Assembly (NCBI GenBank): GCA_963580285.1
Contig: OY757011.1
Span: 123,720,146-123,784,145 of the forward strand
Source of the DNA: Lucinisca nassula
Taxonomy: Eukaryota > Mollusca > Bivalvia > Lucinida > Lucinidae
Length of the DNA stretch: 64,000 nt
Direction: 5' to 3'
The notes under the pieces: model-generated
Seen by the model: only the letters and a program-made list of their open reading frames with translations
What the model was told of the DNA's origin: nothing
Database searches by the model: none
Part shown: piece after piece, positions 1-64,000 of the stretch
Layout of the letters: each line of letters begins with the position of its first letter
How positions within the stretch are numbered: the stretch's first letter is position 1
Translations under genes and position numbers: made by a program

Positions 1-189
1 GTTTTCTTTTTAGAAGTAGCTAGTATTCCAAATAAAGAAAGATGAAAGATGGATAGAGAGAAAAAGAGAACAGACAGAAGAAAAGAAAAGTATTTTAAAC
101 TGTACATGCACTTTAAAGTATTCTGCACCTCGCAAATGTATTACGGTAATGTACATGAATTGCCTAAAACATATATGTAACTAGAAATG

Positions 190-927
190 CGTCCACAGTA
201 CACAGATGCCCCTGTCTGATAATATGTTGATGTTAGTAGCAGCTGGTTAGTAGCTAAGTATGACCTTGAGCTTACCAGGGTCTTTCATGCAACAAATTGT
301 CTCATGATGTTTAACATTTCTGCCAAGTTATTTTCAAATTGATCCAGGAACAACAAAGGTATTCAGCAGACACAATTAAAAAAAGAGGTACCAACCTACG
401 CCTGAAACATCGACTTATGATTGTTAACATCTCTACAAAGTAATTGCCAAATCCATTCAGAATATAAACCAGACACAAGAAAAAGACAGCTTTCTTTACC
501 TTTGACTTCTAAGTATTACCTTGACCTTTGCAGTACCAAACTAGGTCTTGTGCACAACACATCGCCTCATGATGGTAAACATTTCTGCCAAGTTATTTCA
601 CAATCCAGGAAAGAAATAAGAAAGTTATTGACCCTGTTTAAGTTTTGGACCCTTTTTTGGACCTTTGACCTCTAAGTTTAAGTTCGACCTTGACCTTGGA
701 GGCAGGGGCATGGGGTTTTGCATGACACATATTGTATAATGATGGTTAACATTTCTGCCAAGTAATTCCAAAAGCCATCCAGAAATCAGACAGTTAATTG
801 ACCGTTTTTTTCTTTTGACCTTTGACCTCTAAGTATTGACTGTGTTTAAGTTTTGGACAAACATACAGACAGACAGGGGCAACAGTATAATGCCCTTCCA
901 CCATTCTACAAATGGCCGGGGCATAAA
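190..927 (+). mobile_element. Helentron-like remnant with tandem core
   Basis: Three or more degenerate copies of a core unit containing the phrase 'aacatttctgccaagttat' occur near 305, 580 and 745. Each is followed by strings of 'tgacctttgacct'. The right end has a 'gacagacagggg' stretch and then a GC hairpin (about 881-922) ending in 'ggccggggcataaaa', the same kind of terminus as other helentron-like elements here. The 5' end was not found. No coding capacity is credible. Confidence 0.5.
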
Positions 928-1336
928 AAGAGAAGTTGAACAAACTATATATAAGTGATGCAAGATGAAGATATTAAAGTAAAAAGTTACTTGTTAAGGA
1001 AGCCTACCGAAATTGTTCATGATTTTTGTTTGAATTGATGTTTAGCATATTCATCAACACTATTTAGGTCATGTTTAAACTTTCTTTTTCTTATCAATCT
1101 GGGGGATATTCTTTGTGCTACAGTATTTTCCAAGAGCAACATGGTAACTGAAAAATATTTTCAAAAATATTTCCTTCATATCCTTGGGGAGATGCCTTCA
1201 AACTGACACCCTATCATATTGTGCCCCCTACACCAGTTCACAAATCACTCAAATGACAGTACTTAAAAGAGCACATTTAATCTTTTATGCCCATTCCAAT
1301 AAGATGATAATATTATATAAGCTTTCAGTGGACAAT
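928..1336. other. Interspersed sequence, nothing recognised
   Basis: AT-rich sequence between two repeats. I see no ORF, RNA gene or recognisable repeat in it. Confidence 0.4.
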
Positions 1337-1638
1337 TTGTTTTGTTTAATTTGAGGTTTAACGTCCCCGTCAACACTGTAAAGGTCATTTTGGAGACATT
1401 GCTTCCAATTTTGTGGGACTTTTACCCGACATTGAGATGAAATGACATCTCAAGCCCTGTTGCCCGATGAAACCAATAGGATTTATTAGCATGGACGGTC
1501 CGCCTTGCACCGCGGTTCTTGGACAGGCTAAGATCCTATAAGCGGTTTACCAGTACTAGTGTGCAGGCCGAATTCAGCTCTGGGTGGAAGCATCATGCAG
1601 CCCATATATTTCTTCAAGTCCCTATGGGCGAGGGCCGT
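1337..1638 (-). mobile_element. SINE family C copy
   Basis: About 300 bp, also found at 38530-38805, split at 43881-47902, at 53400-53665 and at 57135-57430. In the sense direction (minus here) it ends in a purine/C tail of the 'tcaaacaaacaaac' type after 'gacggggacgttaaacctc'. No clear A or B box was found, so the SINE call rests on length, copy number, tail and the 15-bp target duplication around the 43.9-kb copy. Confidence 0.6.
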
Positions 1639-1669
1639 TTCAGTGGTTAAAAGTATTTGCTTTGTTTAA

Positions 1670-1894
1670 TCCATTGTATACTAGAGGACTCTTCCAATGC
1701 TATATGTTGGACAAGTCCATTTGTTATACAAGGGGTGTCACGCCTATTTTTTCATTTTTTTATTCTATTTTTGACAAATAAAAACTGTTAGCAAAAAGTG
1801 CTGGCCCTGGTCAGATGCTGCGTTCTGCGACATCTGATCTGGGCCTGCACTGTTTGCCAAGGTACCCCTATATGGGTTTCCCACATGCAATGGG
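1670..1894. mobile_element. piggyBac-like MITE, TTAA target
   Basis: A 225-bp element flanked on both sides by TTAA (1666-1669 and 1895-1898). Its ends form a short inverted repeat, 'tccattgtat' against 'catgcaatggg'. A second copy lies at 21472-21685. TTAA duplication and termini starting with C/T-C-C are typical of piggyBac-type transposons (family knowledge). It has no transposase, so any mobility would have been in trans. Confidence 0.65.
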
Positions 1895-1924
1895 TTAATG
1901 AATGTCCGACTGTATGGTTTTTGT

Positions 1925-2095
1925 TTGTTTGTATTGGAGTTTAACGGCCCAGTCAATACTATTTAGGTCATTTTTGAGCCGGTCAGTTTACCTATCAACA
2001 CTTTCCTGGGCAGGCTTATACGTAAGCGGTTAACCAGTACAGTGCACATTCTTTCGCCAGAAACTGACAACTGCCCTTCTTGAATCAGCGGATCC
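1925..2095 (-). mobile_element. SINE family A, 3' part
   Basis: Antisense match to the full SINE A copy at 2540-2859. It runs from the tail ('ttgtttgtattggagttta') through the block ending 'cttcttgaatcagcgg'. It is 5'-truncated and lacks the tRNA-like head. Confidence 0.65.
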
Positions 2096-2139
2096 GACTG
2101 TATGGTACGTCTTAAATTAGGATCTGATGCTAAGAGTAA

Positions 2140-2460
2140 AAATTCTTCATAGTGTAGTTTATATTTTCCTGTCCTTTGGGATCATTGATTACATTGTTGA
2201 ATTTTGAAAATATTTGAGGGTCACTGATAAGGCCTTATTGGCCGAGTGAGTGAGTGTTTGAGTTTTACGTCCCACCAAAGCCAAGGTCATACGGAGCCGG
2301 GACATAGGTTTTAAAGACTCATCCGAAAGTCTGGAGAAGCCCGGGATCGATCCTGCGATCCCTGGTTTACAAGGCGAGTAGCGTAACCACTTTACCACGG
2401 AGGCTTCACCTTATTGGCCGAAACTAGCTAGTCTGGCCCAGAAGGTATGTACACTCCATA
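2140..2460 (+). repeat. Divergent copy of the 383-bp repeat family, split by a SINE
   Basis: The phrases 'gggtcactgataaggc', 'ttattggccgaaact' and 'cctttgggatcattg' match the tandem 383-bp units at 16966-17990. It is interrupted at 2246-2408 by a SINE D insertion. Confidence 0.45.
2246..2408 (-). mobile_element. SINE family D (tRNA-derived)
   Basis: A 163-bp insertion flanked by a 13-bp direct repeat 'ccttattggccga' (2233-2245 and 2409-2421), read as the target-site duplication. On the minus strand the head shows a box A-like 'tggtaaagtgg' and a box B-like 'gggatcgatccc', as in tRNA-derived pol III promoters. Other copies lie at 12183-12336 and 61022-61183. Confidence 0.7.
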
Positions 2461-2539
2461 TTTTCCAGTTCTGTGGTGTTTTCCTTGCTTCTAAAGGATA
2501 ACCCTCTAGAACATATTCATGTATGTACAAGTCTTTATT

Positions 2540-2859
2540 GCCGACCTTTGTAGCTCAGTCGGATGCGCGTCTGACTGGTGATCAGGAGGATGCGGGTTCG
2601 ATACTTACCGCCGTACCGGGGTCGGCAACATTCTTTCGTGGAGATAGATCATGAAATCTTTTCTATGGTCATTCTCTCCCTTCCCCTGATTCAAGAAGGG
2701 CAGTTGTCAGTTTCTGGCGAAAGGATGTGCACTGTACTGGTTAACTGCTTACGTACAAGCCTGCCCACAAAACAGGGGGATAGGTAAACTGACCGGCTCA
2801 AAAATGACCTAAAATAGTGTTGACTGGGCTGTTAAACTCCAATACAAACAAACAAACGC
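2540..2859 (+). mobile_element. SINE family A, full length (tRNA-derived)
   Basis: A 320-bp element with a tRNA-like head (about 2542-2608): box A 'tagctcagtcgg' and box B 'gggttcgatac'. A body region is followed by the tail 'caatacaaacaaacaaac'. A 7-bp repeat 'ctttatt' flanks it (2533-2539 and 2860-2866). Pol III transcription is inferred from the boxes. It is not a functional tRNA gene because the acceptor stem does not close properly and the sequence runs on into the SINE body. Confidence 0.75.
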
Positions 2860-2866
2860 CTTTATT

Positions 2867-3237
2867 ATCCCGGCGTATTTCGAAGAAAAAACAAGGATCG
2901 TGTATTACCCCCGTCCATCCGACCATCTTGATGTCCGTCTATCCGTTATGTCCCACCATTTCTCCCACATCGTTTACTCTAGAATCTCAAAACTGTCACA
3001 GCCTAAAGCTCTATGGCTAAGGACTAAAGCAACATATTCAGTATAGAAACTCCAATCTTACAAAATAAAAGGGAAAATAAAAAAATGAAGTTGACAGGTA
3101 AGTTTCCTTTTGTTCTATTTTTTGTACTTCCATTTTCAAACACGCTAAGAAACAAGTGTTTTCATTGGCTAATGCCCCTGTGCAAGAGTGTAGCCAATAA
3201 ATTCCATCCTTACTAGGTACACACCACACCAAAAATG
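2867..3237. other. Intergenic sequence, nothing recognised
   Basis: No repeat, RNA or coding signal seen beyond short chance ORFs. Confidence 0.4.
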
Positions 3238-5526
3238 AACTAGAGCTGTCAGAGGATCTGACTATAGCCCCGCTTCAGCGCTGTCAGAGAAGAAAGTTAT
3301 TTAAGCTGCAGAGAAAACAGTTATGAACAAGAAATAACTGTTGAAAATTTTACATTATCTGGAAAAACTCTAAGAGTTGTGAGCCCTTGTCCCTCATTTC
3401 AATGAGCATGATACATTACCAGAATGTCCATGTTTATACTAAAGGAGCAGTCCCTATAAGGCCCGTTTTATGGCCCCTTTAGATTTTCTTTAAACTTTGC
3501 AGACTCAACATGGGATGTATTAGCTGTAATGTGGTGAAATTTCAGATCCGCAGATTTAATGGTATTGGCTCTATGAGCAACCAAAGTGGGTGGGGTAATT
3601 CTACCCCATTGAGAGACCTGTGGCTCTTACGCTATTATCTCTAGCACAAAGTATCTTGGCAAGTGGGTCTTTTTAGCATTGTTTAGACCTTTATAGATGT
3701 TAAACATAATGCATATGTTTTTGTGGAAAAATTCTTCACTTTACCATTATACTCACTTATAAGTCGTACCTAAATTTCAGCTAAATTTACTGACCGTCTT
3801 TACGCAAAACCACAACATAAGTTTATTTCCAAAGCTACTGCAAAGGTACTTGACAGGGATAATAAGAATATAATAGGCATTGCCAAATTATGAGCATTTC
3901 TTTCTTCTGTAATTACTTATAGAGTTATCTGCCCCTGAATCCAGTACTAGACATATTTTCTGTCATATTTAAAATCTATTGATATATGGCAAAAGAATTC
4001 TTCAAAAGAGTCAAAAACTCAGCACACAATGATTTTCTGTCGATCTTATGAAGCTATTAGGTGATTTGTACATATTTTATTTGATAATGACTTAAAGAAT
4101 ATGGGTGGGTTAAATACACCCCTTTGCTATTTCTTCTGCAAAAATTCCTTGCTTTTGTCAACTCATCTTCATAAATCTATCTTACTGCCAATTTAGATGA
4201 AGTTAGAAAAAACGAAGCTTTCTCATAATCTTTAGAATAAGTCTCCTTTTAGGTCATACTTACCTATAACATTGAAATAATACTGGACTTAATAAATCTT
4301 GCATTACATCACAGCATTTATTTTGAAGCTTTTCTGTTGATTTTACATGTATTTGGAACTGCAGCCAAAATGGTTAGTAGAAAATTGTGGTTCATCTTGT
4401 CCAGATTCCAGAGCAGTTTTAGGCTTCATATATGATTTCAGGTAAACCAAAAAATGATTGCTTGTAGAGCCCTTCAAGCACATGCTTACTCAGTCCCTTC
4501 ACTTGTATATCATTTTGGAGCCTTCAGTAGTCTCTGACCTTTGATCCTGGTACTCTTTGAGCCTTTCATTTAACTCTGGACACCACATACATGGTCAACC
4601 AACTGGTAGGTGTTGTTTTTATGAATTTACCTATCAAGTGATTTCGACAGCCAGTCTTCAATAGATTATCAGCTTTGGCTGACCAACAACTGCTTAGGGA
4701 TTTCACAGGAAGCAGAGTCACTACACAGATCCTGATTTAGACAAAGACAGTTATGGTAGCAATCCAGTAAACGAAACAAGCATTCAATATTTTACACCTG
4801 AACCCATAATGATGGTTGGCTGGACATAGAGGGTCCTCCATCCCACTGGTAGTCTGTGCTACTGACCATTCTAAGGCAGTGGTTTTGATGTGGTTCATGT
4901 AATACTTGGGCTTGTTGATGTCTCCTTTGTGTGTTACATTTGCTGTGTGTCTTTTGTTTCACATTTTAATCACCCCTTATGAGGAAGAAATTGTTGCACT
5001 CCAAGTGTCTTTGGCTGCATCTATGACGTGGTCTATGTGAGCTCTGTATGTGATCTCTATTAAGTTTAGCGTCTGTTCTATATTGTGTCTAAAGAAACTT
5101 AAGTACCAGAGTACATATGCTATATGTGCACAGCAACCAACTGTGCGTGTCCCCACTTCGGCACCGACAGTATCACCCACTAATGGGATTTAGTCCTTGA
5201 CTGCACTCGATCAATAAACTATTACGTTTTACTGGAAGTATGCCTGGAAAGAAATTGGGCATAAATATACCTTCCTTCTCTTTATGCATCAAGATTTCAT
5301 ACTGCCCGTTCTCATCGAAATGCTCATCTGTGTAACACTGAGCTTATTGTAGCTGATATATGCCCATGCTCAAATCCCTAAGCTCATTTTCAGCTAGCTG
5401 ATGAAACTTCTAAATCTGCATCCTGCACCTTTTTCCCATTTGCCAAGTTTTTTATCCCAATCTTATTTTAGTACTTTGCCACGCAGCTTGTTAGGACTTT
5501 TCGCCAATGCCATTATTCTTTTGGTG

Positions 5527-5592
5527 GCCGGATTGGAACCAAGCACCTTTCGATTGTACGTCGAACGCACTAGCCACTGCGGTATCAAGGCT
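5527..5592 (-). mobile_element. tRNA-derived SINE head or tRNA pseudogene
   Basis: The minus strand reads as a tRNA-like stretch with a box A region 'taccgcagtggctagtgcg' and box B 'ggttccaatcc' at tRNA-like spacing. There is no clean acceptor stem, so it is more likely a SINE head than a working tRNA gene. The downstream body could extend to about 5400. Confidence 0.5.
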
Positions 5593-5653
5593 ATATACTT
5601 TTAATAGAATGTGATGTATAGCAAAAGAATAAATATGAAACCTCATGTAAAAA

Positions 5654-6561
5654 CAAGATGTGTTTGTGAAACACTGATGCCCCCCCCCCCCCCCCCCCCC
5701 CACCGGATAGCGCATGTTTAATATGAAAGCAGTATCACTAAGCAATTGAAAAAATGGCCAATGTTCAAGTCTTGAAAAGTAGGTCAAGGTCACAAGGTAA
5801 ACATTATGAGATCATTGGAAAGGTCTTGTGACATAGAATGCACAAGTGAAATAAGAAAGCCATATCACTTATCAATTGAAAGTTATGGTCAATGTTAAAG
5901 TTTTTAAAAAGGAGGTGAAATGTCAAGGTAAAGGTCATGAGGTCAAAAATTATGGTACCACTGGAAAGGACTTGTGAAAAAGAATGCACATGTGAAATAT
6001 GAAAGCCCTATCACTTACCAATCTAAAGTTATGAACTATGTTAAAGTTTTTAAAAAGTAGGTCAAATGTCAAGGTGAAGGCCACGAGGTCAACAGTTATA
6101 GTACCACTAGATAGGTCTTGTGACAAGGAATGCACATGTGAAATATTGAAGCCGTACCACTTACCAATCGAAAGTTATGGCCAATGTTAAAGTGTTTAAA
6201 AAGTATGTCAAATGTCAAGGTCACGAGATCAAAAATTATGGTACTACTAGAAAGGTCTTGTGACAAGGAATGCACATGTGAAATATGAAAGCCCTGTCAC
6301 TTACCAATCGAAAGTTATGGCCAATGTTAATGTTTTTAAAAGTTTTGAAAAAAGTAGGTCAAAGTCAAGGTCAAGGTTTCGAGATAAAAAATTATGGTAC
6401 CACCGGAAAGGTCTTGTTATAAGGTATATACATGTGAAATATGAAAGCTCTATCTATAACCATTCAAAAATTATGCCCAGTGTTAAGGGTTTTGTAGGTA
6501 GACAAACAGACAGACAGATCAAAAACTATTTGCTCCCTGAATCTCGATTCCGGGGGCATAA
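5654..6561 (+). mobile_element. Helentron-like element with ~145-bp core units
   Basis: Starts 'caagatgtgtttgtgaaaca' with a subterminal run of C (5680-5701) preceded by 'gatg'. Ends 'gattccgggggcataa', so the 5' 'tgccccc' is complementary to the 3' 'gggggca'. The core has about five units of 140-155 bp, marked by 'aaggtcttgtgac' near 5819, 5965, 6112, 6252 and 6407. It is inserted inside the long-TIR element. Confidence 0.6.
5680..5701 (+). repeat. Poly-C tract (22 nt)
   Basis: Uninterrupted C run in the 5' part of the helentron-like element. It is probably an expansion of that family's 'tgccccc' subterminal motif. Length may be unreliable because of sequencing slippage. Confidence 0.9.
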
Positions 6562-8910
6562 TAGGTGTTGTCATCCAATCAAAGATCATTTTTTATTGCT
6601 AGATATTTCTGGTGTAACGAATGTGAACAACTATTGTTTCAACCATCAATTATAGTAAGCGCTAGTTCTTACTCTTCACTGGTATGATTTATGAAGATGA
6701 ATTGACATAAAGCAAATGATTTTTTGCAGTCGAAATAGCAAAGGGGTGTATTTAACCCACCCATATTGTTTTTAGTCATTATCAAATAAAATATGTACAA
6801 ATCACCTAATAGCTTCATAAGATCGACAGAAAACCATTGTTTGCTGAGTTTTTGACTGTTTTGAAGAATTCTTTTGGCATATATTTTTAGATTTTAAATA
6901 TTACAGAAAATATTTCAAAAGCTGTATTCAGGGGCAGATAACTCTATAAGTAATTACAGAAGAAAGAAATGCTCATAATTTGGCAATGCCTATTGAATCT
7001 CAATTATCCCTGTCGAGTACCATTGCAATAGCGTTGGAAATAAACTTACGTTGTGGTTTTGCGTAAGGACGGTCAGTAAATTTAGCTGAAATTTAGGTAC
7101 AACATATAAGTGAGTATAATGGTAAAGTGAAGCATTTTTCCACAAAAACATATACATTATGTTTAACATCTATAAAGGTCTAAACAATACTAAAAAGACC
7201 CACTTGCCAGGATGCTTTGTGCTAGAGATAATAGCGTAAGAACCACATGTGTCTCCATGGGGTAGAATTACCCCACCCACTTTGATTGCTCAAAGAGCCA
7301 ATGCCATTACATCTGCGGGTCTGAAATTTCACCACATTACAGCAAATACATCTTATATTGAGTTTGCAAAGTTTAAAGAAAATCGAAAGGGGCCATAAAA
7401 TGGGCCTTATAGGGACTGCTCCTTTCATCTTCCATTTTTCAATGTTCAAAGGGTAATAACTCCTAAAGTAGGCAAATCAGAGTCAGGGTTCCTGCGCTAT
7501 GCACATTGTCTCATGGTGCTTTACACTTGTGTGAAGTGTCATGAAAATATCTCAAATGGTTTGTGAGTTATGGAGCCCACACAGTCAAAATTGCCTTTTT
7601 AAATGTTCAAAGGGCAATAACTCCTAAAGCAGGCAAACCAGAGTTATGGTTCCTGCACTCTGCACATCATCTCAAGGTGCTTTTCATTTATTTGAAGTTT
7701 CATGAAAATATCAGAAAAGGTTATGGAGCGGACATAGTTAAAATTGCCATTTTTTAATATTCAAAAGCCTATACATGTAACTGAAAAAGTAGACAATCCA
7801 GAGTTTGGGTTCCTGCGCTCTGCACACGTAATATGGTGCTTTACATTTGTGTGAAGTTTCATAAAATTATCTCAAACAGTTTTTGAGTTATCGAGCAAAG
7901 ACGGCTAAAATTGATATTTTTCAATATTCAAAGGGAAATAACTCAAAAATTAGGCAATCCAGAGTTATGGTTCCTGCACTCTGTACACCATCTCATGGTG
8001 TTTAATGTTTGTGTGAAGTTTCATGAAAATATGTGAATGGGTTTTAAAGTTATGGAGCGGACACGAAAATTGTTAACAGACACAGACAGACACACAGACA
8101 GACACACAGAAAATACGAAAACCAGAGTTATGGTTCTTGCGCTCTGCACATTGTCTCATAGTGCTTAACATTTGTGTGAAGTTTCATGAAATTATCTCAA
8201 ACGGTTTTCGAGTTATGAAGCGGACACTGTTAAAATTGCCATTTTTCAATGTTCAAAGGGCAATAACTCCAAAAATAAGCAATGCAGAGTTATGGTTCCT
8301 GCCCTGCACATCGTCTCATAGTGCTTAACATTTGTGTGAAGTTTCCTAAAAATATCTCAAACGGTTTTCGAGTTATGAAGCGGACACAATTAAAATTGTC
8401 ATTTTTCAATGTTCAAAGGGCAATAACTCCAAAAGTAGGCAATCCACAGTTATAATTCCTTTGCTCTGCACATTGTCTTATGGTGTTTAACATTTGTGTG
8501 AAGTTTCATGAAAATATGTTAAGCAGATACAAAGTTATGGAGCCAACACAAATTAACGGAATCACTGAATTACGGAAAATGTTCAAAGGGCAATAACTCC
8601 AAAAGTAGGCAATCCACAGTTATAAATCCTTCGCTCTGCACATTGTCTTATGGTGTTTAACATTTGTGTGAAGTTTCATGAAAATATGTTAAGCAGATAC
8701 AAAGTTATGGAGCCAACACAAATTAACGGAATCACGGAATTACGGAATGACAGAAGGACATGGCAAATCCAATATAGCCCCACTTTTTCAAAGCGGGGCT
8801 ATAATAAAGACACACACCGCAGGGCAATCATGTTTGGCAATTATATGACAGGGATTAACAATAGTGTCATAATTGAACAGTTATAAATACATAGATGGTT
8901 GGTCTCTTAA

Positions 8911-9115
8911 CCCTTGTCCTGCTGAGCCCGGATATGCCTTTTCTTTGAAACAATGTAGTTCCAGATCAGATGGCTTCTGAAGAAGCCATCTGATCAGGAT
9001 CTACATTGTTTGCCATTCAGGTTGTGAATTTGTTGTAATAATTTGCATCAAGTAATCTGATTGGTTGATAATCGGTAGCAGGTGTGGCATATATGAATAT
9101 TCAGCAGGACAAGGG
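8911..9115. mobile_element. piggyBac-like MITE with perfect 15-bp TIR
   Basis: A 205-bp element with TTAA on both sides (8907-8910 and 9116-9119). Its terminal inverted repeats are perfect over 15 bp: 'cccttgtcctgctga' and its complement. An internal palindrome near 8955-9010 pairs 'gatcagatggcttc' with 'gaagccatctgatc'. A degraded relative is at 30730-30919. Family assignment follows from the TTAA target and CCC termini. Confidence 0.8.
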
Positions 9116-9119
9116 TTAA

Positions 9120-9583
9120 TTGCCGACAAAGCGGGACAGTGCAGCAATTATTGTGATTTATTTACTGGTCCAGCTTTACCATATTTATGGACTCAAAAGA
9201 CTGACAATTGTGGACGATTTTTTGCACTTCCTTGACCAGGCATTGCAAGGACAAAGTGCACCTGACCGGTTTGATTTCGGACTTGTCCCATGCGGCTGGG
9301 CAATGGATTTGTCAGTCCCTGTGATGATATACGCTGCAACTGTAACTACTGGTACTAATGCTTTGCCCTCAATATTATGCACATTTAACTCTAGCAAGAC
9401 CTGACAAATCCAAGTTTCAGCCATTTGCCAAGCAGTCCACAGCAGCTTCAAAATGGATCTGAATAACAATATTCACTATATATAGTCGGTACATTTTTTC
9501 TAGGAAAGTGAAACAAAAATAACCTGCCCAACCAAACTTGGGGCTTGTCCCATACACATATATAGAGGCAATGAATTTTTCAC
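9120..9583. other. Presumed intron of the SR-repeat gene
   Basis: This lies directly downstream (minus strand) of the SR exon's splice donor. Two overlapping antisense ORFs of 94 codons here show no recognisable domain and I treat them as chance. Confidence 0.4.
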
Positions 9584-9589
9584 ACTCAC

Positions 9590-10930
9590 CATCTTCATCA
9601 GAGGAATTATCACTGGCTCTGCTAGTACCTGGCTTTGGACTTCCAATTCTTGGGCCTGGTGCTCCTTCACACGGTGGTGTCATGCTGTCAAAGTGACCTA
9701 CTTCTGGTTCTGAATCAGAATCTTCTACATCCTCATTCCAAAATGGTGTTTTGTAAGACTTTTTCTTGCGTTTCTTCTTTGTTCTCTTTGACAGTTTAGG
9801 TTTTTCCAAATTTTCATCAGTGGATTTCCTAGAAAGTGGTGATCTGCTCCTAGATTTCCTTGAAACTGAAAATCTGTTCTTAGATTCACTTGGACATGGA
9901 GATCTACTCCTGGATTTTCTTTGCGGTGATTTGCTTTTGGATATGTTTGACTGTGGAGATCTGCTTTTTGTTTCATCCAACATGGGAGATTTACTCATAG
10001 GTTTTCCTGCTTCTTCATTGGTAGATTTCCTGGAAAGTGGAGATCTGCTCCTAGGTTTTTTAGCAAGAGGAGAACTGCTTCTAAACACTACTGGTTCTTC
10101 TTTATTTGACTTCCCTGAAGATGGGGACATACATATTGATGTCCTTGAAAGAGGAGATCTGCTCCTGTAATTCTTTGAAAGAGGAGACCTGCTCTTTGAT
10201 TTCCTGGAATGATCAGATCTGCTCCTAGATTGGGATCTGCTTCTTGGTTTCCCTGGAGAAAGAGAACTACTGCTAGCCTCCTCTGCTTCTCCATTATCCG
10301 ATGTACTTGAAAGAAGGGATTTGCTCCCAGACTGCCTCATTAGTGGAGATCTGCTCCTAGTTTTCGCTGAAACTGGAGACCTGCTCCATGTCATTTTTGG
10401 AAGAGGCGATCTGCTCCTAGATCTTTTACTATGTTGAGATCTACTCCTGGATTTCCTAGAATGTGGTGATCTGCTCTTATTTGTTCTTGGAAGTGGTGAT
10501 CTGCTCCCAGATTTTCTTCTATGTTGGAATTTACTAGATCTCCTTGAATGGGGTGATCTGCTTAAATTTGTTCTTGGAAGCGGTGATTTGCTCCCAGATT
10601 TTCTTCTATGTTCAGATCTACCAGATTCTCTTTTATGTGGGGATCTACTTCTAGATTTCCTTAAAAGAGGAGATCTGCTGCTGGATTTTCTTCTTTGTTG
10701 AGATCTCCTCCTAGATTTCCTTGATACAGGGGATCTACTCCTAGAATTCCTTAAAAGTTCAGATCCATTCTTGAATGCATGAGTTGATGTTTCTTCCTGT
10801 CTTTCTTCGGCAGAATAGACTTCCTGTCTTTCTTCGGCAGACAAGACAGGATCAATTGTTCTTTCATCAAGAGGATGGTAATCTTCTTGCTGGCTGCTAA
10901 GAGTTTTAACAGCATTGTTATTCCTCGACT
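9590..10930 (-). CDS. Serine/arginine-repeat nuclear protein, large internal exon
   Basis: This internal exon encodes 446 full codons, mostly degenerate repeats of the type RKSRSRSP/LSRKSRSRSP, then a basic KKRKKK stretch, an acidic segment (DVEDSDSEPE) and a Ser/Pro-rich end. On the minus strand the acceptor is a long pyrimidine tract ending 'ttgcag' (AG at 10931-10932), and the donor is 'gatg|gtgagt' (9584-9589). Acceptor and donor both leave one-third codons that match: the exon starts with two bases (phase 1 intron) and ends after one. RS-rich proteins commonly work in nuclear speckles and pre-mRNA splicing (family knowledge); no RRM or kinase domain is visible, so the exact role is unknown. 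It resembles SRRM-like proteins only in composition. The DNA repeats ('gatctgctcct' on the plus strand) suggest expansion by internal duplication. Confidence 0.8.
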
Positions 10931-10949
10931 CTGCAACTTAAGAAGAAAG

Positions 10950-12180
10950 GACAGAAAAGAAATAGAAAGACAGAGGAAAGTTAAGAAAAAAGAAAAAGTG
11001 ACATAGCAGAGAGATGACAATAGAGGACAGAGGTGACAAAACTTCTTACAGAGACAAAGTTGTATGATTTGTTTACTGAATGGCATTTTTATTCATTTCA
11101 TTTTTATTCTTTATATATACTGTAACTCTGTATGTATCCTGAAAGAAAACACACAGGTATACAGGCATATACAGGAAACATATTGCATGACCACTGACCA
11201 GTTGAATCAGTAATCAGCCTTTTTAATTTCTCCTTTTGAAGTGGATATTAGCCAGCAATGCAGATTTGGTATTGACCTCTGTAACCAAATGAGTCGACTA
11301 CATGTATGTTTATAAACTAAAGATTTAAGAAGCTATTAGACACCTGAAATTTGATAAATAAATTAATAATATCTTTCCAAACACACATTCAAATAAGAAT
11401 TCTACTGAGACTATGCCATGCCTGTGGGAGCTACTCTGACTTACAAATTAGGGCCAACTCTTTTGCTTGTTTGTATTGGGAGTTTAATAGCCCAGTCAAC
11501 ACTATATACACTACAGTCATGGAAATCTTAATATCTCCCACGTTCATGCGTGACGAATTTCGAATGTCACGTGACACTTTCTAGTGTGGGTTTTCAGCAG
11601 AGCAAACCTGGAACTAGCGTTGAGAACAAATGTGAGCTCGCAGAATGCGAGCGTGATCGTGAGCGTGAAAAAGATTAATGATACGCGAAGAGGATTTTTT
11701 CTCTCTCCTTTTGCGGGAAACAATGAACCGTTGTTTGTGCTACTTTAATTTCATTTTGCATGCATGGGAGTAATTGTCACATATACACATGATCTTAGAC
11801 AATTTTGTTTTTAGGCTGTATTCCCGATGAAGAATATCAGCATGGACGGCCAGAGATGCATGTATAATCCCGCCTCTTGCATTACACTGTTGGCAGCAAA
11901 GCGCTTGCTTCGCATGCACTGTAATATTTTTTGCCGCGAAAGGAAAACAATATGAAACACATTGCCCAAACATCTTGACCCTGACAATGCTTGTCCCTTA
12001 TGGTTTATTACTGTTGCCTGAAGATAAGTTGACAGTGACGTAAAAGAGTAAACCATCACAGGTAGGTTTTACAGGTTGTACCATATCATTATCACACCCT
12101 TCATTGGTTCGCAAGACAGATTGTACCTTAATTATTATCGTAACCGAAGCGTCGTTACCTTTTGACAACAGTGGATAGTT
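10950..12180. other. Intronic sequence with a short SINE A fragment
   Basis: Mostly non-repetitive within this window. The only repeat I recognise is a 41-bp piece of SINE A (11466-11506, antisense). No coding signal. Confidence 0.4.
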
Positions 12181-12182
12181 TG

Positions 12183-12336
12183 TTCGTTGAGTTTTACGTC
12201 CCACCAACAGCTAAGGTCATACGGAGACAAAGCCTCGGTTTAAAGACTCATCCGAAAGTCTGGAGAAGCCTGGGATCGATCCTGCGATCCCTGGTTCACA
12301 AGGCAAGGAGCGTAACCACTACACCACAGAGGCTTC
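12183..12336 (-). mobile_element. SINE family D copy
   Basis: Same tRNA-like head and body as 2246-2408, including 'gttttacgtcccacca' and 'aaagactcatccgaaagtct'. Degenerate flanking repeats ('gacaacagtggata' and 'caacaatggaca') may be an old target duplication. Confidence 0.65.
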
Positions 12337-12581
12337 TTCAACAATGGACAGTGCTTATTAACAAAAACATTCGCTGACGTTACTTTCAACTTATCCTCTG
12401 ACAACAGTAGGTATCTTGCTAACTGGTAACAAGTATATGTATCAGCTGCATTTCACCAGGAATATCATGAAATTTCAAAACCCTAGCATACAAGGTTTAA
12501 AAGTTATGTCATGTATCAAATCAAAGCGCCAAAAGGCACTGAAATGACAGATTCTGTGAAAAACCAGTGCTTCAGCTGAAG

Positions 12582-14285
12582 TGCACGACCCGCCGGATGC
12601 TTTTAGCTTTATGAGTGTAACCATATATGGGTATGGCGGCCATTTTGGTCATGTGACCTGGACCTAAAACGGCTCCCCCAATAAATGCGCCTTATCGTAA
12701 GGAGCAAAATATATCTTATACTTTAGTACTGTATTCTGAATGGTTCGCAGGATAAAATGCATTCTCACTTTTCCAATACAAAAGCATATGTGTCAAAGTT
12801 TGACCTAGGCACAAAGAAGGTCAACCCAGGGTCACCATTTTAGCAATTTATGATGGGCCTTCGTCCCAGATGCTATTTATCAAGTTTCGTGGAAATCTGC
12901 CCAGTGGTTTTGGAGAGACTATTTTTGAAGGGTTTTTACCATATATGGCTTGGCGGCCATTTTGGTCATGTGACCTGGACCTAAAACGGCTCCCCCAATA
13001 AATGCGCCTTATCGTAAGGAGCAAAATATATCTTATACTTTAGTACTGTATTCTGAATGGTTCGCAGGATAAAATGCATTCTCACTTTTCCAATACAAAA
13101 GCATATGTGTCAAAGTTTGACCTAGGCACAAAGAAGGTCAACCCAGGGTCACCATTTTAGCAATTTATGATGGGCCTTCGTCCCAGATGCTATTTATCAA
13201 GTTTCGTGGAAATCTGCCCAGTGGTTTTGGAGAGACTATTTTTGAAGGGTTTTTACCATATATGGCTTGGCGGCCATTTTGGTCATGTGACCTGGACCTA
13301 AAACGGCTCCCCCAATAAATGCGCCTTATCGTAAGGAGCAAAATATATCTTATACTTTAGTACTGTATTCTGAATGGTTCGCAGGATAAAATGCATTCTC
13401 ACTTTTCCAATACAAAAGCATATGTGTCAAAGTTTGACCTAGGCACAAAGAAGGTCAACCCAGGGTCACCATTTTAGCAATTTATGATGGGCCTTCGTCC
13501 CAGATGCTATTTATCAAGTTTCGTGGAAATCTGCCCAGTGGTTTTGGAGAGACTATTTTTGAAGGGTTTTTACCATATATGGCTTGGCGGCCATTTTGGT
13601 CATGTGACCTGGACCCCATGAGCAAATTTTGGTTTCCCCCATCCCATAGAGGCCCCATATGAAATTTGACTTCAATCGGCACAACGGTTTCCGAGGAGAA
13701 GCAGTTCGAAAATTTTCACAATTTTCGCCTCGGCGAGGCTATACTAACTGGAATGTAATAATTCGCAAGTTCATTGGTTAGATCTCATTGATATCTATCA
13801 GTATGCCAAAAATTGTTTAAATATTCCAAGCGGTTAAGTCACTATCACCAATTTTCACAAACGGGTTACGGACGGACAGACAGACCATATATGGCTTGGC
13901 GGCCATTTTGGTCATGTGACCTGGACCCCATGAGCAAATTTTGGTTTCCCCCATCCCATAGAGGCTTCATATGAAATTTGACTCCAATCGGCCCAACGAT
14001 TTCCGAGGAGAAGCAGTTCGAAAATTTTCACATTTTTCGCCTCGGCGAGGCTATACTAAATGGAATGTAATATTTCGTAAGTTCATTGGTTAGATCTCAT
14101 TGATATCTTTCAGTATGACAAAAATTGTTTAAATATTCCAAACGGTTAAGTCACTATCACCAATTTTCACAAACGGGTTACGGACGGACAGACAGACTGA
14201 CAGACTGACAGAATGACACGGTGATTTTAGGGCACTCTTAGAAAATCAACCGACTTCAGTCGGTCGCTTTTCTGCGGGTCGTGCA
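12582..14285 (+). mobile_element. Helentron-like element with 317-bp tandem core
   Basis: The ends carry the complementary motifs 'tgcacgacccgc' (12582-12593) and 'gcgggtcgtgca' (14274-14285). A 3' hairpin region 'accgacttcagtcggt' lies just inside the right end. The core has three 317-bp units followed by two related units of about 312 bp (from about 13575 and 13888). Each unit opens with 'ggcggccattttggtcatgt'. A microsatellite-like 'gacagacagactgacag' stretch precedes the 3' terminus. No protein is encoded. Confidence 0.65.
12634..13584 (+). repeat. Three tandem 317-bp units
   Basis: The phrase 'tggcggccattttggtcatg' recurs at 12634, 12951, 13268 and 13585, giving a spacing of exactly 317 each time. 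By eye the three units are identical. Identity this high implies a very recent expansion, gene conversion or an assembly duplication. Confidence 0.85.
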
Positions 14286-16294
14286 ATTCAGATTTACTTT
14301 CTTAAGTGATAAGGACAATAGCGCTGGAGTGCTGATTTTTAGTTTGGTTCACAAAACTGAGGTGAATCGGCTGTTAAACACTTTCATCTTCATTTTACTT
14401 GGACATTATTAATAAAACAACATGCAAATGACTACCCAGCAGACACACGTCGCTAGGGCAACGTCAAATCAACGTCGATGCAACGTCATGACGTTGCACC
14501 GACGTTGATGTGACGCCACAATTACGTCATGTGCCTGCTGAGATAGTTGCCAGTTTTATGACAACACATAGCCGCAATTTTCTTGTAAAAGCTTACACTT
14601 GTTGACTGAGATGTGTTTCGCGGCTTAGTCAAGAACCTGCCTTATGTCGTGCGCTACAATAAAGGAAAACACTTTTTGTGCGATGTTTGAAGTTTTGCGG
14701 CATGTGACTAATTATTTATCACAACATTGTGCTTACATATTCAGTTATTTAGACCTATACAACAGAATTGGACAGTGATAACTGTTAGGAGTTTATTATT
14801 GCTGGCTTGCTACCGTACGGTGAAGTTTCTAGCGTCACGTACTTCGCATTTAATTAGGTCATGTAAGTGTTATGAGTCTGTACCCTTTCAGCCCTTTATA
14901 GCCAAGTACAGATACCTACAGATGCAAACAGTGTAGAACCTGGTGAGATGGCTCATAATGATACACCGCATTCGGTTCTACATGGTTTGACATGCTGTTG
15001 ACGACTATTGACTAGACACCCAATTTACATGTGTAGAATGGACGTGTACAAATTCAGTGACTGAAGAGTGAACTGGAGAAACTCGTGGGTTGAAGGGGTA
15101 AAATCTTAACCTGGCCTGTAACTGTTGTGTGCGGGTCAGGACCAGACAAAGCGGCTTGGCCGATAATCAAAAGTTAAATACAGCTTATTATACGGTCTAT
15201 TTTCTTTATTTTTCAAAGTTTATCTAGATACTGAAATGGTGTGCACTGATTGTAGCTCTTTACATATTGTTTTTTTTTTCTTTTCTAAAAATATACAAAG
15301 GTACTTTAATGGCGTATTGATACAAATATAATTAATCATAACCCATTTTGTACTGAATGTAATATTATCACTTATCTGACGAAGATTTCGTTTCGAAATC
15401 CCGGTTCAAAATTAAGGGGCGTCAGCTAGAAATATAGGAATTAATTTAGGAAAAAAAATGGGCTAACTTTCGACAACAGTGAAGCCCGCAGTGAAGGCCG
15501 TGGTTAGACGCCGCCTCCAAGATTCGCCAATGACCCATAATGCGGTCGTCTGTATAAAATGGGAACTTTCCTTATGCATATTCAATTAACTTTACCCGTT
15601 TTGTTTGTAATTTAAGAAAGATCATTTTTGTATTTTGATTACAAATGAAACAAAACATGTAATCAAAATGCGGAAATAATGCCATGAGAAATTAGTTTTG
15701 AGACAGCGAGCATGAAAAGTCAACAAACAACGGACTATTTGCGCGGAGTCATATTTCAAAAGTAGTGGAAGCCGGAAGTTCGGACGTTAAAATTGTAAAC
15801 ATGCAGCACGACGAAGAATGACAGAAAGAATCTGTCATTAAAAAAGCGTAACGGATAGACAGACACATGCATGCACAGACGAACGACAAAGAAATATGTT
15901 CGTATGAATAAAACTAGCTGACACTCCAAACACTTAAACAAAGAAACAAAGGTAACCATGATCTTTGTCGCTTTGTCATTTCTCAGTCTGCTAATGTTAT
16001 ATGATTTTCCATTAGTGTCATCGCGATACATGCTGTTGTGCTGGGAATATTTCAGCATTAAAGGTTTAAAACGTCTCATAAGAATGAATAGGAGCAGTGC
16101 CATATTGGGATATGAGCGATGAAGTGGTTTCTTATTTCGGCTTTCCTCAGACACCAACCACTGGAGCGACGTACACCTAAGTCAGTTTACTGAGCATCTC
16201 ATTTAATTTCTAAAATAAAACAGATCATACATGTACATTGTACCTCCATCACGTGCGAATCTGGTTTAATCCATATAAGCCTGGCATCCTTGAA
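14286..16294. other. Mostly unique sequence (presumed intron) with one MITE
   Basis: Apart from the small palindromic element at 14437-14540 and a 13-bp inverted repeat around 15630-15671 ('gattaca' against 'tgtaatc'), I recognise nothing. A 133-codon minus-strand ORF (15756-16157) has no domain and no repeat support. Confidence 0.4.
14437..14540. mobile_element. Small palindromic MITE rich in ACGT
   Basis: About 104 bp. The outer ends 'cagcagacacacg' and 'atgtgcctgctg' are inverted. The interior is a chain of 'aacgtc' steps with the symmetric centre 'caacgtcatgacgttg'. It encodes nothing. Superfamily unknown. Confidence 0.55.
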
Positions 16295-16299
16295 ATGGA

Positions 16300-16575
16300 A
16301 CATACGAGCAGTGAAGCCAGATGACGCAGTGTCTCATTTGGGTCTGCAATGTTTGCCAGACAGATACACTAATTTTTGTCAAAATAATAAAGTTTTATTT
16401 AAAGAATAAAGATAAAATCAACCACAAACCCCTATTTTAACCAGTGGACGCCGGATGACGCAGCCTCTCATTTGGGTCTGCACTGTTTGCCAGACAGATA
16501 CACTAATTTTTGTCAAATTAATAAAGTTTTATTAAAAGAATAAAGATAAAATCAACCACACACCCCTATTTTAAG
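16300..16575 (+). repeat. Tandem duplication, ~134-bp period
   Basis: The blocks starting 'gatgacgcag' (about 16320 and 16454) continue in parallel through 'tttgccagacagatacac' and 'ataaagttttatt' to 'acacccctattttaa'. There are two copies with a few differences. No coding content. Confidence 0.75.
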
Positions 16576-16965
16576 CAGTGGACTCATCGAATGAAACACA
16601 CACCCCTCGAACTGAAAAATGTTGTATCACCATCCTCACTTGCATGAAGTCTATTCCGACTTGTGGGGTAAATCTTTTTGCATCAAACTTGTCTTCTTCA
16701 TTACCGTAACACACTCGTGTCCTAAGTGGGCGTCTATCACACCGCCAGATCAAGCAGCTTTCGATGAAAACTTGTGATATTTACTTTATTTCCACATAAA
16801 ATATAGTTTGTTGGTTCTCGTTAGAACAGCATCAATGAGGCGGTTATAATGAGTACCCACAACCCAAGACTTGGAACAGAAATAAGGAAAAACATTGTGT
16901 ACCTCTGTAAAGCCCAATTTTCTGTACATAAAGTAGGGTGTAGAGGGGTGCTCATTACACGGACG
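16576..16965. other. Unassigned sequence
   Basis: It contains a 'ctcattacacgg'/'tgagtaccc' region that may be a weak inverted-repeat MITE. A 60-codon minus-strand ORF was judged uninformative. Confidence 0.35.
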
Positions 16966-17990
16966 AAATAAATTATTGGTTTAGACTCATATTCTAGACA
17001 GGTTTTTAATTATTTGGACCCAATTTTGATTTATATCAGTCTTTGAATCGACTGCCTATTCGAAATTCGCAAAATTGCAGTATGTTTGCTCTGGCTTTTC
17101 TTGCCGAATCATTACAGGGTCACTGATGAGGCTTTATTAGCCGAAACTACGTAGTATGACCCATCTTCTTTCTTATGAATGCTTTCATTGCTCTTAAGGG
17201 ATCTCATTTTAGATTTTTATTTGCCTTCACTGCAGCTGGTGTTGTGCCGTGTGGCGGCCGTAAAACGTCTCCCCGTTCATCAACCATAGTGCAGTTTATA
17301 TTTTACTTTTGGTCGTTTGAGATCAGCGTGAGTATTCTGAGAAATCAGAAATAAATTATTGGGTTAGACTCATATTCTAGACAGGTTTTTAATTCTTTGG
17401 ACCCAATTTTGATTTATATCAGTCTTTGAATCGACTGCCTATTCGAAATTCGCAAAATTGCAGTATGTTTCCTCTGGCTTTCATTGCCGGATCATTAAAG
17501 GGTCACTGATGAGGCTTTATTAGCTGAAACTACGTAGTATGACCCATCTTCTTTCTTGTGAATGTTTTTATTACTCTTAAGGGATCTCATTTTAGATTTT
17601 TATTTGCCTGCACTGCAGCTGGTGTTGTGTCGTGTGGCGGCCGTAAAACGTCTCCCCGTTCATCAACCATAGTGCAGTTTATATTTTACTTTTGGTCCTT
17701 TGAGATCAGCGCGAGTATTCTGAGAAATCAGAAATAAATTATTGGTTTAGACTCACATTCTAGACAGGTTTTTAATTATTTGGACCCAATTTTGATATAT
17801 ATCAGTTTGAATCGACTGCCTATTCAAAATTCGCAAAATTGCAGTATGTTTCCTCTGGCTTTCTTTGCCGGATCATTACAGGGTCACTGATGAGGCTTTA
17901 TTAGCCGAAACTACGTAGTATGACCCACCTTCTTTCTTATGAATGTTTTCATTACTCTTAAGGAATCTCATTTTAGATTTTTATTTGCTA
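16966..17990 (+). repeat. Tandem array of a 383-bp repeat family
   Basis: 'aaataaattattgg' recurs at 16966, 17349 and 17732, giving a period of exactly 383 twice. Units share 'gggtcactgatgaggcttta', 'gtgtggcggccgtaaaacgt' and 'actcatattctagacagg'. The third unit is incomplete. Single split or divergent copies occur at 2140-2460 and 43905-47625. No ORF, and no TIR or tail was identified, so the class is unknown. Confidence 0.85.
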
Positions 17991-18184
17991 ACGTGATGTG
18001 TAATGGAAAATGCCAGCGTCATGTTCAGCATGCATGAATGCTGTTGCCGAGATATCCCCCTTAAACCAGCATTACTGATGGTATATGAGCTGGTGCTATA
18101 AAAAACTGAACCATAATAAAAGCACTGCAAGCATTGCATCATGCCCCGCCACTACATTTACATCAAGCAAGTGCCATAACAATG

Positions 18185-18400
18185 TTTGAATTGGAGCTTA
18201 ACGGCTCAGTCAACTTTATTTTAGGTCATTTTTGAGCCGGGTCAGTCTACCTATCCACACTTTTCCTAGGCAGGCTTATACGTAAGCGGTTAACCAGCAC
18301 AGTGCACATTCTTTCGCCAGAAACTTACAACTACACTTTTTGAATCAGTGGACGGGAGAAAATGACCGTATTATTATTGCATGATCAATCGCCATGAAAG
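18185..18400 (-). mobile_element. SINE family A, 3' part
   Basis: Antisense copy from 'attggagcttaacggctcag' through 'gcacattctttcgccagaaa'. It is followed by degenerate remains of the head region up to 'aatgttgccgac'. Diverged from the copy at 2540. Confidence 0.65.
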
Positions 18401-18606
18401 AATGTTGCCGACGCCATAAACTGTCAAACAGGATTTCAAAGTGAAGGCCGTTAGTCTGTCCCTAAATAGTTTTCAAGTTACAGAGGAGACACAAATATAT
18501 TACAGAAATCAATTTTATTCAATGTTCAAAGGGTGGTAACTTCAGAAGTAGATTAGCGAGAATTGTGGTTCTTGTGTTCTGGACCTCAAATCATAATGCT
18601 TTTCGT

Positions 18607-20322
18607 TGAGGTTTTAAATAAATTGAAATCCAGACATTTTCGTGCTTCAAGTCTGTCTACTTACGATTTTTCCACTCTTTACACTACACTTCCTCATAAT
18701 CTTATAAAAGAAAAGCTTAATGATTTAATTGAATGGGCTTTTCACAGAGAAGATTCTCTCTATCTTGCATGTAATGTCAGAAATGCATTTTTCACTTCTA
18801 AAGAGCATAAGAATTATACACTTTGGTCATGTCAGAAAGTGTGTGATGCCCTCACCTTTCTACTTGACAATATTTATATTAGATTTGGTACTAAGTTATT
18901 TAGACAAATTGTGGGTATTACGATGGGTACGAATTGCGCACCTCCTGTGGCTGATCTATTCTTGGATTGTTATGAAAGAGACTTCATGTTGTCGCTTTCC
19001 ATTGATAATCAATCTGAAATTATTGAAGCTTTTAGCTCCACTTCTTGATATTTAGATGATTTATTAAATATTGATAATACCTATTTCGATGGTTTGATCA
19101 GTCAGATTTACCCCCCAGAACTTCAGTTAAATAAAGCAAATTCTTCTGATACCGAGGCCCCGTTTTTGGATTTACATCTATCTATTGTAGATGGATTTGT
19201 ATTGTGCAAAATTTATGATAAACGCGATGACTTTGATTTTGAGATTGTAAATTTTCCTTTTTTGGATGGTGATGTTCCTCGTGCGCCATCCTATGGCGTT
19301 TATATTTCGCAATTAATTCGATTTGCTAGAGTGTGTAGTCATGTAACTGACTTCAACACTTGTAATAAATTATCAACGGCTAAACTCCTTAATCAGGGTT
19401 ATCGGTACCATAAACTACGCAAAGCCTTTTCAAAATTTTATAGACGCCATTCTGATTTAATTTCAAAATTCAATATTGGACTTAAATCTCTTCTGCAACA
19501 AGGTCTATCGGAACCCGAATTTTATGGTGACTTAGTATATAAATTCAGAAAAATATATAACCGCAATGACTTCAGCACCCAATTTCGTAAAATCATTCTT
19601 CAATATAAAAAAATTGGGTACAACATGGATGTTATACGACAGACTGCATGCATGGTAGTTAACCCAATCACGGTTGGCAACTTTGCTTCCCTCTTTAATT
19701 GCACGCCGGTGGGTCAGGCCTAAGATTCTATGACGGCTCCAACGTAAAGGCTTATTGAGAATTAGAGAAATTTAATTCAAGGTAATGCTGGTTGGTGCCT
19801 GATGCTCTGTCTCTGGTTGGGCCCATCGGAGTCTAACTGTTGGTTTTCTTTTGCTCCAGCGTTTCAGTGGTTTCTTGCTGTCTAGTCCTCACCATTGTCC
19901 CACCTCTGTGGTTCTTTGATTTTTGTGTTCACGGAGATGTTGCACTGATGAGTTAGGAGGCCTTCATGCGGACTGAACAAATTTTTTGTCTAAATCGCGA
20001 CGGAAGTAAGGGCGTGGATTGTGGCCACGTAAAATCGATTTAAGCCCCCCAGTGGAAATCTTCCACTGACCGTTCCAAGGCGGCTCTTCTGTGGCGATTT
20101 ATTTATGTTGTTGTTTGTTACTTACTGTGTGTACCACTTGTGTTTTTAAATTTTGGATGGCCATATGGCCATTTTGTGGGAAAGTAACTGTCCTTATGGC
20201 CTTCCTTTGTTTAGGTTTCCATTATGGTCTGGTCGCTTAATGTTTGTATTTCTTTCCCTTTGGTGTCTTTTATGGGTGGAGTAAGTTAATTGTATCAATT
20301 CCTGATCTTTGTTTTACTTCTA
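18607..20322 (+). mobile_element. Penelope-like retroelement, 5'-truncated
   Basis: About 1.7 kb inserted in a helentron-like core. It holds the reverse transcriptase and C-terminal region, then a 600-bp 3' UTR that ends 'gttttacttctactt'. The same 3' UTR occurs at 28731-29336, 45633-46200, 60540-61244 and 62578-63180, so this is an active or recently active family here. No GIY-YIG endonuclease is evident downstream of the RT. Confidence 0.8.
18608..19723 (+). pseudogene. Penelope-like reverse transcriptase, one in-frame stop
   Basis: The reading frame shows Penelope-type RT landmarks: YDFSTLYTTLPH (metal-binding region), VGITMGTNCAPPVADL, YLDDLL (catalytic Asp pair), then a long C-terminal region with APSYGVYISQL and QGYRYHKLRKAFSKFYRR. 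A single TGA (19046-19048) immediately precedes YLDDLL; the frame is the same on both sides. CGA to TGA at a CpG site is a plausible origin, since PLE RTs often have R before YLDD (inference). The RT would copy element RNA onto chromosomal DNA. The N-terminal third is missing. No GIY-YIG motif is seen after the RT. Confidence 0.8.
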
Positions 20323-20808
20323 CTTTACATTTGTGTGAAGTTTCATCAAAATACCTGAAACGGTTTACAACTTACAGAGCGAACACAAGTAAACTATTAG
20401 TAGAAATGGCTTTATTCACTATTTTCAAAGGGCCATAACTCCAGAATTAGGCTAATCAGAGTTATGTTTCACATGTTCTACATGTCGTCTCATGGTGCTC
20501 TACTTATCTGTGAAGTTTCCTTATAATATCTCAAATCACGGGTATCAGAGTTATGGAGCGGACACAAAACTACGTTAGATATGGTTATGTTCAATGTTCA
20601 AAGGGCAATAACTCCAAAAGTAGGAAAATCAGACTTATGGTTCATATGTTCTGCACGTCGTCCAATGGTGCTCTACATATTTGTGAAGTTTTGTATCAAA
20701 ATTTATATGGAGCGAACACGAAACTATGATACGCTGTCAGACGGACGGATATGCACTCAAAATTTCGGAAGGTGTAACATAATACCCCGCCACTCTTGGC
20801 GGGGCATA

Positions 20809-21403
20809 AAAATGTAAATTTGTTCGCTCTTCTCACTGGGTAACACTCCGGCTACATATGATGGCCAAATACTGATCAGACTACATAGATTCGCCGGCTG
20901 AGCTGCGTCCTCGCTTGTTCAGCGACACGACTCTGTTGCAATACCCCCTTTAGCAATGTACGGCTCAGGCGATCATCGAAGAAACTTATCAGACTGCTTG
21001 GATGCATAGGCTGAGCTGTGCTTTCGTCCGCTGCTGGCTCCCCTGTAATGAGCACCTGTGTAAGGAAAACTTATTTCGGAAAAAAAATCAAACACCCTGG
21101 TGAGTGAAACCATCCTGTGTTTTATTCAGCCTCTTCCACTCAAAAAAAAAAAAATAATTTCTTTTTAAGAAAATTTAAATTTTTGGTCCAAAAATTCATG
21201 TTTAGTCAAAAGTAATAATCTCTTTTTTTTCTTTTTGACCTGGTATTGCTGACAGCTATATATGCAGAATGTGCATAACAAAACCTAGAATAGACAACTC
21301 AAAAGGTCTTATAATTCAGTTCCCCAATTATATTTTGCAATTCAGGCAATAATTATGAATGTATGGTTCCACCTTTTTCAATTCAATCTCGACAAATCAA
21401 TAA
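20809..21403. other. Unassigned sequence
   Basis: No repeat family recognised; short A-rich and T-rich runs around 21139-21240. No coding signal. Confidence 0.35.
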
Positions 21404-21471
21404 CAAGAGGCCCAAGAGGGCCTGTCGCTCCACCGGCTAACTTCAGACAATTGTCATATTTATTACATTAA

Positions 21472-21685
21472 CCAATTGTATACTAGTGGACTCTTCTATT
21501 GCTATATGTTGGACCAGTCCATTTGTCATATAAGGGGTGTCAGGCCTATTTTTTTCTATTTTTGATGGAATATTCTGTTAGCAAATAGTGCAGGCCCTGA
21601 TCAGACATGGTGTTCTGTGGGGTCTGATCTGGGCCAGCACTATTTGCCAAGGTACCCATTTAGGGTTTTCCCCGCATGCAATGGG
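21472..21685. mobile_element. piggyBac-like MITE, second copy
   Basis: Related along its length to 1670-1894, sharing 'gctatatgttgga', 'aaggggtgtca' and 'tttgccaaggtaccc'. It is preceded by TTAA (21468-21471); the right-hand TTAA has decayed to 'taaa'. Ends are 'ccaattgtat' and 'gcatgcaatggg'. Confidence 0.65.
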
Positions 21686-22251
21686 TAAAAAAGAAACAAG
21701 TGATCCACCCAAGGAATGTCCATTCTATATTTTTTGGACCCCAGAGTCATGGTTGGCAGGATTTATGTGAGTGACCATTTGGCATTGCTCCGTTCTAAAT
21801 ATCTAAAGCTCTGGGCCTTATGGTTTCAGAGAAGAAGACTTTTTTTAAGTTTTTCCTATTATAAGTCTATGGGAACTAATATGCCTCTGGGCGTGACCAA
21901 TTTTTTACCCCACTTGACGTTGCTGCATACTTAATATCTAAGCTCTGGGCACTGATGGTTTCAGAGAAGATTTTTGTCAGTTTTTCCCAGTATAAGTCTA
22001 TGGGAGCTTATGGGCCTCAGGGTGTGGCCAATTTGGACCCCAGGGGCATAGTTGGCAGGATTTATGCAGTTGAATACTTCAAGTTGCTACATACTAAGCT
22101 CTTGGCCTTATGGTTTCAGAGGAGAAAAGTTTCAAGATTTTGTCATTATTAGTCTATGGGAGCTACTAAGCACCGGGGCATTGCCAATTTGGACTCAAGA
22201 GTCATAGATCGCAGGACTTAGTAGGTGACCACATAACTTTGCTACATACTA

Positions 22252-22429
22252 CAGTTCAACCTGTATTAAGCAAGTGCCTAAGGGATAGTCAAAATATGCT
22301 TGCTTAAGACAGGTTCTTGCTTAATACAGGTGAAATTTAACACATCTGCCTTTCTTGGGAACTGAATGCCTGCTTGCTTAAGACAGGTTGCTTGCTTAAT
22401 AGAGGTGGCCACTAAGACAGGTTTTACTG
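22252..22429. mobile_element. Mariner/Tigger-like MITE, TA target
   Basis: A 178-bp element flanked by TA on both sides. Its termini are 'cagttcaacctgtattaagc' and the inverse of 'cagtaaaacctgtcttagtg'. Internal 'gcttgcttaa' repeats are conspicuous. TA duplication and CAGT ends are typical of Tc1/mariner (pogo/Tigger) MITEs. Confidence 0.7.
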
Positions 22430-23242
22430 TAAATGTCTTAGCTTTAGGCTTTATGGTTTCAGAGAAGAAGTTTTTCCGTTTATTGGTCTATGGAAGCTAA
22501 TGAGCCAAAGGTGGTGGCCATGGCAGCCATATTTTTTGTCTGATCCAAATATCTTCAATGAATCTGACAATGGTAGACACAAGGAACATTCATGAAAATT
22601 AAGAACGAAATCCATTTAGCAGTTTTGGAGAAGATTAAAAAAAAAAAGATCCCTTTATGAGTCTATGGAAGCTAATTAGCCAATGGGCGTGTCCATGGCG
22701 GCCATGTTTTTTGTCTGATCAAAATTGCTTCAAGGAACATTCATGCAAAGTAAGAATGAAATCCATTAAGTTGAGCGGTTTTGGAGGAGAAGGTTTTTAA
22801 AACTTTTCCCCATATAAGTCTTTGAAAGCTAATGAGCCAAGGGGCATGGCCATGGCAGTCATGTGGGGCATGGCCATGGTGGCAATGTTTTTGGTCTGAT
22901 CCTAATTTCTTCAAGGAATCTGACAGAGGTCCACCCAAGGAACATTCATGCAAAATAAGAATAAAATCCATTGAGTGGTTTTGGAGGAGAAGATTTTTAA
23001 ATATTTTTTTTTGGTTTCGATGCCATTTTGTTCTGCATGTAACAAAATTCTTTGAAGGAATTCAGAAGAGGACTATGTGAGAAACATTCCTGTGAAGTTT
23101 GGTTACAATCGACCAAGTAGTTAAGGAGGAATGTTTAAAGAAAAAAGTTAACGCACGGATGCACAACCGCACAGACGCACAACAGACACAGGGCCATAAC
23201 ATATAACATAAGACCCGCCGGTCTTTGGCCAGTGGAGCTAAA

Positions 23243-23600
23243 AAATGAACAGATTTATGTTTTTATTTTTTTATTTATTTATTTTTTCCTTTCCTCCGTC
23301 GGATTCGGTATGTCTCCCTTTTCAACTAAGCCATTTTAACCCCCAGGGATCTGGAGAACTGTTGACACTGTAGTATAATTAGGTCTAATAAATCAATCTC
23401 CCTCAGTATTTTGAATTTATTTTGAAACATCAAGTCGTATAAATAGAGTTTGTGTTGAAAACATCAGTTCTATCACCAGTGTGATGGGCAAGTGAAATTT
23501 CTGATGTTTTGAATTTTAGAATGACAATTTTTAGGTGGACCTCTATAGATATGTGATAGTCAGCAAAATTGGAGGAGATTAATTCAGATACAGGAAGGTA
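23243..23600. other. Unassigned sequence
   Basis: Nothing recognised besides a T-rich start. Confidence 0.35.
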
Positions 23601-23603
23601 CTT

Positions 23604-23604
<1 letters not shown>

Positions 23605-23663
<59 letters not shown>

Positions 23664-23664
23664 A
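23605..23664 (+). repeat. (AAAT)n microsatellite
   Basis: About 15 perfect units of a four-base A/T repeat. It lies next to the left edge of a helentron-like core and may be tail-derived. Confidence 0.9.
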
Positions 23665-23689
23665 CAAGAACTTTTGAAGAAGAGAAGAC

Positions 23690-26600
23690 TTTTTTAACAT
23701 TACACTACATGTTATATATTGAAAATAAACCCCGCCCACTGCAGCCATGTTTTTAGTCGGATCAAAATTTCTTCAAGAAATCTGACAGAGGTCCACCAAA
23801 GGAACATGCATGCCAAATAACTATGAAATAAAACAAGAACTTTTGCAGAAAATATTTTCAGCATTACACTATATGTTATATAGTGAAAATAAGCCTCGCC
23901 TATGGTGGCCATGTTTTTTTGTAAGATCAAATTTTTTTCAAGGAATCTGACAACAGTCCACCCAAGGACAATTCATGCAAATTACAATGAAATCCCACAA
24001 GTACTTTTGCAGAAGAATTTTTAGCATTACATTATATGTTAAATAGTGAAAATAAGCCCCGCCCATGGCGGCCATGTTTTTTGTCGGATCAAAATTTCTT
24101 CAAGGAATCTAAAAGAGGTCCACCCAAGGAACATTCATGCAAAATAAAAACAAGGCATCGCATGTGATACAAATCCCCTCGCACTAGACAACTTCGTGTG
24201 TGGAAAACACTGAAATGGCAAAAGTCCAACTTGCTTGAGATATTATCATATGCAACATTTGTGTAAAGTTTGTTTAAAAATCCTCCAATAAATGTACATT
24301 CTAGAGTGATGACGTTTCTCTAAAAATAGCCATAGTGACCTTGACTTGAGGCCATGACCACGAAAGTAGATCTTGCTCAAGATATTATCATAAGCATCTT
24401 TTGTGTGAAGTTATATTAAAATCTGTTAATAAATGTAGACGGTAGAGCGATGACAAAGTTTTTCTAAAGATAGCCACAGTGACCTTGACTTTGAGGTCAT
24501 GACCTTGAAAGTCGAAGTAAGTCGAGATATTATCATAAGAAACATTTGTGTGAAGTTCTATTACAATCCATCATTAAATGTAGGCCCTAGAGCGATGACA
24601 AAGTTTTTATAAAAACAGCCACAGTGACCTTGACCTTGAAAGTCTAAACAGCTCGAGATATTGTCATAAGGAACATTTGTGTGAAGTTATATTGAAGTTG
24701 GTGAAAAAATGTAAGCACTAGAGCAATGACAAAGTTTTTCTAAAAATAGCCATTGTGACCTTGACCTTGAAAGTCAAACTCACTCGAGGTATTGTCATAA
24801 GGAACATTTGTGTGAAGTTATATTGAAATGGGTGAAGAAATGTAAGCGCTAGAGCCATGACAAAGTTTTTCTAAAAATAGCCACAGTGACCTTGACCTTG
24901 AAAGTGGAACTCACTTGAGATATTGTTATAAGGAACATTTGTGTGAAGTTATATTGAAATCGATAAAGAAATGTAAGCGCTAGAGGGATGATGAAGTTTT
25001 TCTGAAAATAGACACAGTGACCTTGACCTTGAAAGTGGAACTCGCTAGAGATATTGTCATAAGGAACATTTGTATGAAGTTATATTGAAATTGGTGAAGA
25101 AATGTAAGCACTAGAGCGATGACAAAGTTTTTCTAAAAAATAGCCACAGTGACCTTGACCTTGAGGCCTTGACCTTGATAGTCGAACCCGCTTGAGATAT
25201 TGTCATAAGGAACATTCGTGTGAAGTTATATTGAAATCAGTGAAGAAATAAAGGCGATAGAGCGATGACAAAGTTTTTTTCTAAAAAAAGCCACAGTGAC
25301 CTTGACCTTGAGGCCATGAGTTGGAAAGTCGAACTCGCTGGAGATATTTTTATAAGGATCATTTGTGTGAAGTTATATTGAAATTGGTGAAGAAATGTAG
25401 GCGCAAGAGCGATGAAAAAGTTTTTCTAAAAATAGCCACAGTGACCTTGACCTTGAGGTCATGACCTTGAAAGTCCAACTCGCTCAAGATATTGTCATAA
25501 GGAACATTTGTGTGAACTTATATTGAAATCAGTGAAGAAATGTAGGAGCTAGAGTGATGACAAAGTTTTTCTAAAAATAGCCACTGTGACCTTGACCTTG
25601 AAGCTATGACCTTGAATGTGGAACTCGCTCGAGATATTTTTATAAGGATCATTTGTGTGAAATTATTTTGAAATTGGTGAAGAAATGTAAGCGCTAGAAC
25701 CATAACAATGTTTTTTTAAAAATAGCCACAGTGACCTTGACCTTGAGATCATGACCTTGAAAGTCAAACTCGCTCGAGATATTTTTATAAGGATCATTTG
25801 TTTGAAGTTATATTGAAATTGGGGGAGAAATGTAGGCGCTAGAGCCATGACAAAGTTTTTCAAAAAATAGCCAGAGTGACCTTGACCTTGAAAGACGATC
25901 TTGCTCCAGATAGTGTCGTAAGGAACGTTCGTGTGAAGTTATATTAAAATCGGTCAAGAAATGTAGGCGCTAGAGCGATGACAAAAGTACGTACGTATGT
26001 ATGTGGCGCTAGAGCGATGACAAAAGTACGTACGTACGTGGCGCTAGAGCGATGACAACAGTACATACGTACGTATGTATGGAACAAATGCTATATCCCC
26101 CCTCACAACTATGTTGTGCGAGGGGATAATGAAATCCAACAGGTGGGTTTGGAGGAGAAGATTTTTAAAGATTTTTTTTTTTTGTTTTGTTGCCATGGCA
26201 ACCAGAGTTCTGGGTGTAACAAAATTCTTTGAAGGAATTTAGAAGAGGACTAAGTAAGGAACATTCCTGTGAAGTTTGGTTACAATTGGCCCAGTAGTTT
26301 AGGAGGAGAAGATGTTTTAGCATTACACTATATGTTAAATAGGGAAAATAAGCCCCACCCATGGCGGCCATGTTTTTTGTCGGATCAAAATTTCTTCAAG
26401 GAATCTGAAAGAGGTCCACCCAAGGAACATTCATGCAAAATAAAAATGAAATCCAACAGGTGGTTTTGGAGGAGAAGATTTTTAAAGATTTTTAATTTTT
26501 TGTGTTGTTTTGTTGCCATGGCAACCAGAGTTCTGGGTGTAACAAAATTCTTTGAAGGAATTTAGAAGAGAACTAAGTAAGGAACATTCCTGTGAAGTTT

Positions 26601-27032
26601 GGTTACAATGGACCCAATAGTTTAGGAGAAGAAGATGTTTTAGCATTACACTATATGTTAAATAGGGAAAATAAGCCCCGCCCATGGCGGCCATGTTTTT
26701 TGTTGGATCAAAATTTCTTCAAGGAATCTGAAAGAGGTCCACCCAAGGAACATTCATGCAAAATAAAAATGAAATCCAACAGGTGGTTTTGGAGGAGAAG
26801 ATTTTTAAAGATTTTTAATTTTTTGTGGTTTTGTTGCCATGGCAACCAGAGTTCTGGGTGTAACAAAATTCTTTGAAGGAATTTAGAAGAGGACTATGTA
26901 AGGAACATTCCTGTGAAGTTTGGTTACAATTGGCCCAGTAGTTTAGGAGGAGAAGATGTTTAAAGAAAAAGTTAACGCACAGACGCACGACGGACATAGG
27001 GCCATGAGAATAGCCCCGCCAGTGGAGCTAAT
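23690..27032 (+). mobile_element. Helentron-like element, interrupted by another one
   Basis: Core units include 'atggcggccatgttttttgt', 'tccacccaaggaacattcat' and 'gttgccatggcaaccagagt'. The three right-hand units (26180-26960) are nearly identical, with a period of about 320 bp. The 3' end is 'agccccgccagtggagctaa', the same family terminus as 21404-23242. A second element (24151-26129) sits inside one unit. The 5' terminus was not located. Confidence 0.6.
24151..26129 (+). mobile_element. Helentron-like element with ~12 core units of 130-148 bp
   Basis: The flanks join exactly into the unit sequence of the host repeat ('gcaaaataaaaa' on the left, 'tgaaatccaacagg' on the right), so both ends are known. 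It begins 'caaggcatcgcatg', contains 'atcccctcgcac' near the 5' end, and ends in a hairpin with 'gttgtgcgaggggataa'. There is no target duplication, and the insertion lies between A and T. The core has about twelve units, each with 'gaccttgaccttga' and 'agcgatgacaaagtttt'. Near the 3' end the units shorten to 'ggcgctagagcgatgac' plus tacgtacg strings (about 25985-26085). Confidence 0.75.
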
Positions 27033-27116
27033 TAACCCAATCAACTTGATATATATATCAACATAAATTAACCAAATCAACTTAAATTTTAACTAGATAC
27101 ATCACAATACCAACTT

Positions 27117-27336
27117 CACCACAACCTCAATATAACATGGTTCGTTATAACACGGTTATGGATATAACACGGTTTCAGAATGTATCCCAAAAATGTATAG
27201 ATTATATAGAAAAATGACCATAAATGGTCATTTTTCTATATAATCCATACATTTTTGTTTGGATATAACACGGTTGTTTAACTAACACGGTTTCTGTTTT
27301 GGACCCCATTAATAGTGTTATAAAGAGGTTGTGGTG
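27117..27336. mobile_element. Palindromic mariner-like MITE
   Basis: The ends 'caccacaacctc' and 'gaggttgtggtg' are inverted. The phrase 'ataacacggtt' is repeated inside. The centre (about 27195-27255) is a hairpin with 28-bp arms around TAAA and one mismatch. Length and termini suit a Tc1/mariner MITE, although a clean TA duplication is not seen on the left. Confidence 0.65.
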
Positions 27337-27582
27337 TAATTACTTCACCAAGTCAACATGATACTCAACAAAATTAGCTTGATGGCTGACCAACTTAACT
27401 CAATACTCTAGCAACTTAACTCGATACTTGACATTTGTAAGTCTGTACTTAACAATTTAAACCTGATACATGTACTTGCAACTTTACAAATCATAACACT
27501 CTGTTCGACTATTCTCCACTGGCTGTCTAGAAAGCCCAAAACTTATTTGCAACTCTGCAATAATTTCATCCATTTTACTTAC

Positions 27583-27830
27583 CTTTTTTCGGTGTCGGTG
27601 TTATAGACTGAATATTCGTAGATGGTTTCATGAAGAGGTATTTCCCTTTTAACTGAGAGTTAGGACAGGAGGGAACCTTTGAAGCATCATGGAAGGCAAT
27701 TCTCTGGTCTAGAACTGTTGTCGAGACACTTTTTAACTTTCTGTCAATGTCACTCTCAGACTTCTGATAAACAGCTTGAAGACGCTGCTGAATGGGATCC
27801 ATTGTCATCATCTAACAATATATGGAAGAA
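27583..27830 (-). CDS. First coding exon of the SR-repeat gene
   Basis: On the minus strand a pyrimidine-rich acceptor 'ttattttttgcag' (AG at 27831-27832) opens an exon with a 19-bp 5' UTR. Its coding part starts at 27811 (MMTMDP), directly preceded by an in-frame TAG. The third ATG (27802) has the best context (A at -3, G at +4), so translation might begin there. The exon encodes 76 codons plus one base, ending TPTPKK, and closes with a strong donor 'gtaagt'. The leftover G joins AG of the exon at 10930 to give Glu. The encoded N-terminus includes QQRLQAVYQKSESDIDRKLK, a likely short helix. I do not recognise its family. The UTR acceptor implies at least one upstream non-coding exon. Confidence 0.7.
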
Positions 27831-27875
27831 CTGCAAAAAAATAACAAGGGTTCAAAGCACTCTTAGATAAACAAA

Positions 27876-28125
27876 CAAGAGGCCCATAGGTTACTATGCT
27901 CACCAGAGCTCAGGCAGCCATGTACTTTAACAACATATGGTATGGTTTTTAAGTCTCCCCTAAATGAACTCCCATACCAAAATGTGGACCCTGTATCTGA
28001 AATACTAGGCCTTTTATAAAGCAGAGGAAATTGGACATGGACCCAATGGAGCCTTGGTTGTTAACATTGAATGCGTTTTATCGAAAGAACTTGAATATAT
28101 GTATAGTTTTGGGGTGGGTAGCCTA
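27876..28125 (+). mobile_element. Helentron-like 5' fragment
   Basis: Starts 'caagaggcccataggttact' and runs parallel to the first part of the element at 51835 ('gctcaccagagctcagg', 'tggacccaatggagcc'). It lacks the 3' hairpin, so it is truncated. Confidence 0.6.
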
Positions 28126-28311
28126 GCCACTAGGCATTAAAATGAATAATATGGAATTAAAATCATCTTTTGCACTAAAATGAACAGTGTATAAAAGTTT
28201 AGCTAGTCTAGTCTCTCTGGCTCAATTTTAATTCTAAGCTTGGAGACTCTATCAAATAGACGTGCCATTACTAGCAAGGTGATAAATTTTTAATAAAAAA
28301 AAAAATACAAA
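28126..28311. other. Unassigned spacer
   Basis: AT-rich, ending in an A-run and 'atacaaa' just before the next helentron-like element. Nothing recognised. Confidence 0.4.
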
Positions 28312-28730
28312 CAAGAGGACCATGATGGCCCTGGATCGCTCACCTGATCCATAGAGTAATAAGTGGGCCCCAGGGAGGGCCATTATTGACACCAGGGCTA
28401 TAATATGCATAATGTTGAGGGAGGTCTAAAAAGGTGAAGGTTCATACCAAATATCAACAAAGACTATAATTTGAACAATCTTGGCAAAGGTCCAATAGAT
28501 GAAGCTACACACCAAATATCAAAGACCTGGGCCTTGCGGTTTCAGAGAAGAAGATTTTTTTTAAAGATTTTCCCTACATAAGCCTATGTAAAACCAAATG
28601 GCCCCGGGGCGGGGGTATTTTTGGCCTCAGGGCAATAATTTAAGCAATCTTGATAGAGGTCCACTAGATGAAGCTTCACACCAAATATCCAAGACCTGGG
28701 CCTTGCTGTTTCAGAGAAGAAGATTTATAA

Positions 28731-29336
28731 AGTAGAAGTAAAACAAAGATCAGGAATTGATACAATTAACTTACTCCACCCATAAAAGACACCAAAGGGA
28801 AAGAAATACAAACATTAAGCGACCAGACCATAATGGAAACCTAAACAAAGGAAGGCCATAAGGACAGTTACTTTCCCACAAAATGGCCATATGGCCATCC
28901 AAAACCAAAAGACACAAGTGATACACACAGTAAGTAACAAACAACAACATAAATAAATCGCCACAGAAGAGCCGCCTTGGAACGGTCAGTGGAAGATTTC
29001 CACTGGGGGGCTTAAATCGATTTTATGTGGCCACAATCCTCGCCCTTACTTCCGTCGCGATTTAGACAAATAATTTGTTCAGTCCGCATGAAGGCCTCCT
29101 AACTCATCAGTGCAACATCTCCGTGAACACAAAAATCAAAGAACCACGGAGGTGAGACAACGGTGAGGACTCGACAGCAAGAAACCACAGAAATGCTGGA
29201 GCAAAAGAAAACCAACAGTTAGACTCCGATGAGCCCGACCAGAGACAGAGCATCAGGCACCAACCAACATTATCTCTCTAATTTTCGATAAGCCTTTACG
29301 TTGGAGCCGTCATAGAATCTGAGGCCTGACCCACCA
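28731..29336 (-). mobile_element. Penelope-like 3' UTR fragment
   Basis: About 606 bp matching the 3' UTR of the copy at 18607-20322 in reverse, beginning 'agtagaagtaaaacaaagat'. It interrupts a ~167-bp unit between 'gaagatttata' and 'taagtctatgtaaaacc'. It ends just short of the ORF's last codons, so it is heavily 5'-truncated. Confidence 0.8.
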
Positions 29337-30729
29337 TTTTAAGTCTATGTAAAACCAAAGGGACCCAGGGCGGGGGCATTTGTGGCCCGAGGGCTATAAT
29401 TTGAACAATATTGGTAGAGGTCCACTAGATGAAGCTCCATACCAAAATATCAAAGACATGGGCCTTGCGATTTTCGGAGAAGAACATCTTTAAACATTTC
29501 CCTATATAAGTATGTAAAACCAAAGGGTCTCTGGGCGGGGGCATTTTTGGCCCCAGGGCTACAATTTGAACAATCTTGATAGAGGTCCACTAAATGAAAT
29601 ATCACACCAAATATCAAAGACCTAGGCCTTGTGGTTTCACAGAAGAAAAGTTTTAAAGATTTTCCCTACATAAGTCTATGTAAAACCAAAGAGCCCAGGA
29701 GGCGGGGCCATTTTTAGTCTCAGGGCTATAATTTGAACACTCTTTGTAGAGGTCCACTAGATGAAGCTTCATACCAAATATCAAAGACCTAGGCCTTGTG
29801 GTTTCAGAGAAGAAGATTTTTCAAGATTTTCCCTATATAAGCCTATGTAAAACCAAAGGGCCCCGGGGCGGGGACATTTTTGGCCCCAGCACTATAATTT
29901 GAACAATCTTGGTAGGGGTCCACTAGATGAAGCTTCATAACAAATATCAAAGACCTGGGCCTTGCGGTTTCAGAGAAGAAGATTTTTCAAGATTTTCCCT
30001 ATATGAGCCTATGTAAAACCAAAGGGTCCTGGGGCGGGGGCATCTTTGGCCCCAGCACTATAATTTGAACAGTCTTGGTAGGGGTCCAACAGATGAAGAT
30101 TCATACCAAATAGCAAAGACCTGGGCCTTGCAGTTTCAGAGAAAAAGATTTTTAAAGATTTTCCCTATATAAGCCCATGTAAAACCAAAGGGCTCCGGGG
30201 CGGGGGCATTTTTTGCCCCAGCACTATAATTTGAACAATCTTGGTAGGGGTCCACTAGATGAAGCTTCATACCAAATATCAAAGACCTGGGCCTTGCGGT
30301 TTCAGAGAAGAAGATTTTAAAAGTTTTCGGTGAAAAAAATCTACTTTTGGCTCCAGTGACCTATATGTGCAACGGACCGGTACCATTTGAACAACTTTGA
30401 AAGGGGTCTACCTAAGGATCATTCCTGTGAAGTTTGGTCAAAATCTGATCAGTGGTTTAGGAGGAGATGTCATTTGTAGAAATTGTTTACGCACGGATGA
30501 CAGACAAAAAGTGATCCTAATATAAAACACAAGAGGGCCATGATGGCCCTGGATCGCTCACCTGTTCCATAGAGTAACAAGTGGGCCCCGGGGAGGGCCA
30601 TTATTGACCCTAGCGTTATAATGTGCATAATGTTGAGGGAGGTCTAAAAAGATGAAGCTTCATACCAAATACAGGCCTCATACTGACCAAGCTTTTCAAA
30701 GCCTGAAAAACCTGATTTTGCAGCCTTAA

Positions 30730-30919
30730 CCCTCATCCTGCTATACATTACCTTTGCAAACAGTGTAGATCCAGATCAGATGGCTTCTGAAGAAGCCATC
30801 TGATCAGGATCTACACTGTTTGTAATGCAGTTTGTGACTTGAATACATTATACCAAATAATCTGATTGGTGAATAGGCAGAAATGGGTGTAATAAATAAT
30901 TTTATTCAGAGGATAAGTG
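30730..30919. mobile_element. Degraded relative of the 8911 MITE
   Basis: It shares the internal palindrome ('gatcagatggcttctgaaga') and 'gatctacactgtttg' with 8911-9115. TTAA precedes it (30726-30729). The left terminus 'ccctcatcctgct' differs from the 8911 copy at a few bases, and the right end is more diverged. Confidence 0.6.
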
Positions 30920-33900
30920 TTCAATAGTCATTTTAAACAGAATATAGGATCTAAAAAGCCTGAAATCAAGAAACAATGAAGCCCTAAAAGCCTGAAATCC
31001 TGCATATGCCTGAAAAATATGAGGCCTGCAAATATCAACAAAGGCAATAATTCGAACAATCTTGGCAAAAGGTCCACTAGATGAAGCTACACACTAAATA
31101 TCAAAGACCTGAGCCTTGCGGTTTCAGAGAAGAAGATTTTTTTAAAGATATCCCTACATAAGCCTATGTAAAACCAAATGGCCCCGGGGCGAGGGCAGTT
31201 TTGACCTCAGGGCTATAATTTAAACAATCTTGATAAAGGTCCATTAGATGAAGCTTCACGCCAAATATTAAAGACCCGGGCCTTGCTGTTTCAGAGAATA
31301 AGACTTTCAAAGATTGTCTCTATATAAGTCTATGTAAAACCAAAGGGCCCTGGGTGGGGGCATGTGTGGCCCGAGGGCTAAAATTTGTTCAATCTTGGTA
31401 AAGGAAGCTCCATACCAAATATCAGAGACATGGCATTGCAGTTTCGAAGAAGAAGATTTTTAAAGATTTCCCTATATAAGTCTATGTAAAACCAAAGGGT
31501 CTCGGGGCAGGGGCATTATTGGCCCCAGGGCTATAATTTGAACAATCTAGACAGAGGTTCACTAGATGAAATTTCACACAAATATCAAAGACCTAGACCT
31601 TGTGGTTTCATAGAAGAAGATTTTTAAAGATTTTCCCTATATAAGCCCATGTAAAACCAAAGGGCCCCGGGGCGAGGGAATTTTTGGTCCCAGCACTATA
31701 ATTTGAACATTCTTGGTAGGGGTCAACTAGATGAAGCCTCATACCAAATAGCAAAGACCTGGGCCTTGCAGTTTCAGATAAGAAGATTTTTAAAGATTTT
31801 CCCTATATAAGCCCATGTTAAACCAAAGGGCCCCAGGGCCGGGCATTTTTGACCCCGGCACTATAATTTTAACAATCTTGGTAGATGAAGAGTCATACCA
31901 AATATCAAAGACCTGGGCCTTGTGGTTTTAGAGAAGAAGAGTTTTAAAGATTTTCCCTATATAAGCCCATGTAAAACCAAAGGGCCCCGGGGCGGGGGCA
32001 TTTTTGGCCCCAGCACTATAACTTGAACAATCTTGGTTGGGGTCCACTAGATGAAGCGTCATACTAAATATCAAAGACCTGGGCCTTGCGGTTTTAGAGA
32101 AGAAGAGTTTTAAAGATTTTCCCTATATAAGCCCATGTTAAACCAAAGGGCCCCAGAGCCGGGGCATTTTTGACCCCAGCAATATAATTTTAACAATCTT
32201 GGTAGGGGTCAACTAGATGAAGAGTCATACCAAATACCAAAGACCTGGGCCTTGTGGTTTCAGAGAAGAAGAGTTTTAAAGATTTCCCTATATAAGCCCA
32301 TGTAAAACCAAAGGGCCCCGGGGCGGGGGCATTTTAGGCACCAGCACTATAATTTTAACAATCTTGGTAGGGGTCAACTAGATGAAGATTCACACCAAAT
32401 ATCACAGACCTGGGCCTTGCGGTTTTAGAGAAGAAGAGTTTTAAAGATTTTCACTATATAAGCCCATGTAAAACCAAAGGGCCCCGGGGTGGGGCATTTT
32501 AGGCCCCAGCACTATAATTTGAACAATCTTGGTAGGGGTCCACTAGATGAAGGGTCATACCAAATATCAAAGACCTGGGCCATGCCGTTTCAGAGAAGAA
32601 GATTTTTAAACATTTTCCCTATATAAGCCCATGTAAAACCAAAGGGCCCAGGGGCGGGGGTATTTTTGGCCCCAGCACTATAATTTGAACAATCTTGGTA
32701 GGGGTCCACTAGATGAAGCTTCATACCAAATATCAAAGACCTGGGACTTGGGGTTTCAGAGAAGAAGATTTTTAAACTTTTTGGTGAAAAAAAATCTATT
32801 TTTGGCTCCTGTGACCTATATGTGCAACAGACCGGAACCATTTGAACAACTTTGAAAGGGGTCCACCTAAGGATCATTCCTGTGAAGTTTGGTCAAAATC
32901 CGATCAGTGGTTTAGGAGGAGATGTCGTTTGAAGAAATTGTTTACGCACGGATGACAGACAAAAAGTGATCCGAATATAAAACACAAGAGGGCCATGATG
33001 GCCCTGGATCGCTCACCTGATCCATAGAGTAACAAGTGGGCCCTGGGGAGGGCCATTATTGACCCCAGGGTTACAATGTGCATTATGTTGAGGGAGGTCT
33101 AAAAAGGTGAAGCTTCATACCAAATATCAACAAAGGTTATAATTTGAACAATCTTGGCAAAAGTCCAATAGATGAAGCTACATACCAAATATCAAAGACC
33201 TGGGCCTTGCGGTTTCAGAGAAGATTTTTTTAAAGATATTTCCAACATAAGCCTATGTAAAACCAAATGGCCCCAGGGCTGGGCATTTTTGGCCTCAGGG
33301 CTATAATTTAAACAATCTTGATAGAGGTCCACTAGATGAGGCTTCACACCAAATATCAAAGACCTGGGCCTTGCTGTTTCAGAGAAGAAGCTTTTCAAAG
33401 ATTATTTCAATATAAGTCTATGTAAAACCAAAGGGTCTCGGGGTGGGGGCATTTTTGGCCCCAGGGCTATAATTTGAACAATCTTGATAGAGGTCCACTA
33501 GATGAAATTTCACACCAAATATCAAAGACCTAGGCCTAGTGGTTTCATAGAAGAAGATTTTTAAACATAGATGTCTTACAAAGTCCCTTTATAAGTCTAT
33601 GTAAAACCAAAGGGCCACGAGGCGGGGGCATTTTTGGTCTCAGGGCTACAATTTGAACAAACTTGGTAGAGATCCACTAGCTGAAGCTTCATACCAAATA
33701 TCAAAGACCTAGGCCTTGTGGATTCAGAGAAGAAGATTTTTCAAGATATTCCCTATATAATTTTATGTAAAACCAAAGGGCCCCGGAGGGGGGGCATTTT
33801 TGGCCCCAGGGCAATTATTTGAACAATCTTGGTAGAGGTCCACTAGATGAAGCTTCATACCAAATATCAAAGACCTGGGCCTAGCAGTTTCTGAGAAGAA

Positions 33901-34746
33901 GATTTTTAAAGATTTTCCCTATATAAGCCTATGTAAAACCAAAGGGCCCCGGGGCGGGGGCATTTTTGGCCCCAGCACTTTAATTTGAACAACCTTGGTA
34001 GGGGTCCACTAGATGAAGCTTCATACCAAATAGCAAAGACCGAGGCCATGCAGTTTCAGAGTAGAAGAATATTAAAGATTTTCCCTATATAAGCCCATGT
34101 AAAACCAAAGGGACCTGTGGCAGGGGCATTTTGGCCCCAGCACTATAATTTGAACAATCTCGGTAGGGGTCCGCTAGATGAAGCTTCATCCCAAATATCA
34201 AAGACCTGGGCCTTGCGGTTTCAGAGAAGATTTTTAAAGATTTTCCCGATAAAAACCCATGTAAAACCAAAGGGCCCCGGGGCGGGGGCATTTTTGGCCC
34301 CAGCACTATAATTTGAACAATCTTGGTAGGGGTCCACTAGATGAAGCTTCATACCATATATCAAAGACCTGGGTATTGCAGTTTCAGAGAAGAAGATTTT
34401 TTAAGTTTTTGGTGAAAAAAATCTATTTTTGGCTCCTGTGACCTAGATGTGCAACGAACCCGAACCATTTGAACAACTTTGAAAGGGGTCCACCTAAGGA
34501 TCATTCCTGTGAAGTTTGGTCAAAATCCGATCAGTGGTTTAGGAGGAGATGTCGTTTGAAGAAATTGTTTACGCACGGATGACAGACAAAAAGTGATCCT
34601 AATATTAATCACAAGAGGACCATGATGGCCCTGGATCGCACACCTGATCCATAGAGTAACAAGTGGGCCCCGGGGAGGGCCATTATTGACCCCAGGGTTA
34701 CAATGTGCATAATGTTGAGGGAGGTCTAAAAAGGTGAAGCTTCATA

Positions 34747-35529
34747 CAGTGTTCTGCCAAGAAATTCAAAAACATGGGCCAATGGCCCATCAGACAGGAA
34801 ATTGTCGGGCCATTTACAAAAAAGTGGGGCCATTCACCAAAATAGCAGGGCCATTCACAAAAAAAATCAATTTATACAAAGGGCGAGTATGACCTCTTGA
34901 AAGGGCCATTTATCAATCAATATTTTATTTCTGTCCGACTTTTAAATGTGGAAATACACTGTTAAACAGGTGTTGTAGACTTTGACATGAAAATCATGAC
35001 CTTGCAGTCGGTACACAAAAAAGATCAAACAGAATTTTTTTCTTGGCCTTCAGCTAAATGTGTCTCATTACTATTTTTAGCCTAAGGAAATATAATTTTG
35101 GGGAACACTGAAACATGGGTTGATCAAAAAGAGACAGATCAGCCTGCGCAGCCTGATCAGAACATTCGCTGTTGGCTCTACAATTAAGTAGGAATCTGTT
35201 ACCATAAACAAATTATTATAAGAGCGTTGGGTATTATCAAACCAAAGGCAATATTTACGGCCACTGACACGTGACCAGTCCACAGGTGTCAGGTGTGAAA
35301 AACGTGTTGGATTAATTTTGAGAGGCTAAAAATATAAATTGGGCTGCAGATTAATAGACTTCAAAGGAAAGCAACCGGATCAAGACATGATGACGGTTCG
35401 TTCCTCGAGAAAAGGGTGCGCCCGGCAATAATTTGGATGCGCCCACAGGCCCATGGATGTCAACTTTTCTGCGCCATACAGATTTTTTCCGCGCCAATGG
35501 CGCAAGGGCGCGGCCTTGGCAGAACACTG
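34747..35529. mobile_element. hAT-like non-autonomous element 1
   Basis: A 783-bp insertion in a helentron-like unit with 15-bp terminal inverted repeats 'cagtgttctgccaag' / 'cttggcagaacactg'. The shared flanking string is 'ttcata' (6 bp). The right part contains a cluster of 'gcgcc' motifs. CAGTG termini are typical of hAT elements, but hAT duplications are normally 8 bp, so the assignment is tentative. No transposase. Confidence 0.65.
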
Positions 35530-37396
35530 TTCATACCAAATGTCAACAAAGGCTATAATTTGAACAATCTTGGCAAATGTCCACTAGATGAAGCTACACA
35601 ACAAATATCAAAGACCTGGGCCTTGCCGTTTCAGAGAAGAAGATTTTTTTAAAGATATTCCTTACATAAGCCTATGTAAAACCAAATGGCCCCGGGGCAG
35701 GGGCATTGTTGGCCTCAGGGCTATAATTTAAACAATCTTGATAGAGGTCCACTAGATGAAGCTTCACACCAAATTTCAAAGACCTGGGCCTTGTTGTTAC
35801 AGAGAAGAAGATTTTCAAAGATTATCTCTATTATAAGTCTATGTAAAACCAAAGGGCCCTGGGGCGGGGGCATTTGTGGCCCCAGGGCTATAATTTGAAC
35901 AATCTTGGTAGAGGTCCACTAGCTGAAGCTTCATACCAAATGTGAAAGACCTAGGCCTTGTGGTTTCAGAGTAGATGATTTTTCAAGATTTTCCCTATAT
36001 AAGTCTATGAAAAACCAAAGGGCCCAGGAGCGGGAGCATTTTTGGCCCCAGGGCTATAATTTGAACAATCTTGATAGAGGTCCACAAGATGAAGCTTCAT
36101 ACCAAATATCAAAGACCTGGGCCTTGTGGATTCAGAGAAGAAGATTTTTAAAGATTTTCCCTATACAAGCCTATGTAAAACCAAAGGGCCCCGGGGCAGG
36201 GGTATTTTTGGCCCAAACACTATAATTTGAATTGTCTTGGGAGGGGTCCACTAGATGAAGCTTCATACCAAATAGCAAAGACCTGGGCCTTGCAGTTTCA
36301 GAGAAAAGATTTTTTAAAGATTATCCCAATATAAGCCCATGTAAAACCAAAGGGCCCTGGGGCGGGGCATTTTTGGCCCTAGCACTATAATTTGAACAAT
36401 CTTGGTAGGGGTCCACTGGATGAAGCTTCATACCAAATATCAAAGACCTAGGCCTTGCAGTTTCAGAGAAGAAGATTTTTAAAGGTTTTCCCTATATAAG
36501 CCTATGTAAAACCAAAGGGCCCCGGGGCGGGGGCATTTTTGGCCCCAGCACTATAATTTGAACAATCTTGGTAGGGGTCCATAAGATGAAGATTCATACC
36601 AAATATCAAAGACCTGGGCCTTGCAGTTTCAGAGAAGAAGATTTTTAAAGATTTTCCCTATATAAGCCCATGTAAAACCAAAGGGCCCGGGGGCGGGGGC
36701 ATTTTTGGCCCCAACACTATAATTTGAACAAACTTGGTAGGGGTCCACTAGATGAAGCTTCATACCAAATATCAAAGACCTGGGCCTTGCGGTTTCAGAG
36801 AAGAAGATTTTTAAAGATTTTCCCTATATAAGCCTATGTAAAACCAAAGGGCCCCGGGGCGGGGGCATCTTTGGCCCCAGCACTATAATTTGAACAATCT
36901 TGGAAGGGGTCCACCAGATGAAGATTCATACCAAATGTAAAAGACCTGGGCCTTGCAGTTTCAGAGAAGAAGATTTTTAAAGATTTTCCCTATATAAGCC
37001 CATTTAAAACCAAAGGGCCCCGGGGCGGGGGCATTTTTGGCCCCAGCACTATAATTTGAACAATCTTGGTAGGGGTCCACTAGATGAAGCTTCATACCAA
37101 ATATCAATGACCTGGGCCTTGCAGTTTCAGAGAAGAAGATTTTTTAAGTTTTCGGTGAAAAAAATCTATTTTTTGGCTCCTGTGACCTATATGTGCAACG
37201 GACCGGAACCATTTGAACAACTTTGAAAGGGGACCACCTAAGGATCATTCCTGTGAAGTTTGGTCAAAATCCGCTCAGTGGTTTAGGAGGAGATGCCGTT
37301 TGAAGAAATTGTTTACGCACGGATGCACGCACGGACGCACGACGGACAAAAAGTGATCCCAAAAGCTCACCTCGTCACTACGTGACGGTGAGCTAA

Positions 37397-37499
37397 AAAA
37401 TGATCAGACTTTGATCATCAGACTAGTAGCTAGTCTATTTCTCTCGGTATTTTGGTGGTGCGTGTCGCGCTTAAGTGTTTTTTTTTAATTCCTACCTTC
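37397..37499. other. Short spacer
   Basis: Nothing recognised beyond a T-run. Confidence 0.4.
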
Positions 37500-38452
37500 C
37501 TACTGATACTGCGACTGCGTTGGTCACATTTGACCATTACCGCAGGTGTACATTACACAGTGTTCAATCTAGGATTTGGGGTTTGGGGGCCCTCTGGGTC
37601 CACAGGTCTTGGAAAAGGGGGCCATTCGGAAATGTAGGGGGCCCTTAAATTATACTACATAAAGTTGCCAGATTTATCTTTAGGTTTTGGCTGCATGATA
37701 AAAATGGACACAAAACAAGTTAAACATCACAGACAAAATCTATTCTGTTAGTCTATCTATCCATCTTCTAATACATATGCTCATTACCTCTGTTAACCAG
37801 TAAAAAGCCATTTGGATAAAGTGTCTTGCTCAAGGGTTAAATACATGTTTTATTTAGAATGAATGCCATTAAATTTATTTCTGTAAGTGAAGAACTCTAT
37901 AATAAATAGCGCCGGCCTCGGTATTTTTGCGGTATTTCGGTCCTGTATTTAGCGTAAGCCGCACGGCGCACACGAACACGGCGTAAGCCGCTCGGCGCAT
38001 ACAAGTATACCGAACATGGCCGCATCCCCGGTAAACAAAACATCGATTTGGGTTTGAAAAATAAGAATTGTTACTAGTTAAACAGATAAAACAAAACGTT
38101 TTTCTGAGTAATTTTGATTGGGCAACATGCAGTTTGTGATAAAACTCAATAATACGCACCAGGCAGCCGAAAAATCACAAAAATGAACTCTAGAAGAAAC
38201 AGTCACAAATTCTACAGTTGCGCCCGACGGGCCCATTGAATGATCTCTAGTGCGCCCCTCATGTAAAAAGCGGGCCCAGGGCGCAATGGCGCAGCCTAGA
38301 TTGAACACTGCATTACATACACTCCAGGTTTTGCAGGATGAAAGTCTACACAGTAATCATGTAATTATGGCAGGGATCTTTAACCTGCACATGGGATGGT
38401 TCTCCCTGCACAGGGGGCCTCCAGTTAATGTCCCGATCCGAAGGACGGAGCA
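37500..38452 (-). mobile_element. SINE family B copy split by a hAT-like element
   Basis: Left piece 37500-37557 (tail region, 'tttgaccattaccgcaggtg') and right piece 38311-38452 ('tttgcaggatgaaagtct', 'atctttaacctgcacatggg'). Together they match the antisense of 44120-44466, but the tRNA-like head is missing. The split is caused by 37558-38310. Confidence 0.7.
37558..38310. mobile_element. hAT-like non-autonomous element 2
   Basis: A 753-bp insertion with TIRs 'cagtgttcaatctagg' and 'cctagattgaacactg' (16 bp, perfect), flanked by 'cattaca' on both sides. The host SINE sequence continues cleanly across it. GC-rich 'gggccc' and 'gcgccc' motifs near the right end recall the element at 34747-35529, suggesting a related family. 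No transposase is recognised. Confidence 0.75.
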
Positions 38453-38529
38453 CTTTGGAATTATGAGTGGTGAAACGATATGTCTCTAACTGGGACTCCC
38501 CCCCCCCCCATCGGGAATTTAAGAAATAG

Positions 38530-38805
38530 GATAGGCTGCATGATGCTTCCACGCAGACCTGAAACCGACCCGCACCTGTGTACTGGTAAACCACTTAGAG
38601 GATCTATGCCTGTCCAGGCAAACCGGTGCGAGTAGGACCATCCAGGCTTACAAAACCTATTGGTTTCATTAGGCGACAGAACTTGAGATGTCGTTTCATC
38701 TCAATGTTGGGTAAAAGTCCCACAAAATTGGAAACAATGTCTCCAAAATGACCTTTACAGTGTTGACGGGGACGTTAAACCTCAAATCAAACAAACAAAC
38801 TCTAA
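38530..38805 (+). mobile_element. SINE family C copy
   Basis: Sense orientation, from 'gctgcatgatgcttccacgc' to the tail 'caaatcaaacaaacaaac'. It matches the copy at 1337-1638 in reverse. Confidence 0.65.
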
Positions 38806-38992
38806 CTGGGATAAAATAAAACTTCTCCACTCTATAAATTCTTCATCATGTTTCGCTTCCAGTAGGAGATTCATGTCCAAGTGAACAATACAGTTTCTGT
38901 CTCATCTGTTCTCGCTCGCTTTCATAAATTTCACATTCTAGAAGTTAGTGCTGGACAGTTTCAATTTCACCAATGACATTTTTTTCTTTCTA

Positions 38993-41407
38993 CTCAGAAT
39001 CAGAATCAGAATTGTTACTGGTGACACGTCAAATGACATTCATACACCAGGACCTGTGATGTGGGAAGTTAGTCCCTAGCTCTAACCAAAGAGGTAAATT
39101 TAGCTACACAATCATCAGCACCTTCAGCTGTCGAGATAATCGAATCGGGAAGGGCATTCCAATCTCTAATGGTTCTGGGGAAGAACGACTCTTTATAAAT
39201 GTCGGTTCTTGCGCTAAGGGTCTGAAATGCCAACGAATGGTGATTTCTACAGTGTCTAGCTGGGGGAACAAGGTCATCTGTTGGAATGCTTGCAGCACCC
39301 TTTAGACCTTTGTATAAAAGGATTAGCCTACTGTCTTTTCTCCTTTTCTTGAGAGACTCCCATTTTAATTTTCCAAGTATTCCAGTCATGCTCCCAGTTT
39401 CAAAGCAGTAATTGCCTGTTACAAATCTAGCAGCTCTATTCTGAACTTTCTCAATTTCATCATTAAGGACCACTCCACTGGGGTCCCAGATACAACTACC
39501 ATATTCCAAGATTGGGCGAACAAGACCTTTATATGCTGCCTCTTTTACATCCTGAGGGCACTGATGAAGATTTCGCCTCAGGAAACCAAGCGTTCTATTT
39601 GCCTTAGTACACATGTTGCTAATATGAGTATTCCATCTCAAGTTGTGTGAGATTGTCACTCCAAGGTATTTAATGGAGTCCACATTTTCGAGGACCGTTC
39701 CCTCTAAGGTGTAAGAAGCCTCAACTTTATTAGATCTCTTCCTAGTTATCTGCATAATATTGCATTTAACTGGCTGAAATCTCATGCCCCATTTACGTGC
39801 CCAACATCCTAATCTATCTATGTCAGCCTGAAGTTTCAATGAGTCATCTGTATCTCTAATTTCCCGGTAACAAACACAGTCATCTGCGAACAGTCTTATT
39901 TCTGAGTCAATGTCAGTGGAAATATCATTGATGTACAGGGAGAACAAAAGTGGACCAAGAACGGTCCCTTGCGGGACTCCAGACAAAACTGGAGCCCACT
40001 CCGAAGATTCACCATTAACAACAACCCGCTGTTTTCTGTAGCAAAGAAAGGAATCTATCCATTTGAGGGTCTTTCCCCCAATTCCATAACCAAATAACTT
40101 AGATTTAAGTAGTTCATGAGGAGGGGTGTCAAAGGCCTTCTCGAAGTCCAGAATAAATGTGTCCACCTGTCCCCCTTTGTCCAAGATTTTTGCCCAGTCA
40201 TTAATAACTGTGCTTAGCTGAGTTTCACAACTGTGCCTTTTCCTAAATGCATGTTGCCTGTCTGACAAAAGTTTATGCTCGTCCAAGTGGGCCATGATGT
40301 TTGAGCAGACTATATGTTCCAGCAATTTACACAGAACACAAGTCAGAGACACAGGGCGATAATTACGGGCAAGAGCCCTATCTCCTTTTTTGAAGAGTGG
40401 ACAAATGTTTGCTAAGAGCCATTCTTTGGGGATTTCACCCGTATCAAGAGACTGTTGAAACAAGTGTGCGAAAACTGGACCCAACTCATTTGCTAGTTCC
40501 TTCAGGACTCTGGGATGAAGCTCATCAGGTCCTAAGGCCTTACTGGGGTTTAAGCCTTGAAGTAATTTGATCACTCCTGCAGCTGTCACAACAATATTAT
40601 TCATGAATGGGGCCGATCTTCCAGTCAATGGAACCTCCGTGAACTCAGTTTTATTAAACGCATCATTGAATTGACCAACTAGTTCCTCTGCCCTTTCAGA
40701 GTCTGATTCAGCAACCCCGTCCCCTCCTCTTTTATTAAGGGGCGGGATGCCTTGCCTGTCTTTCTTCTGGCTATTAATATATCTGTAGAAGTCTCTGGGA
40801 TTTGCCTTTACATCACCTACCAAGTTATTCACATACAAATCATGCTGATTTTTTATATCAGTCTTGATTTCACGTCTCAAGTTTTCAAATTTTGTCCGGA
40901 GTTTACCACTTCCCGTCTTTTTTGCCTTTGCATGAATCTTATTTCTTCTGCGAATTTTCCTTCTTATCTCTGGAGTGATCCAGGGAATAGAAGATACAGG
41001 CCTACTAGTTTTTGAGGGGATATGATTTTCGGCCGAAGTATGAATGAAAGAAGTTATCAAATCAAAATTCTCTTGTATAGACCGAGCATCTGAATGACCA
41101 TTAAAGTAATTCTCCTTTGCAAATCTGAGTGCATCCTTCCTCATAGTTTCATAGTCACCTTTCTGATATGAGTACACCTTCCTCCGAGGTTTCTTTATTG
41201 GTGGGATGTGAATTTTTAAATATCCGGAGACAACATCGTGGTCACTTAGTTTATCTGGGGAATGAATGTCTTCGAATTGTCCTGGCAAAGTCGTAAGGAT
41301 CAGATCCAATGTGTTCTTATCACGAGTGGGGAAGTTAACAATTTGTTCAAGGCCATGATCGTTCATAATGTCAATCAATATTTGTCCTTCCGACTGACTC
41401 AGCATTG
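38993..41407 (-). mobile_element. LINE 1 family (Jockey/CR1-like), 5'-truncated
   Basis: About 2.4 kb. It has one long ORF and then a short 3' UTR ending in a six-base repeat (sense 'attctgattctgattctg', at 38993-39012). Short tandem repeats of an ATTCTG type at the 3' end are a hallmark of CR1-like LINEs (family knowledge). The 5' end stops inside the endonuclease domain next to a SINE B tail. Broken copies of the same family lie at 47957-50640, 50690-51345 and 58450-59853. Confidence 0.85.
39069..41405 (-). CDS. Non-LTR reverse transcriptase (endonuclease C-terminus + RT)
   Basis: 778 codons without stop or frameshift. Residues 1-65 are the end of an apurinic-type endonuclease/exonuclease domain, with the catalytic SDHD at 54-57. 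The RT follows: NPSKALGPDELHPRVL (about 286), NYRPVSLT (348), DFEKAFD (420-426), GVPQGTVLGP (476-485) and the catalytic FADD at 506-509. A thumb region follows with YLGVTI and LEYGSCIWDP, then a C-terminal segment ending FPRTIRDWNALP and about 30 residues more. The protein nicks DNA and copies its own RNA at the nick (target-primed reverse transcription, family knowledge). The first part of the endonuclease is missing, so this copy should be inactive despite its clean frame. The initiator is not a true start: the frame simply opens at the truncation point. Confidence 0.9.
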   Translation of the reverse strand: MLSQSEGQILIDIMNDHGLEQIVNFPTRDKNTLDLILTTLPGQFEDIHSPDKLSDHDVVSGYLKIHIPPIKKPRRKVYSYQKGDYETMRKDALRFAKENYFNGHSDARSIQENFDLITSFIHTSAENHIPSKTSRPVSSIPWITPEIRRKIRRRNKIHAKAKKTGSGKLRTKFENLRREIKTDIKNQHDLYVNNLVGDVKANPRDFYRYINSQKKDRQGIPPLNKRGGDGVAESDSERAEELVGQFNDAFNKTEFTEVPLTGRSAPFMNNIVVTAAGVIKLLQGLNPSKALGPDELHPRVLKELANELGPVFAHLFQQSLDTGEIPKEWLLANICPLFKKGDRALARNYRPVSLTCVLCKLLEHIVCSNIMAHLDEHKLLSDRQHAFRKRHSCETQLSTVINDWAKILDKGGQVDTFILDFEKAFDTPPHELLKSKLFGYGIGGKTLKWIDSFLCYRKQRVVVNGESSEWAPVLSGVPQGTVLGPLLFSLYINDISTDIDSEIRLFADDCVCYREIRDTDDSLKLQADIDRLGCWARKWGMRFQPVKCNIMQITRKRSNKVEASYTLEGTVLENVDSIKYLGVTISHNLRWNTHISNMCTKANRTLGFLRRNLHQCPQDVKEAAYKGLVRPILEYGSCIWDPSGVVLNDEIEKVQNRAARFVTGNYCFETGSMTGILGKLKWESLKKRRKDSRLILLYKGLKGAASIPTDDLVPPARHCRNHHSLAFQTLSARTDIYKESFFPRTIRDWNALPDSIISTAEGADDCVAKFTSLVRARD

Positions 41408-41411
41408 TGCC

Positions 41412-41739
41412 TTGTTACTGGGTTGGTCACACTTAACTATTACCTCAGATGTACATTGCATACTCTTCAGGTTTGCAGGATGAAAGCATACACAGTAATC
41501 AGGTAATCATGTAATTATGGTAGGGATCTTTAACCTGCATAGGGCTTGGTTCTCCCTGCACATGGGGCATCCAGTTAACGTCCCAATCCAAAGGACGGTG
41601 CACCTCATGACATTCATCCCTGCAAATGATGCCAATGGAGTGTGTTCGGACACTGAAATTTTATCGCCGCTGCCGGGGATCGAACCAGGGACCTCTAGCA
41701 TCAGAGGCAATTGCACAAACTACTGAGTTATCACGTTCC
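41412..41739 (-). mobile_element. SINE family B, near full length
   Basis: Antisense to 44120-44466, including the tRNA-like head. The minus strand reads 'gtgataactcagtagt' (box A, degenerate) and 'ggttcgatccccgg' (box B). The tail side touches the truncated 5' end of the LINE. Confidence 0.8.
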
Positions 41740-41841
41740 AGATTATTTATTGTGTAACTGTTATGGATAAATACCACTTCTACAGCCTTGCTGTAGGAGC
41801 TGGCTCTTTAAGCGACGCGGGTAGAGTGGTTGGCTTATTCA

Positions 41842-41893
41842 CGAAGTTAAGCAACGGATAACGCAGTTAGTACGTGGATGGGAGACTGCGTTG
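41842..41893 (+). promoter_or_regulatory. 5S rRNA-type internal promoter remnant in LTR 1
   Basis: 'gaagttaagcaacg' corresponds to the 5S box A region and 'gttagtacgtggatgggaga' to box C. They are separated by nine bases, the same spacing as in animal 5S rRNA (from memory). In 5S genes these bind TFIIIA and recruit pol III. Confidence 0.75.
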
Positions 41894-42121
41894 CTTGACT
41901 TTCGGTCCCGCTACATTGGTTGCAGCGGTGGGATGGAAACAGTGCCGCTGGTTTGTTACAGACTCCGCCCTAGGGTTTAGCCTTTTGAGGCATGTGTGGC
42001 TTCGGGACGAAGTCAAGAGATGAGGGGGAGAAATGTAACGGTTATGGATAAATACCAATTCTACAGCCTTGCTGTAGGAGCCTGCTCTTTTAGCAATGTG
42101 GGTAGAGTGGTTAGCTTATTC

Positions 42122-42172
42122 ACCAAGTTAAGCAATGGATAATGGGGTTAGTATGAGGATGGGTGACCACAT
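42122..42172 (+). promoter_or_regulatory. 5S rRNA-type internal promoter remnant in LTR 2
   Basis: 'tcaccaagttaagcaatgg' and 'gttagtatgaggatgggtga' match the same 5S boxes with different substitutions from LTR 1. This copy keeps 'tcacc' upstream and 'gggtgacc', as in animal 5S, where LTR 1 does not. Confidence 0.7.
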
Positions 42173-42211
42173 TGCTTGACTTGGTGGACGACCCGGTACA
42201 CACTACAATTG

Positions 42212-42423
42212 CTTGGCGTGACACTAGTTTTGTTCTGGTAGTCATTTAGCCGGCTCGCAGTTAAAATCAAACGTGCCCCTTTTCTTGATTCAAATTGATG
42301 CTGTATCTTGTATCCTACATTCGGTCTGTTACCCAAGAGTTTTCGGCTACGACCGATCCGTAATGCTTGCACCTCAGGCAGGAAGCCGCATGTTGTCAAC
42401 AGTGTCACAATATTGCTAATAAC
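42212..42423. other. Unassigned spacer
   Basis: Nothing recognised between the TRIM and the LINE. Confidence 0.4.
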
Positions 42424-43532
42424 CACAGGTCCCTGTTTTATCTGGAGTCCCCCAAGGTTCGGTCCTTGGACCGGTCCTTTTCTTGGTTTTCATTAATGAT
42501 CTCCCCGACAATATCAGGTCATCGGTCCGTTTGTTTGCTGACGATTGTGTCCTGTACAGGAACATATATTCTCCTTCTGACTGTCTTATTTTACAAGATG
42601 ACCTGGATCAACTTGCACAGTGGGAGGCCGATTGGCAAATGAAGTTCAATGTGGCCAAATGTCACTCAATGAGAGTGTCACGACACCCTCCGGACAAGCA
42701 AATTAAGTTTGACTATACTCTTCACCAGCAAGTTTTGGAGCACGTTCAATCCGCCAAATATCTTGGTATCACCATCACTGACGATCTTGATTGGGGTCAA
42801 CATATCTCAGAGATTACATCTAAAGCAACTAGGACTTTGGGATTCCTTAGACGGAACTTGGCTTTTGCACCTAGGCAGACAAAGGATGTTGCATATAAAA
42901 CATTGGTTCGCCCTCAGCTCGAATATGCATCACCCATTTGGCACCCCTATGTTAAAACTCAGACTCAGCAGGTGGAGAAGGTGCAGAGGACAGCTGCTCG
43001 ATGGACCTGTAGGCGATGGCGAAATAGAAGTAGCGTCGGTGACATGCTTAATGAGCTAGAGTGGCCGTCCCTGGAGGCCCGTCGTGAGCAGTCCTCTTTA
43101 ACCTTCTTCTACAAGATACACTCTGATTCAGTGTCTATTGATAAAGATAGGTACTTGACCCCTGTAACACTGTCGACCCAAACAAGGGCATCAAAATTAA
43201 ACGACTCACAATATCGTAGATACCAGTCCTATAGTGATGCCCTGAAGAACTCGTTTTTTCCTAGAACTATTCCCCAATGGAATAGTCTTCCCTCCTCTGC
43301 GGTGAATGCCAAGTCCGCAGATGAGTTCAAAGCCCGCACAGTGTAAGATTGGGTCTCAGAGGTATGCGTTTTAGGATACCTCTGTTATGCAGATTGTAAA
43401 TAGTTTTAAGGACGCATCCAGTGCCTCTCTTTTTTTCTTTTTTTTTTCAGCTAAATTCTAAATTTAGCCACCCAATCAACTGAGGTAATGGCCAGATATG
43501 ACCGACTCAGTATAAGAAGATAGATAGATAGA
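42424..43532 (+). mobile_element. LINE 2 family, 3' half with GATA tail
   Basis: 5'-truncated inside the RT palm. It holds the rest of the RT, a short 3' UTR and the tail 'gaccgactcagtataagaag' followed by (atag)n. The terminal ~50 bp are nearly the same as the tail of SINE B. Other copies: 44845-47198 (split), 57437-57727 and a 40-bp tail fragment at 55565-55604. Confidence 0.85.
42429..43346 (+). pseudogene. LINE 2 reverse transcriptase, truncated
   Basis: The open frame enters at the palm: SGVPQGSVLGPVLF, FINDLP and the catalytic [10 protein letters not shown], then YLGITITDDLDWGQH, TLGFLRRNLAF, TLVRPQLEYASPIWHP and a C-terminus with FFPRTIPQWNSLPSS. The frame is uninterrupted to a stop after KARTV. 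The fingers and the endonuclease are missing, so it cannot act alone. The sequence is distinct from LINE 1 but belongs to the same broad Jockey/CR1/L2 class. Confidence 0.85.
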
Positions 43533-43865
43533 CTTCTGATTCTTACGCACTGTAATTGTGATAAAAGTAAAGAGGATGCAGTAATGTTCATGAAACCAGA
43601 AGTATGAAATGAACCGCACTCGTAAACAATGCCCATTGACAGTTATTTAAGAGAAAATTTACCGTGCTCTCCACACTCCTCCATTGAAGTCAATCAATTG
43701 TTCTACGTCACTTCCGCCCAGCGTAGCAACGGAAAGTCTGGTTCTTGTACTTCTCTGCGCCACGTAGATGCTTCGGTATAGAAATAAGAACCAGCTACAA
43801 TTCGGTGCAATCCGTATAATCAAACGGAAAAATACGAGACATAACGAAGATGTTTTATGAAGCAC
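43533..43865. other. Unassigned sequence
   Basis: Nothing recognised; it precedes the nested insertion cluster. Confidence 0.4.
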
Positions 43866-44119
43866 AACACGAACGGATATTTGTTTGTTTGATTTGAGTT
43901 TTTTTTATATTGTACTTTTTGTCCTTTGAGATCAGCGTGAATATTCTGAGAAATCAGAAAAAAATTATTTGTTTAGACTCATATTCTAGACAGGTTTTTA
44001 TTTATTTGGACCCCATTTTGATTTATATGTCTTTGAATCGACTGCCTATTCGAAATTCCAAAATTGCAGTATGTTTTCTCGGTGACAGGACATCTCGGCC
44101 CCTAACAAACTCGACCCTG

Positions 44120-44466
44120 CATAGCTCAGTGAAGCGTGATAGCTCAGTGGTTAGTGCACTTGCCTCTGATGCTAGAGGTCCCGGGTTCGATCCCCGGCAG
44201 CGGCGATAAAATTTCGGTGTCCGAACACGCTCCATTGGCATCATTTGCAGGGATGAATGTCATTAAGTGCACCGTCCTTCGGATCGGGACGTTAACTGGA
44301 GGCCCCCTGTGCAGGGAGAACCATCCCCTGTGCAGGTTAAAGATCCCTACCGTAATTACATGATTACTGTGTAGGCTTTCATCCTGCAAAACTGGAGTGT
44401 ATGTAATATACACCTGCGGTAATGGTCAAATGTGACCGACGCAGTATCAGAAGATAGATAGATAGA
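44120..44466 (+). mobile_element. SINE family B, full length (tRNA-derived)
   Basis: The head (about 44135-44205) has box A 'tagctcagtgg' and box B 'gggttcgatccccgg'. A ~260-bp body follows, and then the tail 'gaccgacgcagtatcagaag' plus (atag)n. It is flanked by 'gaccctg' and 'gacccctg' and interrupts the left TIR of the host element. The final ~50 bp match the LINE 2 3' end. Confidence 0.85.
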
Positions 44467-44540
44467 TAGACCCCTGACAAACTCGGCCCCTAGCAAACTC
44501 GGCCCCTACAAACTCGGCCCCTGACAAACTCGGCCCCCAC

Positions 44541-44827
44541 AACTAGAATATGTATATTTAAATGTTGGAATTCAATTATTTTCAAACTTTTGCACATAAT
44601 TTTAACGTACATATGCCTAATTACTTTTTGAACTAATTTTGTTGAAATTATGAGTAACCCATATCACAAAATTAGCCATGAGTTAAATGAACCCAATGCC
44701 GTTGATTGAACAAGTGTATGACACGCTGCTCTGGGTCCACTCTCACTCGATCTCCGATGTAATTGATAAACTAATTGATTAAATGGCGTGTAATAACATC
44801 TATGTTGTAATTACATCTCTGACCCAA
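44541..44827. other. Internal sequence of the TIR element
   Basis: AT-rich, no ORF and no repeat recognised. Confidence 0.35.
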
Positions 44828-44841
44828 GGGGGGGGGGGGGG
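44828..44841 (+). repeat. Poly-G tract
   Basis: A run of about 14 G directly before the LINE 2 fragment. Confidence 0.85.
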
Positions 44842-45632
44842 TGGCTAAACTGTTGGGTAAGCTCAAGCTACATAAGGCATATGGGCCAGACGACCTGAAT
44901 TCCAGGTTACTTAAAGAATGTAGTGCTGAAATCTCTCCTGTATTAGCCTTTATCTTCAATGAATCACTTGCCCAGGGCACTGTACCAGATGACTGGCGGC
45001 AAGCAAATGTTACCCCGGTCTATAAGAAAGGGGAAAAATGTGATGTAGCAAATTGTAGACCAGTGCCGCTAACATGCATCTGTTACAAAACCCTGGAGCA
45101 TATATTAGTAAGCAATATCCACAAGCACTTAGTCTTTGAAAGCATTCTTACTGACTGTCAACATGGTTTCCGGAGTCAAAGGTCTTGCGAAACGCAACTA
45201 GTTCAATTTTACCATGCCATTGTGAGCAATCTTGATGGGGTCATAAACTGTGGCCACAAACAGACTGACTTAATCATCATGGACTTCGCAAAGGCATTTG
45301 ACAAAGTACCTCACCGAAGGCTATTATATAAACTAGCTTAGTTAGAATGGGATAAGTGGATCCACGCCTAGGTGGATTAGCTTATGGCTCTCTGGGCGCT
45401 CACAACAAGTTGTACTTGATGACCAAGCGTCTGATCCAGTCCGTGTTTTATCTTGGGTCCCCAAGGTAAGGTCCTTGGACCGCTCCTCTTCTTGATTTTC
45501 ATCAATGATCTCCCGGTCCGTTTGTTTGCTGATGATTGTGTCCTGTATAGGAACATTCATTCTCCTTCTGACTGTCTTATTTTACAAGATAACCTGGACC
45601 AACTTGCACAGTGGGAGGCCGATCGGCAGATG

Positions 45633-46740
45633 AAAAGTAGAAGTAAAACAAAGATCAGGAATTGATACAATTAACTTACTCCATCCATAAAAGACACCAA
45701 AGGGAAAGAAATACAAACATTAAGCGACCAGACCATAATGGAAACCTAAACAAAGGAAGGCCATATGGACAGTTACTTTCCCACAAAATGGCCATATGGC
45801 CATCCAAAATTAAAAGACACAAGTGATACACACAGTAAGTAACAAACAACAACATAAATAAATCGCCACAGAAGAGCCGCCTTGGAACGGTCAGTGGAAG
45901 ATTTCCACTGGGGGGCTTAAATCGATTTTACGTGGCCACAATCCTCGCCCTTACTTCCGTCGCGATTTAGACAAATAATTTGTTCAGTCCGCATGAAGGC
46001 CTCCTAACTCACCAGTGCAACATCTCCGTGAACACAGAAATCAAAGAACCACAGAGGTGAGACAACGGTGCGGACTCGACAGCAAGAAACAACTGAAATG
46101 CTGGAGCAAAAGAAAACCAACAGTTAGACTCCGATGAGCCCGACCAGAGACAGAGCATCAGGCACCAACCAACATGATCTCTTTAATTTTCAATAAGCCT
46201 TTACGTTGGAGCCGTCATAGAATCTGAGGCCTGACCCACCGGCGTGCAATTAAAGAGGGAAGCAAAGTCGCCAACCGTGATTGGGTTAACTACCATGCAT
46301 GCAGTCTGTCGTATAATATCCATGTTGTACCCAATCTTTTTATATCGAAGAATGATTTTACGAAATTGGGTGCTGAAGTCATTGCGGTTATATATTTTTC
46401 TGAATTTATATACTAAGTCACCATAAAATTCGGGTTCCGATAGACCTTGTTGCAGAAGAGATTTAAGTCCAATATTGAATTTTGAAATTAAATCAGAATG
46501 GCGTCTATAAAATTTTGAAAAGGCTTTGCGTAGTTTATGGTACCGATAACCCTGATTAAGGAGTTTAGCCGTTAATAATTTATTACGAGTGTTGAAGTCA
46601 GTTACATGACTACACACTCTAGCAAATCGAATTACATGTAATTGCGAAATATAAACGCCATAGGATGGCGCACGAGGAACATCACCATCCAAAAAAGGAA
46701 AATTTACAATCTCAAAATCAAAGTCATCGCGTTTATCAAG
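45633..46740 (-). mobile_element. Penelope-like element, 3' half, inside LINE 2
   Basis: Minus-strand insertion. The RT C-terminus (46740-46201, DKRDDFDFEIVNFPFLDGDV...) is followed by the 3' UTR to 45633. The LINE frame is interrupted between 'gatcggcagatga' and 'aagttcaatgtggcc', so the junctions are sharp. No long target duplication is visible. Confidence 0.85.
46201..46740 (-). pseudogene. Penelope-like RT C-terminal part
   Basis: About 180 codons, nearly identical to the end of the 19.7-kb copy: APSYGVYISQL, GYRYHKLRKAFSKFYRRHS, QGLSEPEFYGDLVYKFRKIY, and the terminal segment FASLFNCTPVGQA. It differs by a two-residue insertion (HV) after ISQL. The catalytic RT core is missing because of 5' truncation. 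No GIY-YIG motif at the C-terminus. Confidence 0.85.
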
Positions 46741-47198
46741 TTCAATGTGGCCAAATGTCATTCAATGAGAGTGTCACGACACCCTCCGGACAAGCGAATT
46801 AAGTTTGACTATACTCTTCTCCAGCAAATTTTGGAGCATGTTCAATCTGCCAAATATTTGGTATCACAATCACTGACGATCTTGATTGGGGTCGACATAT
46901 CACTGAGATTACATCTAAAGCAACTAGGACTTTAAGATTCCTTAGACGTAAATGATGTTGCATATAAAACATTGGTTGGCCCTCAACTGATGCATCACCC
47001 ATTCGGCATCCCTGTGTTAAAAACAAATTCAGCAGGTAAAGAAGGTGCAGAGGACAGCTACTATATGGATCTGCAGGCGATGGCGAAATAGAAGAAGCGT
47101 CGGTGACATGCTTAATGAGCTAGAGTGGTCATCCATGGTGGCCCGTCATGAGCAGTCCTCTTTAACCTTCTTCTATAAGATACACTCTGATACAGTGA

Positions 47199-47395
47199 TG
47201 TCAAACTCAATTCCAACACGTCCCAATTACAGCATCGGTTTCCGCGATCTTTTATCATGGATAAGGTTTCGTATTAAAAACGATAAATATGCTCAAACTT
47301 TCTGTGAACCCTATCCACCTTCCAAATTGCTTCTCGGAAACAGTAACATAGTATTTTTGGACCTAAATGCTGCTAGGGACTGAGCTTTTATTTAC
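47199..47395. other. Unassigned internal sequence of the TIR element
   Basis: Downstream of the LINE 2 match the frame continues open for about 60 codons (RPNYSIGFRDLLSWIRFRIK...), with no resemblance that I recognise. Confidence 0.35.
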
Positions 47396-47956
47396 GGATT
47401 TGAATGGGGGCCGAGTTTGCTAGGGGCCGAGTTTGTCAGGGGCCGAGATCGTCAGGGGCCGAGTTTGTTAGGGGCCGAGATGTCCATAAATCGTTTTCTC
47501 TGGCTTTCTTTGCCAGATCAGTACAGGGTCACTGATGAGGCTTTATTAGCCGAAACTACGTAGTATGACCCATCTTCTTTCTTATGAATGTTTTCATTGC
47601 TCTTAAAGGAACTCATTTTTGATTTTTAATTAACGTCCCCGTCAGCACTGTATAGGTCATTTTAGAGACGTTGCTTCCAATTTTGTGTGACTTTTACCCA
47701 ACATTAAGATGAAATGACATCTCAAGTCCTGTCACCCAATGAAACCAATAGGGTTTATAAGCATGGACGGTCCGACTCGCACCGCTTTGCCTGGGCAGGC
47801 TTAGATCCTCTGAGCGGTTTACCAGTCGTGCGGTCGGTTTCAGCTCTGCGTGGAAGCATCATGCAGCCCATCTATTTCTTCCAGTCCCAATGGGCGGGGG
47901 CCAACACGAACGGATATAGCGTTACCATGGGGACTCATTGAAATGATAGATTAGGG

Positions 47957-48295
47957 TGTTGGGCTAGAGAATTTCAGTCAGTTAAATGCAATATCATGCA
48001 GATAGCTAGGAAAAGAACAAACAAAATTAAGGCTTTTTACACTTTAGAGGGAACGGTCCTCGAAAATGTGGTTCTTTCTTTTTCTTTCTCCCGATACTGT
48101 TTTCGGTCAATTCTGACCATGATAACAGGTTTTCATTGCTCTTAAAGGAAAAAGAAAGAAAGAAAGACTCATATTCCATTGAATACCTTGGTGTGACGAT
48201 CTCACATGACTTGTGTGCTAATGCTAATAGAACACTTGGCTTCTTGAGGCGAAATCATTACCAATGCCCCAAAGATGTTAAAGAAGCAGCGTATA
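47957..48295 (+). pseudogene. LINE 1 RT thumb fragment, left part
   Basis: Reads CWAREFQSVKCNIMQIARKR and a damaged TLEGTVLENV. A ~95-bp pyrimidine/purine-rich insertion (about 48069-48163) follows, then YLGVTISHDL and RTLGFLRRNHYQCPKDVKEAAY. The right part of the same copy continues at 50081 after a 1.8-kb insertion. It corresponds to residues about 530-640 of the intact ORF at 39069-41405. Confidence 0.75.
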
Positions 48296-48642
48296 TATTT
48301 TTTTTTTTTTTTAATTTATTTTCAACTTCACAACTTACTATACATGTACAACATTTTCATAACAAATACACGTACTATATAAAGTCTAGCTTCTGAAAAG
48401 ACATCAAGCATATCTACGGTTTTTGTAATCTAATGACAGCTTATAAGACATACATTATTTTGCAAAAATAACAAATATGCTAGCACATATGTTGTAGATG
48501 TATCCTTTTTTTATACCAATCCTAATGTTACTTTGTTTTGGCCGAGTGTGAGAAGTAAAATCAAAAGAAGAAAAAAGCACACATTATGGACAAAGAAAAG
48601 AAGTCGTTGAAAGCGACACCTGTATTGGGTCTATTCTGTATA

Positions 48643-49015
48643 CAGTCGAACTTCGATGGCTCGAATCTCTTTGGAACCATGGCAATTGCCCGACACAGGG
48701 GCAGCCCGAGCCACTGAGGACTGATCTTAGAGCCGGTGTCAGGAGGCATAATATTGACATCTTTTCAATTTTCATTACGAGTGTATGCTGTGTGTACTCA
48801 TTAGAATCGCCTCATCGAGTAGACTCTAATGAGTACACAAAACGTACATTTTCGAGGAACAATAAGACGATTATCCCCAATGTATTTATATTTACAGTTA
48901 CCGTGGTTTTTAGGGATTAAAAAAAAAAGTTGTTGTTTTATAAGGCCAGGAACAAAAAGTTCGAAAAAGCCGTGTCAAACGAGCCACCGGTGTTCGAGCC
49001 GTCGAAGCCCCACTG
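48643..49015. mobile_element. Mariner/Tigger-like MITE
   Basis: A 373-bp element with TA on both sides. Its ends are 'cagtcgaacttcgatggctc' and the inverse of 'cagtggggcttcgacggctc'. A near-palindrome 'gtactcattagaatcgcc' / 'ctctaatgagtac' lies near 48787-48835. CAGT ends and the TA target fit the pogo/Tigger group. Confidence 0.7.
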
Positions 49016-49101
49016 TATATGGATATATTAATAAAATGATTTTATCAAAACGAATTGTTTTAGATTTAACGAAAGAAGACAGTATATATCAGCAGTTCTC
49101 T

Positions 49102-49446
49102 TTGGAACCATGGCAATTTGTCCGAGACAGGGACAGCTCGAGCCACTGAGGATTAATCTAAGAGCCGATGTCAGGAGGCATAATATGAACATCTTTTCAA
49201 TTTTCGTTATGAATGTTTGTTGTGTGTACTCATTAGAATAGCCTTATCGCGGCGACTCTTATGAGTACATACAACATACATTTTTAAGGCACAATAAGAA
49301 GATTATCCCCAATGTATTTATATCTACAGTTACCGGGTTTTGTAGGGACTAAAAAAACGTGTTGTTGTTTTATAAGGCCAGGAGCAAAACGTTCGAAAGA
49401 GCCGTGGCAAACGAGCCACCGGTGTTCGAGCCGTCGAGGCTTCACT
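49102..49446. mobile_element. Mariner/Tigger-like MITE, left end missing
   Basis: Second copy of the 48643 element, offset by 431 bp and parallel from 'ttggaaccatggcaat' to 'gaggcttcactg', then TA. The left ~28 bp including the TIR are absent, pointing to a tandem duplication of MITE plus flank, or truncation. Confidence 0.65.
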
Positions 49447-50080
49447 GTATATGGATATATTAATAGAAGGTTTTTGTGAAAACATTGTGTTTTAAGTATA
49501 AAAAAGAACAGTTTATATCAGCTTTAGCTGTTAAGTGTAACATTTGTGCGAGTATATACTTTTTCAACAGCGATACGCTCCGGTTGAATGCTAGCACGTT
49601 ACATCTACATGTAAGTCTACATTGTTTTAGTTCAGTGCTATGAAAGTGGAATTGAACTGAGGTTTTGTGTTTCTTTGTGTGTTTATTTGTTGTCTTTCAA
49701 AGTATGGAATACAAGTATTCGTTACGTTGGAGCAGCTGTGTGGATTGAGGTAAGATAATTTCAGATAGATTGTTTTTTTTTTTTTTACAATAAATACATT
49801 ATAGATTGCGTTTCGTATATGAAGTAGTGAGGGGGTATAGCTATATTGCCCCTATCTTACGTACCTGCATACGTGCGTAGGTACGCACGTATGTACATAT
49901 GAATGTTTACGTACGCACGTACGTACACACGTATGGACGGACGTATGTACGCACGTGTGCACGTATCCGGTCATGGCTCTAGCACCTATATTTTTTTATT
50001 AATCTCTATATAACCCAGAAGCCCACGGAAGCCGACGCATCAGGCGACCAAATTGACCAACCCACTCCCTGCAGCGTATA

Positions 50081-50640
50081 AATTTAAGGGGCTCGTTCGC
50101 CTCATCTTGGAATATGGTAATTGTGTCTGGGACCCCAATGGAATAATCCTTCACATTGCCTTCACTTCTATGCAGGAGGAGATTGAAAAAAGTTCAGAAT
50201 AGGGCAGCTAGATTTGTTACCAGCAATTACAGCTTTGGAACTGGAATACTGAAAAACTTAGGATGGGAGTCTCTCAAGAAAAGGAGGAGAGACAGTAAGT
50301 TTATAATCTTGTACAAAAGTTTAAAGGGTGTTGCCAGCATTTCAACAGAAGACCTTATCCCAGCCCCCCCCCCCCCCACCCCCACCGACCCCCACTAATC
50401 AAGAGCGACAGAAAACATCGCTCCTTTTCAGGTGCCCTCTGCAAGAACAGACATCTACACGGGATCATTCTTTCTTCAGCCAGTTAGAGATTGGAACATT
50501 TGCCCTTCCACATTCAGTTATTTCATCCGCGGAAGGTGCAAAGGACATTGTAACTAAGTTTACTTCACTGACTATAACCAACAATTCCAGTTGTTCATGG
50601 ATATGCCCGAAGTGCGAGTTTTAAATTTTTCTGACTCGTT
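50081..50640 (+). pseudogene. LINE 1 C-terminal fragment, right part
   Basis: Continues KGLVRLILEYGNCVWDPNG, then EKVQNRAARFVTSNYSFGTG, WESLKKRRRDSKFIILYKSL. Frameshifts around a C-run (50363-50379) follow, and then traces of the SARTDIY and VRDWN motifs. It is dead. It is the 3' end of the copy begun at 47957. Confidence 0.75.
50363..50379 (+). repeat. Poly-C tract
   Basis: C-run inside the LINE 1 C-terminal fragment that shifts the frame. Confidence 0.85.
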
Positions 50641-50689
50641 CTTCAATGAACCTATAGAACTGGAAAAAAGAAACAAATTTGAACCTCGG

Positions 50690-51345
50690 TCAAAGGAAAA
50701 AAGGAGTTAAATCTCCGACTACTGACATGAGAAAGCCGAATTTTGTAAAAGGTTTGAAACTTTGCAGTATAAGCATTAACGGTTTAAAAGGAAAGTACTT
50801 GAACTTTTAGCTTTCCTCGATACTCACCATCCACATATTGTGGTTATTCAGGAAACAAAGATTGACAGTTCAATTACGACTTCGGAGCTTTTCCCTGAAA
50901 CTTGTTAATACAGTGTCTACAGAAAAGATAGAAACACTCATGGCGGCGGGGTGATGTTGCGCGTTCACAGAGACATCTCTCATATGCCATTCATGGAACT
51001 GGAAAACGACTCGCAGAATCTGTTTGTGTTAAGGTTTTTGCAAGTAAAACTTCTCACTTTATAGCAAGTTGGTATCGACCACCTAACGGCACAGTCGAAA
51101 ACTTCCAGTTATTTAAAGATCAGCTTGATCGCATTAAGTCTCAGAAGAAGGGTGAAAAAAACTCCCCGCAGTACATGTCCTAGGTTACTTCAACTTCAAA
51201 GACCTCGTTTGGCCCGATAGCCACAGCAAACAAAGCACGATGCTGAGTCCGTCAGAAGGACAAACATTGGTTGACATTATGAATGATTATGGCTTAGAAT
51301 AAATTGTTAACTTCCCTACTCGAGATAAGAACGCTTTGGATTTGA
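50690..51345 (+). pseudogene. LINE 1 endonuclease domain fragment
   Basis: Frames read LSISINGLKGK, HIVVIQETKIDSS, YSVYRKDRNTHGGGVMLRVH and later MLSPSEGQTLVDIMNDYG, which aligns with the start of the ORF at 39069-41405. It is the N-terminal part of the apurinic-type endonuclease (catalytic Glu in QETK), broken by several stops and shifts. It supplies the part missing from the clean copy. It breaks off near 51345 in a short duplication ('aagaacgctttggattt' / 'aagaacactttggatgt'). Confidence 0.75.
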
Positions 51346-51365
51346 TTTGATTGGATTTGATAAGA

Positions 51366-51413
51366 ACACTTTGGATGTGGCGGCTGTAAAACGTCTCCCC
51401 GTGCTTCATCATA
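51366..51413 (+). repeat. Short piece of the 383-bp family
   Basis: 'gatgtggcggctgtaaaacg' and 'tctccccgt' match the array at 17 kb. It is followed directly by the dispersed repeat at 51414. Confidence 0.5.
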
Positions 51414-51750
51414 TTGCAGATTCAAGTGTGGATATAAGGGGAGCTATCGCGAAATCGCGTCAACGTAAGTTTGCTCCCACGACACATCCGGAAACACTCG
51501 CGATAGTTCCTAGGACCTGGAAACGGTAAACAAAGGCAGGTACCCTTGTGCGTTTTGATTTATTGAGGAAGAATGATAGAATAATATAAAGTTTCGGCGT
51601 TGCTAAGCAATGTTAAAATGATTTACCTTTCTAAGCAGACCGAAAAAAATATTGAAAAAAATCGTTGCTGAAAGTAGGCGACCGTAACAAAATCGAACAC
51701 AGGGTAATCTGACTTAAGTTTTATATCAACACGAATGAATTATGCAACTG
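51414..51750 (+). repeat. Dispersed repeat, inverted copy at 57940-58258
   Basis: About 330 bp, found again in inverse orientation at 57940-58258. It includes 'atcgcgaaatcgcgtcaacg', 'gttcctaggacctggaaa' and 'ttctaagcagaccgaaaaa'. Class unknown. Confidence 0.65.
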
Positions 51751-53220
51751 TTTTGTAAGTTTTCGATTGGAACGAGATATTTTGGCACAAATTCTGTGTA
51801 TGCCGGCCCTAATTCACCATTTATATGTAACAAACAAGAGGCCCATGGGCCACTATGCTCACCAGAGCTCAGGGGGCACTGCCCACTGGCAGCAATGTAT
51901 TTTAATTAACTATGGAAGCCCTGCACCCAAGCATACTACAGATAGAATTTGGACCCAATCAGCCTAGTGGCTTCAGAGGTCTGATGTCGCTTGAATGTGT
52001 TGTTGCAGGACAACAGATGACAATTGACAATTTCCCATCTGTGGCAACTAATACATGTAGGCCTAAAAGAACATTATTAAAGGAACATTTCTATGTACGT
52101 TTGACAAAATATCTTGAAAGGCATAAATGTCATTTTTCCATTTTCCCCATTTATAAGTCAATGGAAATTCTTAAATTGCCATAGCAAACAAACCAAAGAG
52201 CCAAATTTCATAAACCAGAGCTCAGGTGGGCACTGTCCATGACATTGTATTTGTATCAGGATATGATTTTAATCTGCCAATTATAAAGTCTCCCAAACAA
52301 ACCCCATACTCAAATGACCACTCATGTGGACTGTATCTGAAATATAAGGTGTTTTATAAAGTAGAGAGGGTGGGGCATGAACCCAATGGAGCCCTAGTTG
52401 GTGTCACTAAATGCATCTTATCAAAAGGAACAGAGACATTATGGTTTAGCGGTGGGGATATGTATGGCTCCTGAGATGTAAGGCTTTTTAAGCAGTGGAG
52501 GGATTTGGGCATGGTGGATCCCAGAAAAGCCCAAGATTTCTGTCACTGAATGCTGAATGGTTTCTGAGATATGAGGCCCTTTTATGAAGTGGATGGGAGA
52601 GAAATGGCCCCTGCGGACCCCCAAGATGGGGGTGACTGAATGTGTCTAATAACAATGAACAAGAATATATGTGATTATGGGGTGGGGATTTGAACGGTTT
52701 CTGAGATATCTGACCTATCATGAAGTGGGGACTTATCATAAAGAAGAAGAATATATATGGTTAAGGGTTGGGGGATCTGAACATTTTCTGAGATATATGG
52801 CTTTTAATGAAGTAAAGGGGTGGGACATGGCCGGTGGCACCCCGGGAGTCCCCTATGCTGGTGTCACCGATTGCGTCTTAGCATAAGGAACAAGAATATA
52901 TTATGGTTTAGGGGTAGGGCTCTGAACAGTTTCTCAGATATATGGTCTTTTGTGAAGTTGAGGGGTGGAGCATGGCCCGGGCATGCCCTGGGTGACTCCT
53001 AGGTTGGTGTCACTGAATGTGTCTTATCATTACGAACAAGAATATATATGGTTTAGGGGTGGGGATCTGAAATGTTTCTGGAATATTTGGCCTTTTATGA
53101 AGTGGAGGGGATGGGGCACGGCCCCGGCACATCCCAGGGGACCCCCAGGTTGGTATCACTGAGTGCGTCTTATCATAAGGAACAAGAATACATATGGTTA
53201 AGGAGTGGGGATCTGAATGG

Positions 53221-53288
53221 CTTCTTCTTCTTCTTCTTCTTCTTCTTCTTCTTCTTCTTCTTCTTCTTCTTCTTCTTCTTCTTCTTCA
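53221..53288 (+). repeat. (CTT)n microsatellite
   Basis: About 22 perfect triplets. The poly-Phe/Ser/Leu and poly-Glu ORFs it creates are not genes. Confidence 0.95.
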
Positions 53289-53399
53289 ATACTTAGTGTT
53301 ATATATATGCTACATATTTTGACAACTGATAAAGATGGTAAATGTACATAGGTAACAGATATGTTTATGCTTACAACATCTTCGCCCCCGCCCATAGGG

Positions 53400-53665
53400 G
53401 CTTGAAGAAATGCTTCCACGCAGAGCTGAATCCGGCTCGCACACTAGTACTGGTAAACCGCATAGAGGATCTAAGCCTATCCAGGAACCGGGGTGCGAGG
53501 TGGACCGTCCATGCTAATAAACCCTATTGGTTTCATTTGGCGACAGGGCTTGAGATGTCATTTCATCTCAGTGTCGGGTAAAAGTCCCACAAAATTGGAA
53601 GCAACGTCTCCAAAATGACATTTGCAGTGTTGACGGGGACGTTAAACCGCAAATCAAACAAAACA
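53400..53665 (+). mobile_element. SINE family C copy
   Basis: From 'gcttgaagaaatgcttccac' to 'gttaaaccgcaaatcaaac'. It matches 38530-38805 in the same orientation. Confidence 0.65.
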
Positions 53666-55143
53666 ACGTCTTAAAGGAGAGGATAAATATAGGCTGAGCC
53701 TACATCCAATCCTTTGACATTTGTATGTATATTTGTTGTACAGATGCATGTATTCATGTCATGAAATTTTGAATAAATAAATAAAAAATGGTTTCTGTGA
53801 TAATTGGCATTTTATGAAGTGGAGGGGGTGGGGCATGTCCCCGGCACATCTGGGGGAACCCCAAAGTTGGTGTCACTTAATGCATCTTATCATAAGGAAC
53901 AAGAATATATATGGTTTAGGGGTGGGGATTTGTAAGGTTTCTGGAATATTTGGCCTTTTATGAAGTGGAGGGGGTTGGGCATGGCCCCGGCACATCCTGG
54001 GTGTCCCCCAGGTTGGTGTCACTGAATGCGAATTATCATATGGAACGAGAATATATACGGTTTAGGGGTGGGGATCTGTAGGGTTTCTGCGATATTGGGC
54101 CGTTTATGAAATGGAGGGGGTGGGGCATGGCCCAGGCACATCCCGAGGGACCTCCAGGTTGCTGTCATTGAGTGCGTCTTACCATAAGAAACACGAATAT
54201 ATAAGGTTTAGGGGTGGGGATCTGAATGGTTTCTGAGATAAATGGCATTTAATGAAGTTGAGGGGGTGGGGCATGTCCCCGGCACATCTGGGGGAACCCC
54301 AGGTTGGTGTCACTTAATGTGTCTTATCATAAGGAACAAGAATATATATGGTTTAGGGGTGGGGATCTGTAAGGTTTCTGAGATATAAGGCATTTTATGA
54401 AGTGGAGGGGGCGGGGCATGGCCCTGGCACAACCTACGAGACCCACGTGTTGACATAAAAGCATATGGCTGAGAGAAGTTTACCCACGGAACGTTTCTAT
54501 GAACATTTTGTCAAAATATCTGCAAAGGCTTGGTAGTTAATGCCATTTTTCAATTTTCCCCATATAAGTTTATGGAAAATCTAAGTTGCCATAGCAACCA
54601 AACTAAAGAGCCGAATTTCATAAAAAAAACACAAAACCGGTAAAGGTAAATATGGTGAATATTTCCATAAACTCTAAGCCTCATAGAGCATACGGTTTCT
54701 GAGGAGATGATTTTTTAAGTATTTTTTTTTTTTCTTTTTTTCATTTTAGTTTCCATGGCAACCAATACAAATGAGCAGCAGCCCTAAATTCATATGGTAG
54801 AGAGTAGATTGTCTAAGGAATATTTCCATGAAAGTTTTGTCAAAATATCTGCAGAGGCTTGGCAGTAAATGCTTTTTTTTTTTCAATTTTCCCCATTATA
54901 AGTCTATGGGAACTCTAAGTTGCCATAGCAACAAAACTAATGAGCCGATTTTCATAAAAACACAAACTTTCAATCCCCCCGCCCAAGGATGCTACAGATA
55001 AAATTTGGGCCCAATCGGCCCAGTGGCTTCAGAGGAGAAGTCGTTTGAAAGTGTTGACGACGGACATACGACGCAGACGACGACGACGGAAAACTGCCTA
55101 TCCTATAAGCTCCACCGTAGCCTTCGGCTCTGGTGAGCTAAAA

Positions 55144-55380
55144 ATATAATCAGTTCATGTACTGTGAAGGATTGATGCCAAAATTTTCAGGCTGAGTAGC
55201 TCCCACATCATCGCGCAAGCTCCCAAAACACGCTCTAGTTCCCACGAGTCTATCAATCCATCCCCTGGAGAGAAGTTTTGTATGTCGATTTAAACCACCA
55301 GGCAACCGCTAACATTATAAAAATGACTCATTGTTACAAGAATGGAATATAACAAGTTTTTAAGGCAAAGAGCGAAATCC
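55144..55380. repeat. Sequence with a ~100-bp inverted copy at 57722-57825
   Basis: 55152-55250 ('gggagctact'-type motif, 'caaaacacgc', 'cccacgagtctatca') is mirrored at 57722-57825. The remainder is unassigned. Confidence 0.55.
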
Positions 55381-56248
55381 CGTGACGTCACACACCTGGT
55401 CTGTATTAACCGAAGGGAAATGAGGACCGTAATCATTGGAAAACAAGCGGCATTTCAGAGATTTTAAACCGTGATATAACTGTGCAGAAAAGAAATATCC
55501 TCCCCAAATTGTCATTTTCTACTAAATTATACATCCACTCAACGATTTCTAATAACATTTTATGGCAAAATATCACCGACTCAGTATGAGAAGATAGATA
55601 GATAAATTTCTGGTATGTTAAAGTAAGTAAATCTTGAATATATCGTCAACAATATCTGCACGATACTTGAATAAAAGTGGCATTAATCTCAGTATCCATC
55701 CAAATGAAATAACTAAGAAATTATTAGAACGACTTTGAAAACGAAATTTTCCGATACTTGTAAGACTTTTAATGTGTTTGGCTGCAAAATATAAATATTT
55801 TGAATTTCAATTATTTTTACTCTATGTCAGGATTGGATAGAAATATAAATTAAAATTCAAAATATTCATATTTTGCAGCCAAAGAAATTACAATTCTTAC
55901 AATTATTAAAAGATTATCATTTTAAAGCTCTTTCTGGTAATAAATTAGTTCTTTTATTTGGATAAATTATGAGATTAATGCCCATTTTATTCAAGTACGG
56001 TTCAAACACCGTTGACAAATTATGCAAGATTTTCATACTTCTACATGCCAGAAATCATAAACGTTTATTGGAAATCGTTGCCTGGATGTATAAATTTGTA
56101 GAAAATTGCAATTTAGGGAAGATTTTGTCTTTATTTACAGTTAATCTGCGGTTAAAAATCTCTCGAATTTCAGTTATTTTCCATTGATTACGCTCAGTAA
56201 CTTAGTAAAGGTAGATAACCCTGTATTGACCAGGTGTGTGACGTCACG
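55381..56248. mobile_element. Foldback element, ~400-bp arms and a 33-bp loop
   Basis: The left arm (55381-55816) and right arm (55850-56248) are inverted repeats over their full length. They start with 'cgtgacgtcacacacctgg' on one side and its inverse on the other, and meet around 'gctgcaaaatataaatattt'. There are scattered mismatches and a 40-bp extra segment in the left arm (55565-55604). No ORF. This is typical of a large foldback MITE. No target duplication was identified. Confidence 0.8.
55565..55604 (+). mobile_element. 40-bp LINE 2 tail insertion
   Basis: The insert, including 'accgactcagtatgagaaga' plus (tagata), is absent from the matching place in the right arm of the foldback and equals the 3' tail of LINE 2/SINE B. 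It looks like an extremely truncated retrotransposition event. Confidence 0.65.
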
Positions 56249-56261
56249 GCACATGCTCTAT

Positions 56262-56265
56262 ACGC

Positions 56266-56341
<76 letters not shown>
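56262..56341 (+). repeat. (CTAT)n microsatellite
   Basis: About 20 units, derived from the SINE B tail. Confidence 0.95.
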
Positions 56342-56342
<1 letters not shown>

Positions 56343-56625
56343 GGGCTTATTTGGCAGGTGTAAATTACACTCCAGATTTGCCGGATGAAAGCCTACACAG
56401 TAACCATTTAATTACGGTAAAGATATTTCACCTGCACATGGTATGGATCTCCCTACACAGGAGGCCTCCAGTTAACGGCCCGATTCGAAGGACGATGCAC
56501 TTTGTGGCATTCATCCCTGCAAGTGGAGCATGTTCTGACACCGCAGTTTTACTTACTCTGTCGTGAATCGAACCGGGGGCCTCTAGCAGCACAGGCAGGT
56601 GCACTAACCACTGAGCTATCACACT
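56262..56625 (-). mobile_element. SINE family B with expanded tail
   Basis: The minus strand has box A 'tagctcagtgg' and box B 'ggttcgattc', then the family body. Its (atag)n tail has expanded to about 80 bp (56262-56341 as (CTAT)n on the plus strand). It lies directly beside the foldback element. Confidence 0.8.
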
Positions 56626-57130
56626 CCTTTCCTAAATTTAGATCAAAGTCTAGTTTGTTCTAGAAAATGTAAATAAAATAAACTGGTAAAACTAATGATT
56701 CATGAAAAATTTTTCATGATGCCCTACCCTAAACAATAATACACCACCCAGGCCCACCGAACCGAACCTCACGCTACCATAATTTACAAAATCCTTTTTC
56801 ACAACAGTGAAACGATCCACAGCCTTTTGGGTTGGGGAATGGGGGGTGGGGTCCGCAGAGGGACCATCAGTCAGTAAAATCACTGACTGTCCCGGAATAA
56901 CAACAAACAGCCCGGAAGCCCGGAGAAATATGATAGCCCATAACTTTAAAACAAAAGTGTGTTTTACTTATCTTCTAAGGGCATTGTTACGATTTTCTAT
57001 TGTAAATAATGCCAAAAAGGGTAAAAACTGGTTACAAGTAGAGTATTTTTAGTCATAAAATTGCATTTCCGACAGTGTTTGGAGAACAGCTCGGAATTTT
57101 GTTTTTAGAAAAGTGGTCACCCTGGGAGGA
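56626..57130. other. Unassigned sequence
   Basis: No repeat or coding signal recognised. Confidence 0.35.
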
Positions 57131-57134
57131 TTTT

Positions 57135-57430
57135 TGTTTGTTTGATTTGAGGTTAAACGTCCCCGTCCACACTATGTCGGTTGTTTTGGACACATTGCAT
57201 CCAATTTGCGGGACTTTTACCCGACATTGAGATGAAATGACATCTCAAGCCCTGCCGATCAATGAAACCAGAAGGCTTATATGCATTGGACCACCTGACT
57301 CACACCGCTTTGCCTGAGCAGGCTTAGTCCTTCTGAGCGGTTTACCAGTACTCATGTGTGGTCAGATTCAGTTCTGCGTGGAAGCACCATGCAGCCCAAA
57401 CTATTTCTCTTAGTCCCGATAGGCAGGGCG
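57135..57430 (-). mobile_element. SINE family C copy
   Basis: Antisense from 'tttgtttgatttgaggtt' to 'cccgataggcaggg'. More diverged than the other copies. It abuts a LINE 2 fragment. Confidence 0.65.
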
Positions 57431-57436
57431 AAAACA

Positions 57437-57727
57437 ACAGTCAATATCGCAGGTATCAGGCCTATAGCGATGCACTGAAGAATTCCTTCTTTTCCGGAAC
57501 TATTCCTCAGTGGAATAGTCTTCCCTCCTCTGTGGAAAATGCCAAAACTGCAGGAGAGTACAAAGCCCGCAAGGTATATTTTGGCTTTCAGATGTATAAT
57601 ACGATTTAGGGCACCTCTGTAATAGATTGAAAATACTTTAAAGAACTCGGCCATTGATTTTATTTTGCTAAATTTATCGAACCACCTAACTGAGGTAATG
57701 GTCAAATGTTACAGACTCAGTATCTGA
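57437..57727 (+). pseudogene. LINE 2 C-terminus and 3' end
   Basis: Encodes QYRRYQAYSDALKNSFFSGT and IPQWNSLPSSVENAK, parallel to the end of the ORF at 42429-43346. It then runs through the 3' UTR to 'gactcagtatctgatag'. Only the last ~290 bp of the LINE are present. Confidence 0.75.
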
Positions 57728-57939
57728 TAGACTCGTGGGAACAATGGCGTGTTTTGGGAACTGCCGCGATGATGTGGGAGCTACTCCGCCTGACAATTTG
57801 CGGCATTACCCCTTCAATGTACATGGATTGATCAATTTTTTACGTCCAAATGATGAATGAGGGCTGACATGCTCAGAATATGCGCCAAAGGATCTCGTTC
57901 TAAGCGAAAACTTGCGAAACAATTGCTTCATTCATTCGT
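57722..57939. repeat. Inverted copy of 55152-55250 plus spacer
   Basis: 'tgatagactcgtgggaac' and 'gcgatgatgtgggagctact' mirror the region left of the foldback element. Beyond about 57825 nothing is recognised. Confidence 0.55.
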
Positions 57940-58258
57940 GCTGACATAAAAACTAAATTCAGATTACCCTGTGTTCGATTTTGTTACGGTCGCCTTCTTT
58001 CAGAAACGATTTTTTCAATATTCTTTTCGGTCTGCTTAGAAAGGTAAACCATTTTAACATTGCTTAGCATCGCCGAAACTTTATATTATTCCCGCATTCT
58101 TCTACAATAAATCAAAATGCACAAGGGTACCTACCTTTGTTTACCATTTCCAGGTCCTAGGAACTATCGCGAGAGTTTCCGGATGTGTCGTGGGAGCAAA
58201 ATTTCGTTGACGCGATTTCGCGATAACTCCCCTGATGTCCACCCGTGAGATTGAAGTT
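57940..58258 (-). repeat. Dispersed repeat, inverted copy of 51414-51750
   Basis: Includes 'ttgttacggtcgcc', 'ctttctaag'-type and 'aggtcctaggaactatcgcg' phrases in reverse of the 51.4-kb copy. Both copies lie next to 383-family fragments and LINE 1 pieces. Confidence 0.65.
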
Positions 58259-58449
58259 CTTTTCCTTTGGGATCATTGAGCCCATCCTGGTTATATTAAA
58301 AATCGAATACCGCTTAAGCCGGCGCTAGTGGGGCATATGCAGCCTTGCAAACTACATTGCTGTATATGCAGAGACTCAATCAAACCGAGTCTCCGATTTT
58401 CGTTCTTTTATGTGTTCTTTTATTCCAAAGGCAACCGTTAAGCTTTTTA

Positions 58450-59853
58450 TTTTACAACTTTACCAGGACATCTTGAAGATATTCAGTCTCCAGACAAACT
58501 AAGTGATCATGATATTGTTTCTGGATTTTTAAAATCTTCATACCGCCTATAAAGAAACCTCGTAGATAGGTGTACTTATTTCAAAAGGTTGACTATGAAA
58601 CTATGAGGAAGGATGCCCTAAAATTTGCAGAAGGGTCATTCAGACGCTCGGTCTGTCCAGGAGAACTTTGACTTGATAAAGACTTACATTCAAGCTTCGC
58701 CCGAAAGCACACCCCCTCCAGAACTAGCAGATCTGTATCTTCAATTCCTTGGATCACACCAGAAATAAGCAGAAAGATTCGGAGAATAAGATTCATGCTA
58801 AGGCAAAAATGTTAGGAAGTGGTCAACTCCGGGCAGAATTTGAAAACTTGAGACGAGAAATTAAAAATGACATGAAAAATCAGCATGATTTGTATGTTAA
58901 TAACTTGGTAGGTGATGCAAAGGCAAATCCAAGATACTTCTACAGATATATCAATAGCCATAAGAAAGACAGGCAAGGTATCCCACCCCTTAATAAAAGA
59001 GGAGGAAACGGAGTTGCTGAATCAGACTCTGAGAGGGCAGAGGAATTAGTTGGTCAATTCAATGATGCGTTTAATAAAACTGAGTTCAACGACGTTCCAT
59101 TGACTGGAAGATCGGCCCCTTTCATGGAACATATTGTTGTGTCATCGGCGGGAGTGATCAAGTTACTTAAAGGCTTTAACCCATCTAGAGCTTTAGGACC
59201 TGATGAGCTTCATCCTAGAGTTCTGAAGGAAATAGCAAATGAGTCAGGTCCAGTTTTTGCTCATCTTTTCCAACAATCTCTCGATACGGGTGAAATCCCC
59301 AAAGAATAACTCTTAGCGAACATCTGCCCACTTTTCAAAAAAGTAGACAGGGCTCTTGCTCGTATTTATCGCCCGGTGTCCCTGACCTCTGTTCTATGTA
59401 AATTGATTGGACACATAGTCTGCTCAAACAGCATGGCCCACTTGGATGAACATTAACTTTTGTCAGACAGACAACATACATTTAGGAAAAGGCATAGTTG
59501 CGAAACTCAGTTGAGTACGGTTATTAATGATTGAGCAAAAATCTTGGACAAAGGGGAGTGCAGGTGACATATTTATTCTGGACTTCGAGAAGACTTTTGA
59601 CACCCCACCTCATGAACTACTTAAATCCAAATTATTTGGTTATGGAATTGGGGAGAAGGCTCTCAAATGGAAAGATTCCTTCCTTTGCAACAAGAAACAG
59701 TATGTTGTTGTTAATGGTGAATCTTCAGTATGGGTGCCAATTTTATATGGGGTCCCACAGGTGACTGTTCTTGGTCCGCCGCTATTCTCCCTGTAAATTA
59801 ATGATATCTCTACTGACCTTGACTCAGAAATAAGACTGTTCGCAGACGACTGT
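58450..59853 (+). pseudogene. LINE 1 RT copy, broken
   Basis: Begins near the end of the endonuclease ('caggacatcttgaagatatt', SDHD region) with frameshifts. It then has a clean stretch 58749-59309 (KIHAKAKMLGSGQLRAEFEN ... NPSRALGPDELHPRVLKEIA) ending in a TAA where the intact copy has W. Next come damaged fingers, DFEKTFDTPPHELLKSKLFG and VPQVTVLGPPLFSL, and the frame reaches FADDC, where a reverse-oriented LINE 3 cuts it off. Corresponds to residues about 40-510 of the ORF at 39069-41405. Confidence 0.85.
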
Positions 59854-60539
59854 AATGAAACTTCTTTTAACTAGAGGTTAAACTCAGCATGCTCTTCGTC
59901 CTACCTATCTATCTTCCATAACATCTTAACCTCCACAGAGTACTTCAGATGGTGTTCCGGTAAAACCAAGTGCTAAAAAGAGGGTTAGTTGAAGGAAAAG
60001 GGGGGATAGAAAAGTGGGTGAAATGAGTTTGTGCGATCAAGAGTGTTAGTGTAGTTAAAAGATAAAAATAGATACTGGCATTTAAGGTGTTGAGTAGACT
60101 ACCTGGCAGACAGCTGTGCTGAACTGTGCCACGGTAGGAAGAACTGGTATGTGGACTTGCAAGGCATTCCAGTGGATGATAGTGCGGGGAAAGAATGTGA
60201 ACTTGTAGCAGTCTTTTAGAGTCATGATCTGTCTGTATGCAGGGGGATGATTTTTGGAAGAAGGACGAGTGTTCCGGATCAGGTGGTCAGCAGTAGGTAT
60301 CGCAACAAGGCCATATGTGACCTTGTATAGAAGAACCAAACGACTATCTATACGCCGTTGGTCAAGTGTACGCCAGTTCAGATCCTGAAACATTGCTGAG
60401 ACACTAGATGTATATCGGTAGTCTTGGTTACCCATCTAGCTGCCCATCTTTGAACTGATTAAAGTATGTAAGAGTCTGATGCTGTGTAGGGAGACCACAC
60501 AGTAGAGGCATACTCTAACTGTGGGCGAACCAGGGTTTC

Positions 60540-61244
60540 CTCGGAGTCTAACTGTTGGTTTTCTTTTGCTCCAGCAACTCTGTTGTTGTATGCTGTCGAG
60601 TCTTCGACCTTGTTTCATCTCTGTAGTTTTTTTATTTGTATGTTCTCGGAGATGTTACACTGATGAGTTTGGAAGCCTTCATGCGGACTAAACAAAATTA
60701 GTGTATACCGCAACAGAGATACCGCAACAGAGGTAAGGGCGAGGATTATGGCCATGTAAAATCGATTTAAGCACCCCCACCTCCCCCCAGTGGAATTCTT
60801 TCCACTGACCGTTCCAAGGCGGTTCTTCTGTGGCGGTTTATTTATGTTGTTGTTTGTTACTTACTGTGTGTATCACTTGTGTCTTTTTATTTTGGATGGT
60901 CATTTTGGCCATTTTGTGGGAAAGTAACTGTCCTTATGGCCTTCCTTTGTTTAGGTTTCCATTATGGTCTGGTCGCTTCATGTTTGTGTTTCTTTCCCTT
61001 TGATGTCTTTGATGGGTGGAGTGAGTGAGTGTTTCAGTTTTACGTCCCATCAACAGCTAAGGTCATACGGAGACGGGACCTCGGTTTAAAGACTCATCCG
61101 AAAGTCTGGAGAAGCCCGGGATCGAACCTGCGACCCCTGGTTTACTAGGCGAGTAGCGTAACCACTCGACCACGGAGGCTTCTTTTGATGGGTGGAGTAA
61201 GTTAATTGTATCGATTCCTGATCTTTGTTTTACTTCTACTTTTT
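60540..61244 (+). mobile_element. Penelope-like 3' UTR fragment with a SINE inside
   Basis: From 'tcggagtctaactgttggtt' to 'ttttacttctactttt'. It matches the 3' UTR at 19835-20322 except for the 162-bp SINE D insertion at 61022-61183. Confidence 0.8.
61022..61183 (-). mobile_element. SINE family D, young insertion
   Basis: Bracketed by a perfect 14-bp direct repeat 'tttgatgggtggag' (61008-61021 and 61184-61197). The minus strand reads a tRNA-like head ('gtggtcgagtggttacgct', 'gggttcgatc'-type box B: 'aggttcgatcccggg'). Confidence 0.85.
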
Positions 61245-61544
61245 ATATGCTGTGGCCTTCAATTCCCTATTGTGGACCCGAATATTTCGTTTTAAGAATC
61301 CTAGGGTCTGGTTGGCTTTTGTACTTACGTTATTCACGTGGTCTGTCCATCTGAGGTCTTCTGAAATGGTGACCCCAAGATATTTGGCGGAGGTTACACT
61401 TTCAAGTACACAGCCATGAAGAGAATAGTTGGTCTGAAGGGGAGTTTTACGTCGGGTCACATGAATGACCTGACACTTAGAGGGATTAAAACTCATATCC
61501 CAGTGTTTTTCCCATATTTCAAGTTTCTCAAGGTCCTTTCATCG

Positions 61545-62572
61545 ATTCTGAAATTAATCAGAAACGTCATTACATCTTAATATCCTTCATTAATAAGGGT
61601 TTGAACTTTATAGATTTACCTAGTATCTTCCGGGACAGTTCTGTTATTTCATCCATTCCTGCTTATTTTCAAAATATTGAAACACCCATAATTTGCTGTA
61701 AATACAATAAACCTGTTAGATCTATCATTTTTATTTTCAATAAACTTGTTTCTGATCTTGATACTAACACTCCTGATACATGTGTTTATAAAAATTCAGT
61801 GTATTGCTATCCTGCTGCTGGTCATATTATTACTGGCAATTTAAAAATTATTTTTGATTCTAGGATACTTAATATAATTTCTAAAGGACCGAAATATCGA
61901 TTTCCTTCTAAAATTGATTTCAATAAATGTAGAGATGAAATCGCTGCTGCCTTGAATGAATTAGGTAATCGATGGTGTAAACGAGAGTATGTTGAGCATA
62001 AAGCACTTAAAGAATGGAAAATTAGCATTCTGAAATTAGTGAAAAAAGGCATTTCTTTTTATTCGCAAAATACGAACTTGTTACCTCCTAAACCTAAGAC
62101 GTCTTTACGTCACCTTAAACTAGGTATTCAAGAATTTCATAGGAAGTTTGTTTTGGCCCCAGCTGATAAGACCGCTAACGATGTGGTCTTTGTTTGACGG
62201 CTTCACTATGTTAACACTCTTCAGCAAGAACTTGGTGGTACTAAGGCCTATGAACTTCAGCCTTCAGCTGTAGAGAGGGCCTTAGTTGGTGACCACATTT
62301 GTCATTCAGCCACCAAGTTTGCTGTCTCTGTTACAGAAGGCCAAGACAAGCTTCCTACGTTATATTGGTAACCTAAACTTCATAAAAGACCATAAAAACA
62401 CGGTTTATCTTGTACCACCACTGAACTCTCCAAATTATTAACTTCATGTTTTACTGCCATCAAAATATTGCGACAAAGTCTTCGAAAGATCAGGTAGAAA
62501 TCTGCTTGAGTCTATAAAAAAACTCTAATGAAGTTTTAAATAAATTGAAATGCAGGCCTTTTCGTGCTTTAA
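61545..62572 (+). pseudogene. Penelope-like ORF, N-terminal half
   Basis: An open stretch from 61601 to about 62195 (NFIDLPSIFRDSSVISSIPA ... FVLAPADKTANDVVFV) ends in a TGA. Broken frames then continue RLHYVNTLQQELGGTKAYEL, KLPTLYW and LHKRP to a break near 'ttcgtgcttt'. LAPADK and the KLHKRP motif precede the RT core in this class. It supplies the N-terminal region that the 18.6-kb copy lacks. The RT core itself is missing. No GIY-YIG motif is evident in the visible N-terminal stretch, but the 5' end is not complete. Confidence 0.75.
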
Positions 62573-62577
62573 AATTG

Positions 62578-63514
62578 AGGTGGAGGCAATGATCAGGAAT
62601 CGATACAATTAACCTACAGCTTCCATAAGCGACACCAAAGAGAAAGAAACACAAACATGAAACAACAGACCCTAATGGAAACATCAAAAGCGGAAAGCCA
62701 AAAGGACAGTTACTTTCGCACAAAACGGTCAACAGGCCATCCAAAACAAAACAACAATCGACACAAACACCCAAAGACAAACCATAACAAAAATAAACCG
62801 CGACAGAAGAACCGCCCCGGAACGGTCTGCGGAAACGAACTCCACTGGGGGGGGGGGGGGGGGGGGGGGGGGGCTAAACCTACTCCACGCGGCCACAACC
62901 CCCGCCCCTACTTCCGTCGCGATTTAGACAAACAACCCGCCTAGCTCGCACGAAGGCCTTCCAACCCATCAGTGCAACCTCTCCGTGAACACTAAAAATC
63001 AAACAACCACAGAGATGAAACAACGGTGAGGACTCGACAGCAAGAAACCACTGAAATGCCGGAGCAAAAGAAAACCAACAGTTAGACTCAGATGGGCCCA
63101 AACAAAGACAGAGTATCCGCTCCAACCAACGTTACATTGAATTACATCAGTAAGCCTTTACGCTGGAACCGTCATAGAATCTGAGCCCTGGCCCATCGGT
63201 GCGCAATTAAAGGGGGAAGCAAAGTTGTCAACCGTGACTGGGTTAACTCGGCCTACAATTAAAGGGGGAAGAAAAGTTGTCAACCGTGATTGGGTTAACT
63301 ACCATGCATGCAGTCTGTCGTATAACATTTATGTTGTACCCAATCTTTTTATATCGAAGAATGATTTTAAGTCATTGAATTTTGAAAAGGCTTTGCGTAG
63401 TTTATGGTACCGATAACCCTGATTAAGAAGTTTAGCCGTTAACAATTTATTACGAGTGTTGAAGTCAGTTACATGACTACATACTCTGGCAAATCGAATT
63501 AATTGCGAATTTGC
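62578..63514 (-). mobile_element. Penelope-like 3' half, head-to-head with the previous copy
   Basis: 3' UTR (62578 to about 63160) and remains of the RT C-terminus (about 63200-63514, 'ttaaagggggaagcaaagtt', 'ccgttaacaatttattacga') on the minus strand. A ~50-bp duplication sits near 63195-63300. Contains a 27-base G-run at 62847-62873. More decayed than the 45.6-kb copy. Confidence 0.75.
62847..62873 (+). repeat. Poly-G tract (27 nt)
   Basis: It lies where other copies of this 3' UTR have a short 'ctggggggct', so it is an expansion of a pre-existing G-run. Confidence 0.9.
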
Positions 63515-63691
63515 AGTATGTCAGGTTATAACATATATCAAATCCGTAGACTTACATGTCAAATCGGACATGTTAACTACAGAAAAACGTCTACCGTTTG
63601 CAGACGAAGAAACCCGCACCACTTAGCATTGCGCTTGGAAATACTAGGATACATTTCATGTCTCCTGAAATGATTTGTATATTTCCGAAGA
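63515..63691. other. Unassigned sequence upstream of a possible exon
   Basis: No repeats recognised. It could include a 5' UTR or promoter, but no TATA box or other clear signal is visible. Confidence 0.3.
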
Positions 63692-63892
63692 ATGGGCGAT
63701 TTGACAGGGGATAATCTAACTCTCAGATTATTTTTTAATAAATCAGTACTACCTGCACCACTTAAATTAACGGAAGCGGCAGAAAACAAATTTATGGGCC
63801 TCACCAATACCGACGGCAAAATAGCACAAAAAATATTAATAGAATGGGGAATCCGTGCAGAAGAAGCAGAACGTAACCTAATGGGAGATATT
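63692..63892 (+). CDS. Possible first coding exon, unknown gene
   Basis: 67 codons from ATG at 63692 in a strong context (A at -3, G at +4), starting MGDLTGDNLTLRLFFNKSVL and ending LMGDI. A good donor 'gtaagttt' begins at 63893 after a complete codon (phase 0). The sequence looks like a soluble alpha/beta-type segment with a mixed charged composition and lies outside any repeat recognised here. I do not recognise the family. Any following exons are beyond the window. It could be a chance ORF. Confidence 0.35.
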
Positions 63893-64000
63893 GTAAGTTT
63901 AAATTTATTTGTGATACTCATTTTTGTTTAAAGGGGTGATACCGTCCAAACTAAAGCGATATTCATTCCGGTCATTAAGTTAAACAGTATACAGAAGAAC
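63893..64000 (+). other. Possible intron start
   Basis: Follows the candidate donor. AT-rich, nothing else visible. Confidence 0.3.

Follow-up and report, generated by a model that had tools for sequence, protein, structure and literature searches.

We consider it likely that the element at positions 41753-42207 of the window, the 64,000-nucleotide stretch of the Lucinisca nassula genome analyzed here (C2:123720146-123784145), represents a non-autonomous miniature LTR retrotransposon (TRIM) that was active recently and of which this copy has decayed, whose LTR has captured the internal promoter of the host 5S rRNA gene and which would move by an RNA polymerase III (pol III) route with the aid of a helper element. 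What the sequences themselves display is an LTR/primer site/interior/polypurine tract/LTR structure, 4-bp duplications, high copy number, identical LTR pairs, a 5S block, a run of four Ts (T4) and arrays; from these, we infer that the family is transcribed by pol III. The initial annotation had proposed a Cassandra-like miniature LTR element carrying 5S promoter sequence, and this proposal is supported by host copies of the same structure, by their 4-bp duplications and by alignment with the host 5S gene.

The window copy and its family in the host genome

The window copy, all features of which lie on the forward strand, was delimited by repeat comparison within the window and with the family loci described below. 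It consists of a 5' LTR of 163 bp (41753-41915; 174 bp in most other copies), a non-coding interior of 118 bp (41916-42033; 120 bp in most copies) and a 3' LTR of 174 bp (42034-42207). As annotated initially, the two repeats start with TGTAAC and end with CTACA; they are 86.6% identical over 149 bp, with 20 differences. The ATTG noticed on both outer flanks (41749-41752 and 42208-42211) is an exact 4-bp repeat, not a 5-bp one, and the chance of such a match is about 0.005. No second copy was found within the 64-kb window, and a search of the window with the two flanks joined revealed no empty site. Sequence scans of a viral contig set and a genome contig set found no relatives; the sole match in the viral set, to a phage-like contig (L001), shares 18-20 bases by chance and was rejected.

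To place this copy in a family, the host genome (2.93 Gb, 696 contigs) was searched with the whole element, which gave at least 60 matches. The best 40 of 2126 first-look candidates were scored, and 30 full-length loci, the window copy included, were taken as the best matches and not as a random sample. The typical copy measures 468 bp, with LTRs of 174 bp around an interior of 120 bp; it does so exactly in 27 of the 30 loci, which differ from one another by 2.3% on average. Merging of overlapping loci left 26 distinct insertions, of which 21, arrays included, carry an exact 4-bp target duplication. None is present in the other five (L004, L006, L009, L013 and L031; L004 and L006 are off by one base), and a 5-bp target duplication was seen in 0 of the 30 loci. 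In keeping with a TRIM, the 30 loci have two LTRs, a primer-binding site and a polypurine tract at the LTR borders, a length below 1 kb and no coding sequence.

The exact 23-base junction between LTR and primer site occurs 432 times in the host genome, compared to 0 times for a reversed-pattern control. The first 30 of these 432 junctions served as a second sample, and all 30 belong to the 468-bp family; 13 of 21 distinct insertions readable at both ends carry an exact 4-bp duplication. The many copies that the initial annotation had led us to look for are present in hundreds, and exact 4-bp duplications were seen in both samples; the copy counts refer to copies with an LTR and a primer site and are lower bounds. 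Copies lacking the LTR, primer site and polypurine tract, or ending elsewhere, would have spoken against that annotation; the sampled copies share structure and ends. Nor was a larger autonomous element with these LTRs seen in the 30 junction loci, which all represent the small family. Two loci of the second sample (L072 and L080) are without a second LTR; the open frames in the 1.5 kb that follow their junctions are short, reaching at most 118 codons, in low-complexity sequence. In L058, L079, L080 and L083, the junction with the primer site is intact and only parts of the 5' LTR can be matched to that of the family, which may reflect decay, insertions or a promoter-less variant.

Among the 17 single copies with LTRs of equal length, seven have identical LTR pairs, and therefore the activity of the family is recent. 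The window copy is an old, atypical member. Its LTRs differ in CpG sites, seven having been lost from the 3' LTR and none from the 5' LTR when 41753-41901 is compared with 42034-42182. A mix of two sources was considered for this 7:0 asymmetry and dropped in favor of plain ageing of one insertion, which does not account for the asymmetry but is the simpler view, because at LTR positions 107, 109 and 122 the two window LTRs depart from L004 together.

Of the 21 insertions flanked by exact duplications, six are arrays of head-to-tail copies that repeat every 294 bp. Such arrays would be expected if the copies were tandem 5S-derived SINE3 units or a 5S-related satellite and not an LTR element at all. 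This we regard as extremely improbable, since the arrays start and end with an LTR and are bounded by 4-bp duplications, and since primer site and polypurine tract lie exactly at the LTR borders; the paired ends and the duplications refute it. In L032 and L033 and in the arrays of L005, L011, L012 and L022, 3 to 7 LTRs are enclosed by one 4-bp duplication, and these arrays look as if they had been inserted as a unit or had grown after insertion.

The primer-site-like start of the interior and the polypurine tract, both noticed initially, were confirmed at the exact LTR borders. In the window copy, the interior begins with T and TGGTTGCAGCGGTGGGAT and ends with the polypurine tract GATGAGGGGGAGAAA (42019-42033), which adjoins the 3' LTR. 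Its counterparts in 27 of the 30 loci are T followed by TGGTGGCAGCGGTGGGAT (with one deviating position in each of L002, L012 and L018) and, likewise in 27 of the 30, CAAGAGATGAGGGGGAGAAA followed directly by TGTAAC. When 11 tRNA ends were compared with the primer site predicted at 41917-41934, tRNA-Leu(AAG) agreed at 17 of 18 places; the next best, which we take to be a second leucine end, reached 14 of 18, and the rest 8-11. The 3' word of this tRNA-Leu has 36 exact copies in the host, and one of them (in L088) is a tRNA-Leu(AAG) gene according to ARAGORN. The comparison with the host's own tRNA ends, suggested by the initial annotation, showed that the tRNA-Leu(AAG) 3' end with CCA is complementary to the family primer site at 18 of 18 places, as found in 27 of the 30 loci.

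The 5S-derived block and its predicted hairpin

The box A and box C words of 5S genes had been reported from both repeats at native spacing. The pattern indeed occurs twice in the window, both times inside an LTR, and in 0 of 100 dinucleotide shuffles of the window. In the 5' LTR, the 5S-derived block extends from box A to box C at 41838-41889 (LTR 86-137), and in the 3' LTR it lies at 42119-42168 (LTR 86-135). The host 5S gene is represented by 47 scored matches to the Rfam model, the best at 119.1 bits, and the 12 copies compared show no difference in their 119 bases. On C1 (221.5-221.7 Mb), C13 (108.0 Mb), C16 (81.0 Mb), C26 and C514, such genes follow one another at intervals of about 2.1 kb and about 9 kb.

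Local alignment with the species' own 5S gene, another check proposed at the outset, gave scores of 67 for the LTR of L004, 52 for the window 5' LTR and 38 for the window 3' LTR, compared to maxima of 31, 28 and 29, respectively, in 2000 shuffles each. In the LTR as in the host 5S gene, GGATGGG follows AAGTTAAGC at an offset of 32 bases. Across LTR 92-137, the 3' LTR of the window copy agrees with host 5S at 34 of 46 positions and those of the other 29 loci at 37-42 of 46. The 5S match does not vanish when one turns from the window to the family; the opposite was seen, the better-preserved L004 matching more strongly than either window LTR. Scores of only 30-43 were obtained in the second sample for L058, L067, L079 and L083. 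Within the block of the three LTRs, agreement with host 5S amounts to 11-13 of 15 positions in box A and 14-16 of 18 in box C, but only 3-4 of 6 in the IE, with box limits taken from general background knowledge.

The Rfam 5S model did not report the window block, and chance similarity to 5S might be argued on this ground. We find chance practically inconceivable as an explanation: the pattern appeared in 0 of 100 window shuffles, and the alignment score was reached by 0 of 2000 shuffles for each of the three LTRs, results that refute it. We read the silence of Rfam as due to the presence of only about 50 of the 119 5S positions, and did not accept it as evidence against a 5S origin, since only a fragment of the gene is there.

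In 82 aligned LTR rows, the mean frequency of minor letters is 0.019 in box A and 0.020 in box C, compared to 0.112 in the spacer at LTR 105-113. This spacer is among the most variable parts of the LTR: 163 of 166 windows of equal length vary less, and only three, the spacer included, vary as much. As many as 30 of 163 windows are as conserved as box A or more so, and 21 of 160 are so relative to box C. Box A and box C are hence among the more conserved stretches of the LTR, but not the most conserved. In Cassandra, the sequence that separates box A from IE is polymorphic in a similar way, as described in the available text of PMC10853983.

The 5S block is embedded in a predicted hairpin, in which LTR 86-103, on the box A side, pairs with its inverted repeat at LTR 138-155, downstream of box C (42119-42188 in the window 3' LTR). 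The stem has 18 pairs in L004, with a fold z of -7.4, and the corresponding values are -2.9 for the window 5' LTR and -6.0 for the 3' LTR, compared to -0.6 for the corresponding stretch of host 5S. Counting the 18 pairs in 82 rows, we found 1426 standard pairs, 31 non-standard pairs and 19 gapped cells, and the arm of the stem that follows box C equals the promoter boxes in conservation. Two double changes in the window 3' LTR (91/150 and 103/138) were considered as covariation and rejected, most pairs hardly varying in the 82 rows. As the pairs are almost devoid of covariation, the hairpin is conserved but not proven as an RNA structure.

These features can be joined in a broader reading, which we offer tentatively and hold to be possible but not probable: a Cassandra-like element born independently in animals, its promoter rebuilt as a hairpin with an 18-bp stem and an RNA job of its own, its R region made by T4, and its capture of 5S one of a recurrent kind. 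The half of the promoter that contains box A would here be paired with its inverted repeat downstream of box C, in a stem that is missing from the 5S gene. Since the stem arm that follows box C is as conserved as the boxes, the RNA hairpin may serve a purpose of its own, for example by letting the helper element recognize or package the RNA, or by protecting it. If this broader reading is true, capture of 5S by LTR elements has been recurrent, in plants, in nemerteans and in the present lineage.

A proposed route of transcription and mobilization

When the host 5S alignment is extrapolated, the 5S start falls on LTR position 44 (41796 in the window 5' LTR), AAGTTAAGC standing at position 49 of host 5S and at position 92 of the LTR, with the 32-base offset to GGATGGG common to both. 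A short distance downstream, at LTR 55-58, TTTT is present in all 30 3' LTRs (42088-42091 in the window), in 29 of the 30 5' LTRs, the exception being that of the window copy, and in 78 of the 82 aligned rows. In the 3' LTR it is a candidate pol III terminator, which would close an R region of 15 nt. A further T4, at LTR 83-84, is found in some LTRs. The interior is free of T4 in 29 of the 30 loci; the exception is again the window copy, in whose 5' LTR the T4 has been lost.

According to the route that we favor, TFIIIA, TFIIIC and pol III would recognize the 5S block and start transcription near LTR 44, and the transcript would cross the 5' LTR and the interior to stop at the T4 of LTR 55-58 in the 3' LTR. 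The product would be an RNA about 0.3 kb long that has the same stretch of about 15 nt at either end. Since the promoter lies downstream of R, within the transcribed U5, each RNA would carry its own promoter onward. Because T4 is also present in the 5' LTR of 29 of the 30 loci, read-through is required there: pol III would pass over the T4 about 12 nt past the start in the 5' LTR and respond to it in the 3' LTR, which would give rise to the R region. That T4 is skipped in one LTR and used in the other is argued by analogy with Cassandra only, whose R region of 18 bp is stated in the available text of Kojima 2024 (PMC10886601) to follow the same principle, from start to T run. The RNA would be packaged by an autonomous Ty3/Gypsy-type element that likewise primes with tRNA-Leu, and copied by reverse transcription of the LTR type; the integrase of this helper would insert the product with 4-bp duplications.

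Transcription might be due instead to RNA polymerase II, starting from the TATA-like word ATAAATA at LTR 15-21 (41767-41773), with the 5S block as a passenger or an enhancer-like relic. This word lies 29-23 bp before the extrapolated start (-29 to -23) and is kept in 74 of the 82 LTR rows. A TATA-like word ahead of a 5S start is compatible with pol III, too. The ta-TRIM of cestodes, which is also primed by tRNA-Leu, is abundant in polyadenylated EST data as described in the available part of PMC4558846, a further point in favor of RNA polymerase II. Against it, box A and box C hold their native spacing and letters in young copies, and it is the spacer between them that varies most. We therefore consider an RNA polymerase II element rather unlikely, and prefer the pol III route. 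In a family this young, whose copies number in the hundreds and include identical LTR pairs, pol III drive of mobile LTR RNAs is directly testable in a living host, for which the hairpin and the T4-defined R region provide concrete, testable predictions.

Relation to known TRIMs and surroundings of the window copy

The initial annotation had left open whether an animal equivalent of Cassandra was described. One is: Ajax, a 5S TRIM known from two nemerteans, Notospermus geniculatus and Lineus longissimus, has copies of 421 and 434 bp and 5-bp duplications according to the available text of Kojima 2024 (PMC10886601), and the element reported here is hence not unprecedented. Kojima 2024 is also mentioned in a meeting report (PMC12859917, available text). 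Beyond Kojima 2024 (PMC10886601), no account of a further animal 5S TRIM was found in the accessible parts of the full-text literature, a body that leaves most subscription journals and supplements outside.

The 468-bp family and Ajax are alike in being TRIMs of 0.4-0.5 kb with many copies, in carrying only the promoter part of 5S in their LTRs and in using a tRNA-Leu primer. They differ in host, a bivalve as opposed to nemerteans, and in duplication length, 4 bp as opposed to 5 bp. Beside Ajax, which is known here by its published description, the 468-bp family also has head-to-tail arrays and a 5S block set in an 18-bp hairpin. Measured against the features of Ajax, the partial 5S is present (with the IE at only 3-4 of 6 positions) and so is the tRNA-Leu primer, but 5-bp duplications are not. 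Promoter sequence of a small-RNA gene in both LTRs is a feature of TRIMp3, the TRIMs with a pol III promoter, and the family shares it; we treat the family as an Ajax-like 5S TRIM within TRIMp3, Kojima's umbrella group, but not as Ajax, because the 5-bp duplication is missing.

It might nonetheless be Ajax itself or its direct descendant, passed on vertically or by horizontal transfer, given the same anatomy, the same partial block of box A, IE and box C, the shared primer tRNA and the similar length (468 compared to 421 and 434 bp). With 21 of the 26 insertions duplicating 4 bp and none of the 30 loci 5 bp, this is unlikely, as far as a comparison with the published description of Ajax goes. 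Since duplication length differs while the primer tRNA is the same, the 468-bp family looks like a separate or re-partnered lineage when judged from its sequence. If so, LTR elements seem to have captured the 5S promoter repeatedly. 5S-promoter TRIMs extend beyond plants and two ribbon worms. What is new is probably a further 5S TRIM lineage with another duplication length, arrays and a hairpin-embedded 5S promoter, in a probable new host phylum.

The choice posed by the initial annotation, between independent capture and a deep relationship with plant Cassandra, can be narrowed. Cassandra shares with the 468-bp family its architecture, with a 5S promoter in both LTRs, as well as tandem arrays and a short R region running from the 5S start to a T run. 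The gap between box A and box C is 18 in both window LTRs, which equals the 18 nt characteristic of Cassandra, and box C deviates from the plant Cassandra consensus at 2 and 0 of 13 positions. Yet Cassandra lives in plants, has a methionine-tRNA primer site and measures 563-968 bp in one data set (PMC10853983, available text), unlike the 468-bp family with its animal host and tRNA-Leu primer; box A in both window LTRs fits host 5S and misses the Cassandra consensus at 2 of 12 positions, and Kojima 2024 (PMC10886601), in its available text, holds Ajax and Cassandra to be independent in origin. Because the primer differs (Met versus Leu) and the block matches host 5S, a deep relationship appears very unlikely.

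Other animal TRIMs resemble the family in part. Helenus, in the available text of Kojima 2024 (PMC10886601), has pol III-type promoter sequence in its LTRs and 4-bp duplications in animals, molluscan and bivalve hosts included, but its LTR sequence is derived from a tRNA and not from 5S; in the window 5' LTR, Rfam recognized nothing, not even a tRNA, at E values up to 10. The ta-TRIM of taeniid cestodes (PMC4558846), in the available text, has a tRNA-Leu primer site, an interior probe primer that starts with TTGGTGGCAGCGG and, in Echinococcus multilocularis, mostly 4-bp duplications; unlike here, the terms "5S rRNA" and "RNA polymerase III" are both absent from the main text of PMC4558846. Its proposed partner is the LTR element lennie (PMC4558846, available text), which by analogy may illustrate the kind of helper expected for the 468-bp family. 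The biv-TRIM of bivalves is likewise a TRIM with tandem forms and has the purine tract GGGGAGA, but differs in its terminal repeats of 202-218 bp, its interior of 77-80 bp (here 174 and 120 bp) and its lack of an unambiguous primer site, all as given in the available text of PMC6934838; "polymerase III" is absent from the main text of that paper.

In the window, a tRNA-headed SINE-like repeat (41413-41735) ends 17 bp ahead of the 5S TRIM copy. It has relatives at 44135-44449 (opposite orientation, 88%), 56366-56622 (74%) and 38311-38453 (83%), and a tRNA match at 44140-44197, inside one of them, is the only Rfam match of the window at gathering level. Non-LTR reverse transcriptase genes or pieces, recognized by Pfam RVT_1, lie at 39069-41414 (reverse strand), 42423-43346 and 44823-45341 (both forward). 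The 781-aa non-LTR reverse transcriptase has many relatives at about 83% among the matches listed; a further relative (P0110, 77% identity over 71% of the query) is filed under a Candidatus Thiodiazotropha assembly and is probably host (clam) DNA in the bin of a lucinid symbiont. A host contig of 17,101 bp (C696) is probably mitochondrial: translated with the invertebrate code, its first 5 kb read as nad4L, cox3, nad2, an unusually long cox2, nad6 and cob, each on the same strand. According to the available text of PMC3285693, such coding on a single strand is distinctive of marine bivalves, cox2 attains 1206 bp in one tellinoid, and cox3-nad2 belongs to a block found in two tellinoids; a bivalve host is thus likely. 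Similar open frames at 18557-19723 (forward) and 46201-46761 (reverse) may be Penelope-like; two scanned pieces were without a Pfam match, and the first frame has thousands of relatives, some with PF26215. Tandem arrays occupy 12620-14197, with units of about 317 bp that are 96-99% alike, and 24221-25985, with units of about 145 bp that are about 80% alike.
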